Source: Bacteroidota bacterium
Lineage (GTDB): Bacteria > Bacteroidota > Bacteroidia > Bacteroidales > Lentimicrobiaceae
Direction of reading: 5' to 3'
NCBI GenBank assembly: GCA_009773515.1
Contig: WSXX01000009.1
Location: forward strand, 62,001 to 126,000
DNA: 64,000 nt
In this document: positions 1 to 64,000 of the stretch, one piece after another
Position numbering within the stretch: position 1 is the first letter of the stretch
Layout of the letters: every line of letters starts with the position of its first letter
Notes under the pieces: generated by a model
The model's database searches: none
Seen by the model: the letters and a program-made list of their open reading frames with translations, nothing else
What the model was told of the DNA's origin: nothing
Position numbers and translations under genes: made by a program

Positions 1-4
1 TTGA

Positions 5-1189
5 TTATTTTGCATCAACTTTTGCAAAGTTCTCTTCGAGCCAGATCGCCAATGCTTTGTCTGACAAAAACCGCTCAATAATTCTGCCTTCTTTGTCAAT
101 CAGCACAAAAGCCGGAAATCCTGAAATCTGATATTCAGAAAGTAAAGGAGATTTCATGCCCAGCGTATCATTTACATTGTTCCACCAGAGTTTATCCAGA
201 TTTACAGCATTTGTGAAGCGATCCATAAACGGATCAAACGAAACAGCAAAAACTGCAAAACCATCACCTTTATATTTTTCATACAATTCCTTAATTCCGG
301 CATTGCTTTTCCGGCTCAGGGCATCGGTTGGTGTCCAGAAATAGATGAGCGTAATTTTCCCAGGCTTATCTTTAAGATTCATTACCTGACCCGATGTTCC
401 CGGCAGACTGATTTCAGGCGCTATTGATCCGGGTGTAAGATTGAGCATGGCTTCACGCTCTGCTTCTATCCGGTTTCTCAATCGATTTGCCCGTGAATGA
501 AAAAACGCAACGTGCTTATTTCCCTTGTGATAAAGTTGCAAAAGAGAATCAACCACAAAGAAATGATTGTAATCTGTTGTTTCATCGAATAAAACTGCAC
601 GACCAGGCATTGCATTGATGACCAGAATATTGCTCAGCAAAGAAGGATTAGACTGAATAAAAGCAATTGCTTCGTTTTTAAGTTCAAACTTTATGCGGTT
701 AAATGCTGAATCGGTAGTTGCCCGTATTTTTGCAAAATCAGGAGTATGGCGGGCATTAAGCATTGCCCTTGTCAATGAATCCATGCTGGCTTCTGCAGAG
801 GAAATTCCAGATGAGAATTCAGCATAAATTTCAGCCTCACGTCCACCCTGCACAACAGCTTTTAACGAAGGATTAAAGTCAAATTGAAGAGAATCGCCCG
901 GAAATGCAGGAAAGACAACAGAAACAGAGCGTCCTTTTTTAAAGAAGTAGAATCCTTCACCTTCAACCGCAATCCGCAACCGGAAATTTCCATTTCCATC
1001 AGGTTTTACTGAATCAATGGGATAACTTGAAGCGGTGTCAACTGAAAACAAAACAAGATAACCTGATTCGTAGCCGGCGATACTTCCGCTTAACTGAATG
1101 GCATCTGAATAATCAGTGTTATTGCACGACTCAAAGATGAGAATGGACGCAATTGAAATTGCAAGAAGAAAGTGTTTTTGAAAAAACAT
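5..1189 (-). CDS. Thioredoxin-fold (TlpA-like) lipoprotein lacking the CxxC
   Basis: The 394-residue product has an N-terminal hydrophobic signal with a cysteine at residue 22 (a weak lipobox), a beta-rich N-terminal half resembling the DUF4369-type region of Bacteroidota TlpA-like proteins, a helical middle part, and a C-terminal AhpC/TSA/TlpA thioredoxin domain from about residue 251. The segment after the first strand reads FW-TPTDALSR (residues 284-293), so the two positions of the usual CxxC are Asp289 and Ser292. The cis-proline loop (GFPAF, Pro359) is kept. It therefore has the fold but cannot do dithiol chemistry and is more likely a binding or structural periplasmic protein. It lies downstream of lpxK and the purine nucleoside phosphorylase on the same strand, 38 bp after the latter. 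Fold assignment is firm; function is not known. Confidence 0.8.
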   Translation of the reverse strand: MFFQKHFLLAISIASILIFESCNNTDYSDAIQLSGSIAGYESGYLVLFSVDTASSYPIDSVKPDGNGNFRLRIAVEGEGFYFFKKGRSVSVVFPAFPGDSLQFDFNPSLKAVVQGGREAEIYAEFSSGISSAEASMDSLTRAMLNARHTPDFAKIRATTDSAFNRIKFELKNEAIAFIQSNPSLLSNILVINAMPGRAVLFDETTDYNHFFVVDSLLQLYHKGNKHVAFFHSRANRLRNRIEAEREAMLNLTPGSIAPEISLPGTSGQVMNLKDKPGKITLIYFWTPTDALSRKSNAGIKELYEKYKGDGFAVFAVSFDPFMDRFTNAVNLDKLWWNNVNDTLGMKSPLLSEYQISGFPAFVLIDKEGRIIERFLSDKALAIWLEENFAKVDAK

Positions 1190-1227
1190 TACACAGTATC
1201 AGGTTTGCCGGATATTTAACGGCTGAA

Positions 1228-2046
1228 TCAGAATTCAGTTTCCTTCAGCAACTCAATGATAATTTTTGTCATCCTTGGCTCTGCCCTTCTGGCTGCATCC
1301 AAAACCTGTTTATGTGAAATCTCCACAATTTTCCCGGGAACACCAAGATCAGAGATAACAGAAACAGCAAAAACAGGAATATCCATATGCCGGGCAACCA
1401 TCACTTCAGGAACAGTTGACATTCCAACGGCATCAGCACCAATAATATGAAGGTATCGGTATTCGGCAGGAGTTTCAAATGTTGGACCGGTTACAGCTGC
1501 GTAAACACCGGTTCTGAAAGGAATAGCTGCACGACTGGCGATGCTTGCTGCCTGATCGAGAATCTTTCGGTCATAAGCTTCGCTCAGATCCGGAAAACGA
1601 GGGCCGAGTTCTTCGTAATTTTTACCAAGTAGCGGGTTATCACCCATCAGGTTGATGTGGTCGGTAATAAACATGATATCACCAACATCAAAACCAGGAT
1701 TTAAACCACCGCTTGCATTAGAAACAATAAGCATTTTAATGCCAAGAAACTTCATCACCCTTATCGGGAAAGTAAGTTCTTTCATGGAATACCCTTCATA
1801 AAAATGAAAGCGGCCCTGCATGGCAACAATTGGTTTATCGCCGAGTGTTCCAAAAATCAGCTGACCTTTGTGGCCTTCTACGGTAGATACCGGAAAATGA
1901 GGAATACTGCCATAAGGTATTTCGGTTTTGTTCTTAATCTCATCGACAAGTCCACCAAGCCCGGTTCCTAATATTATTCCTGTGTGCGGCACTAAATCTG
2001 TTTGTTTGCGGATAAAATCAACGCTCTCTTTAATTTTTGCTAACAT
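1228..2046 (-). CDS. punA: Purine nucleoside phosphorylase (trimeric, PunA type)
   Basis: The 272-residue length is typical of low-molecular-mass trimeric purine nucleoside phosphorylases, which cleave purine ribo- and deoxyribonucleosides with phosphate in cytosolic purine salvage. Visible family motifs are the phosphate-binding GTGLGGL (residues 27-33), GRFHFYEGY (78-86), SNASGGLNPG (109-118) and the base-binding Glu191 and Met209. The position equivalent to human Asn243 is Asp233 (in SVISDLG). In the human enzyme an Asn-to-Asp change here widens specificity towards adenosine, so this enzyme may accept 6-aminopurines; that is inference. Its start overlaps the end of lpxK by 17 bp, so the two are co-transcribed and probably translationally coupled. 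Confidence 0.92.
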   Translation of the reverse strand: MLAKIKESVDFIRKQTDLVPHTGIILGTGLGGLVDEIKNKTEIPYGSIPHFPVSTVEGHKGQLIFGTLGDKPIVAMQGRFHFYEGYSMKELTFPIRVMKFLGIKMLIVSNASGGLNPGFDVGDIMFITDHINLMGDNPLLGKNYEELGPRFPDLSEAYDRKILDQAASIASRAAIPFRTGVYAAVTGPTFETPAEYRYLHIIGADAVGMSTVPEVMVARHMDIPVFAVSVISDLGVPGKIVEISHKQVLDAARRAEPRMTKIIIELLKETEF

Positions 2047-3085
2047 ACTTCAATATTTGTTCATCGAATTGCTGCTTGTCTTCTTTATGCAGATCAACCT
2101 CAATAGGAAGATAAAACACCGGGAGTTTTTCAGCAATTTTTATCAGATCGGGTTGCAGTAAACGCATGGCATCTTTTTCAGTTGTAACAAGCAGCTTATT
2201 TCGGGTGTAAAGATCGTCAAAATTCCTTTTAATCCGGTTCATATCTTCAGATGTATATCTGTGATGATCCGGAAATCTTATTACAACCAATTCCTGAGTT
2301 TGCTTTCGCAGGTGATCCTCAATGGGATAGGTATTCGCAATGCCGGCAAAAAGAAGAATTGCACTGTATCGATGATCCTGCTTATTCTTGCAGGTTTCCT
2401 TCCATAATGAAGTTACAACTCCATATTTTATGTAAGAAAAATATATCTTTTGATGCGCTTTGGGTCGTAACTCTGAAATGAGTTGCCGCCTTACAATTGG
2501 CGATAAGGTTGTCGGAGTTTTGGTTACAATTATTATATCAGCGCGGCTTGCACCATTTATCCGTTCGCGCAGCAAACCCGCAGGCAGCAGATAATCGTGG
2601 GTATAGAGCCGGTGGTAGTCAGATAACAATATCGAGAGTCCGGGCTGCACACTTCTGTGTTGAAATGCATCATCAAGCAACAGCACTCCTGCCTGATCAT
2701 TCATTTTCAGTATATTTTTTATACCACGCCTTCTGTTTTCATCAACATACACACCTATGTTTTTGAACTTCCGGAAATACTGCATAGGTTCATCACCAAT
2801 GGTTGAAGCATTCTCATTTTCTGAGGCAGCAATAAAACCTTTTGATTTTCGCCCATATCCGCGACTGAGGGTGCAAACGCCGGAATCCGGCATTAATAAT
2901 CTGATTAAGTATTCTATGTGCGGTGTCTTGCCCGTTCCTCCGGCAGAAAGGTTACCCACAGATATTACCGGGAAATCAAATTTCTCAGAAGGAAGTAGTT
3001 TCCAATCGAAGAGCAGATTTCTGATGGAAGTTAACATTCCATATAAAATCGCAAAAGGAAGTAAAAAAAGTCTCAGGATTTCCAC
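2030..3085 (-). CDS. lpxK: Tetraacyldisaccharide 4'-kinase
   Basis: LpxK phosphorylates the 4' position of the tetraacyldisaccharide-1-phosphate precursor, the sixth step of lipid A synthesis, at the inner face of the cytoplasmic membrane. The 351-residue protein has the hydrophobic N-terminal helix typical of LpxK (FLLPFAILYG) and the P-loop VGNLSAGGTGKTP at residues 43-55, followed by the family segment with GVCTLSRGYGRK. The only in-frame start that fits the family alignment is GTG at 3085; the nearby ATG at 3090 is in another frame. It is the first gene of a minus-strand run with punA and a thioredoxin-fold lipoprotein. It shows that the host makes lipid A. Confidence 0.95.
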   Translation of the reverse strand: MEILRLFLLPFAILYGMLTSIRNLLFDWKLLPSEKFDFPVISVGNLSAGGTGKTPHIEYLIRLLMPDSGVCTLSRGYGRKSKGFIAASENENASTIGDEPMQYFRKFKNIGVYVDENRRRGIKNILKMNDQAGVLLLDDAFQHRSVQPGLSILLSDYHRLYTHDYLLPAGLLRERINGASRADIIIVTKTPTTLSPIVRRQLISELRPKAHQKIYFSYIKYGVVTSLWKETCKNKQDHRYSAILLFAGIANTYPIEDHLRKQTQELVVIRFPDHHRYTSEDMNRIKRNFDDLYTRNKLLVTTEKDAMRLLQPDLIKIAEKLPVFYLPIEVDLHKEDKQQFDEQILKYVSKN

Positions 3086-3347
3086 GGCATAAAAATATCA
3101 AAATATTTTTACCTTACAAATATTTTTACATTATTATTGCGTTATTTCTTATACTGACAGAAAAACAGCAGCTTAGCCGTTTCAATTACAAATATTTGAT
3201 CTTTCACACACTGATTTTTGAGCAAAAGACTGCAAAGTAAAATATTTCACTCAAAAAAATATCAATTTTTTACACTCAATAAGTCATTTTGCAATTTTCC
3301 TTTTACAACAAAAAGCATTAGTTTTACCAATTCGAAAATTTTCAACC

Positions 3348-4442
3348 ATGCATATCAGCGAAATCATCAAACAAATTGAATCTATAGCTCCTGTTGCTTA
3401 TCAGGAATCTTACGATAACTCAGGCTTGTTAATCGGAGATTCAGCCACCGAAGCTACCGGTGCTCTTTTTACTCTTGATGTAACCGAATCTGTTGTGGAT
3501 GAAGCAATAGCTGCTGGTTACAATCTGATAATTTCGCATCATCCACTGATTTTCAAGCCCCTGAAACGTTTAAATAGCAAGAGTGATCAGGATCGCTGCA
3601 TCATAAAGGCAATAAAAAACGATATCGCTATTTATGCAGCCCATACCAATCTGGACAATACGCCGGAAGGTGTAAATGCCATGATCTGCAGTAAATTGGG
3701 ACTTAAAAAAACCAAAATACTTCAGCCAATGGGAGAAATGCTCCGCAAACTGGCCGTATTTGTGCCGCATGAGCATGCAAAAAAAGTAAGACAGTCAATG
3801 TTTGACGCCGGCGCCGGCCGAATCGGCACCTATGATCAATGTAGTTTTAACCTTGCGGGAAACGGCACATTCAGAGCCGGCGACGCTGCAACACCTTACA
3901 TTGGTGATAAGGGGATCTTACATACCGAACCTGAAACCCGTGTTGAAGTGCTGTGTGAGGCTCATAACCTTTCGGCGGTTGTTAAAGCAATGTTGCAAGC
4001 GCATCCTTACGAAGAAGTGGCTTACGATGTTTATCCCCTTCTGAATAAGAATCAATATGCAGGATCAGGAATGATCGGCGAGCTTGAAGTACCTATGGAT
4101 GAAAAATCATTTTTACTGATGGTAAAAGAGACATTCGGAACCGGAGTTCTGAAACATTCTCCGCTTACCCATAAAAAAATTGAGAAGGTTTCCGTGTGCG
4201 GAGGATCAGGTAATTTTCTGATTCCACAGGCGATGGCTTCAGGCGCAGATGTTTTTATAACCGGTGAGCTAAAATACCACGATTATTTTCTTGCCGAAGA
4301 CAGAATTTTACTCGTTGAAGCCGGACATTATGAAACTGAACAATTCACGAAAGAATTATTATATCAGATTGTTAAAGAAAAATTTACTACCTTTGCAACC
4401 CGAATTTCTGCTATTCCGACTAATCCAGTCAATTACCTGTAA
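3348..4442 (+). CDS. NIF3-like dinuclear metal-binding protein (YqfO/YbgI family)
   Basis: This 364-residue protein belongs to the NIF3 family of hexameric dinuclear metal proteins; COG0327 members are widely conserved but their reaction is unsettled (GTP cyclohydrolase I type 2 has been suggested for some). Metal ligands are visible in ISHHPLIF (His66-His67 region), AAHTNLDN and the C-terminal GHYETE. Between the two halves, roughly residues 130-230, lies the PII/CutA-like insert found in longer members such as Bacillus YqfO, here with the conserved AHPYEEVAYDVYPL. It sits 24 bp upstream of the zinc-ribbon coiled-coil gene; this pairing is common in Bacteroidota and suggests one transcript. 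Confidence 0.9.
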   Translation: MHISEIIKQIESIAPVAYQESYDNSGLLIGDSATEATGALFTLDVTESVVDEAIAAGYNLIISHHPLIFKPLKRLNSKSDQDRCIIKAIKNDIAIYAAHTNLDNTPEGVNAMICSKLGLKKTKILQPMGEMLRKLAVFVPHEHAKKVRQSMFDAGAGRIGTYDQCSFNLAGNGTFRAGDAATPYIGDKGILHTEPETRVEVLCEAHNLSAVVKAMLQAHPYEEVAYDVYPLLNKNQYAGSGMIGELEVPMDEKSFLLMVKETFGTGVLKHSPLTHKKIEKVSVCGGSGNFLIPQAMASGADVFITGELKYHDYFLAEDRILLVEAGHYETEQFTKELLYQIVKEKFTTFATRISAIPTNPVNYL

Positions 4443-4466
4443 ATCAATATAATAACTCCGATTCCC

Positions 4467-5330
4467 ATGGCAAAATCAACGTCAAAAGCTAAAGTTTCCG
4501 CTTCAACTGAATCATCAGACCTTCAGGAAACAGAGGTTCAAAGCCACATTTCTGCACACGTACAGCTCACCCACAGTGATGTTGACGAAACTGATATTTC
4601 GATCGAGAAAAAGCTTATCGCATTATACAGCCTCCAGCAGATTGATTCTCAGATTGATAAGATCAAGATCATAAGAGGAGAACTGCCACTTGAAGTTGAG
4701 GATCTTGAAGATGAGATTATCGGACTTCAAACGCGCATCGATAACCACATTCAGGAAATTGAAACCCTGAAAACCTCGGTTAAGGATAAAGATAACGCCA
4801 TCAAGGAGAGCCAACTGCAGATCAAACGCTACGAAGAGCAGCAAATGAATGTGCGCAATAACCGCGAATACGATTCATTGTCGAAAGAAATTGAATTTCA
4901 GAACCTTGAAATCGCACTTGCTGAAAAGCGTATCAAAGAATTTACACATTTGCTCAATCTGAAAAACGAAGAGATTACTGCTGCTCAGAATGTACTTGAT
5001 GATCGCAAAAACGACCTTGAAATCAAGAAAAGCGAGCTGGCCGATATCGTTAGTGAAACTGAAAAAGAAGAGCAGAACCTGCATTCAAAATCAGAAGAAT
5101 TTCAGCGCTTTATCGAGGAAAGATTACTCACTGCCTACAAACGCATCCGCAAAAATGCCCGTAACGGACTGGCTGTGGTAAGCGTAGAACGCGATGCCTG
5201 CGGTGGATGTTTCAGTGCCATTCCTCCTCAGAGGCAGCTCGACATCAGAATGCATAAAAAAATCATAGTTTGCGAATACTGCGGCCGTATTCTTGTTGAC
5301 CATGGCCTGGCAGCAAGTATCAATAATTAA
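4467..5330 (+). CDS. Coiled-coil protein with C4-type zinc ribbon (CdsZ/DUF164-like)
   Basis: The 287-residue protein starts with a polar low-complexity stretch (residues 1-45), continues with a long antiparallel-looking coiled coil rich in Glu, Lys and Ile (about 60-225), and ends in a zinc ribbon whose ligands are the pairs in ACGGC and CEYCGR. This is the DUF164/COG1579 architecture. Members have been proposed to act in nucleic-acid or polymer binding, but no reaction is established. It follows the NIF3-like gene by 24 bp and a strong stem-loop terminator follows at 5359-5389. Confidence 0.85.
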   Translation: MAKSTSKAKVSASTESSDLQETEVQSHISAHVQLTHSDVDETDISIEKKLIALYSLQQIDSQIDKIKIIRGELPLEVEDLEDEIIGLQTRIDNHIQEIETLKTSVKDKDNAIKESQLQIKRYEEQQMNVRNNREYDSLSKEIEFQNLEIALAEKRIKEFTHLLNLKNEEITAAQNVLDDRKNDLEIKKSELADIVSETEKEEQNLHSKSEEFQRFIEERLLTAYKRIRKNARNGLAVVSVERDACGGCFSAIPPQRQLDIRMHKKIIVCEYCGRILVDHGLAASINN

Positions 5331-5358
5331 TCCCGGTTTTCACCAGATTAAAACATAT

Positions 5359-5389
5359 AAAAGGAAAGTCGGAAGGCTTTCCTTTTTTT
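5359..5389 (+). terminator. Rho-independent terminator after the NIF3/zinc-ribbon pair
   Basis: A perfect 10-bp stem (5359-5368 with 5377-5386, AAAAGGAAAG/CTTTCCTTTT) encloses an 8-nt loop and runs into a T tract. It ends the transcript of the two upstream genes, although the following TPR gene starts only 16 bp later. Confidence 0.8.
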
Positions 5390-5404
5390 ATATCAGTTGC
5401 CGAA

Positions 5405-6901
5405 ATGAGAATACAAATTATACTTTGGTTATTACTCTTCGCAGCTGGCCGGATTCAGGCCGGAGATTACCAGCTTAACCAAAACTGCCTGAATGCTTAT
5501 GATCACATCCTGAGCCTCAGATTCACCAAGGCAGATGAATTTCTGAAAGCTGAAAGCAAAGCAAATCCGGACAACAGGATTGTTTCCTACCTCGAAAACT
5601 ATGCTGATTTCCTCGAAGTAATAATTTCAGAAGATAAAAATAAGTATCAAAGTTTTTCGGCAAACAAAAACAGGCTGCTGAAAAATCTGGAATCCGGAAA
5701 TCCTCTGTCACCCTGGCATCTTTACACGCAGGCACAACTTAACCTTCAACAGGCTTTTGCAGCAGCTCGTTTCGGGGAATACAGCAGTGCCGCACTCGAA
5801 ATAAATAAAGCCTATCGCCTGCTTTTGAAAAATTCCAAACTCTACCCTTCATTCCAACCAAATCAGGTTGCACTTGGACTTATGCAGGTACTGATCGGAT
5901 CAATTCCTCAGAATTATCAGTGGGTAACGAAAATTTTATCACTGCAGGGAACTGTTGAACAAGGCATAAGCAACATGCAAAAAGTCCTCAACGATCCGGC
6001 AACAGATCAAATCTATCCTTTTCTGAAAGCAGAAACCCTATTTCTGCTCACTTTCACTACTTTTAATCTATCACAAAATCCCGAAGAAACTGACTTTATA
6101 AACGACCATCTGAACAGCAGTAAAAATCAGGAAATGATTATAAACAATCCGCTACTCATATATGCAAAATCAGTTTTTCTGATGCACACAGGCAGAAATG
6201 AGCTGGCATTGAAAACATTAAAATCTGCGCCCACATCGAAAGATTATTACCCGTTTTATTACCTGCAATACCTCACAGGATCAGCCAAACTAAACCGAAT
6301 GGATAAAGATGCAGAAATTTGGTTTCTGAGGTATGTAAACAATTTTAAAGGCAACAGCTTCATCAAGTCTGCTTATCAGCGTCTTGCCTGGATCGCACTG
6401 ATAAATGGCGATGAAATCAAATACAAAAACTACATGCAGCGGGTTATTCTGCTGGGAAATACAGCCATTGACGGGGATAAACAGGCGCTTAAAGAAGCCA
6501 ACACAGGCAAAATACCAAATACTAAATTATTAAAAGCCAGACTATTATCAGATGGCGGGTATTATGCTGAAGCCCAAAATGTACTTTCCTCCGTTGAAAA
6601 AACAGAATTGAAAGACAATCACGAAATTACAGAATTCAGATATCGGCTTGCGCGCAACAATCACAAATGGGGAAAAACTGCATTGGCAAAAGCAGAATAT
6701 GATCAAACTATAAATCTGGGCAAAGACCAGAAATGGTATTTTGCGGCCAATTCAGCATTACAACTTGCTTTGATATATGAAGCAGAGGGCAACCTTGAAA
6801 AAGCCAGACATTATTTCGAAATGTGCCTGACGATGGATTACGATGAATACCGCACAAGCATCAGCCAAAAGGCAAAAGCGGGGCTCAATCGTCTGAAATA
6901 A
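5405..6901 (+). CDS. Secreted tetratricopeptide-repeat protein of unknown function
   Basis: I do not recognise a named family. The 498-residue product begins with a typical signal peptide (MRIQIILWLLLFAAGRIQAG, likely cleaved near residue 20), so it acts in the periplasm or at the outer membrane. The remainder is almost wholly alpha-helical with degenerate TPR-like units. The best are near the C terminus, with the typical LALIYEAEGNLEKARHYFE pattern (around residues 450-470), which suggests a protein-interaction scaffold. It is transcribed alone: a terminator lies just upstream, and the next gene is convergent with another terminator between them. Confidence 0.75.
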   Translation: MRIQIILWLLLFAAGRIQAGDYQLNQNCLNAYDHILSLRFTKADEFLKAESKANPDNRIVSYLENYADFLEVIISEDKNKYQSFSANKNRLLKNLESGNPLSPWHLYTQAQLNLQQAFAAARFGEYSSAALEINKAYRLLLKNSKLYPSFQPNQVALGLMQVLIGSIPQNYQWVTKILSLQGTVEQGISNMQKVLNDPATDQIYPFLKAETLFLLTFTTFNLSQNPEETDFINDHLNSSKNQEMIINNPLLIYAKSVFLMHTGRNELALKTLKSAPTSKDYYPFYYLQYLTGSAKLNRMDKDAEIWFLRYVNNFKGNSFIKSAYQRLAWIALINGDEIKYKNYMQRVILLGNTAIDGDKQALKEANTGKIPNTKLLKARLLSDGGYYAEAQNVLSSVEKTELKDNHEITEFRYRLARNNHKWGKTALAKAEYDQTINLGKDQKWYFAANSALQLALIYEAEGNLEKARHYFEMCLTMDYDEYRTSISQKAKAGLNRLK

Positions 6902-6922
6902 AAGCAATTGCTGTTTATCAGC

Positions 6923-6950
6923 AAAAAAAAGCGGATCCACAAAGATCCGC
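6923..6950 (-). terminator. Terminator of the FadL-like gene (minus strand)
   Basis: Read on the minus strand, the stem GCGGATC/GATCCGC (6931-6937 with 6944-6950, 6-nt loop) is followed by eight T residues (6923-6930). It ends the minus-strand transcript of the 7.0-10.3 kb pair; without a T tract on the plus side it is a poorer terminator for the convergent TPR gene. Confidence 0.8.
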
Positions 6951-6996
6951 CTTAAAGAGCATGTATATTGAGTTGTCTGAGCAGGGTTAAGTCAGA

Positions 6997-8436
6997 TTAG
7001 TACTTAATACCAAGTGTCAAAAGGAATGAATTGTTAAATGTGTTAGTTGCCGCAGCGTTCACCTGACCGCTGTACAGGTAATATTCATCTTCGAACTGCG
7101 ATCCAACCCAGGCCATATCAATGTAAAAATTCTTTTCACGGATACCAATTCCGGCTGAATATGTGCTGATGGCTGAATTTGTTCCATAGCGGTAAGGATT
7201 TCCTGAAATTCCGTATCCACCTCTGAAATTAATGGCACCATATCTCCATTCGGTTCCGAACCTCAGGTTATGTGCTTCCTGATAAAATGATCTGATGGAT
7301 TGATTTTCATCATAAAAATCATAATCGGGGGCACGCAATCTTGAAGTGGTGTAATCAACAAACTCATAATCAGCAGAGATCACACCTGATTTTCCAATAA
7401 TAAAACCAATACTTCCTATTGCACGCATCGGAGTATTTAGTTCATATTCATAAATTCCATCGGAGCTTGATGTGGCAGTAAACCCGTTGTCGTAGCGGGC
7501 ACGCATGGTAGCTCCGTAGTTATCCGACATAGAAGAGTAGAATGTTGGCGTATGAATTGCGCCACCAAGCCTCAACCAATCGGTTGCTCTGAAAATCATT
7601 CCAAACTTAAAGTTAATTCCTGTTCCTGAAGTTTCAAGGAAATCAGTGCGTGTCATTGAGTTAAAAACAGTATTGTCATCGGCCAGCGCAGTTTCAGTGA
7701 AGGTTGAATTTTCAATATACCTGATATATGGAACACCAACAGTTGCACCCAGGTAGAGCCTGTCGTTGTAATTGGCTCCAAGACTGAATACCATTTCGTT
7801 GATCGATCCTTTACTATCTATACTCTTCCTTTGATTTACACCACCGTTGGGTTTATCAATACCATAGCGCCAGTTTGCTGAATCAACAACAAAAAGAAGT
7901 TCAGTATCATAGGCAAGGCGGGTATCAAATGCGCCAAGATCATCAGGATGAACCCCCTGAGCACTTTCAAGATAAGGAGTCAGAAAAGAAGATTGCAGGT
8001 TGTCGCTGTCAATATTCACGCGGTTGTTAAAATTGGCCAAACGATTGATTCCGAATCCGAACTGGATATTTTTCCACGCCGACTGCGAATTTCTGCTTTC
8101 TGCAGAGCTGGCCATTACAATTCCGGCACTTCCAAGGTTAAAATTATACCTTGAATCCTCCCTGAAATTACCGTTAAGCAAAGCTTCAGTGCGGGTTATA
8201 CCAATTGAAGGTGTGATACTGATTTCTGAACTTCTGTATAAACCAATGCCAGCAGGGTTGTGGCTCAGGGTTGTGAAATCTGCACCCAATGCTCCAAAAG
8301 CCCCACCCATAGCTACAAATCTGGCCGATCCTGAGTAGTTTAACCTCGAATAACGAAGTGCATCTATTTCATTCTGGGCAATTACTTCAATTGAAAAAAG
8401 TGAAGCAATCATTAGTATAGAAACAAGTTTTTTCAT
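6997..8436 (-). CDS. OmpP1/FadL-type outer-membrane transporter
   Basis: Starting at the ATG at 8436 the product is 479 residues and begins with a clean signal peptide (MKKLVSILMIASLFSIEVIAQ). A longer reading frame to 8481 would place 15 polar residues before it and nearly abut the upstream gene, so I reject that start. The mature N terminus carries the family pattern with SARFVAMGGAFGALGAD and LSHNPAGIGLYR, the hatch/plug region of FadL-type proteins, followed by alternating beta strands typical of a 14-stranded barrel and a terminal aromatic-ended strand. Family members import hydrophobic compounds such as fatty acids or aromatics; the substrate here is unknown. It lies 31 bp downstream of the low-complexity lipoprotein gene, on the same transcript. 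Confidence 0.88.
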   Translation of the reverse strand: MKKLVSILMIASLFSIEVIAQNEIDALRYSRLNYSGSARFVAMGGAFGALGADFTTLSHNPAGIGLYRSSEISITPSIGITRTEALLNGNFREDSRYNFNLGSAGIVMASSAESRNSQSAWKNIQFGFGINRLANFNNRVNIDSDNLQSSFLTPYLESAQGVHPDDLGAFDTRLAYDTELLFVVDSANWRYGIDKPNGGVNQRKSIDSKGSINEMVFSLGANYNDRLYLGATVGVPYIRYIENSTFTETALADDNTVFNSMTRTDFLETSGTGINFKFGMIFRATDWLRLGGAIHTPTFYSSMSDNYGATMRARYDNGFTATSSSDGIYEYELNTPMRAIGSIGFIIGKSGVISADYEFVDYTTSRLRAPDYDFYDENQSIRSFYQEAHNLRFGTEWRYGAINFRGGYGISGNPYRYGTNSAISTYSAGIGIREKNFYIDMAWVGSQFEDEYYLYSGQVNAAATNTFNNSFLLTLGIKY

Positions 8437-8467
8437 TGTTAATGAGTTTTTTTTAGTTAAACCAGAA

Positions 8468-10252
8468 TTATCTGCGACCACTGCCTGATGATGACCTTCC
8501 GCTTCCTGATGAAGAGGATGACGAAGATGATGAAGAGGAAGAGGAACGTGATGGAGCAGAATATGAACTTCCTGATGATGATGATGAAGAACGTGAAGGT
8601 GCTGAATATGAACTTCCAGATGATGACGATGACCGTGCCGGTGCTGAATAAGAGCTTCCGCTGCTTCCGCTGCTTTCGCGACGGGTAGGCGCAGAATAGG
8701 TTGGTGAACTCTGTCTTTGAGGCGTGGCTTGTCTTTGTGGTGTTACCTGCCTTGGTGCTGATTGCTGCCTTGGAGCTGACTGATAAGAAGGCGAGCTGTT
8801 CTGCCTTGGTGTTGTTTGCTGTCCTTCAGGGTTAACTCCGGTTGGACGGGCATTGCGATATTTGGGGTTAGTAAACTCGTCACTCGATTTTGGCTGATTG
8901 TAGCCAGGAGCACGATATTCCTGAGGAGTTCTGCTTTGCTGACCAGTTGGTTGCTGACGAACGCCCTGCTGATTGCCATTCTGGGTTTGACGAGGCACCG
9001 AATAGCGGTTCTCGTTTGAACGCTGTGTTCCTGTTGCAGGAGATTCTGTGCGTGAACGCGGATTCTGTGGTGTTGTATATCTTGCCGGAGCTGGATTTCC
9101 TTGCTCTGTGCGAACGCCGTTTGTTGTTCCGGGCTGCTCAGTGCGGCCTGGAGTTACAGTGCCGGTGCGACCAGGTTGCTCAGTGCGGCCGGGAGTTACA
9201 GTACCGGTGCGGCCAGGTTGCTCAGTGCGACCAGGAGTTACAGTACCGGTGCGACCAGGCTGTTCAGTGCGACCGGGAGTTACAGTTCCGGTGCGGCCAG
9301 GCTGTTCAGTGCGACCGGGAGTTACAGTTCCGGTGCGGCCAGGATCATTGTTCCGACCAGTATTGGAAACACCGATGCCTGAAGATGTCCTTGGCCCTTC
9401 AATCCGTCCGCTTTTTATTGCTGATTCATATCGCTCTCCGAAAGTTGTTCCTCTTCCGCTGCCTGAACCGCTGCTCAGGTTCGAATTACGGTGTCCGTAG
9501 TAATATGAGTTGTTGTCGTAACTGTTGTAATAGTAACCTGTTCCTGAGTAGTATCCATCCCAGTAGCCATTCCAGTAGCCATGATTATATCCTCTCCAGT
9601 AACCACCATAACCATATGGATATCCGTAACCGAAACCATAGTAAGGGCTGTCCCAGTATGAATATCCACCATAGTATGGGTAGCCTAATCCCCACGAATA
9701 TCCGCCAAAGCCCGGAGACCACCAGTTGTAACCCATATAAATGCTGGTTCCCCAGCTGTATGGGTTGTAGTCATACCAGTAAAGATTGGTATAATAAGGT
9801 GAGTAGTAGCTGCTGTAGTAGTTGTTGGAATGGAAGCGGCGCAACCTTGCTGCATAAGCGTAATCATAATAATCGTCGCTGTTGTAGTAATTATTGGTTA
9901 CGTATGTTGTTCCTGTCGAAGGGTCAGTATATTGCTCACTTGTGGTATAATTATATCCGTCTTCCTCGTAATACTGAGTCTCACCTTCATAATTATTTTC
10001 ATCAGCATAATACTCCTGCTGATAACTTTGTGTTGATTGCTGATCTGCCTGTTGTTGCTGAGGTTCAACGGTATAACTTTCAGTTGTTGTCCTGGTTTGA
10101 GGTTGAGCTGAAGCCTGTTGAGTTGAACCGGCAGCCACTGCATCTTTGGGCGAGTAATAAAGATCGTCGTAAGTGGTGCGGGCCTGATACTGAGTTGTGC
10201 AAGCTGTCATGAGCAGCAGGGTTGCAGCAACGAATGTGAGTAAAGTTTTCAT
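8468..10252 (-). CDS. Low-complexity Tyr/Gly- and Ser/Arg-rich lipoprotein
   Basis: The 594-residue product starts with a lipoprotein signal whose cysteine is residue 18 (LMTAC). It is composed of segments of biased composition: a Gln/Thr/Tyr-rich stretch, a block dominated by Tyr, Gly, Trp and Asn (about residues 120-260), five tandem copies of a 14-residue Arg/Thr/Gly/Pro unit (GRTGTVTPGRTEQP), a Pro/Gln/Arg-rich part, and a Ser-rich tail interrupted by Tyr-Ser-Ala-Pro that ends in Arg-Arg. Similar unstructured, Tyr-rich lipoproteins occur in Bacteroidota, without known function. The long plus-strand open frames over this gene are compositional shadows. An envelope or surface role is inference from the signal and the neighbouring porin gene. 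Confidence 0.75.
   Translation of the reverse strand: MKTLLTFVAATLLLMTACTTQYQARTTYDDLYYSPKDAVAAGSTQQASAQPQTRTTTESYTVEPQQQQADQQSTQSYQQEYYADENNYEGETQYYEEDGYNYTTSEQYTDPSTGTTYVTNNYYNSDDYYDYAYAARLRRFHSNNYYSSYYSPYYTNLYWYDYNPYSWGTSIYMGYNWWSPGFGGYSWGLGYPYYGGYSYWDSPYYGFGYGYPYGYGGYWRGYNHGYWNGYWDGYYSGTGYYYNSYDNNSYYYGHRNSNLSSGSGSGRGTTFGERYESAIKSGRIEGPRTSSGIGVSNTGRNNDPGRTGTVTPGRTEQPGRTGTVTPGRTEQPGRTGTVTPGRTEQPGRTGTVTPGRTEQPGRTGTVTPGRTEQPGTTNGVRTEQGNPAPARYTTPQNPRSRTESPATGTQRSNENRYSVPRQTQNGNQQGVRQQPTGQQSRTPQEYRAPGYNQPKSSDEFTNPKYRNARPTGVNPEGQQTTPRQNSSPSYQSAPRQQSAPRQVTPQRQATPQRQSSPTYSAPTRRESSGSSGSSYSAPARSSSSSGSSYSAPSRSSSSSSGSSYSAPSRSSSSSSSSSSSSSGSGRSSSGSGRR
9132..9341 (-). repeat. Five tandem 42-bp minisatellite units inside the lipoprotein gene
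   Basis: Five head-to-tail 42-bp units begin at 9132, 9174, 9216, 9258 and 9300, with a few silent differences between them. Each encodes 14 residues, so copy-number change would keep the frame. No spacers separate the units, so this is not a CRISPR array. Confidence 0.9.
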
Positions 10253-10326
10253 GTTTAGGTCCTCCCTTTGATTTGCAGTGTTTCCTTGTCTGGTGTGCTC
10301 AGATGTTTATACTGCGTTAAATTTAT

Positions 10327-10365
10327 TAATTTTGTGCCGCTTTCGCGGGGTGTTGTGTTAACACC
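10327..10365 (+). promoter_or_regulatory. Candidate -7 element and short leader hairpins upstream of proS
   Basis: TAATTTTG at 10327-10334 fits the Bacteroidota -7 form TAnnTTTG; no good -33 TTTG is visible at the right distance. Just after it are two adjacent small inverted repeats: CCGC/GCGG at 10337-10348 (4-nt loop) and GGTGTT/AACACC at 10349-10365 (5-nt loop). They would lie at the very 5' end of the proS mRNA. Function is unproven. Confidence 0.35.
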
Positions 10366-10400
10366 TCCAAATCAACAAATACTATACCATAAATAAAGAA

Positions 10401-11876
10401 ATGGCTAAAGATTTTCCTACAAGGGCTGAGAATTACGCTCAATGGTACAACGACCTGGTTATCAAGGCCAATATGGCCGAAAACTCCGCAGTTAGAGGCT
10501 GTATGGTTATCAAACCTTACGGATATGCAATCTGGGAAAAAATGCAGGCTGCGCTTGATAAAATGTTCAAAGACACAGGGCATGAGAATGCTTACTTCCC
10601 TTTGTTTATACCGAAATCATTCTTCAGTAAGGAAGCCAGCCATGTGGAAGGCTTTGCCAAAGAATGTGCCGTGGTTACCCATTACCGGCTAAAAAACGAC
10701 CCGAATGGCAAAGGTGTAATTGTTGACGAAACTGCAAAACTCGAAGAAGAGTTAATTGTTCGTCCTACCTCTGAAACCATTATCTGGGATACTTACCGAA
10801 CCTGGATACAATCCTACCGCGACCTTCCGCTGCTGATCAATCAGTGGGCCAATGTTGTAAGATGGGAAATGCGCACACGTCTTTTCCTTCGTACTGCTGA
10901 ATTTCTTTGGCAGGAAGGTCATACTGCACATTCTACTTCGCAGGAAGCTGTTGCAGAAACAGAACAGATGCTGAATGTTTATGCTGATTTTGTCGAAAAT
11001 TTTATGGCAGTCCCTGTATTGAAGGGTGTAAAATCGCCCAACGAACGCTTTGCAGGTGCTGTAGAAACTTATTGTATTGAAGCCCTGATGCAGGACGGCA
11101 AAGCACTGCAAGCCGGAACTTCTCACTTTCTTGGACAAAATTTCGCCAAGGCTTTCGATGTAAAATTCCTGAGCAAGGAGAATAAACTTGAATATGTATG
11201 GGCGACTTCATGGGGGGTTTCCACCCGCCTGATTGGTGCGCTCATTATGGCTCACTCCGATGATAACGGACTGGTATTGCCTCCGAAACTCGCTCCGACT
11301 CAGGTTGTTATTATTCCTATCTGGAAAACAGATGAGCAACTGGCCGCCATTTCAGCCAAAGTAAATGAAATTAAGAAAAATCTTCAGTCCAAAGGAATTT
11401 CGGTGAAATATGATGACCGCGATACCTACAAACCGGGCTGGAAGTTCAATGAATACGAATTTAAAGGTGTGCCTGTTCGACTGGTAATTGGTCCGCGCGA
11501 TCTCGAAAACGGAACCGTTGAAGTATCCCGTCGCGATACACTTGAAAAAGCTACCTATCAGCTTCAGGATATCGAAACTAAAGTAGAACACCTGCTTCAA
11601 AGCATTCAGGAAAACCTCTTCCAGAAAGCGCTTGATTTCAGAGAATCAATGACTACCAAAGCCGATAGCTGGGAAGAATTTGTTGACCTGCTTGACAACA
11701 AAGGCGGTTTTATACTTGCTCACTGGGATGGCACTCCTGAAACCGAACAGGAAATCAAAGAAAAAACAAAGGCTACCATCCGCTGTATCCCTCTTGATGT
11801 AAAACCTGAAGAAGGAAAGTGCATACTTTCCGGCAAGCCTTCAGCCAACAGGGTAGTATTTGCAAGGGCTTACTAA
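10401..11876 (+). CDS. proS: Prolyl-tRNA synthetase, archaeal/eukaryotic type
   Basis: This class II synthetase charges tRNA-Pro in the cytosol. The 491-residue length, the absence of the roughly 180-residue editing insertion of the bacterial type, and the C-terminal extra domain with paired cysteine positions (RCIPLD and GKCILSG) place it in the short archaeal/eukaryote-like ProRS group that most Bacteroidota use. Class II motifs are visible: motif 2 with [20 protein letters not shown] and motif 3 with [17 protein letters not shown]. The ATG at 10401 gives the standard N terminus. It is a single-gene unit, divergent from the lipoprotein gene and closed by the terminator at 11895-11926. Confidence 0.96.
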
Positions 11877-11894
11877 TTACTGAAAATAATTCGC

Positions 11895-11926
11895 AAAAAG
11901 GCATCCGGAATCCGGATGCCTTTTTT
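11895..11926. terminator. Bidirectional terminator between proS and metF
   Basis: An almost perfect inverted repeat (GGCATCCGGA/TCCGGATGCC around 11900-11920) is flanked by five A on the left and six T on the right. It can terminate proS on the plus strand and metF, whose stop is at 11954, on the minus strand. Confidence 0.85.
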
Positions 11927-11953
11927 GATTTTTCTAACACCTGACTTCAATTT

Positions 11954-12910
11954 TCAGAATACGGCTTTTGCAATTTTCTGAATGTTGTCGCTTTTACCCA
12001 TGGTATAAAAATGAAGAACCGGCACGCCGTGCTTAATGAGTTCCTTGCTCTGTGCAATGGCCCACTCTACACCAAGATCTCTGATTTGTTCTTTATTTCT
12101 GCATTTCTCAGCTTCCAGAACAAGACTTTCGGGCAAATCAATTGAAAAGGTTTTTGGCAGCGTTGATAACTGCGAAAAGGTTGACAAAGGTTTGATTCCC
12201 GGGATAACCGGCACTGTAATTCCAGCTTCGCGGCAGGCTTTTTCGAACCTGAAAAAAGCTGAATTGTCGAAAAACATCTGAGTAACAATGTATTCAGCAC
12301 CAGCATCAATTTTCGCTTTAAGATGGGCAATATCGGAAGCCATATTTGGGGCTTCGGCATGTTTTTCAGGGTAACCGGCTACGCCTATGCAGAACCCAGT
12401 AGGGTTTGCGTTGATTATGCCTTCTTCCAGATAAATGCCACGATTCATATTAACGGCCTGATTCACAAGATCCAGGGCATAACGGTTTCCTTCGGGTTCT
12501 GGCCTGAATACTTTTTCTCCGGCAGGATTGTCACCACGGATCAGCAGAATATTATCAATCCCAAGAAAGTAAAGATCTATCAATGCATTTTCAGTTTCCT
12601 CTCGGGTAAATCCGCCGCAAATGATGTGCGGCACAACATCAATATTGTATTTAAACTTAATGGCTGCTGAAATGCCGACTGTTCCCGGTCTTTTACGCAC
12701 AGTTCTTCGCTCAAGAAGCCCATTTCCACGCTCTTTGTAAACGATTTCCTCGCGATGATAAGTCACATCAATGGATATCGGATTAAACTCGATCAACGGA
12801 TCAATGGCCTGGCTGATTCCTTCAAAATTTTCACCTTTTAACGGGGGTAAAAGTTCAAAACTAAACAGAGTTTTTCCACCGCGCCGGGCAATATGCTTGG
12901 TCAATTTCAT
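11954..12910 (-). CDS. metF: 5,10-methylenetetrahydrofolate reductase
   Basis: MetF is a cytosolic FAD-dependent TIM-barrel enzyme that reduces 5,10-methylene-THF to 5-methyl-THF, the methyl donor for MetH. The 318-residue length matches the family. Recognisable are FSFELLPPLKG near the N terminus (the Glu that acts in catalysis), DVTYH, the flavin-binding LLIRGDNPAG, GVAGYPEKH and QMFFDNSAFFRF. It starts 15 bp downstream of metH on the same strand, so it is expected to share the SAM riboswitch-controlled transcript. The two together form the methyl branch of methionine synthesis. Confidence 0.96.
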   Translation of the reverse strand: MKLTKHIARRGGKTLFSFELLPPLKGENFEGISQAIDPLIEFNPISIDVTYHREEIVYKERGNGLLERRTVRKRPGTVGISAAIKFKYNIDVVPHIICGGFTREETENALIDLYFLGIDNILLIRGDNPAGEKVFRPEPEGNRYALDLVNQAVNMNRGIYLEEGIINANPTGFCIGVAGYPEKHAEAPNMASDIAHLKAKIDAGAEYIVTQMFFDNSAFFRFEKACREAGITVPVIPGIKPLSTFSQLSTLPKTFSIDLPESLVLEAEKCRNKEQIRDLGVEWAIAQSKELIKHGVPVLHFYTMGKSDNIQKIAKAVF

Positions 12911-12925
12911 TTGAAAATTGTTTTA

Positions 12926-15900
12926 TCAAAAATTAAGATTCTGTGCCAGCAGTTTTTCCACTTCAGCTATGCTCATTCCTTTGCGGGAAGCATAATCAAC
13001 TATCTGATCATTACTTATACGACCAACGTTGAAATATTGAGAATCAGGGTGTGAAAAGTAATATCCGCAAACTGAAGCAGCGGGATACATGGCATAATTT
13101 TCTGTAAGCGTGATTCCTGATTTTTCCACTTCAAGCAAATCGAACAACTTTCGCTTCTCGCTGTGTTCAGGACAAGCCGGATATCCCGGAGCCGGGCGGG
13201 TTCCCTGATAACCTTCATCAAGAATCTGCTGAAGTTCAAGATTTTCATCAGGGGCATAACCCCAGAACTCTTTTCGCACATAAAGATGCAGGACTTCGGC
13301 AAAAGCTTCGGCCAGACGATCGGACAGTATTTTTACCATAATGGCATTGTAATCGTCGTTTTCAGCAACGAATTTTTCGGCATGTTTTTCAACACCCAAT
13401 CCGGCAGTAACTGCAAAAAAGCCGATGTAGTCCCTTTTTCCGGCGTCTTTGGGTGCAATAAAATCAGCAAGGCAAAGATTCTGCACACCTGCTTCTTTCT
13501 CCTCCTGATTGCGAAGGAAATGGAAAGCTGTTACCGGCAGTCCGGTATTTTCATCAATTAATTCAACACTTTCGTTGATAGCCTGAGCCGGGAACAATCC
13601 AATAACACCATCGGCCTGAACCATTTTTTCATCGATCATGCGTTTTAATAATATCTGTGCATCATCAAAAAGTTTTTGTGCTTCAACACCCTTTTCAGGA
13701 TCGCTGAAAATGTCCGGGTATTTGGCTCCGATTTTCCAGGCGTAAAAGAAATATGTCCAATCAATGTAATGACTGATTTCTTCCAGCGGCCAATCGGAAA
13801 AGCGGATAATTCCTGTTTTCCGGGGAATCGGCGGTGTGTATGCCTGCCAGTCGGGGTTAAACCGATTTTCTCTGGCTTTTTGCAATGAGAGGTAAGTTAC
13901 ACCCGCTCTTGTATTGAGGTGTTTTTCGCGCAAACCGGCATATTTACCGGCTATCGAAGCGGTGAAAGCTGGCTTCTGATCTACAGAAAGCAGGCTTGAC
14001 ACTACACCAATGGCACGGCTGGCATCGCGAACGTGAATTACCGGCGATGAATAACCGGGAGCAATTTTTACTGCAGTATGCATTTCGCTGGTGGTGGCTC
14101 CGCCAATTAGCAAAGGAATATTTAATCCGGCTTGTTCCATTTCGCGGGCCACATGAGCCATTTCATCAAGCGAAGGAGTAATGAGTCCGCTGAGACCAAT
14201 AACATCTGCTTTATGAAGAATGGCCTGCTCAAGAATCCGGGCAGCGGGCACCATTACACCCAGATCAATCACTTCGTAATTGTTGCAACCCAGCACAACG
14301 CCTACAATATTTTTGCCTATATCATGCACATCACCTTTTACGGTTGCCATTAAAATTCTCCCGGCTGACTGTCGGCCTCCGGCTTTTTTCTCGGCTTCTA
14401 GATAAGGAAGTAAAACCGCAACTGCTTTTTTCATTACACGGGCACTTTTTACCACCTGCGGCAGAAACATTTTTCCAGCTCCAAAAAGATCCCCTACGAT
14501 GTTCATGCCTGCCATCAACGGACCTTCAATCACTTCCAATGCCCGACTGTACTGACCCCTGATTTCTTCCACATCTTCTGCAATATGAGCATCAATTCCA
14601 TGCACCAAAGCATGCGATAATCTTTCTTTAAGCGGAAGCAGTCTCCAGCTTTCAGTTTTCTCCTGCACACCCGATGATTTCTCCATCTGACCTGCATATT
14701 GAGTCAGGCGTTCAGTGGCATCGGGGCGACGGTTGAGGATCACATCTTCTATCAGTTCAAGCTCTCGGGAATCAATATCATCGTAAACAGGCAGATTGCC
14801 GGCATTCACTATTCCCATATCCAGCCCGGCTTTCACAGCATGGAATAGGAAAACAGCATGCATTGTCTCGCGTAGTTTCTCGTTTCCCCGGAAGGAAAAT
14901 GACAGATTGCTGATGCCACCGCTTACCCGGGCAAAAGGCAGGTTTTGTTTTATCCAGGTTACTGCATTGATAAAATCCACTGCATAGTTGTTGTGCTCGT
15001 CAATTCCGGTAGCAACAGTCAGAATGTTGGGATCAAAAATGATGTCTTCAGCAGGAAATCCAAGTTCCTGGGTAAGTATGCGGTAAGCCCGGCTACAGAT
15101 TTCAATCCTTCTTTCAAGATCAGCAGCCTGACCTTGTTCATCAAAAGCCATCACCACGGCTGCTGCGCCATAATTCCTTATAAGCCGCGCATGTGTTTTG
15201 AATGCTTCTTCACCTTCCTTTAAACTGATTGAGTTAACGATTGCTTTCCCTTGCAAACATTTGAGCCCGGCTTCAATCACTGTCCATTTCGATGAATCGA
15301 TCATCACCGGAACTTTTGCAATTTCAGGCTCAGCCATAAGCAGATGCAGAAAACGAACCATTGCTTTTTCAGCATCTAGCAAGGCATCATCCATATTAAT
15401 ATCTATCACCTGAGCGCCGTTTTCTACTTGCTGACGGGCAACTGCAAGCGCTTCATCGTATTTTTCTTCGCGAATCAGCCTGGCAAACATTCGTGATCCG
15501 GATACATTGGTGCGTTCTCCGATATTGATGAAATTACTTCCTTCAAAGGTCTGAAGCGGCTCCAATCCGCTTAGTCGCAAGTTGCGGGGAATTACCGGGC
15601 GTTTTCTCACTTCATATTTTGATACCAGAAGGCTCAGTTCTCTGATGTGCTCAGGGGTTGTGCCGCAACACCCGCCAATAATATTCACCGCCCTGTTTGC
15701 AAGTATTGGCTTTACATGGGCTGCCATTTCTTTTGGTGTTTCGTCGTATTCACCAAACTGATTGGGAAGTCCGGCATTGGGATATGCACTCACATAAAAA
15801 GGTGCCTTTGCGGAAAGTTCTTCTATAAATGGCCTCAATTGTTCCGCACCTAAAGAACAATTAAAGCCCACACTCAGCATATCGATGTGTGAAACTGAGG

Positions 15901-16594
15901 TGAGAAAAGCTTCAAGGGTTTGCCCCGATAAGGTGCGCCCGCTCAAATCGGCAATGGTGCCCGAAACCATTACCGGAAGCCTGAGATTTCGTTCAGCCAT
16001 CACCTGATTGATGCCAAAAAGTGCGGCCTTGGCATTCAGTGTATCGAAGATAGTTTCTACCAAAAGCAGATCGGCACCACCATCAATCAATCCATTTGCC
16101 TGCTCAGCGTAAGATAAAACCAGATCATCATAAAGAACCGCTCTGAATCCAGGATCGTTTACATCGGGCGACATAGATGCTGTTTTGTTGGTAGGCCCGA
16201 ATGCACCAGCCACAAAACGTGGCTTTGAAGGATTTTTTAAGGTATATTCTTCAGCGGCAGCTTTGGCAATTTCAGCTGCAGCCCGATTAATTTCGTAAAC
16301 CAGATGCTCCATTTTATAATCGGCCATGGATATGCTGGTTGCATTGAAAGTATTGGTTTCAATGATATCGGCACCTGCTTCAAGGTAAGCTTTATGGATT
16401 TCTAAGATAATATCGGGGCGGGTAAGGCAAAGCAGGTCGTTGTTGCCTTTTACATCAACCGGGTGCGTTGCGAACCGGGTTCCGTGGTAGTCTGGTCCGG
16501 TAAGATTATACCGCTGAATCATGGTTCCCATGGCACCGTCAAGCACCAGAACCCTTTTCTCTATTTCTTCGTAAATATTTCTCCTTGTGGCCAT
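12926..16594 (-). CDS. metH: Cobalamin-dependent methionine synthase, full length
   Basis: MetH transfers the methyl group of 5-methyl-THF to homocysteine through cobalamin. All four modules are present in the 1222 residues: the homocysteine domain (1-325) with zinc ligands Cys246, Cys309 and Cys310; the pterin domain (about 345-620) with [14 protein letters not shown]; the cobalamin domain (about 640-890) with the lower-ligand motif DVHDIGKN, His757; and the SAM-dependent reactivation domain (about 915-1222). The last shows the enzyme can be rescued by reductive methylation. Expression is very likely controlled by the SAM-I riboswitch at 16717-16834. Dependence on B12 fits with the corrinoid adenosyltransferase gene at 50.2 kb. 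Confidence 0.97.
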
Positions 16595-16716
16595 ACGATT
16601 AAGTTATTACACACTCTGCAAACCTGAAAACCATATTCAATGGCATCGGAATTGCACAAGTGCATTGTTTAACAAATAAAACACAATGGTGAAGGCCGGA
16701 TGGCGCAACGCTCAGT

Positions 16717-16834
16717 GTTTCAATTATAATCTTCCCTTTTCGGGGAACAGGTATTGGCACCGTTTCTGCTGTTTGGCGGATGGTTGCCAGAGGTTCGCTG
16801 AGCCTGTCTCTCCCCTCTTCTTTATAACTCAAAC
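16717..16834 (-). ncRNA. SAM-I (S-box) riboswitch controlling metH-metF
   Basis: Read on the minus strand, the segment carries the S-box core in order: a closing P1 stem (16822-16834 with 16717-16729, about 12 of 13 pairs including wobble), the kink-turn and P2 region with AAGAAGAGGGGAGAGAC, the conserved block GGCTCAGCGAACCTCTGGCAACC split over positions 16779-16801, GGTGCCAATACCTG, and a CCC/GGG P4-like hairpin just before P1 closes. SAM-I aptamers bind S-adenosylmethionine and lower expression of methionine genes. I see no poly-U terminator between the aptamer and the metH start 122 nt away, so the output mechanism is unclear. A 77-codon open frame over this RNA is not a gene. Confidence 0.9.
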
Positions 16835-16869
16835 TATTATCCGGTTAGGAAGGATTCTGTTTGAAGATG

Positions 16870-16899
16870 CAAATATAATCAAATAATTGCATGTGTAAA
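16870..16899 (-). promoter_or_regulatory. Candidate promoter of the SAM riboswitch-metH-metF transcript
   Basis: On the minus strand TATATTTG (16870-16877) matches the Bacteroidota -7 consensus TAnnTTTG, with TTTA (16896-16899) 18 bp upstream as an imperfect -33 element. Transcription would begin near 16863, about 30 nt before the aptamer. Confidence 0.5.
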
Positions 16900-17043
16900 G
16901 ATCAAATTTGCAAGTCAGGTCATGACCAGATATTTTTTAGTTTTTCAAAATGCTTGTTTTCAATCTGTCAAACCCTGACTTGTGGATTTCAGCAGTCTCA
17001 TTTAACATGTCCCGGGAAATTTATATCAACTTTTTACAGGTGA

Positions 17044-17074
17044 TTGTGAATTCGTTTAATTTCATGTAAATTTG
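17044..17074 (+). promoter_or_regulatory. Candidate Bacteroidota promoter of the ATP-grasp gene
   Basis: TTG at 17044-17046 and TAAATTTG at 17067-17074 are 20 bp apart and match the -33/-7 elements. This predicts a leader of about 220 nt before the start codon at 17300, longer than usual, in which I see no known RNA. Confidence 0.45.
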
Positions 17075-17299
17075 TTTATTGCCAGCATCAAACAAGAATA
17101 TTGAATGATGGGTTTTTGCCCGCTTATTTGATCGTTTTCACAGGCCTATGTTAAGCTCAGCAGGCTTATTCATAAATCATCAACCATGAGCAACAGCCCT
17201 TAGTTTCAGCACTACGACGAATGTATGTATTTCCACTTAAGCTCAAAACAACATAAACTTATAACTTGGTTTCGGTAATTTAAAATATGAAAGAAGAAA

Positions 17300-18439
17300 A
17301 TGAAAAAATATCTGAAAGAAGTTGACCGGTTTAAAAGAACAAAAAATCCTGCTGCACTTATTTATGTGGTCAGATATATATTAAATGGCATCCGCAAGGA
17401 AACGGGCTGGAATTATCTGCACATTATCTTCGATTTTCTTTCGAAACGCAAAAAACTGAAAATTAACCCTCATGAATACTATTTATACTACTTGTATGAT
17501 AAGGGAATGCCGGAACAATACCGTGCTAAATTTGTGAGCCGTTACACACGTGATGTATTTCTCGAAAAGTTAAACCCATTGGGATATATTCTGCTGGCCA
17601 GAAACAAATATATCACTAAGGTACTTTTAAAGAGCCTCGACATCCCAACTTCTGAAATGATTTTCTTATATGATCCGCAGGCCGGGCTTGAATCTGCATA
17701 TGTGGTAAACACTCCTGAAACTGCCCGACAAAAATTAATTGAGTTTGGGAACCGACCTTTTGTTGTAAAAGTACTTGAAGGTGAGCATGGGAAAAATATA
17801 AATATTTATTCCTCGCTGGAATCAACCAAAGATGGATTTACAGCCTTGCATTTAAATGGTGAAAAGCATTCGCTTGACCAGCTGTTAAACTTTGCCGGGA
17901 AAAATCAAAGGTTACTATTTGAGGCCAAACTCAGACAAATTCCAACTTTCGATGCTATAAATCCGACATCCATAAACACCCTCAGACTATTAACCTTACT
18001 TCATCCGAACGGAGAGGTGGAATTAATATACGGGCTCATTCGAATGGGTCGCAAAGGGCGATGGGTGGACAATTCCGGAAAGGGTGGAAATGTAATGGCT
18101 ATTCTGAATAAGGAAACCGGCAAGTTTGAAAATATCGTTTCGTTTGCACATTACAAATCCTATGAATCATTGACCCATCACCCTGACTCAGGCATTGATC
18201 TTGTAAATTTTGAAATCAAAAACTGGCAGGAAATAAAAAATCAGGTATATGATTTCCACCGCAAACTGTCGTGGCTCAAAGCCATTGGCTGGGATGTTGC
18301 CATTACCGAAGAAGGCCCGGTAATAATAGAAATCAATAACCGATGGGACATTATTGGCCAAACCATTGCCCGGGAAGGCTGGTATGATTATCTGAACACG
18401 CTTTATAAAGAGTGGGATCAATTTGAAGCTTCGAAATAG
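17300..18439 (+). CDS. ATP-grasp ligase of the sugar-transfer-associated type
   Basis: The 379-residue product resembles the 'sugar-transfer associated ATP-grasp' family (PF14397), often found near exopolysaccharide or capsule genes. Visible ATP-grasp features are the nucleotide-contact lysine in RPFVVKVLEGEHGKNI (around residues 152-167), the RLLFEAKLRQ strand, the metal-loop region with NTLRLLTLL, and the C-terminal GPVIIEINNRWDIIG carrying the Glu/Asn magnesium ligands. Such enzymes join a carboxylate to an amine or similar nucleophile through an acyl-phosphate; the substrate here is unknown. No sugar-transferase gene is adjacent. It is followed by a convergent minus-strand gene. Confidence 0.75.
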   Translation: MKKYLKEVDRFKRTKNPAALIYVVRYILNGIRKETGWNYLHIIFDFLSKRKKLKINPHEYYLYYLYDKGMPEQYRAKFVSRYTRDVFLEKLNPLGYILLARNKYITKVLLKSLDIPTSEMIFLYDPQAGLESAYVVNTPETARQKLIEFGNRPFVVKVLEGEHGKNINIYSSLESTKDGFTALHLNGEKHSLDQLLNFAGKNQRLLFEAKLRQIPTFDAINPTSINTLRLLTLLHPNGEVELIYGLIRMGRKGRWVDNSGKGGNVMAILNKETGKFENIVSFAHYKSYESLTHHPDSGIDLVNFEIKNWQEIKNQVYDFHRKLSWLKAIGWDVAITEEGPVIIEINNRWDIIGQTIAREGWYDYLNTLYKEWDQFEASK

Positions 18440-18485
18440 CCCGGTTCTTCTCAACCGGAACAGATAATAAAATCCGTATCGGCGA

Positions 18486-19391
18486 TCAATCTATCTTGAT
18501 AAGTTTTCCAGCTCCGGTAACATTCATTTTTATATCGTACGGGTTACCGTAATAAAATATGTCGCCAACTGAGGTAATCTCTACCTCAAGGATATGTTTT
18601 GCATAAACATACACCTGATTGGTGCCGCTATTGCGGACATAAGCAATGTTTGAAATCAGTTCGCTGCAATAAAACGGACCATAACTGTTGGCAAAAATGG
18701 TGGTAATCAGCGCCTTGCCTTTTACTGTTAAATCAACAGTACCATAATGCATGGCAAGTTTCAGTTTTGTAACATCCAGATCAAGATCAAATGAACCTGC
18801 CCCTCCCCAAATGTTAACCTGCAAAGAATCCAGCTTTATCTGCCCTTCGGTCCTGACATCTCCCGAGCCTTCATATCTGATATCGCGAAGTGCAGGTGCA
18901 GTGGCGTAAACGGTTATTTCCCGGTCGAAACTGCGTATCCAGTTACACTTTAATGTGTTGCGGATAATCAGGGTGCTATCTTTTATTTCGGTTTTTATGG
19001 CCGGAAGCAGATTTTTGCCTCCTTTGATTTCAAGAAACGGAGTATTGCCTGGCACAAGCACCAGATTTACATTGTTATACAATTCTATATTGTGAAAGTA
19101 TTCAGCTGGTCTTTCTTCGGTAATGTCAGCTCCGGTTTTGGTATAACAATCGTCGAGTTGCTCACGGTTGCATGAAGAAAAGACTAACATTATTGAAAAT
19201 ATCAAGCTAACGCTCAGCACTCTTTGCGAAACCAATGAAAAACAGCAAGCCGCCTGAAGCAAACCGGCAAATCGAAATGCCCGCTTGTTCATTTCTAACA
19301 ACTGTTTTATCAGACCAACTACTTTAGTGTTTTTGATGCGCATTGTTTCTTTTCTTGTTGTTATTCCGGCGTTATTCATCTGAAACTTCAT
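18486..19391 (-). CDS. GIN-domain (DUF2807) lipoprotein
   Basis: The C-terminal 200 residues form the repetitive beta-structure of head-GIN/DUF2807 proteins, with phrases such as FHNIELYNNVNLVLVPG, VTGAGKLIKI and repeated short strands; they resemble a solenoid or adhesin-like fold on the periplasmic or surface side. A lipobox (LVFSSC, Cys74 of the longest frame) precedes it. The first 73 residues are too long for a lipoprotein signal, so translation probably starts further in, for example at the ATG at 19292. It ends 47 bp from the convergent ATP-grasp gene and lies 30 bp downstream of the PagL-like gene. The molecular role is unknown. Confidence 0.75.
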   Translation of the reverse strand: MKFQMNNAGITTRKETMRIKNTKVVGLIKQLLEMNKRAFRFAGLLQAACCFSLVSQRVLSVSLIFSIMLVFSSCNREQLDDCYTKTGADITEERPAEYFHNIELYNNVNLVLVPGNTPFLEIKGGKNLLPAIKTEIKDSTLIIRNTLKCNWIRSFDREITVYATAPALRDIRYEGSGDVRTEGQIKLDSLQVNIWGGAGSFDLDLDVTKLKLAMHYGTVDLTVKGKALITTIFANSYGPFYCSELISNIAYVRNSGTNQVYVYAKHILEVEITSVGDIFYYGNPYDIKMNVTGAGKLIKID

Positions 19392-19421
19392 TATTATCCA
19401 ATCTGGTTTTCAGCAGAAAGT

Positions 19422-20588
19422 TCACTTCAGATAATACCCCCACTTGAATCTGTATCCCAGGCCTATCCCCACATAATCTGCTCTTGCAAAGTGAGTTTTC
19501 AGGGTTAAATTGGCAAACAGGTTTTTATGGATCAGGTAATGCATTCCTATTTTATAATAGGACATTCCCTCACTTTTATCTTTTCCGCCAAGGTAAAAAC
19601 CCAGGTTAAAAGCAAATGAAGTTCGCGCCAGTACCAACTCATAAGCCGCACTGATACCTGGCTTTGTAAGTTCGCGACTATGATAAGGTTCATTGTTTGT
19701 GCGTGCAACCAGCAGAGCATCAGAGCCATCCCATGAAAGGTCAAAACACAGTCCGAGCTTATGTTTGTAGCCTAGAGGTTTCATTGCACTAACAAATCCC
19801 GAGTATATATTAAACTTTTCGCCATCGGTATCACCCGACTCTTTGTAAGCAAAGGTTGTGCCCAGCTTAACCTCAATAAAGTCCTTACCGTCGAACTCAT
19901 ACATGGTAAGGTTTGGTCTGATGCGTCGGCGGATATAGTTGTTTTCGCGGTTTAACCTGAAAGCGGCTCCTGCACTTAAAGCAGGAATATTGAGCCCGAA
20001 ATTCGGGGTTTTGGTTGAACCGTTTGAAAAGTGCATCAACTGAATACCCGCTGATAACTGAAGGTGGTGAATCGGCTTCCAGCGGTATTCAATCATCAGG
20101 TTTACCGCTGCATTCAAATGAGAACCTATGGCGTTGTATTTGTAGTTGTTCAGCCTGTCGAACTTTTTGGTAAGATAGGCCAACCCGGCGCCCATCCTGA
20201 AGTTCAGCTCGTTTTTATCGTCTTTCAGCAATGGAAAGCTAACAAAAGGAAATACTGAGTGCGCCTGCCCAAGATCGCGGGAGTTGCCAAGCCAGGCATT
20301 GTAATAGGTTACACCCATAACCGGGTAATTATAAAGCGATTCCCATTGCCGCTTGCCATAAGATGCCTGAGAAATGGAAAATTCGAAGGATGGAAAATGG
20401 CTGTTATAAATTTCCATTTCCACATGATGGGCGATCAGAAATCCATAATTGACGCGGGGCTCGAACAACAGATTGGCCGCCTGAAACCGATGCTGCGCCA
20501 ACGCCTGATTCATCAGCAAATACATTACTGCAACAGTAAATAATCTGCTGTAAACTGAAAACGGTAGATAAAGTCGGATCTTTCTCAA
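19422..20588 (-). CDS. Acyloxyacyl hydrolase (PagL-like lipid A 3-O-deacylase)
   Basis: The 388-residue protein has an N-terminal signal (ending near LMNQALAQ, residue 32) and an amphipathic-strand barrel. Its key feature is LMHFSNGSTKTPNFGLN at residues 184-200, matching the PagL active-site motif with catalytic His186 and Ser188. PagL enzymes sit in the outer membrane and remove the 3-linked acyl chain of lipid A. At 388 residues it is about twice the length of enterobacterial PagL, as is usual in Bacteroidota, where a C-terminal barrel part of unknown use is added. The protein probably remodels the lipid A made through LpxK; substrate specificity is inferred. Confidence 0.8.
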   Translation of the reverse strand: MRKIRLYLPFSVYSRLFTVAVMYLLMNQALAQHRFQAANLLFEPRVNYGFLIAHHVEMEIYNSHFPSFEFSISQASYGKRQWESLYNYPVMGVTYYNAWLGNSRDLGQAHSVFPFVSFPLLKDDKNELNFRMGAGLAYLTKKFDRLNNYKYNAIGSHLNAAVNLMIEYRWKPIHHLQLSAGIQLMHFSNGSTKTPNFGLNIPALSAGAAFRLNRENNYIRRRIRPNLTMYEFDGKDFIEVKLGTTFAYKESGDTDGEKFNIYSGFVSAMKPLGYKHKLGLCFDLSWDGSDALLVARTNNEPYHSRELTKPGISAAYELVLARTSFAFNLGFYLGGKDKSEGMSYYKIGMHYLIHKNLFANLTLKTHFARADYVGIGLGYRFKWGYYLK

Positions 20589-20859
20589 TATGGAAGATGG
20601 GTAGTTGATAGAGTCGGAAGCAAAAATACAAAATCCCTACCCGCGAAAATGATTACTTTTGCAAAAGTATTTCAGCAAAGGACAAAGGGCACCAGTCAAG
20701 AGCGTCAATAATCATCGAAATCACTTGCCGGTTGACATTTACAGCTCATTTTCCGATACGTCAGAATCAAGCTAAAAACACTTTGCCACGCTGAATGCCG
20801 GCCTAAAGTCTGGCTAATTTCAATCAGGCCTTTAAACCAATTACTTGAACTTAAACTAC

Positions 20860-21639
20860 ATGGACCCCCGACTAACTGCATTTGAGCGATTGCTCACCAT
20901 CATGGACGAACTAAGGGCTGGTTGCCCCTGGGACAAAAAACAGACCCTTGAAAGCCTTCGGTACTTAACCATTGAGGAAACTTACGAACTCAGCGATGCC
21001 ATTCTGGAGAAGGACATGAATGAGATTAAAAAAGAATTGGGCGATCTGATGCTGCATCTGGTTTTCTACTCAAAAATTGCTTCTGAAACCAATGCATTCG
21101 ACATAACCGATGTGCTGAATGGCATCTGCGACAAGCTGGTTCACCGCCATCCGCATATATACAGTGACGTTACAGCCAATGATGCTGAAACTGTAAAAAA
21201 CAACTGGGAAAAAATTAAACTGGGCGAAGGCTCTAAGAAAACTGTACTTGGCGGGGTTCCGGCTTCATTGCCTGCTATGGTAAAAGCTTACCGAATTCAG
21301 GAGAAAGCCCGCGGTGTTGGCTTTGATTGGGATCATGTGGGGCAGGTATGGGATAAAGTTCAGGAAGAATTAGGTGAACTGCAATATGAAAAGCTGAATG
21401 GCTCCCCCGAAAAAATCGAAGATGAATTCGGCGATCTTCTTTTTGCATTGATAAACTATGCCAGGTTTATCGACATAAACCCTGAAGATGCGCTGGAACG
21501 CACCAATAAAAAGTTTATCCGAAGATTTAATTTCATAGAACAAAAAGTAAATGAAACCGGAAAATCAATGCACGACATGACACTGGCGGAACTCGATGTT
21601 TTCTGGAATGAAGCAAAAGCACAAGAACCCGGCAAATGA
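20860..21639 (+). CDS. mazG: Nucleoside triphosphate pyrophosphohydrolase MazG
   Basis: MazG hydrolyses nucleoside triphosphates to monophosphate and pyrophosphate, cleaning the nucleotide pool and modulating ppGpp-related signalling. The product (259 residues from the ATG at 20860) has two MazG halves. The first carries CPWDKKQT and the metal-binding EETYELSDAI followed by KKELGDLMLHLVF (EExxE...ExxxD pattern); the second has QEELGELQYE and DEFGDLLFALINYAR. An in-frame TTG at 20845 would add five residues, but the ATG matches the family start. The stop codon overlaps the start of queA by 4 bp (ATGA), so the two are co-translated. Confidence 0.95.
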   Translation: MDPRLTAFERLLTIMDELRAGCPWDKKQTLESLRYLTIEETYELSDAILEKDMNEIKKELGDLMLHLVFYSKIASETNAFDITDVLNGICDKLVHRHPHIYSDVTANDAETVKNNWEKIKLGEGSKKTVLGGVPASLPAMVKAYRIQEKARGVGFDWDHVGQVWDKVQEELGELQYEKLNGSPEKIEDEFGDLLFALINYARFIDINPEDALERTNKKFIRRFNFIEQKVNETGKSMHDMTLAELDVFWNEAKAQEPGK

Positions 21640-22844
21640 CAGAATACCCTTTAAATATTTCCGATTACGACTATGCTTTACCTGAGAACCGGATTGCGAA
21701 ATATCCGCTTTCAGAACGCGATCAATCAAAATTACTGGTTTATAAAGATGGCATTTTGACTGACGCGGCATTCAAGAACATCAGTGATCACCTGCCAACC
21801 GGCAGTTTATTGATTTTCAACAACACCCGCGTAATCAGAGCCCGGCTGATTTTTCAGAAAGAAAGCGGCACCCGTATCGAAATATTCTGCCTTCAGCCGG
21901 AAGGCAGTTACGGACAAACCGGCGGATCTGCAACATGGAAATGCCTGATTGGAAATGCCAAACGCTGGAAATCAGGCGTTCTGGAATTACTGGCAGGTGA
22001 GGGCGACGAGCAAGTGACGCTGACTGCAACACGTGGCGAACAGTCAGGCGATACTCATCGTATCATGTTTACCTGGAACAAACCCGGAATAGCTTTTGAG
22101 CAGGTGCTCGAGCTTGCCGGAAAAATTCCCCTCCCACCATATCTCAACCGCTCCCCTGAACTGAGCGATACTGAAAGGTACCAGACCATTTATGCACAAT
22201 TCAACGGCTCGGTGGCAGCGCCTACCGCCGGGCTGCATTTCACACCAAAAGTGCTTGAAAGTATTGAAGCAAAAGATTGCCGATTTGAATACCTTACCTT
22301 GCATGTGGGTGCCGGAACCTTTAAGCCGGTTTCTGTTGACGATGCACGGCAGCACACCATGCACGAAGAAGAGCTGATTGTAGAGAAACAATTGATTCTT
22401 AAACTATTACAGAACACATCAGGAAATACAATTCCTGTAGGGACTACTTCCATGCGATCTCTTGAAAGCCTCTACTGGCTGGGTTGCCGCTTACTGAATG
22501 GCTATGAACCGGGAGACTCATTTTTTATTGACCAGTGGGAACCCTATCAGCATGAAGAAAAAACTCCTGCAGCCGAAGCTTTGCAAGCAATTTATGATTA
22601 CCTGAACCGGAATAATTTACAGTCTGTTTCGGGGTTTACTCAGATAATGATTGTTCCAGGCTATCGTTTCAGAATATGCAAAGCATTAATTACCAACTTT
22701 CACCAACCTCAAAGCACTTTGTTGCTTCTGGTGGCAGCATTGATTGGCAAAAACTGGGAAAAGGCATACAAATATGCACTGGAAAACGATTTCAGGTTTC
22801 TGAGCTATGGCGACAGTTGTTTGTTTTTTCCGGCAAACAGTTAA
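21636..22844 (+). CDS. queA: S-adenosylmethionine:tRNA ribosyltransferase-isomerase
   Basis: QueA transfers and isomerises the ribosyl group of SAM onto 7-aminomethyl-7-deazaguanine in tRNA, giving epoxyqueuosine in the queuosine pathway. The 402-residue product has the family signatures YALPENRIAKYPLSERDQSKLL near the N terminus split around residues 13-35, FNNTRVIRARL, GTTSMRSLESL and the C-terminal ALITNFHQPQSTLLLLVAAL. A middle insertion makes it about 50 residues longer than the E. coli enzyme, which is normal in Bacteroidota. It is translationally coupled to mazG. No other queuosine gene is in the window. Confidence 0.95.
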   Translation: MTEYPLNISDYDYALPENRIAKYPLSERDQSKLLVYKDGILTDAAFKNISDHLPTGSLLIFNNTRVIRARLIFQKESGTRIEIFCLQPEGSYGQTGGSATWKCLIGNAKRWKSGVLELLAGEGDEQVTLTATRGEQSGDTHRIMFTWNKPGIAFEQVLELAGKIPLPPYLNRSPELSDTERYQTIYAQFNGSVAAPTAGLHFTPKVLESIEAKDCRFEYLTLHVGAGTFKPVSVDDARQHTMHEEELIVEKQLILKLLQNTSGNTIPVGTTSMRSLESLYWLGCRLLNGYEPGDSFFIDQWEPYQHEEKTPAAEALQAIYDYLNRNNLQSVSGFTQIMIVPGYRFRICKALITNFHQPQSTLLLLVAALIGKNWEKAYKYALENDFRFLSYGDSCLFFPANS

Positions 22845-23008
22845 ATGAGACATCTTTAAATTATCACCGAAGAGCCTAAAAGCGGCAAATCAGAATCTAT
22901 TGAGGCCATTTATATTTGACTGAACTGCAAAGGGATCAGCATATGCATTTTAAGGAGCTAACGAACTTTTAATCAGTCTCAGGAATAAAACAGGCATCCT
23001 CAACCAAA

Positions 23009-23027
23009 ATTTAGAACAATTCTAAAT
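23009..23027. promoter_or_regulatory. Operator-like dyad ATTTAGAA-CAA-TTCTAAAT
   Basis: Perfect 8-bp arms separated by 3 bp form a symmetric site of the kind bound by dimeric regulators. It lies about 225 bp upstream of the molybdopterin oxidoreductase gene. No regulator gene is adjacent, so the binding protein is unknown. Confidence 0.4.
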
Positions 23028-23061
23028 AATTTTTTAATTTATTATTTATCAAATCATTAGC

Positions 23062-23090
23062 TCGCTATTTAGACAGTTCTCAAATAGCGA
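23062..23090. promoter_or_regulatory. Inverted repeat TCGCTATTT/AAATAGCGA
   Basis: Perfect 9-bp arms (23062-23070 and 23082-23090) with an 11-nt spacer. It could be an RNA hairpin or a protein-binding dyad; there is no T tract on either side, so it is not a standard terminator for queA. Confidence 0.4.
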
Positions 23091-23251
23091 TTTATGCATA
23101 TATTTGATTATCTGACACTTAGCTTCCTGCATAAAACCCACTTTCTTCAATACCAAATTACTAAAACTCAGTAATTTTGAGGTAAATTCGCAGCTTACAT
23201 CATTAGTTGTTTGAATTCCATATAATTGACATTGTTTAACTCACAGATCGT

Positions 23252-25501
23252 ATGGCAACATCGCGAAGGCAGTTTATAAAGATTTCAGCACTTGGAGCCG
23301 GCAGTCTGGCACTGGCAGGCACAGCATTTGAGCTTGCGAAAGGATCTTCAATACTTGGCAAAATATCAGGTGAAAAAGAAAACGGACCATTGCGCACCCC
23401 CACCTATTGCGAAATCTGTTTCTGGCAATGTGCAGGCTGGGTATATAAGGATGCAGATGGTAACATTCAGAAGATAATTGGCAACGATGATGACCAGCAT
23501 TGCAACGGCAGATTTTGCCCTCGTGGTACAGGAGGAGTTGGTCAATATCATGATGAGGATAGGTTAAAAACACCGCTGATCCGCACCAGCGAAGGAGGAA
23601 AAGACAGCTTCAGGGAAGCCAGTTGGGATGAAGCGCTCGATTATATTGCAGAAAAACTGAAGAAAATAGCCGCTGAGCATGGGCCTGAATGTGTGGCTTT
23701 GTTTACCCATGGTTCCGGGGGTGCACATTTTGGCCATATGTTGAAGGCATTTGGATCGGAATCTATTGCTGCGCCTTCTTTTGCGCAGTGCCGGGGCCCG
23801 CGTGAAGTTGGATTTCTTACAACATTCGGCGATATAATTTATTCGCCTGAACGCATCGATATCCGGGACACCCGCTGCATGGTACTTATCGGGTCTCATT
23901 TGGGCGAAAACATGCACAACGGACAGGTGCAGGAAATGTCGGATGCAATTGACAAAGGAGCTACCATAATTACTGTTGACCCACGCTTTTCTACAGCAGC
24001 AAGCAAATCGAAATATTGGCTGCCTATAAAACCAGCCACTGATATGGCGCTGTTATTGTCCTGGATTAATGTAATTATTGAGAACGAATGGTATGATAAA
24101 GACTACGTTGAGCGTTATACCTTTGGATTTGCAGAATTAAAGGAGCATGTAAAAACTTTTACCCCTGAGTGGGCATATGGCATTACAACCATTGATCCAA
24201 ATATTATCCGCGAAACAGCCCGGGAAATGCACAACGCCGCACCTTCGGTTATTGTTAACCCTGGCCGGCACGTTACATGGTATGGCGACGACACCCAGCG
24301 TTTGCGGGCTGTTGCAATACTTACAGCATTGCTGGGATCATGGGGCCGAAGGGGTGGATATTATAAACCCGACAAACTAAACTTGCCCAGTTATCCCGTC
24401 CCACCTTTTCCTAAGCCAAAACGTTCACCGATTGAAGCTTATGGCGGTAAATATGTTTTAGCCAATGAGGTGGTTGCAAACGGATTGTGCGATGCAACAA
24501 TTCCAACTGTAACTGATCAATGTAATTTTAAAGCCTGGATTGTTAACGGCACAAATCTTCTGGCTGCATTCCCAAATCAGGCCAACACTATGCAGGCTAT
24601 ACAAGCTCTGCAGTTACTGGTAGTTGTAGATACGATGCCAATAGAATTAACCGGATATGCAGATGTAGTGCTGCCGGAATGTACCTATCTTGAAAGATAT
24701 GACATGATACGCAACTCCGGACACCGTCAGCCCAATGTTGCATTACGCATGCCTGCCGTTGAACCAAAATACAACACAAAACCAGCTTCATGGATGGCAA
24801 AAGAACTGGCCGGAAAATTAGGTTTAAGTGCATGGTTTCCCTGGAAAGACATGGAAGAACTGCTCGACTGGCAATTTAAGCAGGTAGGCACTTCGCTGGA
24901 GGAGATGAAACGGATAGGAGTTAAAAACTACCCCCGCGAATTTGATGATTTGTATTTTTCGCCTGGCGAAGATGTCATATTCAACACCAACACCGGAAAA
25001 ATAGAACTTTATTCAACAGATATGGAAAATGAAGGGTTTGCCCCCTTGCCTGTCTATACTGCTCATGAAGAACCGCCCGAAGGTTTTTACCGGCTTAATT
25101 ATGGCAGAGCTCCTATGCATACTTTCAGCCGGACGGCCAACAATCCAAACCTTACCGATCTGATGGATGAAAACGTGCTCTGGGTAAATCCGAAGGTAGC
25201 CAAACTCTGGGGATTGGAAAATGACCAGATGGTAAAGCTTAAAAATCAGGACGATATACTTTCAACTTTTGCGATCAAGGTAAGAGTTACAGAGCGTATC
25301 CGCTGGGATTCAGTTTATATGGTTCATGGATTTGGCCACAATAACAAAAAACTCTCAAGAGCTCATGGACGGGGAATCAACGACACTGAACTTGTTAGTC
25401 GCGTGCATATAGATCCTGTTATGGGAGGAACAGGAATGAGGGGCAATTTTGTAACCTTTATAACCGATTTTGATATGAGCGGAAAGGAGGCTGAAGCATG
25501 A
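23252..25501 (+). CDS. Molybdopterin oxidoreductase, polysulfide/thiosulfate reductase-like catalytic subunit
   Basis: The 749-residue protein is a DMSO-reductase-superfamily enzyme with a Tat signal (SRRQFIK at residues 4-10), hence folded and cofactor-loaded before export. Cys53, Cys56, Cys60 and Cys89 bind the proximal [4Fe-4S] cluster. Cys180 in SFAQCRGP is the likely molybdenum ligand, as in PsrA/PhsA-type enzymes. The C-terminal domain (from about residue 610) has the usual molydopterin dinucleotide-binding fold. With the downstream ferredoxin and NrfD-type genes it forms a periplasmic PsrABC/PhsABC-type complex linking menaquinol to reduction of polysulfide, thiosulfate or a related sulfur compound. 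The sulfur substrate is inferred mainly from the neighbouring YeeE and rhodanese genes. The stop overlaps the next start by 4 bp. Confidence 0.88.
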   Translation: MATSRRQFIKISALGAGSLALAGTAFELAKGSSILGKISGEKENGPLRTPTYCEICFWQCAGWVYKDADGNIQKIIGNDDDQHCNGRFCPRGTGGVGQYHDEDRLKTPLIRTSEGGKDSFREASWDEALDYIAEKLKKIAAEHGPECVALFTHGSGGAHFGHMLKAFGSESIAAPSFAQCRGPREVGFLTTFGDIIYSPERIDIRDTRCMVLIGSHLGENMHNGQVQEMSDAIDKGATIITVDPRFSTAASKSKYWLPIKPATDMALLLSWINVIIENEWYDKDYVERYTFGFAELKEHVKTFTPEWAYGITTIDPNIIRETAREMHNAAPSVIVNPGRHVTWYGDDTQRLRAVAILTALLGSWGRRGGYYKPDKLNLPSYPVPPFPKPKRSPIEAYGGKYVLANEVVANGLCDATIPTVTDQCNFKAWIVNGTNLLAAFPNQANTMQAIQALQLLVVVDTMPIELTGYADVVLPECTYLERYDMIRNSGHRQPNVALRMPAVEPKYNTKPASWMAKELAGKLGLSAWFPWKDMEELLDWQFKQVGTSLEEMKRIGVKNYPREFDDLYFSPGEDVIFNTNTGKIELYSTDMENEGFAPLPVYTAHEEPPEGFYRLNYGRAPMHTFSRTANNPNLTDLMDENVLWVNPKVAKLWGLENDQMVKLKNQDDILSTFAIKVRVTERIRWDSVYMVHGFGHNNKKLSRAHGRGINDTELVSRVHIDPVMGGTGMRGNFVTFITDFDMSGKEAEA
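25483..25490 (+). promoter_or_regulatory. Strong Shine-Dalgarno for the ferredoxin subunit
   Basis: AAAGGAGG lies inside the end of the catalytic-subunit gene, 7 nt before the ATG at 25498. Strong SDs are uncommon in this window and this one supports translational coupling of the two subunits. Confidence 0.6.
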
Positions 25502-26034
25502 GATATGCCATGGCTGTTGATACTAAAAAATGTGTGGGCTGCAGCGATTGTGTAGTAGCCTGCCAGACTGAAAATAACGTTCCTATCGGATTTTGCCGCG
25601 ATTGGATTGTTGAAGTAACAGATGGAACCTATCCTCAACTCGAGATAGAGATTCGCAGCGAGCGGTGCAATCAATGCGCCAATTCGCCATGCGTCAGATG
25701 TTGTCCAACAGGAGCAAGTCATTATTCCGAAGGCGGTGTGGTACTGGTAACCCCGCACAAATGCATTGGTTGCGGAGCCTGCATAGCTTCATGCCCTTAT
25801 GATGCCCGGTTTCCCCACCCCGATGGGTACGTGGACAAATGTACATTCTGCCTTCACAACAGGGTAAATAAAGGTCTCGACCCTGCTTGTGTTTCGGTTT
25901 GCCCCACCAAATGCATGTATTTCGGCGATCTGGATGATCCAAACAGTCCCGTTTCAAAAGTGCTGAAAAACCGAAAGCATAAAACATTGATTCCTGAAGC
26001 CGGAACCAATCCTCATTTATATTTCCTGATTTAA
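25498..26034 (+). CDS. 4Fe-4S dicluster electron-transfer subunit (PsrB/DmsB type)
   Basis: This 178-residue protein carries the cysteine pattern for four [4Fe-4S] clusters: CVGCSDCVVAC (12-22), CNQCANSPCVRCC (about 57-69), CIGCGACIASC (about 89-99) and CTFCLHN followed by ACVSVCPTKC. It passes electrons from the NrfD-type membrane subunit to the molybdopterin subunit. It lacks its own signal peptide, as expected for a subunit exported by hitch-hiking on the Tat substrate. Its start overlaps the catalytic gene by 4 bp and its stop is 13 bp before the membrane subunit. Confidence 0.93.
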   Translation: MRYAMAVDTKKCVGCSDCVVACQTENNVPIGFCRDWIVEVTDGTYPQLEIEIRSERCNQCANSPCVRCCPTGASHYSEGGVVLVTPHKCIGCGACIASCPYDARFPHPDGYVDKCTFCLHNRVNKGLDPACVSVCPTKCMYFGDLDDPNSPVSKVLKNRKHKTLIPEAGTNPHLYFLI

Positions 26035-26047
26035 TAAACAGATCAAG

Positions 26048-26989
26048 ATGAGAGAAGAAATAATTACCAGCGGAAGGTTGAATCACCTGATAGATCCGCA
26101 ATTAAACATCTGGCACTGGCACATCCCTTTGTACCTTTTTCTTGGTGGGCTGGCTGCCGGAATATTGTTCTTTGCCGCCCTGTTTACCATCCTTGGAAAA
26201 GAAAAAGAATACCCGACAGCAGTAAAAATTGCACCTTTTTTAACCCCCTTTTTACTGATGGTTGGTTTAGTGGCTTTGTTTCTGGACCTTAACCATAAAC
26301 TTTATTTCTGGAGACTATACACCACAATCCGTTTGGAATCACCCATGTCATGGGGCGCCTGGACTTTGATGGTAGTAACTCCGCTATCAATTATATGGTG
26401 TGCATTGAACATAAAATCAATCTTCCCCAACTGGGACTGGAAGTATCAATGGGTTTGGGATATGGAGAAGTTTTTCAGAAAAAATCTGATTACTATTTCC
26501 TGGATAATGCTGCTATTTTCGCTGATTCTTGGTGTTTATACCGGAATTCTGTTCTCGGCATTTAACGCACGTCCTTTATGGAACACTTCTATTTTAGGCC
26601 CTTTGTTTCTTACTTCCGGCCTTTCAACAGGAGCAGCAGCCATTATACTGATGAGCAAAAATTCTCATGAGCGGCATACATTAGCCCGCATCGACCTGAT
26701 GCTTATTGGGATAGAATTATTCCTGATTGTGCATATGTTTATGGGCTTTTTGGCAAGCACCCAGGTTCATATTGAAGCTGCTACTCTTTTTCTGGGAGGA
26801 CCATACACCACTCCATTCTGGCTGTTTGTTGTTACCCTCGGACTGGCAACCCCGGCGTTGTTGGAAGTGCTTGAACTTAAGGGATTTAAAATGCCTGTAT
26901 TTATTGCTCCGGTTCTGGTTATTTTCGGAGGACTTATGTTCAGGTTTATCATAGCTTACGCCGGACAGGCAAGCCGCTGGCTCTACTAA
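26048..26989 (+). CDS. NrfD/PsrC-type membrane quinol-oxidising subunit
   Basis: The 313-residue polytopic protein has about eight hydrophobic helices and the start typical of PsrC/NrfD (IWHWHIPLYLFLGGLAAGILFF). Length matches PsrC of Thermus and Wolinella. NrfD subunits bind menaquinol within the membrane and deliver electrons to the ferredoxin subunit. They do not bind haem, and no haem-binding histidine pairs are apparent. It is the third gene of the reductase operon, 32 bp before the first YeeE-like gene. Confidence 0.9.
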   Translation: MREEIITSGRLNHLIDPQLNIWHWHIPLYLFLGGLAAGILFFAALFTILGKEKEYPTAVKIAPFLTPFLLMVGLVALFLDLNHKLYFWRLYTTIRLESPMSWGAWTLMVVTPLSIIWCALNIKSIFPNWDWKYQWVWDMEKFFRKNLITISWIMLLFSLILGVYTGILFSAFNARPLWNTSILGPLFLTSGLSTGAAAIILMSKNSHERHTLARIDLMLIGIELFLIVHMFMGFLASTQVHIEAATLFLGGPYTTPFWLFVVTLGLATPALLEVLELKGFKMPVFIAPVLVIFGGLMFRFIIAYAGQASRWLY

Positions 26990-27021
26990 CGCAAATTGTC
27001 AACCATAAAAACATCAGCACA

Positions 27022-27546
27022 ATGTCGAAAATAAAGAAATCGAATTACATGAACCCCTACCTGGCAGGAATTCTTCTGGGCCTGGTTGTAATTGCAGCCA
27101 ATTTCATATCCGGTCGCAGTGTTGGAGCAAGCGGAGCAATAAAAAGCGCCATAGTAGCCGGCGTGGAAACTGTTGCACCGGCTCATGCTGAAACCGCTAC
27201 ATTCTATAAAGAATTCAACGAAGGTCACACAGGCAATCCGCTGAATTCATGGTTGGTTTACCAGATGCTTGGCGTTATACTCGGAGGGTTCCTTTCGGGA
27301 GTTTTGTCGCACAGGCTTACCTGGAAGGTTGAGCACAATCCGCGCATTACCTCCCGAACTCGTCTCATATTCGCAATGGCCGGTGGAATTCTGTTCGGCC
27401 TTGGCTCTCAGTTTGGCCGCGGATGTACCAGCGGATCTGCGCTCAGCGGCATGGCAGTTCTTTCACTAGGTGGCTTTATTTCAATGATGGCCATTTTCGG
27501 AACAGCTTTTGCCCTTGCTTATTTCTTCCGCAAACTCTGGATTTAA
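27022..27546 (+). CDS. YeeE/YedE-family sulfur transporter, half-size (first)
   Basis: The 174-residue protein has about four transmembrane segments and the family hallmark FGRGCTSGSALSG (around residues 132-144). YeeE/YedE (DUF395) proteins include the thiosulfate importer TsuA/YeeE of E. coli, which relays thiosulfate through conserved cysteines. Full-length members have two such halves; here they are two separate genes, so a heteromeric channel with the next product is likely. A soluble loop (residues 35-70) lies between helices one and two. Substrate (thiosulfate or another sulfur anion) is inferred from family and neighbourhood. Confidence 0.85.
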   Translation: MSKIKKSNYMNPYLAGILLGLVVIAANFISGRSVGASGAIKSAIVAGVETVAPAHAETATFYKEFNEGHTGNPLNSWLVYQMLGVILGGFLSGVLSHRLTWKVEHNPRITSRTRLIFAMAGGILFGLGSQFGRGCTSGSALSGMAVLSLGGFISMMAIFGTAFALAYFFRKLWI

Positions 27547-27581
27547 GTTTTTACTCACAAACAAATCAAAAATATTTTATC

Positions 27582-28172
27582 ATGGGACCACTGGTAATCA
27601 ACGAAATAATTTCTGAAAACACAAACCTCTTACTTGCATTTTTCATAGGCATTGGATTTGGTTTTGTTCTTGAACAGGGCGGTTTTTCCTCAAGCAGAAA
27701 ACTGGCAGGAGTATTCTATGGTTATGATACTGTTGTATTGAAAGTATTTTTCACCGGCGCAATAACTGCTTCATTGGGATTGCTATTTATGAGCCTCTTT
27801 GGGTGGATTGACCTAAACCTTGTCTATATTAATGAAACCTACCTCACCTCAGCCATACTGGGCGGTATTATTATGGGAGCCGGTTTTATAATGGGCGGAT
27901 ATTGCCCCGGAACAAGCTTTTGTGGTGCAGCCATCGGGAAAATTGATGCAATAATATTCATTATCGGCCTCTTTATTGGTGTATTTATTTTTGCTGAAGG
28001 ATACCCCCTGTGGGAAGGAGTTTTCAAAGCAAATTTTATGGGCTCTCCAAGAATCTCAGAATTTTTCAATATATCTGAAGGCCTTTTTGCACTGATGTTA
28101 ATAATTGTTGCTGTAATGATGTTCTGGGGTGCTGAGTGGGCTGAAAAAAAATTCCCCAGAGAAGAATACTAA
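27582..28172 (+). CDS. YeeE/YedE-family sulfur transporter, half-size (second)
   Basis: From the ATG at 27582 the product is 196 residues; an upstream extension to 27423 would overlap the previous gene by 124 bp and encode an unrelated tail, so I reject it. It has about five transmembrane helices and two YeeE motifs: FGFVLEQGGFSSSRKLAG, where many homologues have a cysteine, and GGYCPGTSFCGAAIGK, the cysteine-bearing pore motif. It is the partner half of the preceding gene. The pair, placed directly after a Psr-like reductase, suggests import or export of the sulfur substrate or product. Confidence 0.85.
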   Translation: MGPLVINEIISENTNLLLAFFIGIGFGFVLEQGGFSSSRKLAGVFYGYDTVVLKVFFTGAITASLGLLFMSLFGWIDLNLVYINETYLTSAILGGIIMGAGFIMGGYCPGTSFCGAAIGKIDAIIFIIGLFIGVFIFAEGYPLWEGVFKANFMGSPRISEFFNISEGLFALMLIIVAVMMFWGAEWAEKKFPREEY

Positions 28173-28207
28173 ATGCTCTTTAAACGTTTAACATAAAACG
28201 ACTTACA

Positions 28208-28855
28208 ATGAAAAAGATAACTTTCACTCCGCGTATGCTGCTGACGACAATTCTCCTGATTATGGGTGTAATTATCGCGGCAGTTCCAAAAAATACCACA
28301 ACCCCATACAAGCTGAGCGCCGAACAGATTCTTGATGAAATAAAAAGCGGCACACAATACCTTGAGCCTGAACAAATAGCGCAGATGCTTGTAGAAAAAG
28401 ATCCATATCTGCAGCTGATTGACCTCAGACCACAAAGTGAATTTGAAAAATTTAATCTTAATGGAGCCATTAATATTCCGATCGACAATCTTTTATCGTC
28501 AGACTATGTCGATGTTTTTGATCAGGATATAAAACTGAATGTTTTTTACAGCAATGGAAGCTCTCAGGCAAATGAAGCCTGGATGTTGCTCAGGCAATTG
28601 GGATATACCAATATATATGTTCTTCGCGGAGGCATGAACTACTGGGCAGAAGCCATCCTCAACCCTACCCCTCCATCAGGGCTGAGTTCAAATGATGAAA
28701 TAGCCCGTTATAATTTCAGACGTGCTGCCGGGCAAACACTCGGCGCCGAAGGGCTGGATTCCGCTCCTTCTGCAAGCAGCAATGTCAAAACCACAAAAGT
28801 TCCTGCACCAAAACCAGTTGGCAAAAAGAAAAAAGTAGCCGGTGGTTGTTCCTGA
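28208..28855 (+). CDS. Membrane-anchored rhodanese-fold protein without catalytic Cys
   Basis: The 215-residue product has an N-terminal signal anchor (residues 9-25), then a rhodanese domain (about 58-155) with LIDLRPQSEFEKFNLNGAINIP and the second-half strand IYVLRGGMNYW. The active-site loop reads FYSNGSSQANEAW where active enzymes have Cys in C-x-x-G-x-R; the position is serine. The C-terminal tail is Lys/Ala/Pro-rich and ends KVAGGCS, placing the only cysteine near the very end. It cannot act as a classical thiosulfate sulfurtransferase, but could bind persulfide or oxyanions, or use the tail cysteine. It is the last gene of the reductase-transport operon, before a stem-loop at 28882-28918. 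Confidence 0.82.
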   Translation: MKKITFTPRMLLTTILLIMGVIIAAVPKNTTTPYKLSAEQILDEIKSGTQYLEPEQIAQMLVEKDPYLQLIDLRPQSEFEKFNLNGAINIPIDNLLSSDYVDVFDQDIKLNVFYSNGSSQANEAWMLLRQLGYTNIYVLRGGMNYWAEAILNPTPPSGLSSNDEIARYNFRRAAGQTLGAEGLDSAPSASSNVKTTKVPAPKPVGKKKKVAGGCS

Positions 28856-28881
28856 TTCCGAATAAATCAAGGTATATCACT

Positions 28882-28918
28882 AATCTCCCTGAATCTGATT
28901 AAAAAGATCAGGGAGATT
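28882..28918 (+). terminator. Stem-loop at the end of the sulfur locus
   Basis: A perfect 11-bp inverted repeat (AATCTCCCTGA at 28882-28892 with TCAGGGAGATT at 28908-28918) follows the rhodanese-like gene by 27 bp. The T tract after it is short (TATTTTTG), and that same sequence fits a -7 promoter element for tatC. Confidence 0.6.
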
Positions 28919-28953
28919 GTGTATTTTTGACAACTCTAATTATCACGGCTGAT

Positions 28954-29787
28954 ATGCCCGAAACAATTACCAGCAAGAAAATAAAACCAGCCACCGAACC
29001 TGCAGAAGAAATGTCATTCTGGGGGCATCTTGATGCGCTCCGTGGGCACCTGTTCCGCTCTGCAATTGCAATAGTGGTTGTAGCTATTGTTGCGTTTCTG
29101 AATCGCGAATTTATTTTCGACAGCATTATACTTGCTCCAAAAAATCCGGATTTTATAACCAACCGCCTTCTTTGCCAACTCGGCGAATGGGCGAATATTC
29201 CTGCACTATGCCTTGGAAATATTGAGCTCAAAATTATAAACATCAACCTTTCAGGTCAGTTTACCACTCATATGTATATCAGCATGTTTGCCGGACTGAT
29301 CATTGCCGCACCATACGTAATATGGGAAATATGGAGGTTTATCAAACCTGCGCTTTACGATAATGAGCGCCGTCATTCAAGAGGAGCGGTTATTGTTATG
29401 TCATTGCTTTTTTTGTTGGGTGTTTTATTCAGTTATTACCTGATTGTTCCGCTTACGCTGAACTTTTTCGGAACCTATCAGGTAAGCGATTCAGTAAACA
29501 ATCAGATTGCACTCAGTTCATACATCAGCACAGTAGTTTCGGTAACTTTCTCACTGGGGGTGGTTTTCGAATTGCCGGTCTTTATATACTTTCTTGCAAA
29601 AGTTGGAATCATTACCGAGTCATTTCTGAAAAAAAACCGGAAATACATGCTGGTAATTCTGCTCATCATTTCAGCAATTATTACCCCTCCCGATATTCTC
29701 AGCCAGATTCTGGTGTGCATTCCACTTTACGGATTATACGAACTGAGCATCATTGTTGCCAGGCGCGCAGGCAAACCAACTGAATAA
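28954..29787 (+). CDS. tatC: Sec-independent protein translocase TatC
   Basis: TatC is the substrate-receptor core of the twin-arginine translocase in the inner membrane. From the ATG at 28954 the protein has 277 residues, a polar N-terminal tail, the conserved cytoplasmic motif SFWGHLDALRGHLFRS, and six hydrophobic helices. An enlarged first periplasmic loop is typical of Bacteroidota. An upstream TTG at 28927 falls within a candidate -7 promoter element and is not used. Its position immediately after the Tat-dependent reductase operon is functionally sensible. No tatA/B gene lies in the window. Confidence 0.94.
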   Translation: MPETITSKKIKPATEPAEEMSFWGHLDALRGHLFRSAIAIVVVAIVAFLNREFIFDSIILAPKNPDFITNRLLCQLGEWANIPALCLGNIELKIININLSGQFTTHMYISMFAGLIIAAPYVIWEIWRFIKPALYDNERRHSRGAVIVMSLLFLLGVLFSYYLIVPLTLNFFGTYQVSDSVNNQIALSSYISTVVSVTFSLGVVFELPVFIYFLAKVGIITESFLKKNRKYMLVILLIISAIITPPDILSQILVCIPLYGLYELSIIVARRAGKPTE

Positions 29788-29853
29788 ATTCCCTCAATAG
29801 TGTAACCTGATATTCGCTTTTGCGTCAAAACAGGCAAACAAATCTCAATTATT

Positions 29854-30417
29854 ATGTCTCAAACAAGATTATACCGAACTGTTCAAGGAAGAGTCATCGG
29901 TGGGGTAGCTGGCGGACTGGCTGATTTTTTTGGCATGGATCCCACAATCGTACGACTTCTTTTTATTCTGCTTGTGATTTTCGGAGGTAGCGGAATACTG
30001 ATTTATGTAATTCTGTGGATAATACTTCCGGAAAGAAACATTTACAGCACCTTCAATCAATTCACAACTCCTCCGCCTTCTTCATCTGCTGGTGATGCAT
30101 CAGGCATTGGTGAAACTTTTGAAGGTTTCGATCAGGGCAAAACCCATTATGCTGACAAAGAACCCATTACAGTAACTGCCGAAGTGCAGCAACGCAAAAA
30201 AATGGAAGGCAGCCTGATTGGTGGGGTTATTCTGATTGTAATAGGATCTCTTTTTCTGATAGAGAAATTTATTCCCCGCATCAATTTCGGCGATCTTTGG
30301 CCGGTTGTACTTATTGCCATCGGACTTATCCTGATATTCGGAAGCATACCCAGAGGCAATAAAGGAACTTCCAATCCTGCTCAACCCAAGGACCCGAGCG
30401 AAACGCAAACCTTTTAA
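29854..30417 (+). CDS. PspC-domain membrane protein
   Basis: The 187-residue protein begins with a PspC domain (residues 5-60: GRVIGGVAGGLADFFGMDPTIVR and a following membrane helix). After a Thr/Pro-rich cytosolic linker it ends with two more helices of the LiaI/LiaF transmembrane type, with IGLILIFGS. PspC-like proteins sense envelope stress at the cytoplasmic membrane. The next gene, 10 bp downstream, encodes a LiaF-like protein, so the two form an envelope-stress module; the pairing is common in Bacteroidota. No dedicated response regulator is adjacent. Confidence 0.88.
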   Translation: MSQTRLYRTVQGRVIGGVAGGLADFFGMDPTIVRLLFILLVIFGGSGILIYVILWIILPERNIYSTFNQFTTPPPSSSAGDASGIGETFEGFDQGKTHYADKEPITVTAEVQQRKKMEGSLIGGVILIVIGSLFLIEKFIPRINFGDLWPVVLIAIGLILIFGSIPRGNKGTSNPAQPKDPSETQTF

Positions 30418-30427
30418 ACCCAAAGCC

Positions 30428-31369
30428 ATGAGCTATAGAAAAATATTCTGGGGAGTTATGCTGGTTTTGATCGGCATCCTCTTTATCCTGAAAAATACCG
30501 GAGTTATATACTTCGATTGGCAAACAATGTGGAGAATATGGCCAATCATTCTCATCCTCTGGGGAATTTCACTGATTCCGGTCAAAGATTACCTGAAACT
30601 GATTTTCTCAGTTGCAGCACTGGGATTTGCAATTTTGCTGGTTAACCGATACGATAAAAATGATTATTACCGCTTCGGATGGAAAGAACATGACCGCAAA
30701 CACAATTTTGAATGGAGGGATTCTGAAAATATTTCAGATGATTCATCAACCCAGGAAATGTTTCAGCCGCTTGATTCTCTGCTCACACGAGTAGAGCTAA
30801 AACTGGAAGCTGCAGCCGGAGACTTCAGAATTGATGAAGATTTGCCAGATGAAAAACTGCTTACCTTTGTAAAACATGGCAGTGTCGGCAATTACAGCAT
30901 GACCTCGCGCGACGACAGTTCGAAACGCTTCATTGAACTGAAAATAGAAGAGTCGAATATCAGAATGAAGAACCGTGGGAATCGTGTAAAATTGGGCTTA
31001 AATACATTACCTGTATGGGATTTTGACATGGACATCGGCGCTGCTAACATCGATTTCGACCTCACAAGATATAAAGTTGGCAATGTAAAAATTGACGGCG
31101 GAGCTTCATCAATAAAAATAAAGCTTGGCGAATCTGCCGAAGATACCAATATTGAAATTGATGCCGGCGCAGCATCCATCGACATAAGAATACCCGAAGG
31201 AGCAGGAGCCGAACTCAAAACCGAAACAGCGCTGACCAGCCGAAACTTTAAAGGATTTAAAAAAGTAAAAGACGGGCTTCACCGAACTGATAATTTTGAA
31301 TCAGCAAGCCAGAAATTTTATATTGATATAGATGCTGCCGTTTCAAGCATCAATATTGAAAGGTACTGA
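30428..31369 (+). CDS. LiaF-like membrane protein with toast-rack domain
   Basis: The 313-residue product has three N-terminal transmembrane helices (residues 6-80) in the LiaI-LiaF-like arrangement (DUF5668), a charged linker, and a C-terminal beta-solenoid 'toast-rack' region (about 120-313) with repeated phrases such as IDGGASSIKIKLG and IDAGAASIDIRIPEGAG. In Bacillus LiaF restrains the LiaRS envelope-stress system; here no histidine kinase is nearby. It is co-transcribed with the PspC gene, and a bidirectional terminator follows at 31397-31438. Confidence 0.85.
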   Translation: MSYRKIFWGVMLVLIGILFILKNTGVIYFDWQTMWRIWPIILILWGISLIPVKDYLKLIFSVAALGFAILLVNRYDKNDYYRFGWKEHDRKHNFEWRDSENISDDSSTQEMFQPLDSLLTRVELKLEAAAGDFRIDEDLPDEKLLTFVKHGSVGNYSMTSRDDSSKRFIELKIEESNIRMKNRGNRVKLGLNTLPVWDFDMDIGAANIDFDLTRYKVGNVKIDGGASSIKIKLGESAEDTNIEIDAGAASIDIRIPEGAGAELKTETALTSRNFKGFKKVKDGLHRTDNFESASQKFYIDIDAAVSSINIERY

Positions 31370-31396
31370 AAACTTTCATCGGAAGGATTTTAGCAT

Positions 31397-31438
31397 AAAA
31401 ATCCCGGCTACTTCTCAATGAAGATTGCCGGGATTTTT
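31397..31438. terminator. Bidirectional terminator between convergent genes
   Basis: AAAAATCCCGGC pairs with GCCGGGATTTTT across an 18-nt loop, with A and T tracts on opposite sides. It serves the LiaF-like gene on the plus strand and the alpha/beta hydrolase gene on the minus strand, whose stop is at 31441. Confidence 0.8.
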
Positions 31439-31440
31439 CT

Positions 31441-32241
31441 TTATTCATTTTCAGCTCCGGGCGCAATACACTCCTTGCCCAGAAACATACTGAACAACAT
31501 ACATAATTCCTCAGGGGCCTCGGCGTGCACCCAATGCGAAGCCTTTTCGATGGTTTGCAACCGATGATTCGGGAATAGTCTGCTGATTAAAGGAATATCA
31601 ATATCCTGAATATAATCTGACTTCCCACCTTTGATAAACAAAACCGGCCCGGTATAAACATCGCTGCTTTCAACGCCATCAAACACATAATCCATATTGG
31701 CACTGATGGCTTCCAGATTCAGTCGCCAGTCGAAGGATTGGCGCGTTTTGCGATACAGGTTTTTCATCACAAATAACCTGATTCGTTTATTGGGAATGCT
31801 GTTTACAAGCTGTTGCTCAACTTCTTCGCGGGTTTGAATTTTATCGAAATCAACCTCCATCATGGCGCTGATCATATCGAAATGCACATTCCTGCCCGGA
31901 TATTTTCGTGGACTTATATCCACAACAATAAGTTTTTCGACCATTTCAGGATGCTCAAGAGCGAATGTCATCGCAACTTTTCCGCCCATTGAATGGCCGA
32001 TAATCATTGGTTTTTCAAGCTTGTGCTCTTTTATAAACTCAAGCAGGTCATCGGCAAGTGCAAAATAATTGAATGTAACGCTGTGGGGCGATTGCCCGTG
32101 ATTTCGTTGATCAGGAATGTAAACTGAAAATTTTTCGGCAAGCTTTTTACCCAGTGTTACCCAGTTGTCAGAAACACCAAAAATCCCGTGAAGGATGATT
32201 AATGGCTGACCTTGACCATAATGCCGGTAAAAAAGTTTCAT
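31441..32241 (-). CDS. Alpha/beta-fold hydrolase (YbfF-like esterase)
   Basis: The 266-residue protein is a single alpha/beta-hydrolase domain: oxyanion-hole region LHGIFGVSDNW (residues 17-27), nucleophile elbow GHSMGGK with Ser84, and the C-terminal catalytic histidine in ASHWVHAEAPEEL. The pattern DQRNHGQSPH is typical of the YbfF subgroup of small acyl esterases. The physiological substrate is unknown. It lies 63 bp downstream of pdxJ on the same strand. Confidence 0.88.
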   Translation of the reverse strand: MKLFYRHYGQGQPLIILHGIFGVSDNWVTLGKKLAEKFSVYIPDQRNHGQSPHSVTFNYFALADDLLEFIKEHKLEKPMIIGHSMGGKVAMTFALEHPEMVEKLIVVDISPRKYPGRNVHFDMISAMMEVDFDKIQTREEVEQQLVNSIPNKRIRLFVMKNLYRKTRQSFDWRLNLEAISANMDYVFDGVESSDVYTGPVLFIKGGKSDYIQDIDIPLISRLFPNHRLQTIEKASHWVHAEAPEELCMLFSMFLGKECIAPGAENE

Positions 32242-32304
32242 AATTTCAGGCTCAAATTAAATTTTATAGTTTTAAAATCCTTCAGCAAACGCCTGCTTTA
32301 TTTA

Positions 32305-33033
32305 TTAAACCGGCAGATATGATTTCAGCTCCCTGAGATAAAGCTGAATGGTAGTTTCCAAACCAAAATACAATGCATCTGCAATCAGCGCATGGCCGAT
32401 AGAAACCTCCAGAATGCCAGGGATTTGCTGCACGAAGTAACGGAGATTGTCAAGGTTGAGATCATGCCCGGCGTTGAGCCCCAGTCCCGATTTTGTTGCT
32501 GCTTCAGCCGCTGAAATAAACGGGTCAATGGCTTTAACTCTGTTTTTGTGATAACCGGCAGCATAAGCTTCGGTATAGAGTTCCACCCTGTCAGTTCCCG
32601 TAATCGCAGCAGCTTCGGCCATCCGCGGGTCAGGATCTACAAAAATGGATGTACGGATTCCGTGCTGATGAAATGTACTGATAATATCGGTCAGGTGGTT
32701 ACGGTATTTTATGGTATCCCAGCCCTGATTTGAGGTTATGGCATCCGGTGCATCCGGCACCAGAGTTACCTGATGGGGCTTGATCTGAAGCACAAGATCA
32801 ATAAATTGCTGTTCGGGGTTTCCCTCAATATTAAACTCGGTTTTTACCAACGATTTCAAATCGCGGGCATCCTGATAACGAATATGTCTTTCATCGGGAC
32901 GTGGATGAACCGTTATTCCCTGTGCGCCAAAACGTTCGCAATCGATGGCTGCTTTAAGCACATCCGGCAGATTGCCTCCGCGGGCATTGCGCAAAGTGGC
33001 AATCTTGTTGATATTTACACTCAGTTTTGTCAT
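32305..33033 (-). CDS. pdxJ: Pyridoxine 5'-phosphate synthase
   Basis: PdxJ condenses 3-amino-1-hydroxyacetone phosphate with deoxyxylulose 5-phosphate to give pyridoxine 5'-phosphate in the DXP-dependent vitamin B6 route. The 242-residue length matches the family. Visible features are [17 protein letters not shown] at the N terminus, [13 protein letters not shown] with catalytic His, and [11 protein letters not shown] near the phosphate-binding loop. Its product is the cofactor precursor for PLP enzymes such as the methionine gamma-lyase-like enzyme at 50.7 kb. The minus-strand start at 33033 is followed upstream by the 770-bp gene-free region. Confidence 0.96.
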
Positions 33034-33283
33034 GACTTCAATCTTAAATTACTGCAAAGGTATAAATTAACAGGCTGCCTGAGGTCAATATTCATGGAAA
33101 GCATTGATTGAAAAAGGCAAGCGGGTATTTGCAAACTGCAAAGGAAGCTAACAGAATTCATTCATTACAACAGGCCGGTTAAAATGCATAATAAGTTATT
33201 ATAATTATCCGAAAACAGGAATCGCATTTCAATGTTGTTTAGTTAAGACCTCGGATGGAATATAAAATAAAAAAGTATCCTTC

Positions 33284-33303
33284 GTTCCGATAGCTATCGG
33301 AAC
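33284..33303. repeat. Perfect 20-bp palindrome GTTCCGATAGCTATCGGAAC
   Basis: The 20 bases equal their own reverse complement. Palindromes with the core CCGATAGCTATCGG are, as I recall, common between genes in Bacteroidota; only this copy is in the window, so a repeat-family assignment is inference. Confidence 0.55.
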
Positions 33304-33355
33304 CGCTACCAATGACAGAATAGAAATCAATCAAATGCTGATCAAAGTAAAAATC

Positions 33356-33546
33356 AACCTTAGTAACTCTTAATAACCTTAGTAACAAAACTGACCCAAC
33401 GATTTTGAACCTTATTCATTCTTAAAAACCTCAACAAACTGGTAACCTTTTCAAATTGAACAATAATAAGGTTAGGAAGAAAAAATAAGGTTGGAGGCGT
33501 TCTGGTGGGTTGTCTGATACTAAGGTTTGGAAGGCAAAATAAGGTT
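33356..33546. repeat. Seven-copy heptamer cluster, AACCTTA x3 then TAAGGTT x4
   Basis: AACCTTA occurs at 33356, 33375 and 33408; its reverse complement TAAGGTT at 33467, 33486, 33521 and 33540. Flanks are partly shared (CCTTAGTAAC twice; AAAATAAGGTTGG twice), suggesting decayed tandem copies in two opposed blocks. Confidence 0.5.
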
Positions 33547-33671
33547 GGCCCTGCTCACAATTAAATGGAAAAATACTTTCAAACTCTCTAAAAATGAATA
33601 AGGATGATGTTTCCACCTGTCATCTTTTGCATTATGCTCAATTTTTTTTTGAGTTTCAACTCAGGATGACT

Positions 33672-33695
33672 GTCAGTCTGAGCGGAGTCGAAGAC
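33672..33695. repeat. REP-like intergenic element (GTCAGTCTGAGCGGAGTCGAAG)
   Basis: The string around CTGAGCGGAGTCGAAG resembles a dispersed repeat seen in many Bacteroidota genomes. I recognise it by memory only, and it occurs once here. Confidence 0.4.
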
Positions 33696-33803
33696 AATTT
33701 TTCTTAACTAAACGACATTGAATCGCATTTGCACAAAGGCATAATAATGTGAATAACTTGCGGCAAATTTGATTAAATTTGTAAAACAATAACACCACTT
33801 GCC

Positions 33804-34466
33804 ATGCTAGCCAAAGACCTTATCAGCGACGCCATAATACCCCTTAAAACTTCCGACAGCGGACTGATAGCCCTGAACTGGATGGAAGAATACAGGGTTT
33901 CACATCTGCCAATAGTCAACGACAGCGATTTCCTCGGGCTAATTTCGGAATCAGACATTTATGAACTTGGAAATTACGAAGAGCCGATTGGCAATCACTC
34001 CCTTGGCCTATACAAACCCTATGTTTTTGAAGATCAACATATTTACGAAGTTATCAGACAGGTTTACGAACAAAAGCTAAGCCTGATTCCTGTGCTTGAC
34101 CACCAGAATCACTACCTGGGCACCATCACACTGAGTTGTCTGGTTAAGTATTTTGCCAGACTGGCAGCTGTGGACAATCCCGGAGGAATAATTGTGCTTG
34201 AAATGGGAATAAGAGACTATTCGTTGAGCGAAATTGCACGTTTGGTTGAAATGAACGATTCAAGCATCCTCAGCCTTTATGTTCAAACCCTGCCCGATAG
34301 CACCCGGATAGACGTTACCATAAAAATCAACAGAATGGATATAGGCCCGATTATACAAACTTTTAACCGATACAATTATACTATAAAAGCTTCATTTTTT
34401 GAAGGAGATCATAATGATGTACTCAGAGACCGTTACGATTCGCTGATGAAATTTCTTAAAATATGA
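33804..34466 (+). CDS. CBS-domain protein at the head of the envelope block
   Basis: The 220-residue cytosolic protein has two CBS motifs in its first 125 residues (DSGLIALNWMEEYRVSHLPIVND and a second IPVLDHQNHYLGTITLSCL), forming a Bateman module that usually binds adenosine nucleotides, followed by an ACT-like C-terminal part. Which nucleotide and what is regulated are unknown. The ATGA overlap (4 bp) with the Omp85-like gene shows co-translation. In Bacteroidota this gene type commonly precedes nadK and the bamA block. Confidence 0.85.
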   Translation: MLAKDLISDAIIPLKTSDSGLIALNWMEEYRVSHLPIVNDSDFLGLISESDIYELGNYEEPIGNHSLGLYKPYVFEDQHIYEVIRQVYEQKLSLIPVLDHQNHYLGTITLSCLVKYFARLAAVDNPGGIIVLEMGIRDYSLSEIARLVEMNDSSILSLYVQTLPDSTRIDVTIKINRMDIGPIIQTFNRYNYTIKASFFEGDHNDVLRDRYDSLMKFLKI

Positions 34467-35872
34467 GGTTAAGTCTGCGTTTGCCGGCGTTACTTACCCT
34501 GACTCTCTTTTTTTCAGGGTTCTCTTTATTTTCATATGCTCAGTATCCCACCGGAAAATTCGTGGTCGGTGAAATTATCCTCAAAGGCAACGAAAAAACA
34601 AAAAATTATATCATTCAAAGGGAACTTACCTTCAGCAAAGGTGATACATTGGTAATGGAAGAACTGATTCACGGCCTTGACAAATCCAGAGAAAACCTTT
34701 TACGATTGCCGCTCTTTCATTTTGTGAGGACACAAGTTGAAAAATCCCGGTCGGGTGAAGCTGCAGACATTACCTTTGAAGTATCAGAACGTTGGTACAC
34801 ATGGCTTTGGCCGGTTTTCGAAATTTCTGACCGCAATTTTAATACCTGGCTCGAAAATGGTGACTTAACCCGGCTGTCATACGGACTTTTCCTGCAGCAG
34901 GAAAACTTCAGGGGAAGGCTCGAAAAACTCCACATCAGGGCCAAGATGGGTTATCAGCAACAAATATCATTGTTGTATGAAGCACCTTACCTGAACCGAT
35001 CAAAAACCATTGGCGCCGGACTGCAGATTTCAGCGGCACGCGAAAGAGAAACCGGTTATGTTACAATATCGGATAAGCTGGTGTATTACCGTGCCGATAA
35101 ATTCCTGCGCAGAACAAACGAAATAGCGGTTTTTGCGCGCTACCGGCCACAAATTCACATCAGCCACACCTTTAAACTTCAGCTGACTCAATACAACTTC
35201 AGCGATACGCTTATAAGTCTGAATCCCGGATATTCAGGCATCAGCGACAAAAAAACAAGCATTCCGGTGGCTGGATATCTCCTTAAAGCTGATTTTCGCG
35301 ATCAAAGGGGCTATCCATTAAAAGGCTGGTATGCCGATGCTGAAATTGATGGCTTTGGTTTGACCGGAAAGGCCGATTACAATTTTGCAACCATCAGGGC
35401 ATCTGCCAGGGTTCACATACCTCTTACTGCCCGCTGGAATACCGCAGTGGGCGTAGCTACCAAACTTTCAACATCCGGCCTGAAGCCGTGGTTTCTCAAT
35501 CAGGCACTGGGTTACAGACGCGATTATGTAAGAGGTTATGAATACAATGTGATTGATGGCGATCATTTCTGGCTTGTAAAAACCAACATCAGGTTTGCCA
35601 TAGTACCTCAGAACATCCATAAAGTAAAAAGCATCAAGGCCACACAGTTCAATACCATCCCTTATGCCCTTTATCTCGGGTTGTTTGCCGACGCAGGCCA
35701 GGTATGGCCTTCCATTGAAAACAATTCAAACAACCTGCCGGGAAAGATTCTTGGAGGAACCGGCATAGGTCTTGATTTTGTGACCTATTACGACAAAGTG
35801 TTGCGGGCTGAATTTTCGCTGAACCGTGAAGGGCAGACAGGTTTTTTCCTTCATTTTATGGCAGCCATCTGA
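34463..35872 (+). CDS. Omp85-family outer-membrane protein (short, BamA/TamA-like)
   Basis: The 469-residue product has a signal peptide (ending near residue 26), one POTRA-like domain (about 30-110, GEIILKGNEKTKNYIIQRELTF), and a C-terminal beta-barrel. The conserved barrel-lock motif appears as DYVRGYEYN (around residue 353). With a single POTRA it is much shorter than the full BamA encoded at 38.6 kb and is more like a TamA, FhaC or patatin-associated Omp85 member. It may insert or translocate a particular envelope substrate; the substrate is unknown. It is coupled to the CBS gene by a 4-bp overlap, and nadK follows 59 bp later. Confidence 0.82.
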   Translation: MRLSLRLPALLTLTLFFSGFSLFSYAQYPTGKFVVGEIILKGNEKTKNYIIQRELTFSKGDTLVMEELIHGLDKSRENLLRLPLFHFVRTQVEKSRSGEAADITFEVSERWYTWLWPVFEISDRNFNTWLENGDLTRLSYGLFLQQENFRGRLEKLHIRAKMGYQQQISLLYEAPYLNRSKTIGAGLQISAARERETGYVTISDKLVYYRADKFLRRTNEIAVFARYRPQIHISHTFKLQLTQYNFSDTLISLNPGYSGISDKKTSIPVAGYLLKADFRDQRGYPLKGWYADAEIDGFGLTGKADYNFATIRASARVHIPLTARWNTAVGVATKLSTSGLKPWFLNQALGYRRDYVRGYEYNVIDGDHFWLVKTNIRFAIVPQNIHKVKSIKATQFNTIPYALYLGLFADAGQVWPSIENNSNNLPGKILGGTGIGLDFVTYYDKVLRAEFSLNREGQTGFFLHFMAAI

Positions 35873-35931
35873 GCAAAAATCCATAGCCTGTTGTACATTT
35901 GCAAATGCAGTTACCCGAAAATCAATAAACC

Positions 35932-36810
35932 ATGAAAATCGCACTGTTTGGAAAAACCTTCAACGACGACCGCTTCTTCTATTTCCAGCAGTTGATAGAG
36001 ACATTAGAGCGCAGCAATATTTCAATTCTGATTTACTCTCCTTTTATGGATTTCATAAAAGGGAAAATCAGGTTTTCAAAAGATCCGGAGATTTTTACCT
36101 TACATTCACAACTGCCCGGCAATGCCGATTTCATGTTTTCAATCGGGGGCGATGGCACCATGCTTGATGCCATAACACTGGTTCGCGATTCCGGCATTCC
36201 TTTGATGGGAATCAATCTGGGAAGAATGGGGTTTTTATCAAGCATATCCAAAGAAGAAATCGGGCAGGCCGTAAATGCCCTGGTCAGAGGTGACTACACA
36301 ATTGAAAAAAGGTCACTGCTCTCAGTTGAAACTCCGCAGCACCTTTTCGGAGATATGAATTACGCGCTGAATGAACTCACCGTCAATAAAAAAGACACTG
36401 GATCAATGATTCTGGTGCACGTTTATATTGATGATAAATTGCTTAACTCTTACTGGGCCGACGGGCTGATTATTGCAACACCTACAGGTTCTACGGCATA
36501 CTCACTCAGCTGCAATGGACCCATTATCACACCAGATTCAGAGAATTTTGTCATCACCCCGATAGCTACACACAATTTAACCGTAAGACCTGTCGTTATA
36601 CCCGACAAGAGCGTTATAAGACTTAAGGTTGAAGGTCGGATGTCGCAATACCTTATTGGTTTGGATTCCCGGAATTCCATCATTGATTCCGACACTGAAA
36701 TAGTTGTAAAAAAGGAAAAGTTTTTCATTAATCTTGTTCAACGGGTTGGTGATGATTTTTTCACAACCATCAGGCAAAAACTAATGTGGGGACGCGATGT
36801 AAGAAACTGA
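35932..36810 (+). CDS. nadK: NAD kinase
   Basis: NadK phosphorylates NAD to NADP in the cytosol. The 292-residue length is typical. The signature GGDGTMLDAI is at residues 72-81; the NELTVNKKD motif and the glycine-rich ADGLIIATPTGSTAYSLSCNGPII follow in two parts (residues about 176-199). A -7-like TACATTTG lies at 35894-35901. It is placed within the conserved envelope block, as in other Bacteroidota. Confidence 0.96.
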   Translation: MKIALFGKTFNDDRFFYFQQLIETLERSNISILIYSPFMDFIKGKIRFSKDPEIFTLHSQLPGNADFMFSIGGDGTMLDAITLVRDSGIPLMGINLGRMGFLSSISKEEIGQAVNALVRGDYTIEKRSLLSVETPQHLFGDMNYALNELTVNKKDTGSMILVHVYIDDKLLNSYWADGLIIATPTGSTAYSLSCNGPIITPDSENFVITPIATHNLTVRPVVIPDKSVIRLKVEGRMSQYLIGLDSRNSIIDSDTEIVVKKEKFFINLVQRVGDDFFTTIRQKLMWGRDVRN

Positions 36811-36830
36811 TTCAACCTTCGGTTTTACAA

Positions 36831-36863
36831 TTGCTTTACGGCTTATATTTTTTCTTACTTTTG
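36831..36863 (+). promoter_or_regulatory. Candidate promoter upstream of the PorG-like gene
   Basis: TTG at 36831-36833 and TACTTTTG at 36856-36863 (22-bp spacing) fit the Bacteroidota -33/-7 pattern. A start near 36870 would give a leader of about 90 nt. Confidence 0.45.
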
Positions 36864-36960
36864 CATGCCAAATCAGGTGCTTATGAGCCGGCTAAAATCA
36901 AAACATTAATCAACCGGTTCATTAATCAACCAGTCCGGCCATTCCGGGCATGCTTCAGCT

Positions 36961-37773
36961 ATGAAAAAACTAATTCTGGTTTTCATTTTATTTGTTGTTT
37001 TTGGCAGTGCCAATGCTCAGCGCTATGGCGAAATCGGCGTTTTTGGAGGAGGTTCCTATTATCTTGGCGAACTTAATCCAGGAAAACAGTTCCTGCTCAC
37101 CAAACCGGCATTCGGAGGCTTTGTCAGACATAATTTCAATGAGCGCACTGCAATAAAAGCTGCATTTACTTACGGCACACTGAAGGGCGACGACATGATT
37201 TCGAAAGCCAATACAGACCGCGGGCTCAATTTCACCACGCCTGTTTCCGACATATCCGCAACCTTCGAACTTAACTTCTTCGATTATTTTATCGGAAGCC
37301 TGAGACATTATGTAACTCCGTATATGTTTGCCGGAGCATCGGTATTCCTGTTCAATCCCAAAGCAACATACAATGGCGCCACTTATGAGCTCCATGGCTT
37401 AAGAACCGAAGGACAGGAAGGCGCTAATCCCGATCTGAAAATGTACAAACGCACCCAGTTTTCTATCCCTTTCGGAATAGGAATCAAGTACAGCATAAAC
37501 AGTTTTATCGGATTATCTGCTGACTGGAAGATGCACAAAACATTTACCGATTACATTGACGACGTAAGTACAACATACTATCTTGACCTTCAGAATGTAA
37601 ATTCAGGCGAAGTAAACGGCGCTGCAATTGCTTCTGATCCGGCACTAAAACACAACAGAGACATGCAGAGAGGTGACCCCAGTTATAATGACTGGTATTC
37701 ATTTGTTGGGATAAGTCTCTCAATAAGACTCAATTATCTTGAAAAGGAACGTTGCCTTAACATTTTTTATTAA
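36961..37773 (+). CDS. porG: DUF6089 outer-membrane protein, PorG-like T9SS component
   Basis: The 270-residue product has a clear signal peptide (cleavage after SANAQ, residue 19) and beta-barrel strands, starting RYGEIGVFGGGSYYLGELNP. It fits the DUF6089 family. Its position directly before uppS, bamA and two ompH genes is the same as that of PorG (PG0189) in Porphyromonas gingivalis, which associates with the PorK-PorN ring of the type IX secretion system. I infer that this is the PorG orthologue from family plus synteny. No other T9SS gene is in the window, and no obvious T9SS C-terminal signal was recognised in the secreted proteins here. Confidence 0.7.
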   Translation: MKKLILVFILFVVFGSANAQRYGEIGVFGGGSYYLGELNPGKQFLLTKPAFGGFVRHNFNERTAIKAAFTYGTLKGDDMISKANTDRGLNFTTPVSDISATFELNFFDYFIGSLRHYVTPYMFAGASVFLFNPKATYNGATYELHGLRTEGQEGANPDLKMYKRTQFSIPFGIGIKYSINSFIGLSADWKMHKTFTDYIDDVSTTYYLDLQNVNSGEVNGAAIASDPALKHNRDMQRGDPSYNDWYSFVGISLSIRLNYLEKERCLNIFY

Positions 37774-37851
37774 CCTGGTTAACAATTATTAACACCCGCA
37801 CAATGTCGGTGTATTGTAATACAGCCTACTTTAGTTTTGTGATTGAGACGG

Positions 37852-38592
37852 ATGGATCTTAAAGAAAAAATAGACTCGCTAAGGCTGCCTAAGCACATCG
37901 CCATAATAATGGATGGCAATGGACGTTGGGCCAAAAGCAGAGGTGAAATGAGGGTTTTCGGCCACCAGAACGGGGTGGAATCGGTAAGACAAACCTCTAC
38001 TGCAGCGGCAGAACTTGGTGTTGAATTTTTAACACTTTATGCGTTTTCTACTGAAAACTGGAAGAGACCAAAATGCGAAGTTGATGCACTCATGAGTTTG
38101 CTGGTTCAAACCCTGAATTCGGAGCTTGGAACATTGATGGAAAACAACATACGCCTGAAAGCAATTGGCAACATCAATAAACTGCAGCCCGATTGCTACA
38201 AGCAACTGTTGGAAACCATGGACAAAACCAGTGGCAACAACCGAATGGATCTTATTCTTGCGCTTAATTACAGCGGCCGTTGGGAAATTAGCCAGGCAGC
38301 AGCCAGAATTGCAGCCGAAGTTAAAGCCGGAAATCTTGACCCGGAAAAAATTAATCAGGATGTATTTGAAAGTTACCTTGAAACACACAACATACCAGAT
38401 CCGGAATTACTGATAAGGACAAGCGGAGAAAACAGAATCAGCAATTTTCTGCTATGGCAGGCTGCTTATTCTGAGTTGTATTTCACACCGAAACTCTGGC
38501 CTGATTTCAGAAAAGACGACCTGTATGAAGCCATACTGGACTACCAGAACCGCGAAAGAAGGTTTGGTATGATTAGTGAACAAATAAAATAA
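37852..38592 (+). CDS. uppS: Isoprenyl transferase (undecaprenyl pyrophosphate synthase)
   Basis: UppS is a cis-prenyltransferase that makes the C55 lipid carrier for peptidoglycan and O-antigen. From the ATG at 37852 the product is 246 residues, beginning just before the signature AIIMDGNGRWAK with catalytic Asp21. Further motifs are YAFSTENWKRP, LALNYSGRWEI, and the C-terminal LLIRTSGENRISNFLLWQAAYSELYF split over residues 195-220. An in-frame TTG at 37843 would add three residues. A -7-like TAGTTTTG (37832-37839) lies immediately upstream. bamA follows after 11 bp. Confidence 0.96.
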   Translation: MDLKEKIDSLRLPKHIAIIMDGNGRWAKSRGEMRVFGHQNGVESVRQTSTAAAELGVEFLTLYAFSTENWKRPKCEVDALMSLLVQTLNSELGTLMENNIRLKAIGNINKLQPDCYKQLLETMDKTSGNNRMDLILALNYSGRWEISQAAARIAAEVKAGNLDPEKINQDVFESYLETHNIPDPELLIRTSGENRISNFLLWQAAYSELYFTPKLWPDFRKDDLYEAILDYQNRERRFGMISEQIK

Positions 38593-38603
38593 GTTACCGA
38601 TAA

Positions 38604-41234
38604 ATGAAACTAAAATCCTGCCTGATTGCCCTCACACTGCTTCTGTTTTCTGCCACAATCCATGCCCAAACGATCAGGCTTGGCGATGACCTCAGCGAAA
38701 TAGACTATTCCAGCCCTAAAGAATACATTATTGGCGGCGTTACTGTATCGGGTGTTCAATACCTCGACCACAACGTACTTATTATGCTGTCAGGGCTTCA
38801 GGTTGCCGACCGCATTGAAATTCCCGGCGATAAAATCAGAAAAGCAATCGAAAAACTATGGGCTCAGGGGCTTTTTGATAATGTTAGAATATCGGCAACC
38901 AAATTCACCGACGAACTCGTATTTCTTAATATTGAGCTGCAGGAAAGACCACGACTGAGCAAGTTCTCCTTTAAAGGGATAAAAAAAGCAGAAGCCGATG
39001 ATCTTCGCGATAAAATAAAGCTGATGAAAGGTGATGTTGTGACTGAAAATGTTGTGATCAGAACCTCAAACATCATTAAAAAGCACTTTACCGCCAAAGG
39101 ATTCCTGAATACCGAAGTCGAACTCGAACAAATCCGCGACAGCGTTAAAGCCAACGAAGTAAGCCTTGTTATAAAAGTTGATAAAAAACAAAAGGTTAAG
39201 ATTGATCAGATTAATTTCAGCGGAAATAATAGTCTGAACGATGTTAAGCTGAAAAAAACCTTGAAGAACACCAAAGACAAAGGTGTTTTCCGTCCTTTTG
39301 TTGCGCTTGATGAACTGGTTTTCAGATTCCCGCGCAAAGCCCTTACCTTAAACATGGATACGATTGCGGAATATGGCACCCGGGTGGTTACCGAAAATTT
39401 TCGTTTAAGAATATTCAAAGCTTCAAAACTTATACAGGACGATTACAAGGAAGATCTTAACAGCCTGCTTGCCAAATACAACAATGAAGGCTACCGCGAT
39501 GCTGTAATAATAAAAGATTCTGTTTATAAAACCGGACCAAAGACCATTAATATTGACATTGAAATTGAGGAAGGCCAAAGGTATTATTTTGGCGATATCC
39601 GTTGGGTAGGAAATACGAAATACTCTGCAGAACAACTGAATGATGTGCTCAAAATAAAGCGTGGTGATGTTTACAACCAAAGCGAACTTGATGCAAACCT
39701 CAATTATAATCCAAACGAAATTGACATAAGCACACTTTATCTTGATGATGGATACCTGTTTTTCTCAGTAACTCCTGTTGAAGTGAGGGTTGAGAACGAC
39801 ACCATCGATATGGAAATGCGCATTCGTGAAGGTAAGCAAGCTACGATCAATAAAGTTATTTTAAAGGGAAACACACGTACAAACGACCATGTGGTCATGC
39901 GCGAACTCAGAACCCGTCCGGGTCAGATGTTCAGCCGTTCCGACATTATCCGTACTACACGTGAGTTGGCACAGCTCCGCTATTTCGATCCCGAAAAGAT
40001 TGTGCCTACCCCAATACCTAATCCGAATGAAGGAACTGTTGACATTGAATATAAAGTAGAGGAAACCTCTTCTGATCAGATTGAACTCTCAGGTGGCTGG
40101 GGTTATGGCAGGGTAGTCGGAACTCTCGGGCTATCGTTCAACAATTTTTCGGCGCGTAAGATGTTTCAACCGAGTGCCTGGCGTCCGATACCATCGGGAG
40201 ATGGGCAAAAGCTCAGCCTTCGTATGCAATCATACGGCAAAGGATACCTCAGCTATAGTGCTTCATTTACTGAGCCGTGGCTCGGAGGAAAAAAACCCAA
40301 CTCGTTCAGTGTAAGTTACTATCACTCTCTTTATTCAAATGGTGTATCTAAAAGCAATGAAAACTATCAGTCGTTCAAGATTGACGGGTTTATGCTGATG
40401 CTGGGCAAAAGACTGGCATGGCCTGACGACTTTTTTACCCTGATGCAAAAAGTAAGTATTCAGACCTACCGCCTTAACAACTACGGAAGTATCTTTGCTT
40501 TTGGAAACGGCAACGGCAAGTACAACAATTACAGTTATGGCATTACTATGGCCAGAAACTCTATCGATAGTCCGATTTTCCAGCGGTCAGGATCTGAAAT
40601 ATCACTCAGCCTCGATCTTACGCCTCCTTATTCACTATTTAGTGACAAAGATTACAAAGGCATGCCTGATGAAGATAAGTTCAAGTGGATTGAATATCAC
40701 AAATGGAAATTCAATTTCTCACTTTACAGGCAAATCGTTGGGAATCTGGTGCTCAGTGCACGTTCGCGATATGGATTTCTCGGAGCTTATAACAGCGATA
40801 TCGGAGTTACACCATTCGACAGGTATTACCTGGGTGGTGATGGTCTTTCAGGATACAACAACCTCGACGGCCGTGAGATTATAGGCATGAGGGGATATTC
40901 AAACGAAAGTCTCACTCCTGATTATTATGCAAGTAAAAACACAGGAGGTACGATTTACAACAAAACTACCCTTGAATTGCGTTATCCGTTATCACTGAAT
41001 CCGAGTGCAACCATCTACGTTATGACGTTTGTTGAAGCCGGAAATGCATGGAAAGATTTCAGGAGTTTTAATCCGTTTGCATTGAAAAGATCGGCCGGAG
41101 TTGGTGTAAGGGTATTTCTGCCGATGTTCGGATTGCTTGGACTTGACTGGGGATATGGATTTGATGATGTTCCGGGTATTCCAACAGCAAACAAGGGACA
41201 ATTCCACTTCTCTATCAATCAGAGCATTGATTAA
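38604..41234 (+). CDS. bamA: Outer-membrane assembly factor BamA
   Basis: BamA is the essential Omp85 insertase for outer-membrane beta-barrels. The 876-residue protein has a signal peptide (to about residue 22), five POTRA domains (about 40-480; for example GGVTVSGVQYLDHNVL and IDQINFSGNNSLNDVKL), and a 16-stranded barrel with the conserved GMRGYSNESLT lock motif and a C-terminal strand. A first-POTRA approach via a spaced Asp/Glu-rich stretch is usual in Bacteroidota. It is followed by two Skp/OmpH chaperone genes, which supply unfolded clients to it. Confidence 0.95.
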   Translation: MKLKSCLIALTLLLFSATIHAQTIRLGDDLSEIDYSSPKEYIIGGVTVSGVQYLDHNVLIMLSGLQVADRIEIPGDKIRKAIEKLWAQGLFDNVRISATKFTDELVFLNIELQERPRLSKFSFKGIKKAEADDLRDKIKLMKGDVVTENVVIRTSNIIKKHFTAKGFLNTEVELEQIRDSVKANEVSLVIKVDKKQKVKIDQINFSGNNSLNDVKLKKTLKNTKDKGVFRPFVALDELVFRFPRKALTLNMDTIAEYGTRVVTENFRLRIFKASKLIQDDYKEDLNSLLAKYNNEGYRDAVIIKDSVYKTGPKTINIDIEIEEGQRYYFGDIRWVGNTKYSAEQLNDVLKIKRGDVYNQSELDANLNYNPNEIDISTLYLDDGYLFFSVTPVEVRVENDTIDMEMRIREGKQATINKVILKGNTRTNDHVVMRELRTRPGQMFSRSDIIRTTRELAQLRYFDPEKIVPTPIPNPNEGTVDIEYKVEETSSDQIELSGGWGYGRVVGTLGLSFNNFSARKMFQPSAWRPIPSGDGQKLSLRMQSYGKGYLSYSASFTEPWLGGKKPNSFSVSYYHSLYSNGVSKSNENYQSFKIDGFMLMLGKRLAWPDDFFTLMQKVSIQTYRLNNYGSIFAFGNGNGKYNNYSYGITMARNSIDSPIFQRSGSEISLSLDLTPPYSLFSDKDYKGMPDEDKFKWIEYHKWKFNFSLYRQIVGNLVLSARSRYGFLGAYNSDIGVTPFDRYYLGGDGLSGYNNLDGREIIGMRGYSNESLTPDYYASKNTGGTIYNKTTLELRYPLSLNPSATIYVMTFVEAGNAWKDFRSFNPFALKRSAGVGVRVFLPMFGLLGLDWGYGFDDVPGIPTANKGQFHFSINQSID

Positions 41235-41320
41235 TGATGAAGATAATCCTGAATAAATGTGGCAGGTTTTTTGATAAACAGATTACCGACAAAAAATAAA
41301 TTTTAAACCTCAATCAAACC

Positions 41321-41327
41321 AAGGAGG
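41321..41327 (+). promoter_or_regulatory. Strong Shine-Dalgarno AAGGAGG before ompH (first)
   Basis: AAGGAGG ends 7 nt before the ATG at 41335. Such a good match to the anti-SD is unusual among the genes of this window and suggests high translation of the chaperone. Confidence 0.6.
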
Positions 41328-41334
41328 AATAACC

Positions 41335-41862
41335 ATGAAAAGGACATTATTAATTGCAGCTGTGTTTGTTTTTGCATCCATTGCTACATTTGCGCAGAAA
41401 TTTGCATATGTTGACAGTGAGTTTATACTCGAAAACATACCTGAATATGCTGATGCCAAAACCGAAATTGACGAACTTTCCATTCAATGGCAACGCGATA
41501 TAGAAGTAAAATTTGCTGAAATTGATCAGCTTTACAAGAATTTCAAAGCCGAAGCAGTGCTTCTTCCGGAGGATATCAAAATAAAACGCGAAGAAGAAAT
41601 CATCAATAAGGAAAAAGCTGCCAAAGATTTGCAGCGTCAGTACTTTGGAAAAGATGGTGATCTTTTCAAACGCAGACAGGAACTGGTAAAACCAATTCAG
41701 GAAAAAATCTACAGCGCCATTGAATCTATTGCTGCAACCGACAATTATGCAGTAATATTCGATAAAGCCGGCAGCGTATCGATGATGTACACCAATCCAC
41801 GCTTCGACATCAGCGAGGAAGTGCTTGACAAGCTCGGTTACTCTTACAAAAGCAGGCAATAA
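41335..41862 (+). CDS. OmpH/Skp-family periplasmic chaperone (first copy)
   Basis: The 175-residue product has a signal peptide (ending FAQK, about residue 21), a start typical of OmpH (FAYVDSEFILENIPEY), a long charged coiled-coil tentacle (about 45-120) and a C-terminal strand region with YAVIFDKAG. Skp-like proteins hold unfolded outer-membrane proteins in the periplasm and pass them to BamA. Two tandem copies after bamA are typical of Bacteroidota. Confidence 0.9.
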   Translation: MKRTLLIAAVFVFASIATFAQKFAYVDSEFILENIPEYADAKTEIDELSIQWQRDIEVKFAEIDQLYKNFKAEAVLLPEDIKIKREEEIINKEKAAKDLQRQYFGKDGDLFKRRQELVKPIQEKIYSAIESIAATDNYAVIFDKAGSVSMMYTNPRFDISEEVLDKLGYSYKSRQ

Positions 41863-41915
41863 TCAACACCTTCACAAAGCATTCTTCTTTAATCAACAAT
41901 AGAGTAACAAACCCC

Positions 41916-41945
41916 TTTGCCGATAAAGAAATTTTTATAATTTTG
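41916..41945 (+). promoter_or_regulatory. Promoter of the second ompH gene
   Basis: TTTG (41916-41919) and TAATTTTG (41938-41945), 18 bp apart, match both Bacteroidota promoter elements. Start of transcription is expected near 41952, 26 nt before the ATG. Confidence 0.6.
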
Positions 41946-41977
41946 CGCGGCAAATAAACTTAAACCCAATCGAATAC

Positions 41978-42493
41978 ATGAAAAACATTCTGAAAATCTT
42001 CATTGTTCTTGCAATAGCTGTTTCGGCAATGCAGGTAAGTGCACAAAAATCGCAGAAATTAGGCCACATTAATTTTGCCGAGTTATATGAACTGATGCCA
42101 GGCCAGGATTCAATCCGTGCCGCCTTCACTTCTTACCAGGAACAATTGCAGCAACAGTTTCAGGCAATGCAGACTGAATACGAAACCAAGCTGAATGAAT
42201 ACCAGACCAACATGGCAACAATGTCTAATATAATTAAACAAACCAAAGAAAAAGAGATTGTTGACCTTCAGCGCCGCATCCAGGAATTTCAGCAAACTGC
42301 GCAGGAAGACCTTCAGGCAAAAGAGGTTGAGCTGACAGCTCCGGTTATAGAGAAAGCAAGAAATGCTGTAAAAGAAGTAGCCAAAGAGAATGGGTATAGT
42401 TTTGTGCTCAACTCAACAGAAGGACTTGTTCTTTACACTGAGCCTGCCGATGACCTGATGCCAATGGTTAAAAAGAAACTCAATCTTAAGTAA
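41978..42493 (+). CDS. OmpH/Skp-family periplasmic chaperone (second copy)
   Basis: The 171-residue paralogue of the preceding gene has a signal peptide (ending VSAQK, about residue 23), GHINFAELYELMPGQDS, a Gln/Glu-rich coiled coil (about 45-120) and the terminal strand motif GYSFVLNSTEGLVLY. Unlike the first copy it has its own well-matched promoter, so it may be expressed separately. A strong terminator follows at 42511-42544 and closes the envelope block. Confidence 0.9.
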   Translation: MKNILKIFIVLAIAVSAMQVSAQKSQKLGHINFAELYELMPGQDSIRAAFTSYQEQLQQQFQAMQTEYETKLNEYQTNMATMSNIIKQTKEKEIVDLQRRIQEFQQTAQEDLQAKEVELTAPVIEKARNAVKEVAKENGYSFVLNSTEGLVLYTEPADDLMPMVKKKLNLK

Positions 42494-42510
42494 GAATAAG
42501 CAGAATATTT

Positions 42511-42544
42511 AAAAAAGCCTTCCTGAACGGAGGGCTTTTTTTTT
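42511..42544 (+). terminator. Terminator of the outer-membrane biogenesis block
   Basis: AAAAAGCC-t-TCC pairs with GGA-g-GGCTTTTT around a short loop and is followed by nine or more T residues. It lies 17 bp after the second ompH gene. Confidence 0.85.
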
Positions 42545-42633
42545 GCCGGATTTCCACTGCTGTATGATTTTCCATAGAGTTTCAGAGTAAATCATATGGA
42601 ATTGATATGCTACATTTCGGAAAAACAAGGCAT

Positions 42634-42659
42634 AAAAAAAGCCCGGAATTACCGGGCTT
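42634..42659 (-). terminator. Terminator of the cold-shock gene (minus strand)
   Basis: On the minus strand the stem AAGCCCGG/CCGGGCTT with a 5-nt loop is followed by a T tract (42634-42640). It lies about 20 bp beyond the csp stop codon. Confidence 0.8.
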
Positions 42660-42679
42660 AAAAGATCATGACGGATATA

Positions 42680-42871
42680 TTAAATCACTTTAACATTCAC
42701 TGCATTTAATCCTTTTCTTCCTTCTTTAAGATCGAAAGTTACTTCGTCATTTTCCCTTACTTCGTCAATAAGGCCAGATACGTGTACAAAATACTCGTTG
42801 TCTGAATCGTTGTCTTTGATGAATCCGAATCCCTTCTGATCGTTGAAGAATTTTACTGTTCCTTTACTCAT
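42680..42871 (-). CDS. Cold-shock-domain protein
   Basis: From the ATG at 42871 the protein has 63 residues: a single OB-fold cold-shock domain with RNP1 KGFGFIK (residues 13-19) and RNP2-like EYFVHVSGL. It binds single-stranded RNA or DNA and acts as an RNA chaperone. A longer frame to 42907 adds 12 residues not found in the family. A -7-like TATCTTTG lies on the minus strand at 42905-42912. Which cold-shock paralogue it is cannot be told. Confidence 0.93.
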   Translation of the reverse strand: MSKGTVKFFNDQKGFGFIKDNDSDNEYFVHVSGLIDEVRENDEVTFDLKEGRKGLNAVNVKVI

Positions 42872-43042
42872 GGTGATAAAATTAAAATTGTTTTGTTGAG
42901 GGCGCAAAGATAAACATAATTAATTACTTTAACGCTTTTATTTATAAAACATCAATAAAAGTTGGATTTTTCTGATTTGAGACTCTGTTTTTAACATTTT
43001 CCCGGATGTATCTTTGAAATTCCTTGCAGATTATATAATTTT

Positions 43043-43546
43043 ATGTTCACAAAAATCACAAAAATGAAAAAAGAAGAACCTGATCCGGAATGCTGCCCGC
43101 AATTTAATCCGGCTCCCTGGGATAACCAGACTTTTGAATGGGACAAGAAAAAGTTCATCCTTGACAAGGTATTCACCGTTTTTTATATGCCGGTGAATTT
43201 TGGCAGTGCGATGCGACGACTTAATCAAAAGGTTGAAACAGCAGGGGCTCTGATGCCGGACATGCTTTGCCTTTCTGAGCACACCTCAGCATGGAATATG
43301 AATCTTTACCTTGCCGTAGATAAAGATGTGGCAAATGCTGAAAACCTTGCTCTCAGCGGTAAATATTTCAGCCGTGTTTACGAAGGATCATTCCGTAACA
43401 CCGGCAAATGGACCGAAGATTTTAAACTTTCCGCGAAAGAACAGGGATTTGAAACAAAAAAAATGTACATGTGGTACACCACCTGCCCAAAATGCGCCAA
43501 AAAATGGGGAAAGAATTATGTGGTGATAATCGGCGGGATAGCGTAA
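43043..43546 (+). CDS. Conserved small cytosolic protein of unknown function
   Basis: I do not recognise a characterised family; similar proteins in anaerobes and methanogens are, from memory, often labelled simply 'hydrolase'. The 167 residues contain a Cys-Cys pair near the N terminus (ECCPQFNPAPWD, residues 14-25), a central part with few motifs and a C-terminal CPKCAKKWGK that could bind a metal together with the N-terminal pair. No signal peptide or membrane segment is seen. ATGs at 43043 and 43064 are both plausible starts; the second begins directly before the cysteine motif. A -7-like TATCTTTG is at 43009-43016. Confidence 0.6.
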   Translation: MFTKITKMKKEEPDPECCPQFNPAPWDNQTFEWDKKKFILDKVFTVFYMPVNFGSAMRRLNQKVETAGALMPDMLCLSEHTSAWNMNLYLAVDKDVANAENLALSGKYFSRVYEGSFRNTGKWTEDFKLSAKEQGFETKKMYMWYTTCPKCAKKWGKNYVVIIGGIA

Positions 43547-43613
43547 TTTAAAACCTTAGTCAATGTCAGGTAATAATACCTGCCATTTATAAGTTACTGA
43601 AGTTTATTTATAT

Positions 43614-44000
43614 CTACTGACTTTCAATTTTATTCATGTCTATCCTTTTCGGGACATTGAGTTCATCCACAGCGGCAAAACAGAATTTTGCACACGCAGC
43701 CTTTTCTTTTAAGCCTGTTTCAGTTGATTCGCGATAAGCCATCACACTGACTTCCACTTTAACGCTTCCTATTTTAGTAACATTTCCTATTAATTCTATA
43801 ATATCGCCAAGTCCGAAAGGCTTTATAAAATTTATATTTCCCACCGAAATTGTTACTACACCCTGCTTCAATAACCGGGTTGCTGTGATGTAAGCCACCT
43901 CATCCATCCATTTCAGGATGTTGCCACCAAAAAGAATCTGCCGGTCGTTAAGCATTGAGGGCAAAACAATTCTTGTCATTGTTGTAGGTTGATCGTTCAT
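43614..44000 (-). CDS. Hotdog-fold acyl-CoA thioesterase (YciA-like)
   Basis: The 128-residue protein has the acyl-CoA thioesterase pattern of the YciA/BACH group: start TRIVLPSMLNDRQILFGGNILKWMDEVA (residues about 9-36, with the catalytic Asn/Asp segment) and VGNINFIKPFGLGDIIEL. These enzymes hydrolyse acyl-CoAs in the cytosol as homohexamers. Chain length preference cannot be read from the sequence. It is divergent from the DUF134 gene; the 101 bp between them contain the promoter and direct repeats of the latter. Confidence 0.88.
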   Translation of the reverse strand: MNDQPTTMTRIVLPSMLNDRQILFGGNILKWMDEVAYITATRLLKQGVVTISVGNINFIKPFGLGDIIELIGNVTKIGSVKVEVSVMAYRESTETGLKEKAACAKFCFAAVDELNVPKRIDMNKIESQ

Positions 44001-44043
44001 GGTGTCATCTTGATTGATTTGTTTTGCAAAAATACATAATAAA

Positions 44044-44075
44044 TTTGTTAATTGATCTATTGTTCATTACCTTTG
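44044..44075 (+). promoter_or_regulatory. Promoter of the DUF134-NifX-MinD cluster
   Basis: TTTG at 44044-44047 and TACCTTTG at 44068-44075 are 20 bp apart, an almost ideal Bacteroidota promoter. Start is expected near 44082, giving a leader of about 20 nt. Confidence 0.65.
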
Positions 44076-44096
44076 TAGCGAACTATTGATCATTAC
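44057..44096 (+). promoter_or_regulatory. Direct repeats CTATTG(T/A)TCATTAC flanking the -7 element
   Basis: Fourteen-base copies at 44057-44070 and 44083-44096 differ at one position. They begin 26 bp apart and cover the -7 region and the start of transcription. Placement suggests an operator, possibly for the DUF134 protein encoded just downstream. Confidence 0.5.
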
Positions 44097-44101
44097 ATAC
44101 T

Positions 44102-44692
44102 ATGTCGCCTAGAATCAAGACAATAAGAAAAGTTCTGAATCCTCCCGCAATAAAAGGGTTTAAGCCTTACGGACCGGAAACAGGAAAGCTGGATACTGAG
44201 CCGGTAAATCTCCTTTATGAGGAGTATGAAGCCTTGCGTTTGAGCGATTATGATATGCTTAATCACCATCAATCGTCTGTTTTGATGGAAGTATCGAGGC
44301 CAACTTTTACCAGAATTTATGCATCCGCATTACAAAAGATCGCCAAAGCTTTTGTTGAAGGCCGGCAAATAGCGATAAACGGGGGAAAGGTGTATTTCGA
44401 TAGCGACTGGTACAATTGCAAAGGATGTAATTGTAACTTCAATAACCCGGAAAGAGACGAGGAGATTTTAAAGTGTCCTTTGTGCGGAGACAAACGGATT
44501 AAATCATTCGACCCGGCTCAAATAAATGACGCGGAAAGTCCATCAATTACAGATGATGTATGTATATGTGCACATTGCGGATCAATGCAGCCGCACAAGG
44601 CAGGAATACCATGCAATCAGTTTGTCTGTCCTGAATGCGGAAGCCGCATGAAAAGAAAAGGAACATCAGGAGCAAAAATCAAAAAGAACTAA
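44102..44692 (+). CDS. DUF134 helix-turn-helix regulator with two extra zinc ribbons
   Basis: Residues 1-100 are a DUF134 domain: the family start SPRIKTIRKVLNPPAIKGFKP split around residues 2-22, LLYEEYEALRLSDYDML, and a sigma-like HTH (SRPTFTRIYASALQKIAKAFVEG). Usual DUF134 proteins are about 100 residues; this one has 196. The added part holds CxxC pairs at CKGC, CPLC, CAHC and CPEC, enough for two zinc ribbons or metal-sensing sites. DUF134 genes are often next to NifX-like and Mrp/MinD-like genes in anaerobes, consistent with this neighbourhood. A role as metal- or redox-responsive regulator of the cluster is inference. The next gene follows after 5 bp. Confidence 0.85.
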   Translation: MSPRIKTIRKVLNPPAIKGFKPYGPETGKLDTEPVNLLYEEYEALRLSDYDMLNHHQSSVLMEVSRPTFTRIYASALQKIAKAFVEGRQIAINGGKVYFDSDWYNCKGCNCNFNNPERDEEILKCPLCGDKRIKSFDPAQINDAESPSITDDVCICAHCGSMQPHKAGIPCNQFVCPECGSRMKRKGTSGAKIKKN

Positions 44693-44697
44693 AGATC

Positions 44698-45015
44698 ATG
44701 AAAATCGCAATTGCATCAAACGGAAACACCCTTGAATCGACCTTAGATAAAAGCTTTGGACGCTGTTCCTACTTTATAATTTACGACAGGGAAAGCAAGG
44801 CCGTTGAGTATATTCCAAACCCCAACAAGGATATGGAAGAAAACGCAGGTCCTGCTTCAGTTGAACTGGTGGCTTCAAGGTCAGTTACGAAAATCATCTC
44901 ATATGAATTCGGGATGAAAATCAAGCCACTGCTTGACAGCCTGAAAATTCAGATGATTGTGCTTAAAGATCCCGAAAAAACAATACGGGTAATTATTGAA
45001 ATGTTAAATCACTAA
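44698..45015 (+). CDS. NifX/ORP-fold small protein (first)
   Basis: From the ATG at 44698 the protein has 105 residues and the fold of the dinitrogenase iron-molybdenum cofactor family (PF02579: NifX, NafY C-terminal part, Desulfovibrio ORP). Typical are MKIAIASNGNTLESTLDKSFGRCSYF and the middle NAGPASVELVASRSVTKII. These proteins bind or carry metal-sulfur clusters. It is one of three such genes in the cluster, with no nif structural genes nearby. The longer frame starting at 44635 would overlap the regulator gene and is rejected. Confidence 0.88.
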   Translation: MKIAIASNGNTLESTLDKSFGRCSYFIIYDRESKAVEYIPNPNKDMEENAGPASVELVASRSVTKIISYEFGMKIKPLLDSLKIQMIVLKDPEKTIRVIIEMLNH

Positions 45016-45023
45016 AAAACAAT

Positions 45024-45209
45024 ATGATGCCAAAACTTGATGGAACCGGGCCGGAAGGAAAAGGAAACCTTTCGGGCAGGAAATTAGGCAAATGCCTTGA
45101 TCTTTCAACTCAGGAAAAGCTTGAAAAATTTGGCAAAGGAGCTGGAGCCCGTCGCAAAGCGGGAGGCGGCGAAGGAAAAGGAAAGCGCTTTAACAGCGGA
45201 AAACTTTAG
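45024..45209 (+). CDS. Small DUF5320-like Gly/Lys-rich protein
   Basis: The 61-residue product starts MMPKLDGTGPEGKGNLSGRK and has one cysteine (Cys24). This is the MP-x-x-DGTGP-x-G-x-G-x-(T/S)GR-x-x-GxC start of DUF5320 proteins, small basic peptides that accompany NifX/Mrp-type genes in anaerobes. The remainder is a basic, Gly-rich tail. It lies 8 bp after the first NifX-like gene. Role unknown. Confidence 0.75.
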   Translation: MMPKLDGTGPEGKGNLSGRKLGKCLDLSTQEKLEKFGKGAGARRKAGGGEGKGKRFNSGKL

Positions 45210-45224
45210 TATTCACTTTAAAAT

Positions 45225-45231
45225 AAGGAGG
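45225..45231 (+). promoter_or_regulatory. Strong Shine-Dalgarno AAGGAGG before the second DUF5320 gene
   Basis: AAGGAGG ends 5 nt before the ATG at 45237 and fixes that start. Confidence 0.6.
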
Positions 45232-45236
45232 CTATT

Positions 45237-45479
45237 ATGCCAGGCTTTGATCAAAATGGCCCTATGGGCAGAGGTCCTATGACCGGAAGGCGCATGGGAC
45301 GATGCATGAATCCAGATTCAAATACCGGAAAACAATCCCCAACAATCACCAATGATGAAGCGAAAATAAATCCGGCAGAAGACACCCGCACAAACGGCAT
45401 GGGCGCTGGCTTAGGACGGGGAAGATGTGGAAGAGGACAGGGACGGGGAATGAGAAACCGTTTCAGGGGTGGTTGCTGA
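45237..45479 (+). CDS. Small DUF5320-like Gly/Arg-rich protein
   Basis: The 80-residue product begins MPGFDQNGPMGRGPMTGRRM, a close match to the DUF5320 start, with Cys23, and ends in a Gly/Arg-rich segment with GRCGRGQGRG and a terminal cysteine. Its strong ribosome-binding site supports real expression. With the preceding gene it forms a divergent paralogous pair. Possible roles are a metal-site scaffold or accessory of the NifX-like proteins; none is established. Confidence 0.78.
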   Translation: MPGFDQNGPMGRGPMTGRRMGRCMNPDSNTGKQSPTITNDEAKINPAEDTRTNGMGAGLGRGRCGRGQGRGMRNRFRGGC

Positions 45480-45537
45480 AATTCTCCGGCAAACGACAAA
45501 AGAAATATATAGTTCAAACTCACAAAAAAGTTAAATC

Positions 45538-46050
45538 ATGGGAAAACAAGCAATTAAAGTCTCATCAGTAGATGTTGATGAACTCCTGAAGATGCTGAAT
45601 GCGGCCCTTTCAGAAGAGTGGCTGGCCTATTACCAGTATTGGATTGGTGCGAGAATGATGGAAGGCCCGATGAGAAGTGAAGTTGAGCCGGAATTGCTGC
45701 TTCATGCCGATCAGGAATTGAATCATGCTGTAATGGTTGTAAACAGGATTATCCAACTGGGAGGAACTCCGGTAATTAATCCCACAGAATGGACCAAACT
45801 GGCCCGCTGCAGTTACGACGAACCTTCGGACCCTTATATTGAAGTAATTCTGGAGCAAAATCTGCAAGGTGAAAGATGCGCCATTCAGCGTTATCAGGAA
45901 ATTGCCGACTTCACCAGCGGAAAAGACCACAGCACTCACCAGATGGCGGTTACAATTCTCAACGAAGAACTGGAACATGAAAACGACATTGAAGACTGGA
46001 TCAATGATATCAGGAGAATGAAAGAAGAATTTAAGAAAATAAGGTTTTAA
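45538..46050 (+). CDS. Ferritin-like diiron protein
   Basis: The 170-residue helical protein has ferritin-superfamily diiron signatures: SEEWLAYYQYW in helix A, ADQELNHA (ExxH) in helix B, GERCAIQRYQEIADF in helix C and NEELEHENDIEDW (ExxH) in helix D. It resembles bacterioferritin-like or Dps-related proteins of anaerobes more than classical ferritin. It may store iron or detoxify oxygen and peroxide close to the Fe-S proteins of this cluster; that is inference. It lies 58 bp after the second DUF5320 gene and 19 bp before the second NifX-like gene. Confidence 0.87.
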   Translation: MGKQAIKVSSVDVDELLKMLNAALSEEWLAYYQYWIGARMMEGPMRSEVEPELLLHADQELNHAVMVVNRIIQLGGTPVINPTEWTKLARCSYDEPSDPYIEVILEQNLQGERCAIQRYQEIADFTSGKDHSTHQMAVTILNEELEHENDIEDWINDIRRMKEEFKKIRF

Positions 46051-46069
46051 TAACACTAATAAAAATAGC

Positions 46070-46447
46070 ATGAAAAAAAGAATCGCCATACCAATGGCAG
46101 GCAGTTTATTGAGTGAGCATTTCGGACATTGTCAGGCATTTGCTTATGTAGATGTTGAGAATAACAGCATTTCTAAAATAACAATGATGGAACCCCCTGA
46201 ACATCAGCCAGGCACCTTCCCAAAATGGGTAGCTGCGAATGGCGCAACTGATGTAATAGCCGGTGGCATGGGTCCAATGGCAGTAAATCTTTTTAATGAA
46301 GCAGGAGTTAACGTTTTTGTAGGAGCTCCACTTGACACTCCTACAAATCTGGTTAATAATTTTCTGGCTGGGAAGCTGAGCCTGAGCGCCAACTATTGCG
46401 ACCATCACGGTGAAGATGACCACCACGGACATGGACACAAGCACTGA
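46070..46447 (+). CDS. NifX/ORP-fold protein with His-rich tail (second)
   Basis: The 125-residue protein has the PF02579 domain in its first 105 residues (RIAIPMAGSLLSEHFGHCQAF, then DVIAGGMGPMAVNLFNEAGV) and a metal-binding C-terminal tail with seven histidines (DHHGEDDHHGHGHKH). FGHC matches the loop that in this family approaches the cluster. The tail probably loads or stores nickel, copper, zinc or iron. The 3' end overlaps the next gene by 17 bp if that gene starts at 46431. Confidence 0.88.
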   Translation: MKKRIAIPMAGSLLSEHFGHCQAFAYVDVENNSISKITMMEPPEHQPGTFPKWVAANGATDVIAGGMGPMAVNLFNEAGVNVFVGAPLDTPTNLVNNFLAGKLSLSANYCDHHGEDDHHGHGHKH

Positions 46448-47309
46448 GAATCTCACGGTGATTGATCCGAGATGCAAAGATTGTTTATTAAGAACCTATC
46501 AGAGATTATTTGATAAGTTCGAAATTCCAGCTTCCAAACAGCATGATTTTCTGAATTATTTCAGGGAACTTATCAAAACTGGTGACTTTGCAACAACACC
46601 TGAGATACAACGGGAACTAAGCATCAGATTCTGCTCTATTTCAGGTATTGATGATCCGTTTGCAGAAGAAAAAGCAGAAAGTAATCGCATAGCTTCAGTT
46701 CTTTACACTGAATGGAAGCCAAAAGTACTGGCTTCAGACGATCCGTTTGAACTTGCGTTAAGGCTGTCGATTGCAGGAAATATCATGGATTATGGAGCCA
46801 ACAACAGATTTGACATCCATCAGACTATTGAATACGTCAACTCGGTAGATTTCGCAATTGATCATACTCATTTGTTGCAACATGAAATCAAACGGGCCAA
46901 AACAATACTCTACCTTGGTGATAATGCCGGAGAAATTGTATTTGATAAGCTATTTCTTGAAACAATCAATCATCCGGGTGTAACCTATGCAGTGAGAGGT
47001 GGAATCACACTAAATGATGTGACCTTTAAGGATGCTGAATTGATTGAGATGAATACAGTTGCACGGGTGATTTCAAACGGATTTGATGCCCCTTCAACAG
47101 TAATTGCAAGAAGCAGCGCCGAATTTTTAGCTGAATATCACCCAGCTGATCTCATAATTTCAAAAGGGCAAGGAAATCTGGAGGGACTAATTGATGAAAA
47201 CGATCCGCGAATTTTCTTTTTATTGATGGTAAAATGCGATTTGATGGCCGAAAAACTGAATGTTGTAAAAGGAAGTTTTGTTGTGTTAAATAAAACCAAA
47301 GCTCCGTGA
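46431..47309 (+). CDS. DUF89/ARMT1-like metal-dependent protein
   Basis: The product (292 residues from the ATG at 46431) belongs to the DUF89/ARMT1-like family, shown for some members to be metal-dependent phosphatases of damaged phospho-metabolites. Diagnostic are the N-terminal DPRCKDCLLRTYQ with a CxxC pair, YLGDNAGEIVFDKLF (metal-binding Asp/Asn) and IISKGQGNLEGL. An ATG at 46410 would add seven residues and deeper overlap. The N-terminal CxxC marks the prokaryotic subgroup often found near NifX-like genes. The substrate in this context is unknown. Confidence 0.85.
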   Translation: MDTSTENLTVIDPRCKDCLLRTYQRLFDKFEIPASKQHDFLNYFRELIKTGDFATTPEIQRELSIRFCSISGIDDPFAEEKAESNRIASVLYTEWKPKVLASDDPFELALRLSIAGNIMDYGANNRFDIHQTIEYVNSVDFAIDHTHLLQHEIKRAKTILYLGDNAGEIVFDKLFLETINHPGVTYAVRGGITLNDVTFKDAELIEMNTVARVISNGFDAPSTVIARSSAEFLAEYHPADLIISKGQGNLEGLIDENDPRIFFLLMVKCDLMAEKLNVVKGSFVVLNKTKAP

Positions 47310-47397
47310 GCAAGGCCTGATAATTAGTGAATCGATTCTGCGAAGTGCAGGATGTGTTTCTATCAGTAGTGAGTTTACACTTTAAATAAACAAGACT

Positions 47398-47841
47398 ATG
47401 GCAAACATCAAAGTTGGAATAATCATCTGCGACCGGTATCATACCTGTGCAGGTGGTAAATGTTTCAGATCGCTTCAGAAACGTGAAGGCGCTTTTGAAA
47501 TGTATAAAGACCACGAGGTTGAACTCGCGGCTTATACGACCTGTGGTGGATGTCCCGGCGGAAACATAGAATATGCGCCTGAAGAGATGAGAAAAAATGG
47601 TGTAACGCATGTTCATTTTGCAACAGGGTTTCTTGTTGGTTATCCTCCTTGTCCTTACATGGAACACTTTCGAAATTTCATCCCTGAAAAACATGGAATG
47701 AAAGTCATTTTCGGCACACATCCGATTCCACAAAAATACTATCTGACACATCAGAACCTTGAAACCTGGAATACCCCTTTTCTGCAGGAAGCCATTCAGC
47801 AAACTTTAACCAATGAGAAGATGAGGTTGAACTATGACTAG
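47398..47841 (+). CDS. CGGC-domain protein
   Basis: The 147-residue protein is a CGGC-domain protein (PF08821). It carries IIICDRYHTCAGGKCFRSL (three cysteines), the name-giving TTCGGCPGG (residues 48-56) and GYPPCPYM. The cysteine set suggests binding of a metal or Fe-S cluster; the family function is unknown. Its stop overlaps the start of the first MinD-type ATPase by 8 bp, so the two are translationally coupled. An 88-bp gap separates it from the DUF89 gene. Confidence 0.88.
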   Translation: MANIKVGIIICDRYHTCAGGKCFRSLQKREGAFEMYKDHEVELAAYTTCGGCPGGNIEYAPEEMRKNGVTHVHFATGFLVGYPPCPYMEHFRNFIPEKHGMKVIFGTHPIPQKYYLTHQNLETWNTPFLQEAIQQTLTNEKMRLNYD

Positions 47842-48718
47842 CCAAAAACCTTTGAAAATTGCCATCGCCAGCGGCAAAGGAGGCACAGGAAAAACTACCC
47901 TTTCAACCAATCTTGCAGCCTTTATTGCAGAACAACAGGAAGTGGTTCTGGTCGATCTTGATGTTGAAGAGCCCAATTCAGGCCTTTTCTTAAACGGTGA
48001 GATGATCCATGAAGAGTTTAATTATAAAATGACTCCTCAGTGGGATGAATCCAAATGTACTGTGTGCGGGATTTGCAGGAAGGTTTGCAATTTTCATGCG
48101 ATTATTCAACTTGGGCCATCTATTCTGGTTTTTCCTGAGTTGTGCCACAGTTGTTATGCCTGTTCGGAGTTATGCACTGTTGATGCTTTGCCGATGGTTC
48201 CTAAGAAAACCGGTATCCTGAAAGAGTTCAGCTCAGGAAACCTTCATTTTATTGAAAGCCGTCTCGATATCGGCGAGGAACAAGCTGTTCCAACCATCGC
48301 AAAGACAAAAAAATACGCAATCGGGAAATTCCCGGATGCACAATTCACACTGTTCGATTCTCCACCCGGAACTTCCTGCCCGATGATGGAAGTCATTAAA
48401 GATGTTGATTTTGTTATTCTGGTTACAGAGCCTACGCCTTTTGGCCTTCACGATCTGAGCCTTGCAGTTGAAACCATTCGTGCATACAAAAAACCCTGTG
48501 GCGTGGTTATCAACCGATACGGAATCGGCAACAACGATGTGATTGAATACTGCCAGAATGAAAACATCCCCATCCTGGCTAAGATAGCCAACAGCCGGGA
48601 AATCGCTGAATTATATTCCTCAGGAAAACTTATTTACCGGACTATTCCGGAAGTAAAAGTGGCTTTAAATGAAATTCTTGACTATTGTCTGAACAATGTG
48701 GAAGGGGGAAATAAATGA
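47834..48718 (+). CDS. MinD/Mrp-type ATPase with 2x[4Fe-4S] ferredoxin insert (first)
   Basis: This 294-residue SIMIBI-class ATPase has the deviant Walker A motif GKGGTGKTT (residues 14-22) with the signature lysine, DLDVEEPNSG as switch I, and a bacterial-ferredoxin insert with cysteines 75, 78, 81, 85 and 104, 107, 110, 114. After it comes FDSPPGTSCPMM, the Walker B/switch II region with a cysteine. The architecture matches the MinD-type ATPases of Desulfovibrio ORP loci and other tandem pairs in anaerobes. Such proteins probably couple ATP hydrolysis to assembly or transfer of a metal cluster. It overlaps the next ATPase gene by 4 bp. Confidence 0.92.
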   Translation: MTSQKPLKIAIASGKGGTGKTTLSTNLAAFIAEQQEVVLVDLDVEEPNSGLFLNGEMIHEEFNYKMTPQWDESKCTVCGICRKVCNFHAIIQLGPSILVFPELCHSCYACSELCTVDALPMVPKKTGILKEFSSGNLHFIESRLDIGEEQAVPTIAKTKKYAIGKFPDAQFTLFDSPPGTSCPMMEVIKDVDFVILVTEPTPFGLHDLSLAVETIRAYKKPCGVVINRYGIGNNDVIEYCQNENIPILAKIANSREIAELYSSGKLIYRTIPEVKVALNEILDYCLNNVEGGNK

Positions 48719-49596
48719 AAGAAATTGTTATAATTTCAGGCAAAGGCGGAACCGGAAAAACTTCACTGACAGCAGCATTTGCAGTTCTGGGCGGAAATGA
48801 TGTTGTGGTTGCTGATTGCGATGTGGATGCAGCAGATATGCATCTGTTGTTGCAACCTGATTTTAATTATTCTGATGATTTTTACAGTGGCGAACTTGCC
48901 TACATTGAACAAGCTGACTGTATAAGGTGTGGAAAATGCAAAGATGTTTGCCGGTTCGACGCAATTTCAGTCAAGCTCAACAGATTCACCATTGATCCAA
49001 TGAATTGCGAAGGCTGCGGCTATTGTGCACGTATTTGCCCTGCACACTGCATAAGAAACAAGTCACGCCTGGCCGGCAAGTGGTACATATCGAACATCAG
49101 AACCGGCAGTATAATGGTTCATGCCCGATTGGGTATTGGGGCTGATAACTCAGGAAAACTGGTGGCAAAAGTCAAAGATGAAGCCAAAGGAATTGCCATT
49201 GAAGAACAAAAAGAATTCGTTCTTATTGATGGTTCACCAGGCATAGGTTGCCCGGTGGTTTCATCACTTTCCGGAGCCAGTTTTGTCGTATTGGTTACAG
49301 AACCTTCTGTTTCCGGCCTTCATGATTTAAAGCGTGTTTATGAACTGGTTAAAAAATTCAAAATTAGAGCTGCTTGCATTATCAATAAAGCCGATATAAA
49401 CCTTGTAAAGTGCGCTGAAATTGAGCAGTTTCTTGCAGAAGAAGGTATAGTGCATTTAGCGGATCTGCCTTATGATGAAAACTTTACCAAAGCTATGACA
49501 CAAGGTCAAACCATCGTTGAATACGATGATGGTCTTTTGAAAGACCTGGTGACGGATAGCTGGGAGAAAGTGAAAAGGTTGGTAAGAGAAGAGTGA
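48715..49596 (+). CDS. MinD/Mrp-type ATPase with 2x[4Fe-4S] ferredoxin insert (second)
   Basis: The 293-residue paralogue has Walker A GKGGTGKTS (residues 9-17), DCDVDAADMH, ferredoxin cysteines 69, 72, 75, 79 and 98, 101, 104, 108, and DGSPGIGCPVVSSLSGA with the matching cysteine. A strict tandem with 4-bp overlap and similar length suggests that the two products form a heterodimer in which the ATP sites meet at the interface, as MinD-family members do. The reduced clusters may supply electrons for cluster building on the NifX-like partners; that is inference. Confidence 0.92.
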   Translation: MKEIVIISGKGGTGKTSLTAAFAVLGGNDVVVADCDVDAADMHLLLQPDFNYSDDFYSGELAYIEQADCIRCGKCKDVCRFDAISVKLNRFTIDPMNCEGCGYCARICPAHCIRNKSRLAGKWYISNIRTGSIMVHARLGIGADNSGKLVAKVKDEAKGIAIEEQKEFVLIDGSPGIGCPVVSSLSGASFVVLVTEPSVSGLHDLKRVYELVKKFKIRAACIINKADINLVKCAEIEQFLAEEGIVHLADLPYDENFTKAMTQGQTIVEYDDGLLKDLVTDSWEKVKRLVREE

Positions 49597-49821
49597 AAAA
49601 TGAAAAGTGAAGAGTGAATGCCTTGGGAACGCGAAGCGATAACGAGGAAAAGTGAAAAATCAATGACTGACGGAAGGTCATTGTAAATAATTACTTAAAT
49701 GCCAAATCAGAGCGTCCTTCTCCTTGAGGAGAAGGTGCCCCAAGGGCGGATGAGGTGAAAGGTTAAAAGTTAGTGACAATAAATCATTGACATTGAAGTG
49801 AAAACAATAAAAACAAATAAA
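49597..49821. repeat. Intergenic repeat-like segment with REP hairpin
   Basis: The 225-bp gap begins with AG-rich near-repeats (GTGAAAAATGAAAAGTGAAGAGTGAA) and holds a hairpin CCTTCTCCT-TG-AGGAGAAGG at 49716-49735 followed by GTGCCCCAAGGGCGGATGAGG. The latter string resembles a dispersed Bacteroidota repeat I recall from other genomes. It splits the gene cluster and may mark a later insertion. Confidence 0.45.
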
Positions 49822-50160
49822 ATGAAAATTGCATTTACCTCTTCCGGAACGACCTGGGAGTCAATTATTGACCCACGTTTCGGAAGAACAGAATACATCG
49901 TCATTTTTGACGAAGAGAGTCAGGAATTAAGCGCTGTTGACAACAGTTCAGTAAAAAACGAGGCACATGGGGCAGGAACTGCAACATCGCAGCGGGTATT
50001 TGAACTGAGCCCCGATGTACTCATCACAGGAAACGGCCCCGGCGACAATGCTTCAACCGCATTAAAGCATTTAAAAATGAAAATACTGGTGAATGCCCAT
50101 GATCTTACGTTAAGGCAAGCCTATGAAAAATACAAAAATGGAGAATTGAAGGAAGTGTAA
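49822..50160 (+). CDS. NifX/ORP-fold small protein (third)
   Basis: From the ATG at 49822 the product has 112 residues and the full PF02579 pattern: MKIAFTSSGTTWESIIDPRFGRTEY, GAGTATSQRVFELSPDVLITGNGPGDNA and a C-terminal ARG-free helix YEKYKNGELKEV. The third family member in 6 kb, it is most like the short, untagged ORP type (about 12 kDa). A GTG at 49798 would add eight residues and is not needed. It is separated from the ATPases by the repeat-like segment and followed by the adenosyltransferase gene after 27 bp. Confidence 0.88.
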   Translation: MKIAFTSSGTTWESIIDPRFGRTEYIVIFDEESQELSAVDNSSVKNEAHGAGTATSQRVFELSPDVLITGNGPGDNASTALKHLKMKILVNAHDLTLRQAYEKYKNGELKEV

Positions 50161-50187
50161 TTCTATCAATTTTTGAGATTGTGAAAT

Positions 50188-50700
50188 ATGAGCGGATACA
50201 TCCATCTCTACACCGGCAATGGAAAAGGCAAAACCACAGCTGCGCTGGGTCTTGCACTCAGGGCTGCAGGAGCGGGCAAACGCATATTTATTGCTCAATT
50301 TGTGAAAGGAATGCATTACGCAGAACTGGATGCATTAACCCGCTTCCCGGAAATTGAACTGAAACAATACGGTCTGGATTGCTTTATTGTGAACGAGCCA
50401 ACCCAAAAAGATATTGATGCAGCGCGGCAAGGATTGACAGAAGTGACTGCAATAATTACAGGAAACAAATGTGACATAGTAATACTCGATGAACTCTGCA
50501 TTGCACTTCATTATCATCTTTTTGAAACAGAAGAGATACTTTCACTTCTGAATGCTAAACCGGACAATATGGAAATCGTGATGACCGGACGTTACGCTCC
50601 TCCGGAACTCTATGATGTTGCCGATCTGGTAACCGAAATGACCGAAATTAAACATTACTACTCAAAAGGAATTGAAGCCCGCAAGGGAATTGAATTTTAA
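50188..50700 (+). CDS. cobO: Corrinoid adenosyltransferase (CobO/CobA/BtuR type)
   Basis: CobO transfers the 5'-deoxyadenosyl group of ATP to the cobalt of cob(I)yrinic acid a,c-diamide or cobinamide, making coenzyme B12. The 170-residue product has the P-loop GNGKGKTTAALGLALRAAG near its start (residues 10-28), FVKGM and the VILDELCIAL and VMTGR motifs of the CobA-type fold. It would provide the adenosyl form from scavenged corrinoids. No other cobalamin genes are in the window, and no cobalamin riboswitch precedes it. Its link to the neighbouring Fe-S genes is unexplained. Confidence 0.93.
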   Translation: MSGYIHLYTGNGKGKTTAALGLALRAAGAGKRIFIAQFVKGMHYAELDALTRFPEIELKQYGLDCFIVNEPTQKDIDAARQGLTEVTAIITGNKCDIVILDELCIALHYHLFETEEILSLLNAKPDNMEIVMTGRYAPPELYDVADLVTEMTEIKHYYSKGIEARKGIEF

Positions 50701-50716
50701 CTAAATACTACGAAAA

Positions 50717-51898
50717 ATGAACACGAATGACAAAGGTTTCAACACCAAACTAATCCATGCAGGTGCTTTTGACGACGAATTCGGGAGCGCAACTGTTCCC
50801 ATCTACCAATCATCAACCTTCAGGTTTAAAAGTGCACAGGATGGTGCCGATTGCTTTTCAGGGAAAAGCGACGGATACATTTATACCCGCATCGGAAATC
50901 CAACAATCAGGGCATTTGAACAAAACATTGCTGCACTTGAAAACGGGTTCGACGGCATTGCAACCAGTTCAGGAATGGGCGCAATCACCAGCGTTTACAT
51001 GGCTCTGTTGGGTGCAGGCAGTCACATTGTAAGCTCTGATGCCGTTTATGGTCCGGCACGTGGTGTGCTCGAACAGGATTTCTCCAGATTTAATGTGGAA
51101 GCCAGTTTTGTAAATACTTCGAACACCGACAACATTATCGCAGCCATAAAACCCAACACCAAAGTTTTGTATATTGAAACTCCGGCAAATCCAACCATGG
51201 ATATTACCGATATTGTTGCCTGTGCAAAAATCGCAAAAGAACACAACCTGATTCTTGTGGTTGACAACACTTTCTGCTCACCTTACCTGCAGAAACCACT
51301 CGATCTGGGTGCAGATGTGGTACTCCATTCCATCACAAAGTTCATCAATGGCCATGCTGATATTGTTGGCGGTGTGATTGTAACAAAAGATCCGGAATTA
51401 TACAAGAAGATCAGGCATTCAATGGTTTACATGGGTTGCAATATGGACCCCACACAGGCATTTATGGTTATCAGGGGTGTAAAAACCCTTGCAATAAGGA
51501 TTGAGCGGGCCCAGGAAAACGCAATGAAAGTAGCTCACTTCCTGCAATCGCATCCTAAAGTTGCCTGGATCAGATATCCCGGACTGGAAGATCATCCACA
51601 ATACGAACTGGCATGTAAACAAATGAAAGGCTTTGGTTCAATGATGAGTTTTGGCCTTAAAGGTGGCTATGATGCAGGCAAGAAACTGATGGATCACCTG
51701 CATCTGGCAATTCTGGCAGTATCGCTTGGTGGCGTAGAAACACTCATTCAACACCCTGCCTCTATGACCCATGCGGCTGTAAGCCACGAAAATAAAATTG
51801 CCGCAGGAATTACCGACGATCTTGTCAGGTTTTCTGTTGGTATTGAAGATGTTGAAGACATTATTGAAGACCTGAGAAAAGGTCTGGAAACAGTATAA
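50717..51898 (+). CDS. Methionine gamma-lyase-like PLP enzyme
   Basis: The 393-residue protein is a cystathionine gamma-lyase-superfamily PLP enzyme with the Schiff-base lysine in SITKFINGHAD (Lys208), DNTFCSPYLQKPLDLGADVV, YTRIGNP and GVETLIQHPASMTH. Overall it resembles methionine gamma-lyase, which releases methanethiol from methionine or H2S from homocysteine. The cysteine that follows the active-site Tyr-Gly in Pseudomonas methionine gamma-lyase (Cys116) is Pro113 here, so other trans-sulfuration activities such as cystathionine gamma-lyase are possible. It is 16 bp after cobO and 11 bp before the flavoprotein. Release of sulfide or thiols would suit the sulfur metabolism seen elsewhere in the window. 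Confidence 0.82.
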   Translation: MNTNDKGFNTKLIHAGAFDDEFGSATVPIYQSSTFRFKSAQDGADCFSGKSDGYIYTRIGNPTIRAFEQNIAALENGFDGIATSSGMGAITSVYMALLGAGSHIVSSDAVYGPARGVLEQDFSRFNVEASFVNTSNTDNIIAAIKPNTKVLYIETPANPTMDITDIVACAKIAKEHNLILVVDNTFCSPYLQKPLDLGADVVLHSITKFINGHADIVGGVIVTKDPELYKKIRHSMVYMGCNMDPTQAFMVIRGVKTLAIRIERAQENAMKVAHFLQSHPKVAWIRYPGLEDHPQYELACKQMKGFGSMMSFGLKGGYDAGKKLMDHLHLAILAVSLGGVETLIQHPASMTHAAVSHENKIAAGITDDLVRFSVGIEDVEDIIEDLRKGLETV

Positions 51899-51909
51899 AA
51901 AACAAAAAA

Positions 51910-53265
51910 ATGAAAAAGACAGATGTATTGATAATTGGCGGAAGCGCGGCCGGAATGGTTGCTGCAGTAACAGGTAAATCATCGTGGAGTGATAAAAGCT
52001 TTATTCTGGTAAAGAAACAGAAGGACATGATGGTTCCCTGCGGTATCCCTTACATTTTTGGCACACTCGAAAGCAGTCAGCAAAACATTATGCCTGTGGA
52101 TACAATGCTGGCAAAATCGGGCGTCGAATCACTGGTGAATGAAGTAGTTGCCATAGACAAAGAGGCAAAAACCGTTACTCTTGATGATGGCCAGCTGATC
52201 GGCTACGACAAACTTGTAATTGCAACCGGATCAACTCCTTTAAAACCCGAATGGCTCAAAGGTGCCGATCTCGACAATGTTTTTGTGATACCGAAAGACA
52301 AAACCTACCTTGATGTAATGAAAGGCAAAATTGACAATCTGAAGAAGGTTGTTGTAATCGGAGCCGGATTTATCGGGGTTGAGTTTTCAGATGAACTTCA
52401 AAAAAATGGTCATGAAGTCTGGCTTATCGAAAAAGAAAAATCGATTCTGTATTCTGCCTTTGATGATGAAATTGCTTCAAGGGTTGCAGGCATACTTGAA
52501 AACCGCGGCGTTAAGATTATCACCGGAAACGGAATAAGCGAAGTAACCGGAACAACTAAAGCGGAAGGCGTAAGACTGGAGAACGGCGATATACTTGAAG
52601 CCGATGCAGTTATTCTATCAATGGGATATAAACCCAATACCGAACTGGCTGCAAAAGCTGGAATTTTTGTTGATGAAAGTGGTTTTATCGCTGTTGATGA
52701 ATATATGCGCACCCATGTTAAAGATATATTTGCGATTGGTGACTGTGCCCAGAAACGCGATTTTATCACACGCAAACGTGTTCCTACGATGCTTGCCTCT
52801 ACAGCTTGCGCTGAAGCCCGTGTTGCCGGAATGAATCTTTTCAACATACATGTTGTAAAAACTTTCAGCGGAACCATTGGCATTTACTCAACCGCCATAG
52901 GTGAATATGGATTTGGCACAGCTGGTTTAACTGAAAACAGAGCTGATGAAGAAAATATTGCCGTTGTAACCGGCGTTTTCGAAGGTATTGACCGTCACCC
53001 CGGAAATCTGCCTGACACCCACAAGCAATTGGTAAAACTGATTGTTGCAAAATACTCCGGCGTTATAGTTGGTGGTGAAGTAATTGGCGGGCTCAGTGCC
53101 GGTGAGTTAACCAATGTAATCGGTCTGGCGATTGAAAACCGCATGTCGATCAACGGATTACTCATTTCACAAATTGGCACTCACCCTTGCCTTACCGCAT
53201 CGCCGGCTGCATATCCACTGATCAAAGCTGCCGAAATTATTTCAGCAAAACTCAGAAATCTTTAA
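51910..53265 (+). CDS. CoA-disulfide reductase-like FAD oxidoreductase
   Basis: The 451-residue protein belongs to the single-cysteine group of FAD/NAD(P)H disulfide reductases (CoA-disulfide reductase, NADH oxidase, NADH peroxidase, persulfide reductase). It has GGSAAGMVAA at residues 10-19 for FAD, the redox-active Cys44 in MMVPCGIPY, a second Rossmann motif VIGAGFIGVE, and IFAIGDCAQ. Cys44 aligns with Cys43 of Staphylococcus CoA-disulfide reductase. The exact substrate (CoA disulfide, polysulfide, persulfide or O2) cannot be decided. The link to a thiol-releasing enzyme favours a sulfur substrate. A terminator follows at 53287-53322. Confidence 0.85.
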   Translation: MKKTDVLIIGGSAAGMVAAVTGKSSWSDKSFILVKKQKDMMVPCGIPYIFGTLESSQQNIMPVDTMLAKSGVESLVNEVVAIDKEAKTVTLDDGQLIGYDKLVIATGSTPLKPEWLKGADLDNVFVIPKDKTYLDVMKGKIDNLKKVVVIGAGFIGVEFSDELQKNGHEVWLIEKEKSILYSAFDDEIASRVAGILENRGVKIITGNGISEVTGTTKAEGVRLENGDILEADAVILSMGYKPNTELAAKAGIFVDESGFIAVDEYMRTHVKDIFAIGDCAQKRDFITRKRVPTMLASTACAEARVAGMNLFNIHVVKTFSGTIGIYSTAIGEYGFGTAGLTENRADEENIAVVTGVFEGIDRHPGNLPDTHKQLVKLIVAKYSGVIVGGEVIGGLSAGELTNVIGLAIENRMSINGLLISQIGTHPCLTASPAAYPLIKAAEIISAKLRNL

Positions 53266-53597
53266 CCATTTTTCCTGCCAACCTTCAAAACCCCTGTTGC
53301 ATTTTTTGCTTCAGGGTTTTTTATTTCTCCATACTAAAGTATCCTCGCGAAGCCACGAAATTTTAGTTCAGGTAATAATGCTGATCAATCAATACTACTT
53401 TCCTGAATAAGCGATTTAAAAAGTCAAATAAACATTCGGCCATTAGCATTGTTAATTTCTGATTCCAGGCGTAAGTCTTTAACCACTTGCATATTATCAT
53501 GCGTAAACGGAAGCCGTCAGATATTTCATCTTATTTACCTGATTGCTCCTGACTGCGCATGCTTTGATTTATTGTTTAACCAAAACCTGACTGAAAA
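53266..53597. other. 332-bp intergenic region
   Basis: Apart from the terminator at 53287-53322 I see no gene, RNA motif or promoter with both elements in this AT-rich stretch. Confidence 0.5.
53287..53322 (+). terminator. Terminator closing the NifX-MinD-cobO gene series
   Basis: AAAACCC(C)TG pairs with CAGGGTTTT, with one bulge, over a T-rich loop, followed by a T tract. It lies 22 bp after the flavoprotein gene. Confidence 0.75.
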
Positions 53598-54251
53598 ATG
53601 AAAAACTTTTATGGATTACCCAAACCAGGGATAAACACACTGGTTTCAGTACTTTTAATTACCACTTCCCTTCTGGTATTGAGTTCATGCAGCAAAGACA
53701 AAGATGACAATGGCACAGCGCTCGACACCGGCATCTCATGGCCCTCGCAATGGGTACTTGTTACCGATCGTGACGCTGAAAATTACAATTACATTTATTC
53801 AAACAATTCACAGATTTTATACAAAGGCGGGGTACCGAAATCTTACAGTATAAAATCATTGACTGAAGAAAAAGACTGCTATTTTCAGTTCAGTCCGGTT
53901 GCTGGTGCCGGTAACAATGTATTTACCATAAGATCTTATGAGAATCAGGATCACTGGTGGGGCGTTTACAAAACCAATTCTCCCTTTGGGGCTGAAGAAT
54001 GGTACCTTGGCGTTGATGAAGACGACGATATCCCGACGAACGACAATGTCCGGTTTGTATTACATTTTATGCCAAAACAAGATGGAAAGAACATGATTGC
54101 TATTGAAAGTTATTCGAAACGAGGATTTTACCTCGAGTTTCTGGGGCACACTTTCAGTGGCAATGGCTTGTCGTTTGTTGAGCATGACAAACCCGAAAGT
54201 GCAACACACTTTAAGATGTTAAAACCCGAAGGAGCAGGAATAGGGAAATAA
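53598..54251 (+). CDS. Lipoprotein of unknown function, beta-trefoil-like
   Basis: The 217-residue product carries a lipoprotein signal with a good lipobox (LSSC, cysteine at residue 31) followed by SKDKDDNG, the charged spacer seen in surface lipoproteins of Bacteroidota. The rest is short beta-strands with regularly spaced aromatic residues, such as FTIRSYENQDHWWGVY, ALxV-like turns and YLEFLGHTF, which suggests a beta-trefoil or lectin-like fold. I do not recognise a named family. It stands alone between two terminator-like gaps. Confidence 0.7.
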   Translation: MKNFYGLPKPGINTLVSVLLITTSLLVLSSCSKDKDDNGTALDTGISWPSQWVLVTDRDAENYNYIYSNNSQILYKGGVPKSYSIKSLTEEKDCYFQFSPVAGAGNNVFTIRSYENQDHWWGVYKTNSPFGAEEWYLGVDEDDDIPTNDNVRFVLHFMPKQDGKNMIAIESYSKRGFYLEFLGHTFSGNGLSFVEHDKPESATHFKMLKPEGAGIGK

Positions 54252-54354
54252 TTCTTAGGCTTACCGCAACATTATATTTCAGGACACGTTTTGCATAGAG
54301 TGTCGGGAGACAAGTATTCCCGGCACTTTACTATTTATTTAACTACAAAAATCT

Positions 54355-54960
54355 ATGCCTTCTAAAGTGATAGTATTCGACTTCGGTGGTGTGCTGATAG
54401 ACTGGAATCCCCGCAACCTTTACAAAAAAATATTTTCTTCAGAAACCGAAATGGAGTGGTTTCTTGAAAATATCTGCACTACAGAATGGAATCTCAGAAT
54501 AGATGCAGGAAAGCCATTTGCTGTTTCTGTCGCAGAACTGTCTTCTCAATATCCGGAGTGGACCACTGAAATTGAAGCATTTCATAAACAATGGCCCGAA
54601 ATGCTGGGCGGAGAGATTCCGGGGACAGTTGAAATACTGGAAGAAATTATTCAAAAAGGATATAAGGTTTACGGATTGACCAACTGGTCGGCCGAAACCT
54701 TTCCCATTGCACAAGGGCGCTATCCTTCGCTCAATTTAATGGATGGTATTGTTGTTTCAGGCGAAGAAAAGCTAATAAAACCAGATCCTGAAATCTTCAG
54801 GGTATTGCTGGAGAAATATAATCTGAATGCCGAAAACTGCATATTTATCGACGACAATCTGCACAACATTGAAGCTTCCCGCAAACTGGGTTTTGAGGCG
54901 ATACATTTTACAGATCCTGATGGACTAAGAGACGCACTTTCCTGGTTAGGAGTGCTTTAA
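54355..54960 (+). CDS. HAD-family hydrolase (YihX-like)
   Basis: The 201-residue protein has HAD motifs: motif I VFDFGGVLIDW with nucleophile Asp9 (the second Asp of DxD is replaced by Gly, as in the YihX-like group), motif II YGLTNWS, motif III lysine in EEKLIKPDPEIF and motif IV IFIDDNLHN. It probably dephosphorylates a sugar phosphate or related metabolite in the cytosol; substrate unknown. A DUF1697 gene follows 70 bp later. Confidence 0.9.
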   Translation: MPSKVIVFDFGGVLIDWNPRNLYKKIFSSETEMEWFLENICTTEWNLRIDAGKPFAVSVAELSSQYPEWTTEIEAFHKQWPEMLGGEIPGTVEILEEIIQKGYKVYGLTNWSAETFPIAQGRYPSLNLMDGIVVSGEEKLIKPDPEIFRVLLEKYNLNAENCIFIDDNLHNIEASRKLGFEAIHFTDPDGLRDALSWLGVL

Positions 54961-55030
54961 TAAATGGTTGCAGTTAAACTTTAGCTTTGCGGCGCTTTGC
55001 GAAACTTTCAATTTCATTAACCTTCCCATT

Positions 55031-55564
55031 ATGCAAACCTGGATAGTGCTTCTGCGCGGAATTAATGTCAGCGGTAAAAACCTGATCAAAATGTCAGCGC
55101 TCACTCAGGCTCTCTCTGATAGCGGGTTGAACAACATCCGTACTTACATTCAAAGTGGCAACATTATTTTTGAAAGTGAGGAGACAAATCCGGATGTAAT
55201 CTCAGGAATGGTTTCAAATATCATCAAAGCGCGATTCGAATACGATGTTCCTGCAATTGCCATCCTGCAAAAGGAACTGTTGCAGATTAGTAAATCGAAT
55301 CCTTTTTTCTCCATCAGCGATTTCGATCCGGCTTTTATGTACATTACTTTTCTGCATCGCCAACCTGAAAATGAGAAGATTGAAGCCATTGAAAAATTAT
55401 CGTTTCTGCCGGATATCTTCTCCATTCAAAAAAATGCAGTTTATGTTTATTGCCCGAATGGTTATGGCAAAACAAAAATCAACAATTCATTTTTTGAGCG
55501 AAAACTTGGCGTAATGGCTACAACGAGAAACATAGCCTCGGTGGAGAAGCTTTGCTATTTGTAA
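55031..55564 (+). CDS. DUF1697 protein
   Basis: From the ATG at 55031 the protein has 177 residues and starts with the DUF1697 signature TWIVLLRGINVSGKNLIKM and then GLNNIRTYIQSGNIIFES. An upstream in-frame start at 54968 would add 21 hydrophobic residues that are not part of the family and are rejected. The family is widespread, cytosolic and uncharacterised. Confidence 0.88.
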   Translation: MQTWIVLLRGINVSGKNLIKMSALTQALSDSGLNNIRTYIQSGNIIFESEETNPDVISGMVSNIIKARFEYDVPAIAILQKELLQISKSNPFFSISDFDPAFMYITFLHRQPENEKIEAIEKLSFLPDIFSIQKNAVYVYCPNGYGKTKINNSFFERKLGVMATTRNIASVEKLCYL

Positions 55565-55624
55565 ATGAACTGTTCTGTCATAAATACTGCCAAATCAAAT
55601 TATGCAGGGGATGTATGGAGGATT

Positions 55625-55939
55625 TTACTGATCAGATGTTCGTTCTGTCCATATTTGTGGATTCCTGCTCGTGTGGAAAATTGCAATAATTTTAATTGTG
55701 TGATTATCAACCAGGTAATAGATAACAAAAGGAAACCTTTTTAAAGTGAATCTTCTTATACTTTTATGAATCGCTTGATATGACAGAGGTGATACTTTAA
55801 TAATCTCAAAACAATCATCAATACTCTTAAAGAACGCATCAGCCAAATCAGGGCTGATTTTTAAATAATACTCATACGATTTATCGAAATCAGATTCAGC
55901 ATCTTGTGAAATCTTAACACTATAAGGCCCTGTCCTCAT
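55625..55939 (-). CDS. ParE/RelE-superfamily toxin
   Basis: The 104-residue product has the ParE/RelE fold: SVKISQDAESDFDKSYEYYLKISPDLADAF split around residues 7-36, a basic central strand RRFTLKRFPFVIYYLVD and the terminal strand IKIIAIFHTSRNPQIW. ParE members block gyrase and RelE members cleave mRNA on the ribosome; which applies is not clear. Its start overlaps the antitoxin gene by 20 bp, the usual antitoxin-first order on the minus strand. Confidence 0.87.
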   Translation of the reverse strand: MRTGPYSVKISQDAESDFDKSYEYYLKISPDLADAFFKSIDDCFEIIKVSPLSYQAIHKSIRRFTLKRFPFVIYYLVDNHTIKIIAIFHTSRNPQIWTERTSDQ

Positions 55940-56147
55940 ATTTTTTTTTTACAACATCCCATTTTTGATAAGATGTTTTTCCTTCTTCAACTTTTTGTAA
56001 ACGTTTATCAAGTAATTCTATGTGCTCAACAGGCAAATCAGAAGTTTCTTCTTTTACATCGATAATTTCAATATATTCAAAAGTCCGGATCAGATTTAAG
56101 AATTCGGATATATTCTTCTGACCTTTAATACTGATTGTTAGTTCCAT
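55920..56147 (-). CDS. Antitoxin partner of the ParE/RelE-like toxin
   Basis: The 75-residue protein is small and acidic, with an N-terminal strand-like segment and a C-terminal helix rich in Glu and Lys (RLQKVEEGKTSYQKWD), the part that would wrap the toxin. I do not recognise a named DNA-binding domain, so the assignment rests on size, overlap and gene order. Confidence 0.75.
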   Translation of the reverse strand: MELTISIKGQKNISEFLNLIRTFEYIEIIDVKEETSDLPVEHIELLDKRLQKVEEGKTSYQKWDVVKKKYEDRAL

Positions 56148-56250
56148 AATCTGAAAGTTTGCTTTACCAAAGATAAGTCATTTGATAATAATAGAAGAAA
56201 ACAACAATGCAAATAAATCCAAAATCCATTTTGTGATTCCCGGGTTAGAC

Positions 56251-56286
56251 AAAAAAGGCCATCTCCAATAATGAGATAGCCTTTTT
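56251..56286 (-). terminator. Terminator after the zinc metallopeptidase gene
   Basis: AAAAAGGC-c-ATCTC pairs with GAGAT-a-GCCTTTTT; both flanks allow a T tract, so it may work on both strands. It lies just past the metallopeptidase stop at 56308. Confidence 0.75.
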
Positions 56287-56307
56287 ATTATCTTCAGCAA
56301 TCGGGAA

Positions 56308-56985
56308 TTAATCTCTTCTGCCCATGTAAATCATGATGTAATAAAGCAAAGTAGCCAGCGAAGCCAGCGCAGCAACCACATAGGTGTAAGCAGCAAGGCG
56401 AAGCGCTTCCTGGGCTTTTGGCAGTGTAGCAGTAGTTGTTATTCCGCTGCCATCAAGCCAGGCAATTGCACGGCGGCTGGCATCAATTTCAACCGGAAGG
56501 GTAATAAAACTAAACAGTGTTGTTAGTGCAAACAAAACAATACCTGCAAGTAAAAGACCCGGAAATGTATTTACAAGAAGAATACCGGCAAGCAAAACCC
56601 ATTGCACGTAGCGTGATGAAAAGCTTACAACAGGAACAAGTTTGGAACGCATTTGCAGCCATGCATAAGCAGTGGCATGCTGAACAGCGTGTCCGCACTC
56701 ATGTGCAGCAACAGCAGCAGCTGAAATACTGCGGCCATGATAAACATCGGGACTGAGATTCACAGTTTTGTTGGCCGGATTGTAGTGATCGGTAAGTTCG
56801 CCCTGAACAGACATCACCTGAACATCAGACACCCCGCTATCGCGAAGCATTCTCTCGGCAACTTCCCGGCCGGTTATGCCATAGTTAACCGGAATCTTAC
56901 TGTAAGCCCGGAATTTAGATTTAAGTCTGGCACCAACAGCCCAACTGATGAGCATAAAGACACCAAATATCAAAAGGTAACCCAT
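56308..56985 (-). CDS. Membrane zinc metallopeptidase (YugP-like)
   Basis: The 225-residue protein belongs to the YugP/Zn_peptidase_2 (PF04298) family. It has an N-terminal helix, the zinc-binding HExxH motif as HECGH (residues 95-99) in AVAAHECGHAVQHA, and two or three C-terminal helices. It is expected to sit in the cytoplasmic membrane; substrates are unknown. It is transcribed alone. Confidence 0.9.
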   Translation of the reverse strand: MGYLLIFGVFMLISWAVGARLKSKFRAYSKIPVNYGITGREVAERMLRDSGVSDVQVMSVQGELTDHYNPANKTVNLSPDVYHGRSISAAAVAAHECGHAVQHATAYAWLQMRSKLVPVVSFSSRYVQWVLLAGILLVNTFPGLLLAGIVLFALTTLFSFITLPVEIDASRRAIAWLDGSGITTTATLPKAQEALRLAAYTYVVAALASLATLLYYIMIYMGRRD

Positions 56986-57126
56986 TTTTCGTTTGTTTTA
57001 TTTAGTTTAACGGCTTGATTTACACAAAAAGTCTGCCACATTCAGTTGTTGACATTATGGCAGAAAAGAGGTTTGTTTCGCGCGAAGCCACAGCGTTTGC
57101 TTTGTTCGCTTTTTATATTTCAAGAA

Positions 57127-57178
57127 GACCTGACAAGTTGAAAGCCTGTCCGCCTCGGTCGGAAAAACTTTTCAGGTC
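57127..57178. repeat. Inverted repeat GACCTGACAAGTT...AACTTTTCAGGTC
   Basis: Arms of 13 bp with one mismatch (57127-57139 and 57166-57178) enclose 26 bp in the intergenic gap between two minus-strand genes. The arm sequence is like a family of dispersed palindromic repeats common in Bacteroidota. Confidence 0.5.
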
Positions 57179-57211
57179 AACAATAAAACGCTTCGTTCGT
57201 CAAAGCCCCTC

Positions 57212-57745
57212 CTACTCCACCGGCACAATCGAAGGATCATGCCAACTGGCATACATGGTATAGCTTTTTGAGATGCGGTTTACCTGCCCTTCGAGCAACT
57301 TGGTGTCGATGGATTTGATTTTCTTTGCAGGAATACCGGCATATACACTGCCCGACTCAACCACGGTACCTTGCGAAACAACCGCTCCGGCTGCAATAAT
57401 TGAGTTGCTTTCCACCACAACATTGTCCATCACAATGGCGCCCATTCCAATCAACACATTATCATGAATTGTACACCCGTGAATTATGGCATTGTGCGCA
57501 ATGGATACGCTGTTGCCGATATTTACAGGCGATTTCTGATAGGTGCAGTGAATTACAGCGCCATCCTGAATGTTCACGTTGTTGCCGATTCGGATGTAAT
57601 GCACATCACCACGAACCACAGCATTGAACCATACGCTGCAATTGTCGCCCATTTCTACTTCGCCTACTACTGTTGCATTTTCAGCAAAGAAACAATTCTT
57701 CCCGAACTTCGGATGTATTCCTTTGACTGCTCTTATCAGTGCCAT
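57212..57745 (-). CDS. Gamma-class carbonic anhydrase family protein
   Basis: The 177-residue protein is a left-handed beta-helix with hexapeptide repeats. Metal-binding histidines fit the gamma-carbonic anhydrase pattern: His66 (AVIHC), His84 (SIAHN) and His89 (IIHG), the last two five residues apart as in Cam of Methanosarcina. It is a YrdA/CaiE-like short form. Such proteins form trimers binding zinc or iron; carbonic anhydrase activity is known for some members but not all. It is a single gene on the minus strand. Confidence 0.87.
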   Translation of the reverse strand: MALIRAVKGIHPKFGKNCFFAENATVVGEVEMGDNCSVWFNAVVRGDVHYIRIGNNVNIQDGAVIHCTYQKSPVNIGNSVSIAHNAIIHGCTIHDNVLIGMGAIVMDNVVVESNSIIAAGAVVSQGTVVESGSVYAGIPAKKIKSIDTKLLEGQVNRISKSYTMYASWHDPSIVPVE

Positions 57746-57921
57746 ATGTTTGGTTTATTTTTATGATTAAAAATGTGAATCCTGCTTTCCTCAGGTTTGC
57801 TGATCAAGGATTCTGAAGACACCTTCTGATTTCGCATTAATACTCCGGAAAGCGCATCATCCCTGAAAAGACTTTTGATTAAGCCTTATTTAAAATAACC
57901 CTTCATGTTCACAAATGTTTA

Positions 57922-59493
57922 CTATTCCTTATACACTCTGGGATAGTCAATGCTGTGATGCAATCCGCGGCTTTCCTTTCTGTCCATAGCCATTTGAATG
58001 ATAAGTCCGGCTACCACAATCATGTTCCTAAGCTCACAAATTTTCTCGGTAAGCACCGATTTTTCATAAAGATCTTCGGTTTCTTCCTGAAGAATCTGTA
58101 GTCTGTCATGTGCCCTTTTAAGCCTGAGGTTTGAACGGACAATGCCCACATAATTGGTCATTATGCCCTGTAGCTCTTTCAGCGATTGGGTAATCAGAAT
58201 CATTTCTTCGTTAAAAACAGTACCTTTTGCATCCCAGTCGGGCACAACATTCATAAACGGGTGACTCTTGAAGATGCTAATGGCATCCTGTGAAGCCCGG
58301 TGAGAGAACACAAGCGATTCGAGCAACGAATTTGAAGCCAGCCGGTTTGCACCATGTAAACCGGTGGAAGCACATTCGCCGGAAGCGTAAAGGTTTTTGA
58401 TGCTGCTGCGGGCAAACTTATCCACTTTTATTCCGCCACAGGTGTAGTGCGCAGCCGGCACAACCGGAATCATTTCTTTTGTCATATCAATGCCAATGCT
58501 CAGGCATTTTGCATAAATGGCAGGAAAGTGACTGAGGATAACCTGCATATCGAGGTGACGGGCATCCAGACAAACATAGTCATCTCCACTGATCTTCATT
58601 TCGTTATCAATGGCGCGGGCTACAATATCGCGGGGAGCAAGAGAAAGGCGTGCATCATACTTCTGCATAAACTCCTTACCGGCCATGGTTTTCAGCACAG
58701 CCCCTGAGCCACGTAATGCTTCTGTAATCAGAAAAGATGGTTTTTCTGCCGGATTGTAAAGTGAGGTTGGATGAAACTGAATAAATTCCATGTTTTCAAT
58801 TTCGCCTTTCGCCCTGCGAACCATAGCAATTCCATCGCCGGTAGCTACCGGAGGATTGGTGGTAACAGCATAAACATTTCCGGTTCCTCCTGTGGCCACC
58901 ATCGTGGTTCGGGCCAGAATGGTAATGATCTGGTGATTGAGCTTATTCATCACATAAGCGCCATAACAAGAAATATCAGGCGAAGTGCGCTCCACTTCTT
59001 CTCCCAGATGGTGCTGCGTAATCAAATCAATTGAAAAATGGTTTTCAAGAATCTCGATGTTCTTGTTTTCTTTCACCCTTTGAATCAGAATCTCTTCAAT
59101 TTCAGCGCCGGTCTGATCTTTGTGATGCAAAACCCTGAACTCAGAATGTCCGCCTTCTTTTGCCAGATCGTATTGCCCGGCAGGATTTTTGTCGAATGCT
59201 ACACCCCAATCTATAAGCTCTTTAACCCTGTCTGTTGATTCTGTGATGGTGATTTTCACAATTTCCGGATCGCTCAGTTCATCACCGGCAATCATGGTGT
59301 CGCGGATATGTTTGGCATAGGTATCCGGAGTGTACATAACCGCAGCTATGCCACCCTGGGCATATCGGGTGGCGCTTTCGCGTGCTTCACATTTGGTTAC
59401 AATACATACTTTTCCATATGCAGCAACTTTCAGCGCATAACTCAAACCTGCTATGCCCGTTCCTATCACCAGAAAATCAACTTTCTTTCGCAT
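57922..59493 (-). CDS. nadB: L-aspartate oxidase
   Basis: NadB oxidises L-aspartate to iminoaspartate, the first step of de novo NAD synthesis, using FAD and oxygen or fumarate. The 523 residues include VIGTGIAGLSYAL near the N terminus, ATRYAQGGIAAV, HREGGHS-like KEGGHSEFRVLHHKDQTG, the capping-domain region EFIQFHPTSLY and ASGECASTGLHGANRLASNSLLE split over residues 372-394. The usual partner nadA is not adjacent. A -7-like TAATTTTG is at 59516-59523 on the minus strand. NadK in the window uses its end product. Confidence 0.95.
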   Translation of the reverse strand: MRKKVDFLVIGTGIAGLSYALKVAAYGKVCIVTKCEARESATRYAQGGIAAVMYTPDTYAKHIRDTMIAGDELSDPEIVKITITESTDRVKELIDWGVAFDKNPAGQYDLAKEGGHSEFRVLHHKDQTGAEIEEILIQRVKENKNIEILENHFSIDLITQHHLGEEVERTSPDISCYGAYVMNKLNHQIITILARTTMVATGGTGNVYAVTTNPPVATGDGIAMVRRAKGEIENMEFIQFHPTSLYNPAEKPSFLITEALRGSGAVLKTMAGKEFMQKYDARLSLAPRDIVARAIDNEMKISGDDYVCLDARHLDMQVILSHFPAIYAKCLSIGIDMTKEMIPVVPAAHYTCGGIKVDKFARSSIKNLYASGECASTGLHGANRLASNSLLESLVFSHRASQDAISIFKSHPFMNVVPDWDAKGTVFNEEMILITQSLKELQGIMTNYVGIVRSNLRLKRAHDRLQILQEETEDLYEKSVLTEKICELRNMIVVAGLIIQMAMDRKESRGLHHSIDYPRVYKE

Positions 59494-59783
59494 TCTTGAT
59501 TTTATTTTCAGACTTCAAAATTACTACATAATAGCATCGGATATCCTATTATTGCTGTTAGTTCATTCACAACCGGAGGTTTCAACATATTTATCTAAAA
59601 ACTGTTCATTAAGTCTCCAGGATTCAATCCTTATCTTAAATACGCAGGTATGCCGCTTTTCAGGGCTTGACCTGATACCGGCCATGAATATCAATGCATT
59701 TCCGGGTCTTTGAAAAAGTTTCGCATATCTTTGCCATTAAAGAAAATCGATTTCTCCGCAACTAAACTGAACATCTTTATTCT

Positions 59784-61091
59784 GTGAAGCACTCTGTTAA
59801 ATCATCCTCCTTCACTTTGATGGCGATTTGCCTGATAATGATTTTGGTTACTTCAAACATCAATTGGGGTGGCGACCGCTACAAAGGTGTGCTTGAATCA
59901 GATGCAAAAGGCTATTATGCTTATTTACCAGCAATCTTCATTTACCATGATCTGAATTTTACTTTCTTCGATCACATCGAAAAGGAAAAGTACTACAACG
60001 AAAACCTGTTTTACGACTACCGTGCATTCAGCAACGGAGCTTACATCAGCAAATATTATGCTGGCACCGCGCTGGCACAGATGCCGTTTTTTCTTGTCGC
60101 TCATTTCGTAAGTCTTGCCGGCAATGCTGATGCCGATGGCTACTCAAAGCCATACATGATCGCGGTGAACCTGGCTGCACTTTTTTATCTCTTTCTTGGA
60201 CTGCTTTACCTTAAACGCACACTTGCTTCTTATCAGATTTCCGAAAAAATCACATCAATTATATTGATTGCCGCCGTTTTCGGGACCAATCTGTTCTACT
60301 ATTCCATCAGTGAGTCAGGCATGTCGCATGTTTATTCTTTTGCATTTATTTCGATGTTCTTCTTTTATGCCCGGCAGTTTTTCACAACATTCCGGCCTAA
60401 ATACATACTGTTACTTTCTTTGCTTCTGGGAATAATTGTCCTTATCCGGCCTGTAAACGGACTTATTTTATTTATTCTTCCATTTGCTGCCGGCAAGGAG
60501 GAGGTGTTTCGCGAAGGCATAGTCAGTAGCTTAAAGCAGATAAAATATACAGCCGCAGGAGTCATCCTGATTTTTGCCATAGTTTCACTGCAACTTATTT
60601 TCTACAAACTGGCAACCGGTAGTTTTTTCGTTTATTCTTACATCGGCGAAGGGTTTGACTTTCTGAACCCGCATATTCCGGAAATACTTTTCAGTTTCAA
60701 AAAAGGATTGTTCCTCTATACACCCATATATCTGCTCGCTTTCGCGGGATGCATTTACCTCTGGAAAAAGAAAAGGTTTATGTTCCGGGCCTGGATTCTG
60801 TTTTTTCTGATAATTACCTATGTTTTCTCCTCGTGGAGCAACTGGTGGTATGGCGGAAGTTTCTCTTCGAGGGTGTATATTGAATACATTCCGCTGTTTA
60901 TGATACTGCTGGCAATGGCGCTGGATAATATACGCAACAGATTACAACACAATGGATTAATAGCCGCCATCGTTATTCTGACAGTGGTTTGCCAGATACA
61001 AACCTTTCAATATAGGTACAACCATATCCACTGGTCTGACATGGACAGGCAGAAGTATTTTGAAGTTTTTATGAGGATTGACAGGATATAA
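59784..61091 (+). CDS. Polytopic membrane protein, possible GT-C glycosyltransferase
   Basis: The 435-residue product, starting at a GTG, has about ten to eleven transmembrane helices. The first periplasmic loop holds the acidic motif YKGVLESDAKGYYAYLPA near residue 40, reminiscent of the catalytic Asp/Glu loop of GT-C and DUF2723-type lipid-linked sugar transferases, and the last loop carries SSWSNWWYGGSFSSR, seen in this type of protein. The sugar donor and acceptor are unknown. It is flanked by nadB on the left and convergent sucB on the right. Confidence 0.72.
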   Translation: MKHSVKSSSFTLMAICLIMILVTSNINWGGDRYKGVLESDAKGYYAYLPAIFIYHDLNFTFFDHIEKEKYYNENLFYDYRAFSNGAYISKYYAGTALAQMPFFLVAHFVSLAGNADADGYSKPYMIAVNLAALFYLFLGLLYLKRTLASYQISEKITSIILIAAVFGTNLFYYSISESGMSHVYSFAFISMFFFYARQFFTTFRPKYILLLSLLLGIIVLIRPVNGLILFILPFAAGKEEVFREGIVSSLKQIKYTAAGVILIFAIVSLQLIFYKLATGSFFVYSYIGEGFDFLNPHIPEILFSFKKGLFLYTPIYLLAFAGCIYLWKKKRFMFRAWILFFLIITYVFSSWSNWWYGGSFSSRVYIEYIPLFMILLAMALDNIRNRLQHNGLIAAIVILTVVCQIQTFQYRYNHIHWSDMDRQKYFEVFMRIDRI

Positions 61092-61171
61092 GATTCAAAA
61101 GATTAGCTTCGCTGAGCCCGCCTGCTTTGCGTATTAGGGTAAGCTGCCCGACGGCCGGAAAGAGCACAAAC

Positions 61172-62455
61172 TTACAGCTCCAACAACGCCTGCAAAGGAT
61201 CTACCCCATCCATCAACATTTTTTCAGGATTTTCGAGCAGCTCCTTAACTTTTACAAGAAAACTCACCGACTCACGTCCGTCAATTACACGGTGATCGTA
61301 AGAAAGTGCCACATACATCATAGGTGCAATCACTACCTGTCCGTTCAAGGCAATGGGCCTTTCAATAATGTTGTGCATGCCAAGTATTGCACTTTGCGGA
61401 GGATTTAAAATGGGCGTTGACAACATAGAGCCAAAAACACCGCCATTGGTAATGGTAAATGTGCCGCCGGTCATTTCATCAAGGGTAATTTTATTATCAC
61501 GGGCTTTCACCGCCAGTTCCTTAATTTTCTGCTCTATCTGAGCCAGACTGAGGCTTTCGGCGTTTCTTACAACCGGAACCACCAATCCCTTTGGGGCGCT
61601 AACAGCAATGCCGATATCCGCATAGTCATATGAAATCAGTTCATCGCCGTCAATCATAGAATTAACCTGTGGATAGTGCTTCAGCGCAATGGTTATGGCT
61701 TTGGTAAACAACGACATAAAACCCAGCGAAATTCCATGTTTCTCTTTGAACTTTTCGTTGTATTTCTTTCTGATTTCCATAATACGGCTCATATTCACTT
61801 CATTGAAAGTGGTGAGCATGGCCGTTTCGTTTTTCACGGAAACCAGTCGCTGTGCCAGTTTCTGGCGGAGGGTTGACATCTTCTTCCTTTCCGAATTACG
61901 GGTTCCACCTTTTGCAGATTCCGGCATTGCTTTTTTGAACGATGCCGTTGCACTTTTCGCGGAAGCAACCTCTTCAATATCGGCTTTTCCGATTCTGATT
62001 TTGCTGATGTATTCCAGAATATCTCCTTCTGTCACCTCTTTTTCCTTCATAATGCGGCGTGCCAGCGGCGAAACGTGCAGGTTTTTCTCTTCCTGAACCT
62101 CCGGGCTTTTTTCAGTTGGCGAAGAAGTTGGTTTCACCTCATCAACAACCGGAGCTTTTGCTTCAGCCGCTTTTTCTTCAGTTTTGGGAGCTGCTTTGGG
62201 GGTGCCTGCAGGCTTGGCTGCGGAAGAATCAATGGTAGCCACAACAGCACCTACTTTTATCACATCTCCGGCTTCAGCCAGAAGTTTAATTATTCCTTCT
62301 TCGGCAGCGCTGACGGTAAGGGTTGCTTTATCCGAATCAATTTCGGCAATCTCGGCATCCTTTTCTACAAAATCACCATCATTCACAAGCCATGAGGCCA
62401 GTTGAACTTCAGAAATGGACTCGCCCGGGCTGGGCACTTTAATTTCGATAATCAT
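61172..62455 (-). CDS. sucB: 2-oxoglutarate dehydrogenase E2, dihydrolipoyl succinyltransferase
   Basis: SucB is the core subunit of the 2-oxoglutarate dehydrogenase complex, moving succinyl groups to CoA in the oxidative TCA cycle. The 427 residues contain a lipoyl domain with Lys43 in DSDKATL, an Ala/Pro/Lys-rich hinge (about 82-125), an E1/E3-binding domain ([13 protein letters not shown], 132-144) and the catalytic domain with [11 protein letters not shown] near the end. Only one lipoyl domain is present. It follows sucA by 12 bp on the minus strand. Confidence 0.95.
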
Positions 62456-62467
62456 TATACAATATTT

Positions 62468-64000
62468 TTATTCTGTTTTTGCTGCTTCAGGTACAAATGA
62501 CCACTCATGTGGAGCGCACACCATTTTACAAATAACATTGGCATTCAGGCAAGTACATTCACCAAATGATTTCTCCACAATTTTGCGCTGACGTATGGCA
62601 TGCAATTTTGAAGATCCGGTGGCTGGACTTCCGCTTTCGGGACGTGCAACGAGCAGGATATTGTCGTCCTTGAAATTGCGGAGAATAAATGACCATGCAC
62701 CCATATTTGCAGGCTCTTCCTGTGCCCAAACAATCCTCCCGGCCTTAGGATAACGTGCAAGAACCGCACTCACCTGTTCTTTGGGATAAGGATACAACTG
62801 CTCAATTCTCACAATTGCTTCTGAGGAACCACGTTTTGCGCGCTCCTCAAGCAGATCGTAATACAATTTACCACTTGTAAAGATAACCCGGTTAACATTT
62901 TCAGGGTCAACAACATCATCATCAATTACTTCGCGAAATCCTCCCTTGCTGAGCTCTTCCAGAGATGAAACACAGGAAGCATGGCGCAACAGACTCTTGG
63001 GGGTAAAAACAATCAGGGGTTTACGGAAAGGTCTTTTTACCTGCCGCCTCAGCAAATGATAAAAGTTGGCAGGCGTGGTGCAATTCACTACCTGCATATT
63101 ATTCTCCGCGCAAAGCGAGAGGAAACGTTCAATACGTCCGCTAGAATGCTCAGGTCCCTGACCTTCGTAGCCATGCGGGAGAAAAAGCACCAGATCGCTC
63201 ATTACGCGCCACTTGTCTTCGGCACTGCTGAGGTACTGATCAATAATAATCTGAGCTCCGTTGAAGAAGTCGCCAAACTGAGCTTCCCAAATGGTAAGCG
63301 AATTTGGCGATGAAAGCGAATAGCCATAATCAAACCCAAGCACACCATATTCCGACAAGGGGGAATTGAAAACTTCGAATGATGCCTGGCTTTTACTTAT
63401 ATTTTTGAGTGGGACATACCTTTCTTCCGAATCTTCGATGGTGAGCACCGAATGGCGGTGAGAAAAAGTGCCGCGCTGCGAATCCTGTCCGCTGAGCCTT
63501 ACAGGTATTCCTTCATTAAGCAAGGTAGCATAAGCCAGCAGTTCTCCCATTGCCCAGTCAAGCTTTCCACCGGGCTGAAGCATGGCATTACGATCCTGCA
63601 TCAGCTTTACAAGTTTTCGGTTAAAAGCTTTTCCTTCGGGTAAAAGGGTAATTTTATCACCCAGCTTTTGCAGAACTTTCAGGTCAACTCCGGTATCGGG
63701 CGATTTTTCGAAATCTTCATTCACCGCTATCCTGATGTTGTTCCAGGTTGGCCCGAGAAACGGAGTAACTTTCGATTTTTCTGCCTGATGCGACTCGGCA
63801 AGATGGGCTTCGAGAATATCGTTGATCTCTTTTTCGATGGCCGAGGCATCATCTGAAGTTATCAAGCCTTCGGCAATAAGCTTATCCACATAGATCTGCC
63901 TTACATCAGGATGTTTTTCAATGGCTTTATAAAGCACAGGCTGTGTAAACCGGGGTTCATCACCTTCGTTGTGGCCATACCTGCGGTATCCGAGAAGATC
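62468..64000 (-). CDS. sucA: 2-oxoglutarate dehydrogenase E1, C-terminal part
   Basis: The frame is open up to the right edge of the window, where it reads GYRRYGHNEGDEPRFTQP, a signature of E1-o dehydrogenases, so the N-terminal part lies outside. About 510 residues are visible. Conserved pieces include QDSQRGTFSHRH, FDYGYSL, FLPHGYEGQGPEHSS and VWAQEEPANMGAW. The enzyme is thiamine-diphosphate dependent and passes succinyl groups to SucB. The gene is not truncated, only cut by the window. Its presence points to a full or partial oxidative TCA branch. Confidence 0.95.
   Translation of the reverse strand, partial: DLLGYRRYGHNEGDEPRFTQPVLYKAIEKHPDVRQIYVDKLIAEGLITSDDASAIEKEINDILEAHLAESHQAEKSKVTPFLGPTWNNIRIAVNEDFEKSPDTGVDLKVLQKLGDKITLLPEGKAFNRKLVKLMQDRNAMLQPGGKLDWAMGELLAYATLLNEGIPVRLSGQDSQRGTFSHRHSVLTIEDSEERYVPLKNISKSQASFEVFNSPLSEYGVLGFDYGYSLSSPNSLTIWEAQFGDFFNGAQIIIDQYLSSAEDKWRVMSDLVLFLPHGYEGQGPEHSSGRIERFLSLCAENNMQVVNCTTPANFYHLLRRQVKRPFRKPLIVFTPKSLLRHASCVSSLEELSKGGFREVIDDDVVDPENVNRVIFTSGKLYYDLLEERAKRGSSEAIVRIEQLYPYPKEQVSAVLARYPKAGRIVWAQEEPANMGAWSFILRNFKDDNILLVARPESGSPATGSSKLHAIRQRKIVEKSFGECTCLNANVICKMVCAPHEWSFVPEAAKTE

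Follow-up and report, generated by a model that had tools for sequence, protein, structure and literature searches.

The window (the whole stretch of DNA that was analysed, 64,000 nucleotides) contains what appears to be an extended ORP-type operon. On balance, we think that it serves to assemble, hold, and hand on an anionic metal-sulfide cluster; this judgment covers the full mechanism and leaves the cargo metal unspecified. The initial annotation had proposed that the locus builds or moves a metal-sulfur cluster, and our analysis supports this as an inference. The gene content, the conserved gene order, and the conserved promoter palindrome can be read directly from the window and its relatives. 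The host, a Bacteroidales bacterium, is probably anaerobic.

All of the genes that had been listed between 44044 and 50160 are present on one strand: three PF02579 (NifX-fold) proteins (NX1, NX2, and NX3), two DUF5320 peptides, a ferritin-like protein, DUF89, CGGC, and two ferredoxin-MinD ATPases (MinDa and MinDb). The three NifX-fold proteins are the only PF02579 matches in the whole genome (97.2% complete). The run of + strand genes extends past 50160 with CobO, methionine gamma-lyase-like, and CoA-disulfide-reductase-like genes. The divergent neighbor of the locus is a thioesterase, and no riboswitch was found at the locus at the gathering threshold. The genes were also said to lie behind one promoter. 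They do share the + strand and a promoter, but the 225 bases between MinDb and NX3 contain no evident + strand gene, so a single transcript that reaches NX3 is left as an assumption.

We compared the locus with 50 related loci (22 close and 28 distant), which were found via matches to short NX2 peptides; these are not a random sample and are counted regardless of kinship. Gene starts in the relatives were set by script at the nearest ATG. Most of the 50 loci have the core order DUF134-NX1-DUF5320-NX2-MinDa-MinDb, so the co-occurrence that the initial annotation looked to as a check is indeed conserved, and because the arrangement recurs in related loci, it is beyond chance. MinDa is present in 47 of the loci, MinDb in 44, NX1 in 44, and DUF134 in 42. 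Putative sulfur and Fe-S genes recur close to these loci, the latter including NifU_N in L011, HdrC/HdrB-like genes, and radical SAM genes. An Mrp-like gene is present in 23 of the 50 loci (one of these was checked with Pfam and matches PF10609 at 304 bits).

Promoter, operator and DUF134

The first gene of the operon, which the initial annotation missed together with its promoter palindrome, encodes DUF134 (44102..44692, +; PF02001, 68.7 bits), with an HTH and a Cys-rich C-terminal half. Upstream lies a putative promoter of the Bacteroidota type (44044..44075, +), assigned with what we take to be the -33/-7 consensus for that group. The -33 element is TTTG (44044-44047), with which the previously noted stretch begins, and the -7 element is TACCTTTG (44068-44075); this layout is common to the relatives. 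A scan for sigma-70-type promoters gave no excess (17 found versus 22.2 expected in shuffles). Between -33 and -7 lies a palindrome, TGATCTATTGTTCA (44053..44066, +), which we predict to be operator site 1, and predicted site 2, CGAACTATTGATCA (44079..44092, +), is 26 bp 3' of site 1. In many relatives, a second operator-like site 26 bp on is visible by eye.

Operator and promoter elements are present together at 37 of 43 DUF134 loci (using the strict site and including the window), and the strict operator is missing at 6 of the 43. In the host's own genome, the strict pattern matches once, at site 1, and the matches of this pattern and of a second one are confined to the genome's two DUF134 promoters. 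The variable spacer of the second pattern was chosen after the second DUF134 promoter had been seen, so its uniqueness is a result and its fit to that promoter is no prediction. A loose palindrome is found in 41 of 45 DUF134 upstream regions (window excluded) versus 1006 of 10000 random 400-bp stretches from the same loci, and on its own it is weak evidence; the case for the predicted operator is carried by the strict site, the promoter elements, and the genome-wide rarity. Because the palindrome patterns match genome-wide only at the two DUF134 promoters, DUF134 is probably an autoregulator of the operon.

The operator also occurs 5' of hdrC in L011 and 5' of a lyase-containing gene set in L025, and it is present in L006, where no DUF134 was found in the 12.8-kb contig. 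Among Bacteroidota DUF134 copies, 38 of 74 lie more than 2 kb from any PF02579 match. A literature match for "DUF134" (PMC10434189) was actually to DUF1349.

NifX-fold proteins and DUF5320 peptides

The initial annotation's likening of the locus to ORP was largely right: besides the paired ferredoxin-MinD ATPases, two of the NifX-fold proteins have relatives of this kind. NX3 (49822..50160, +; PF02579, 37.5 bits) is an ORP-type protein without cysteine whose best profile match is D. gigas ORP (2wfb, 68.0 bits; the next match has 53.5 bits). NX2 (46070..46447, +; PF02579, 59.3 bits) scores 110.5 bits against the MrpORP model NF041136, to its ORP half, and looks like a stand-alone ORP domain of the MrpORP type. 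By these profile scores, NX3 is related to ORP and NX2 to the ORP domain of MrpORP. The third protein, NX1 (44698..45015, +; PF02579, 41.4 bits), has a cysteine, Cys23 (FGRC), that is kept in 38 of 43 relatives.

In an alignment of relatives, the conserved set of NX2 is His17, His20, Cys21, His45, Cys110, and His112, and these potential ligands may cluster in space. A Foldseek search with a model of NX2 as a single protein has NafY and NifX among its matches. MrpORP has the motifs CXHFGHCE and CDH; NX2 has HFGHCQ and CDH, and Ser15 replaces the first Cys, a column that holds Cys in 26 of 50 relatives. NX2 also ends in a His-rich tail, CDHHGEDDHHGHGHKH. Among 51 sequences (including the window's), 23 have this Cys without a tail, 21 have a tail without the Cys, 3 have both, and 4 have neither, of which one should be discounted (the end of L020 is lost in an unread stretch of X). 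These counts, made regardless of kinship, are no more than suggestive of a tail that stands in for the missing first Cys. The tail itself had been set apart as an addition to the ORP operon. As a novelty of this locus it was ruled out: the named Peptoclostridium MrpORP ends His-rich as well, in CNHNHDHGDECGQ, so such a tail is not foreign to the NifX/ORP family.

The closeness of NX3 to 2wfb raises the alternative that the NifX proteins carry thiomolybdate-copper clusters like D. gigas ORP and serve Mo/Cu homeostasis or Cu detoxification, which we consider unlikely. The host genome does have three matches to PF00994 (molybdopterin-biosynthesis type), one of which may be CinA. Also, Orp8-type proteins are described as holding S2MoS2CuS2MoS2 (PMC6345978). 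However, NX3 is found in just 1 of 28 distant loci, most of which keep NX1, NX2, and the ATPases, and the recurrent neighbors are Fe-S and sulfur genes. Furthermore, the recurrent neighbor genes that were checked with Pfam include no Mo or Cu transporter and one ZIP transporter, metal unspecified.

DUF5320a (45024..45209, +; PF17253, 39.2 bits) and DUF5320b (45237..45479, +; PF17253, 35.1 bits) both exceed the cut-off of 27 bits. The former is cationic and Gly-rich (15 of 61 residues; pI 10.2) with one Cys, and the latter is Arg/Gly-rich (Gly at 18 of 80; pI 11.3) with three. Of the 44 loci that have both NX1 and NX2, 39 carry a DUF5320-like peptide in the gap between the two; there, L039 has a variant DUF5320 and L050 a truncated one. 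Anywhere in the locus, DUF5320 is found in 40 of 50 related loci with a wider regular expression, which replaced, prior to counting, a stricter one that gave 22 of 50. In two phyla, copies of DUF5320 adjoin NifX genes: 6 of 6 in one and at least 43 of 61 in the second, where co-location is a lower bound (PF02579 matches occur in 76 genomes, 73 of them among those listed). In the second phylum, 18 of 61 copies lie more than 5 kb from any PF02579 among the matches listed, and 7 of 55 genomes with DUF5320 have no PF02579 match. DUF5320 thus appears to be a regular small basic partner of NifX genes, a link that the initial annotation missed. In the literature searched, the term turned up in only two papers, once in each.

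ATPases, accessory genes and proposed mechanism

As had been claimed, there are two coupled MinD ATPases with eight ferredoxin cysteines each. MinDa (47834..48718, +) is a P-loop ATPase with an inserted 2x[4Fe-4S] ferredoxin, and MinDb (48715..49596, +) is a second such protein; their genes overlap. The ferredoxin and P-loop motifs are intact, as judged by their residues, and all eight cysteines are retained in 47 of 47 relatives of MinDa and 44 of 44 of MinDb. Each protein has an extra invariant cysteine after switch II, Cys182 in MinDa and Cys179 in MinDb, and these two may meet at the dimer face. When plasmids were searched with MinDb, three records matched, one of which has hardly any annotation.

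In a Foldseek search with a model of MinDb as a single protein, MinD is the top match; nitrogenase Fe protein appears from rank 14 on, and BchL and the methylthio-alkane reductase complex follow at lower ranks. It is conceivable, but quite unlikely, that the pair is a nitrogenase-reductase-like electron donor to an unnamed enzyme or to syntrophic redox metabolism, with the NifX proteins as cofactor chaperones of that enzyme. HdrBC-like genes at some related loci fit this idea, and homologs in A. fulgidus and D. vulgaris have been tied to syntrophy (PMC3949148); but no catalytic partner is constant, and the commonest extra enzyme, radical SAM, is at 14 of 50 loci. A polar or membrane-positioned MinD-like system tied to cell division, as once proposed for ORP, is very improbable: the MinD fold, C-terminal regions of MinDa and MinDb with the highest or nearly highest hydrophobic moment within their own protein, the polar location of MrpORP, and the amphipathic C-terminal helix of Orp3/Orp4 (PMC6345978) point that way, but the recurrent neighbors are sulfur, metal, and Fe-S genes, and the amphipathic signal is judged solely against the rest of the same protein.

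Several other genes had been suggested to define a variant system. The ferritin-like (Dps-like) gene (45538..46050, +; PF00210, 97 bits; the closest NCBIfam model is archaeal Dps, below cut-off) was ruled out as a defining part: it is on the operon strand in only 4 of 50 related loci and seems to be an occasional accessory. In L014, a ferritin-like gene lies upstream on the opposite strand. DUF89/ARMT1-like (46410..47309, +; PF01937, 176 bits), putatively a metal-dependent phosphatase-like protein whose gene overlaps NX2 and whose exact start is uncertain, is found in 18 of 50 loci, and CGGC (47398..47841, +; PF08821, 97 bits) in 29 of 50; both appear to be frequent accessories and not core. 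Missed by the initial annotation were the downstream genes: a CobO-type corrinoid adenosyltransferase (50188..50700, +; 11 of 22 close loci and 0 of 28 distant), a methionine gamma-lyase-like candidate source of sulfide or thiol (50717..51898, +; 12 of 22 close and 3 of 28 distant), and a CoA-disulfide-reductase-like flavoprotein (51910..53265, +; best model 239 bits, under its cut-off of 458), which is a candidate per/polysulfide reductase. The sulfur genes are variable, with the lyase-like gene in 15 of 50 loci and the flavoprotein gene in 18 of 50.

In the assembly and delivery mechanism that we favor, sulfide from the lyase-like and CoA-disulfide-reductase-like enzymes would join metal on the NifX-fold proteins. 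NX2 would bind the cluster through the six conserved His and Cys residues, and NX3 would do so without cysteine, like ORP. Acting in trans, the basic DUF5320 peptides would offset the charge of the anionic metal-sulfide and screen it, much as has been proposed for the basic tail of IssA in cis. The two ATPases, MinDa and MinDb, would work as a NifH-like pair gated by ATP, and their four [4Fe-4S] clusters would supply electrons to the metal-sulfide cluster or transfer that cluster. DUF134 would repress the operon via the two predicted operator sites until metal or redox alters its Cys-rich half. More tentatively, and with real doubt, we suggest a two-piece system in trans: NifX proteins would nucleate an anionic metal-sulfide, free DUF5320, in effect a separate counterpart of the IssA tail, would stabilise it, an ATP-gated ferredoxin-MinD heterodimer would load or unload it, and DUF134 would be an autorepressor that responds to metal, sulfide, or redox. 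If real, such a two-piece system would be common among anaerobes.

As late as 2019, the orange protein was described as lacking a known biological role (PMC6650914). To the question of ORP's role, the locus contributes a regulator, probably a dedicated one, and a predicted operator of defined sequence, and hence a regulon that can be read from sequence; in some relatives, this regulon seems to include sulfur and Fe-S genes. The DUF5320 partner and the separated ORP domain with its conserved His/Cys set are further handles. If our preferred reading is true, then anaerobes would possess an additional, general way of storing and delivering metal-sulfide clusters.

Comparison with known systems

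The core of an ORP system is a NifX protein of the ORP type whose gene lies next to those of two ferredoxin-MinD ATPases. Here, MinDa, MinDb, and NX3 are adjacent, as in the system of Desulfovibrio. The D. vulgaris system (Orp3, Orp4, Orp5, Orp8, and Orp9) shares the MrpORP-type ORP domain, but there it is part of Orp9, whereas here it is a separate protein, NX2. Neither a fused MrpORP nor any Mrp gene was seen in the window's locus; the one strong Mrp match is elsewhere in the genome, at C64. MrpORP is reported to hand Fe-S to Orp3/Orp4 (PMC6345978). In a comparison by family, none of the families found stands out as an equivalent of the small [2Fe-2S] protein Orp5. D. vulgaris has divergent sigma54-controlled operons, whereas the genes here are co-directional behind the -33/-7 promoter with DUF134 and its predicted operator, and no sigma54 activator was seen among the 17 locus proteins scanned. 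NX1, the two DUF5320 peptides, DUF89, CGGC, the ferritin-like protein, and the downstream sulfur enzymes are extra.

With NifX, NafY, and NifB of nitrogenase cofactor assembly, the locus shares the PF02579 fold as a putative cluster carrier, and a radical SAM gene is near 14 of 50 related loci. The host genome's only PF02579 proteins are the three small ones, so it has no NifB that bears that domain (at 97.2% completeness).

IssA, the thioferrate storage protein of Pyrococcus furiosus, shares with the locus the pairing of a NifX domain and a basic Gly-rich segment, one in which a single cysteine is usual; its basic tail is described together with thioferrate (PMC5524996). A cationic, Gly- and aromatic-rich tail of this type is on none of NX1, NX2, and NX3. 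Instead, the basic segment would be on separate peptides, which partly resemble the IssA tail but are poor in aromatics (2 of 61 residues in DUF5320a and 2 of 80 in DUF5320b, compared with 14 of 70 for the tail of IssA), and there are three cysteines in DUF5320b but one in IssA. Thioferrate nanoparticles are a mark of IssA; the system here is known from its genes.

In Peptoclostridium acidaminophilum (NZ_CP007453.1), DUF134, NifX, two ATPases, and MrpORP are encoded in a row. That row has one NifX gene, a fused MrpORP, and no DUF5320 listed, but its regulator, NifX, and pair of ATPases follow one another as in our locus, and its ORP domain likewise has a His-rich tail.

Gene content and conservation of the locus

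The initial annotation described a co-directional gene set at 44044-50160, and Pfam finds the set as described. On the + strand lie three PF02579 (NifX-fold) genes (NX1, 44698-45015; NX2, 46070-46447; NX3, 49822-50160), genes for two DUF5320 peptides (DUF5320a and b), a ferritin-like protein, DUF89/ARMT1 and CGGC, and two P-loop ATPases (MinDa, 47834-48718; MinDb, 48715-49596), each with an inserted double [4Fe-4S] ferredoxin. The first gene, DUF134, is downstream of a Bacteroidota-type promoter (44044-44075). The same strand continues 3' with CobO, a methionine gamma-lyase-like gene, and a CoA-disulfide-reductase-like gene. In this genome, MinDb and NX3 are separated by 225 bases with no evident + strand gene (49597-49821); NX3 may have its own promoter. 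Across the whole genome (5,034,399 bases in 67 contigs, 97.2% complete), PF02579 matches these three genes only. A SAM riboswitch elsewhere in the window (16721-16830, - strand; RF00162, 74.5 bits) is unrelated to the locus.

By scanning a genome collection (84,980 species, according to the tool's description) with NX2 peptides, we obtained 50 related loci, all labelled as MAGs. Identity was 72-88% for 22 of them and 40-58% for the other 28. As labelled, 46 are from Bacteroidota, two from Ignavibacteria, and one each from Halanaerobiales and Eggerthellales. We counted genes within the fetched stretches, ignoring contig ends. The proposal that these genes belong together held up: DUF134 was present in 42 of the 50 loci, NX1 in 44, MinDa in 47, and MinDb in 44. 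Less constant were CGGC (29), NX3 (21), DUF89 (18), and the ferritin-like gene (4), as well as the downstream CoA-disulfide-reductase-like (18), methionine gamma-lyase-like (15), and CobO (11) genes. Flanking genes are also kept in L015 (labelled Lentimicrobium) and L016, and from this synteny the host is probably a Lentimicrobiaceae-like member of the Bacteroidales and probably anaerobic. In another Bacteroidota genome, which has eight PF02579 matches, a second NifX-ATPase cluster (L085; G051:C44:46000-64000) has more than one NifX-type gene, in fact several, together with CGGC and an Mrp-like gene.

NifX-fold proteins, ATPases, and basic peptides

To compare the three copies, we matched profiles built from their relatives (16 sequences for NX3, 24 for NX2, and 20 for NX1) to the sequences of solved structures. 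NX3 is most similar to ORP, the "orange protein", from D. gigas (2wfb; 68.0 bits, with the next at 53.5). For NX1, TM1290 (57.7 bits) and MTH1175 (52.5 bits) are on top and ORP is third (41.3 bits). The best match for NX2 is TM1816 (81.7 bits), with ORP last of eight (22.3 bits); NX2 also matches the ORP half of NCBIfam's MrpORP model (Mrp fused to an ORP domain) at 110.5 bits, where the model's cut-off for the whole protein is 450. AlphaFold predicts a NifX fold for NX2 (mean pLDDT 85.8, with residues 113-125 below 50), and Foldseek places PH0822 and TM1816 at the top, ORP at rank 9, NafY at 14, and NifX at 15. His17, His20, Cys21, His45, Cys110, and His112 of NX2 are kept in 49 or 50 of the 50 relatives. 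This set takes in the HFGHC and CDH motifs, which PMC6345978 proposes as ligands in MrpORP.

Both ATPases keep the deviant Walker A motif and all eight ferredoxin cysteines. Each has an additional invariant cysteine just past switch II (Cys182 of MinDa, in 47/47 relatives; Cys179 of MinDb, in 44/44), and these might form a bridging site at the face of the ATPase dimer. The structural model of MinDb (mean pLDDT 93.7) is closest to MinD, and nitrogenase Fe protein appears from rank 14.

NX1 and NX2 are both present in 44 loci, and in 39 of these a DUF5320-like peptide is encoded between them. In L039 the search pattern missed a DUF5320 variant, in L050 the peptide is truncated, and in L030, L040, and L046 none was seen. 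Of 198 Bacteroidota genomes (this one included), 5 have DUF5320 above the cut-off, with six copies in total, each beginning no more than 0.6 kb from a PF02579 match; a sixth genome, which lacks PF02579, has a long frame that matches DUF5320 below the cut-off. We also drew 101 genomes from the phylum to which the Halanaerobiales locus belongs. Of these, 55 have DUF5320, and at least 43 of the 61 copies have a PF02579 match no more than 5 kb away; PF02579 was unmatched in 7 of these 55 genomes. Among 46 DUF5320-like peptides from 40 related loci, the pI is 8.9-12.0, and 39 have exactly one cysteine. The tail of IssA, the thioferrate storage protein of Pyrococcus furiosus, is 70 residues long and has a pI of 10.7 (PMC5524996). 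Of its residues, 15 are glycine, 7 are cationic, and 14 are aromatic, and it contains the only cysteine of IssA. DUF5320 resembles this tail in charge, glycine content, and the mostly single cysteine, but the window's peptides differ in their aromatic residues, and DUF5320b has three cysteines. The peptide of another fetched locus, L084, has several Trp among Gly and Arg.

DUF134 and a putative operator

Between the promoter elements 5' of DUF134 is a palindrome of 14 bases, which in most loci reads TGAWC-N4-GWTCA, and in many loci, including the window, a second palindrome is visible 26 bp further on. The palindrome and promoter were found within a set distance in 37 of 43 DUF134 loci (42 relatives and the window), and not in L004, L015, L032, L035, L050, or L051. 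The pattern occurs elsewhere in these loci just three times. In L015, it is at the same DUF134 promoter, beyond the set distance. In L011, it is immediately 5' of an hdrC-like gene, where a second DUF134 and NifX-like pair (L011:4031-6554) diverges from hdrC/hdrB-like genes. In L025 (3189-5549), it lies apart from the main operon, and the genes behind it are those for a small membrane peptide with cysteine, the remnant of a broken DUF134, a lyase, and a peroxiredoxin. The operator with a promoter also lies upstream of DUF5320-NX2 at L006:7012, on a contig in which no DUF134 was found.

In the genome of the window, the strict pattern matches once, at this locus. A variable-spacer pattern, designed after we had seen the promoter of the genome's second DUF134 gene (G000:C31:62952-63283), also matches once, about 30 bases 5' of the matched part of that gene; backward controls of both searches gave zero matches. 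The promoter of this second gene carries an operator of the same kind, and directly 3' of the gene is one for a methionine gamma-lyase-like protein. L032 and L083 instead have TGAGA-N4-TCTCA palindromes, and their DUF134 proteins share a similar N-terminus. Binding by DUF134 itself would predict such a difference, seen here in two cases, and regulator and operator may have co-varied in a DUF134 sublineage. DUF134 is above the cut-off in 54 of the 198 Bacteroidota genomes, all among the 71 with PF02579; 36 of its 74 copies are within 2 kb of PF02579 and 38 are beyond. No study of DUF134 was evident among the papers listed in a literature search, whose term also catches DUF1340-1349 and in one case hit DUF1349.

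Neighboring genes and relation to ORP systems

Besides the core genes, the 50 loci recurrently encode radical SAM proteins (14), AhpC-type peroxiredoxins (10), HdrC-like (7) and HdrB-like (6) proteins, and ZIP-family transporters (5), with one representative of each family checked by Pfam; L011 also has a NifU_N scaffold. Taken with the genes for the lyase and the CoA-disulfide-reductase-like protein, these neighbors point to sulfide and Fe-S chemistry. Mrp-like genes are present in 23 of the 50 loci (weak matches, read by motif; the one checked with Pfam matches PF10609 at 304 bits). None was seen in the window's locus, and the genome's single strong Mrp is on contig C64.

Our best reading of these sequences is an ORP-type system that would assemble or hold an anionic metal-sulfide cluster. 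The NifX-fold proteins would carry the cluster, the basic peptides would act as its counter-ion, the ferredoxin-MinD pair would be an ATP-gated driver, and DUF134 would repress its own operon. As the putative cargo, iron is favored by the neighbors, and Mo-Cu is favored by the nearest solved relative of NX3.

A row of genes in Peptoclostridium acidaminophilum links the locus to ORP: it encodes DUF134, one NifX protein, two ATPases, and an annotated MrpORP, whose ORP domain ends in a His-rich tail. On a Chloroflexota plasmid, genes for DUF59 and a peroxiredoxin come after a NifX-ATPase-ATPase row, and DUF5320 and a helix-turn-helix regulator are encoded immediately 5' of it on the opposite strand. 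With ORP plus two ATPases taken as the core of the ORP operon, this core places the operon within the ORP kind, and it would work alike. In contrast to the Desulfovibrio system, as PMC6345978 describes it for D. vulgaris, the window's locus has neither a fused MrpORP nor sigma54 control, so we class it as a variant rather than as the Desulfovibrio system itself.
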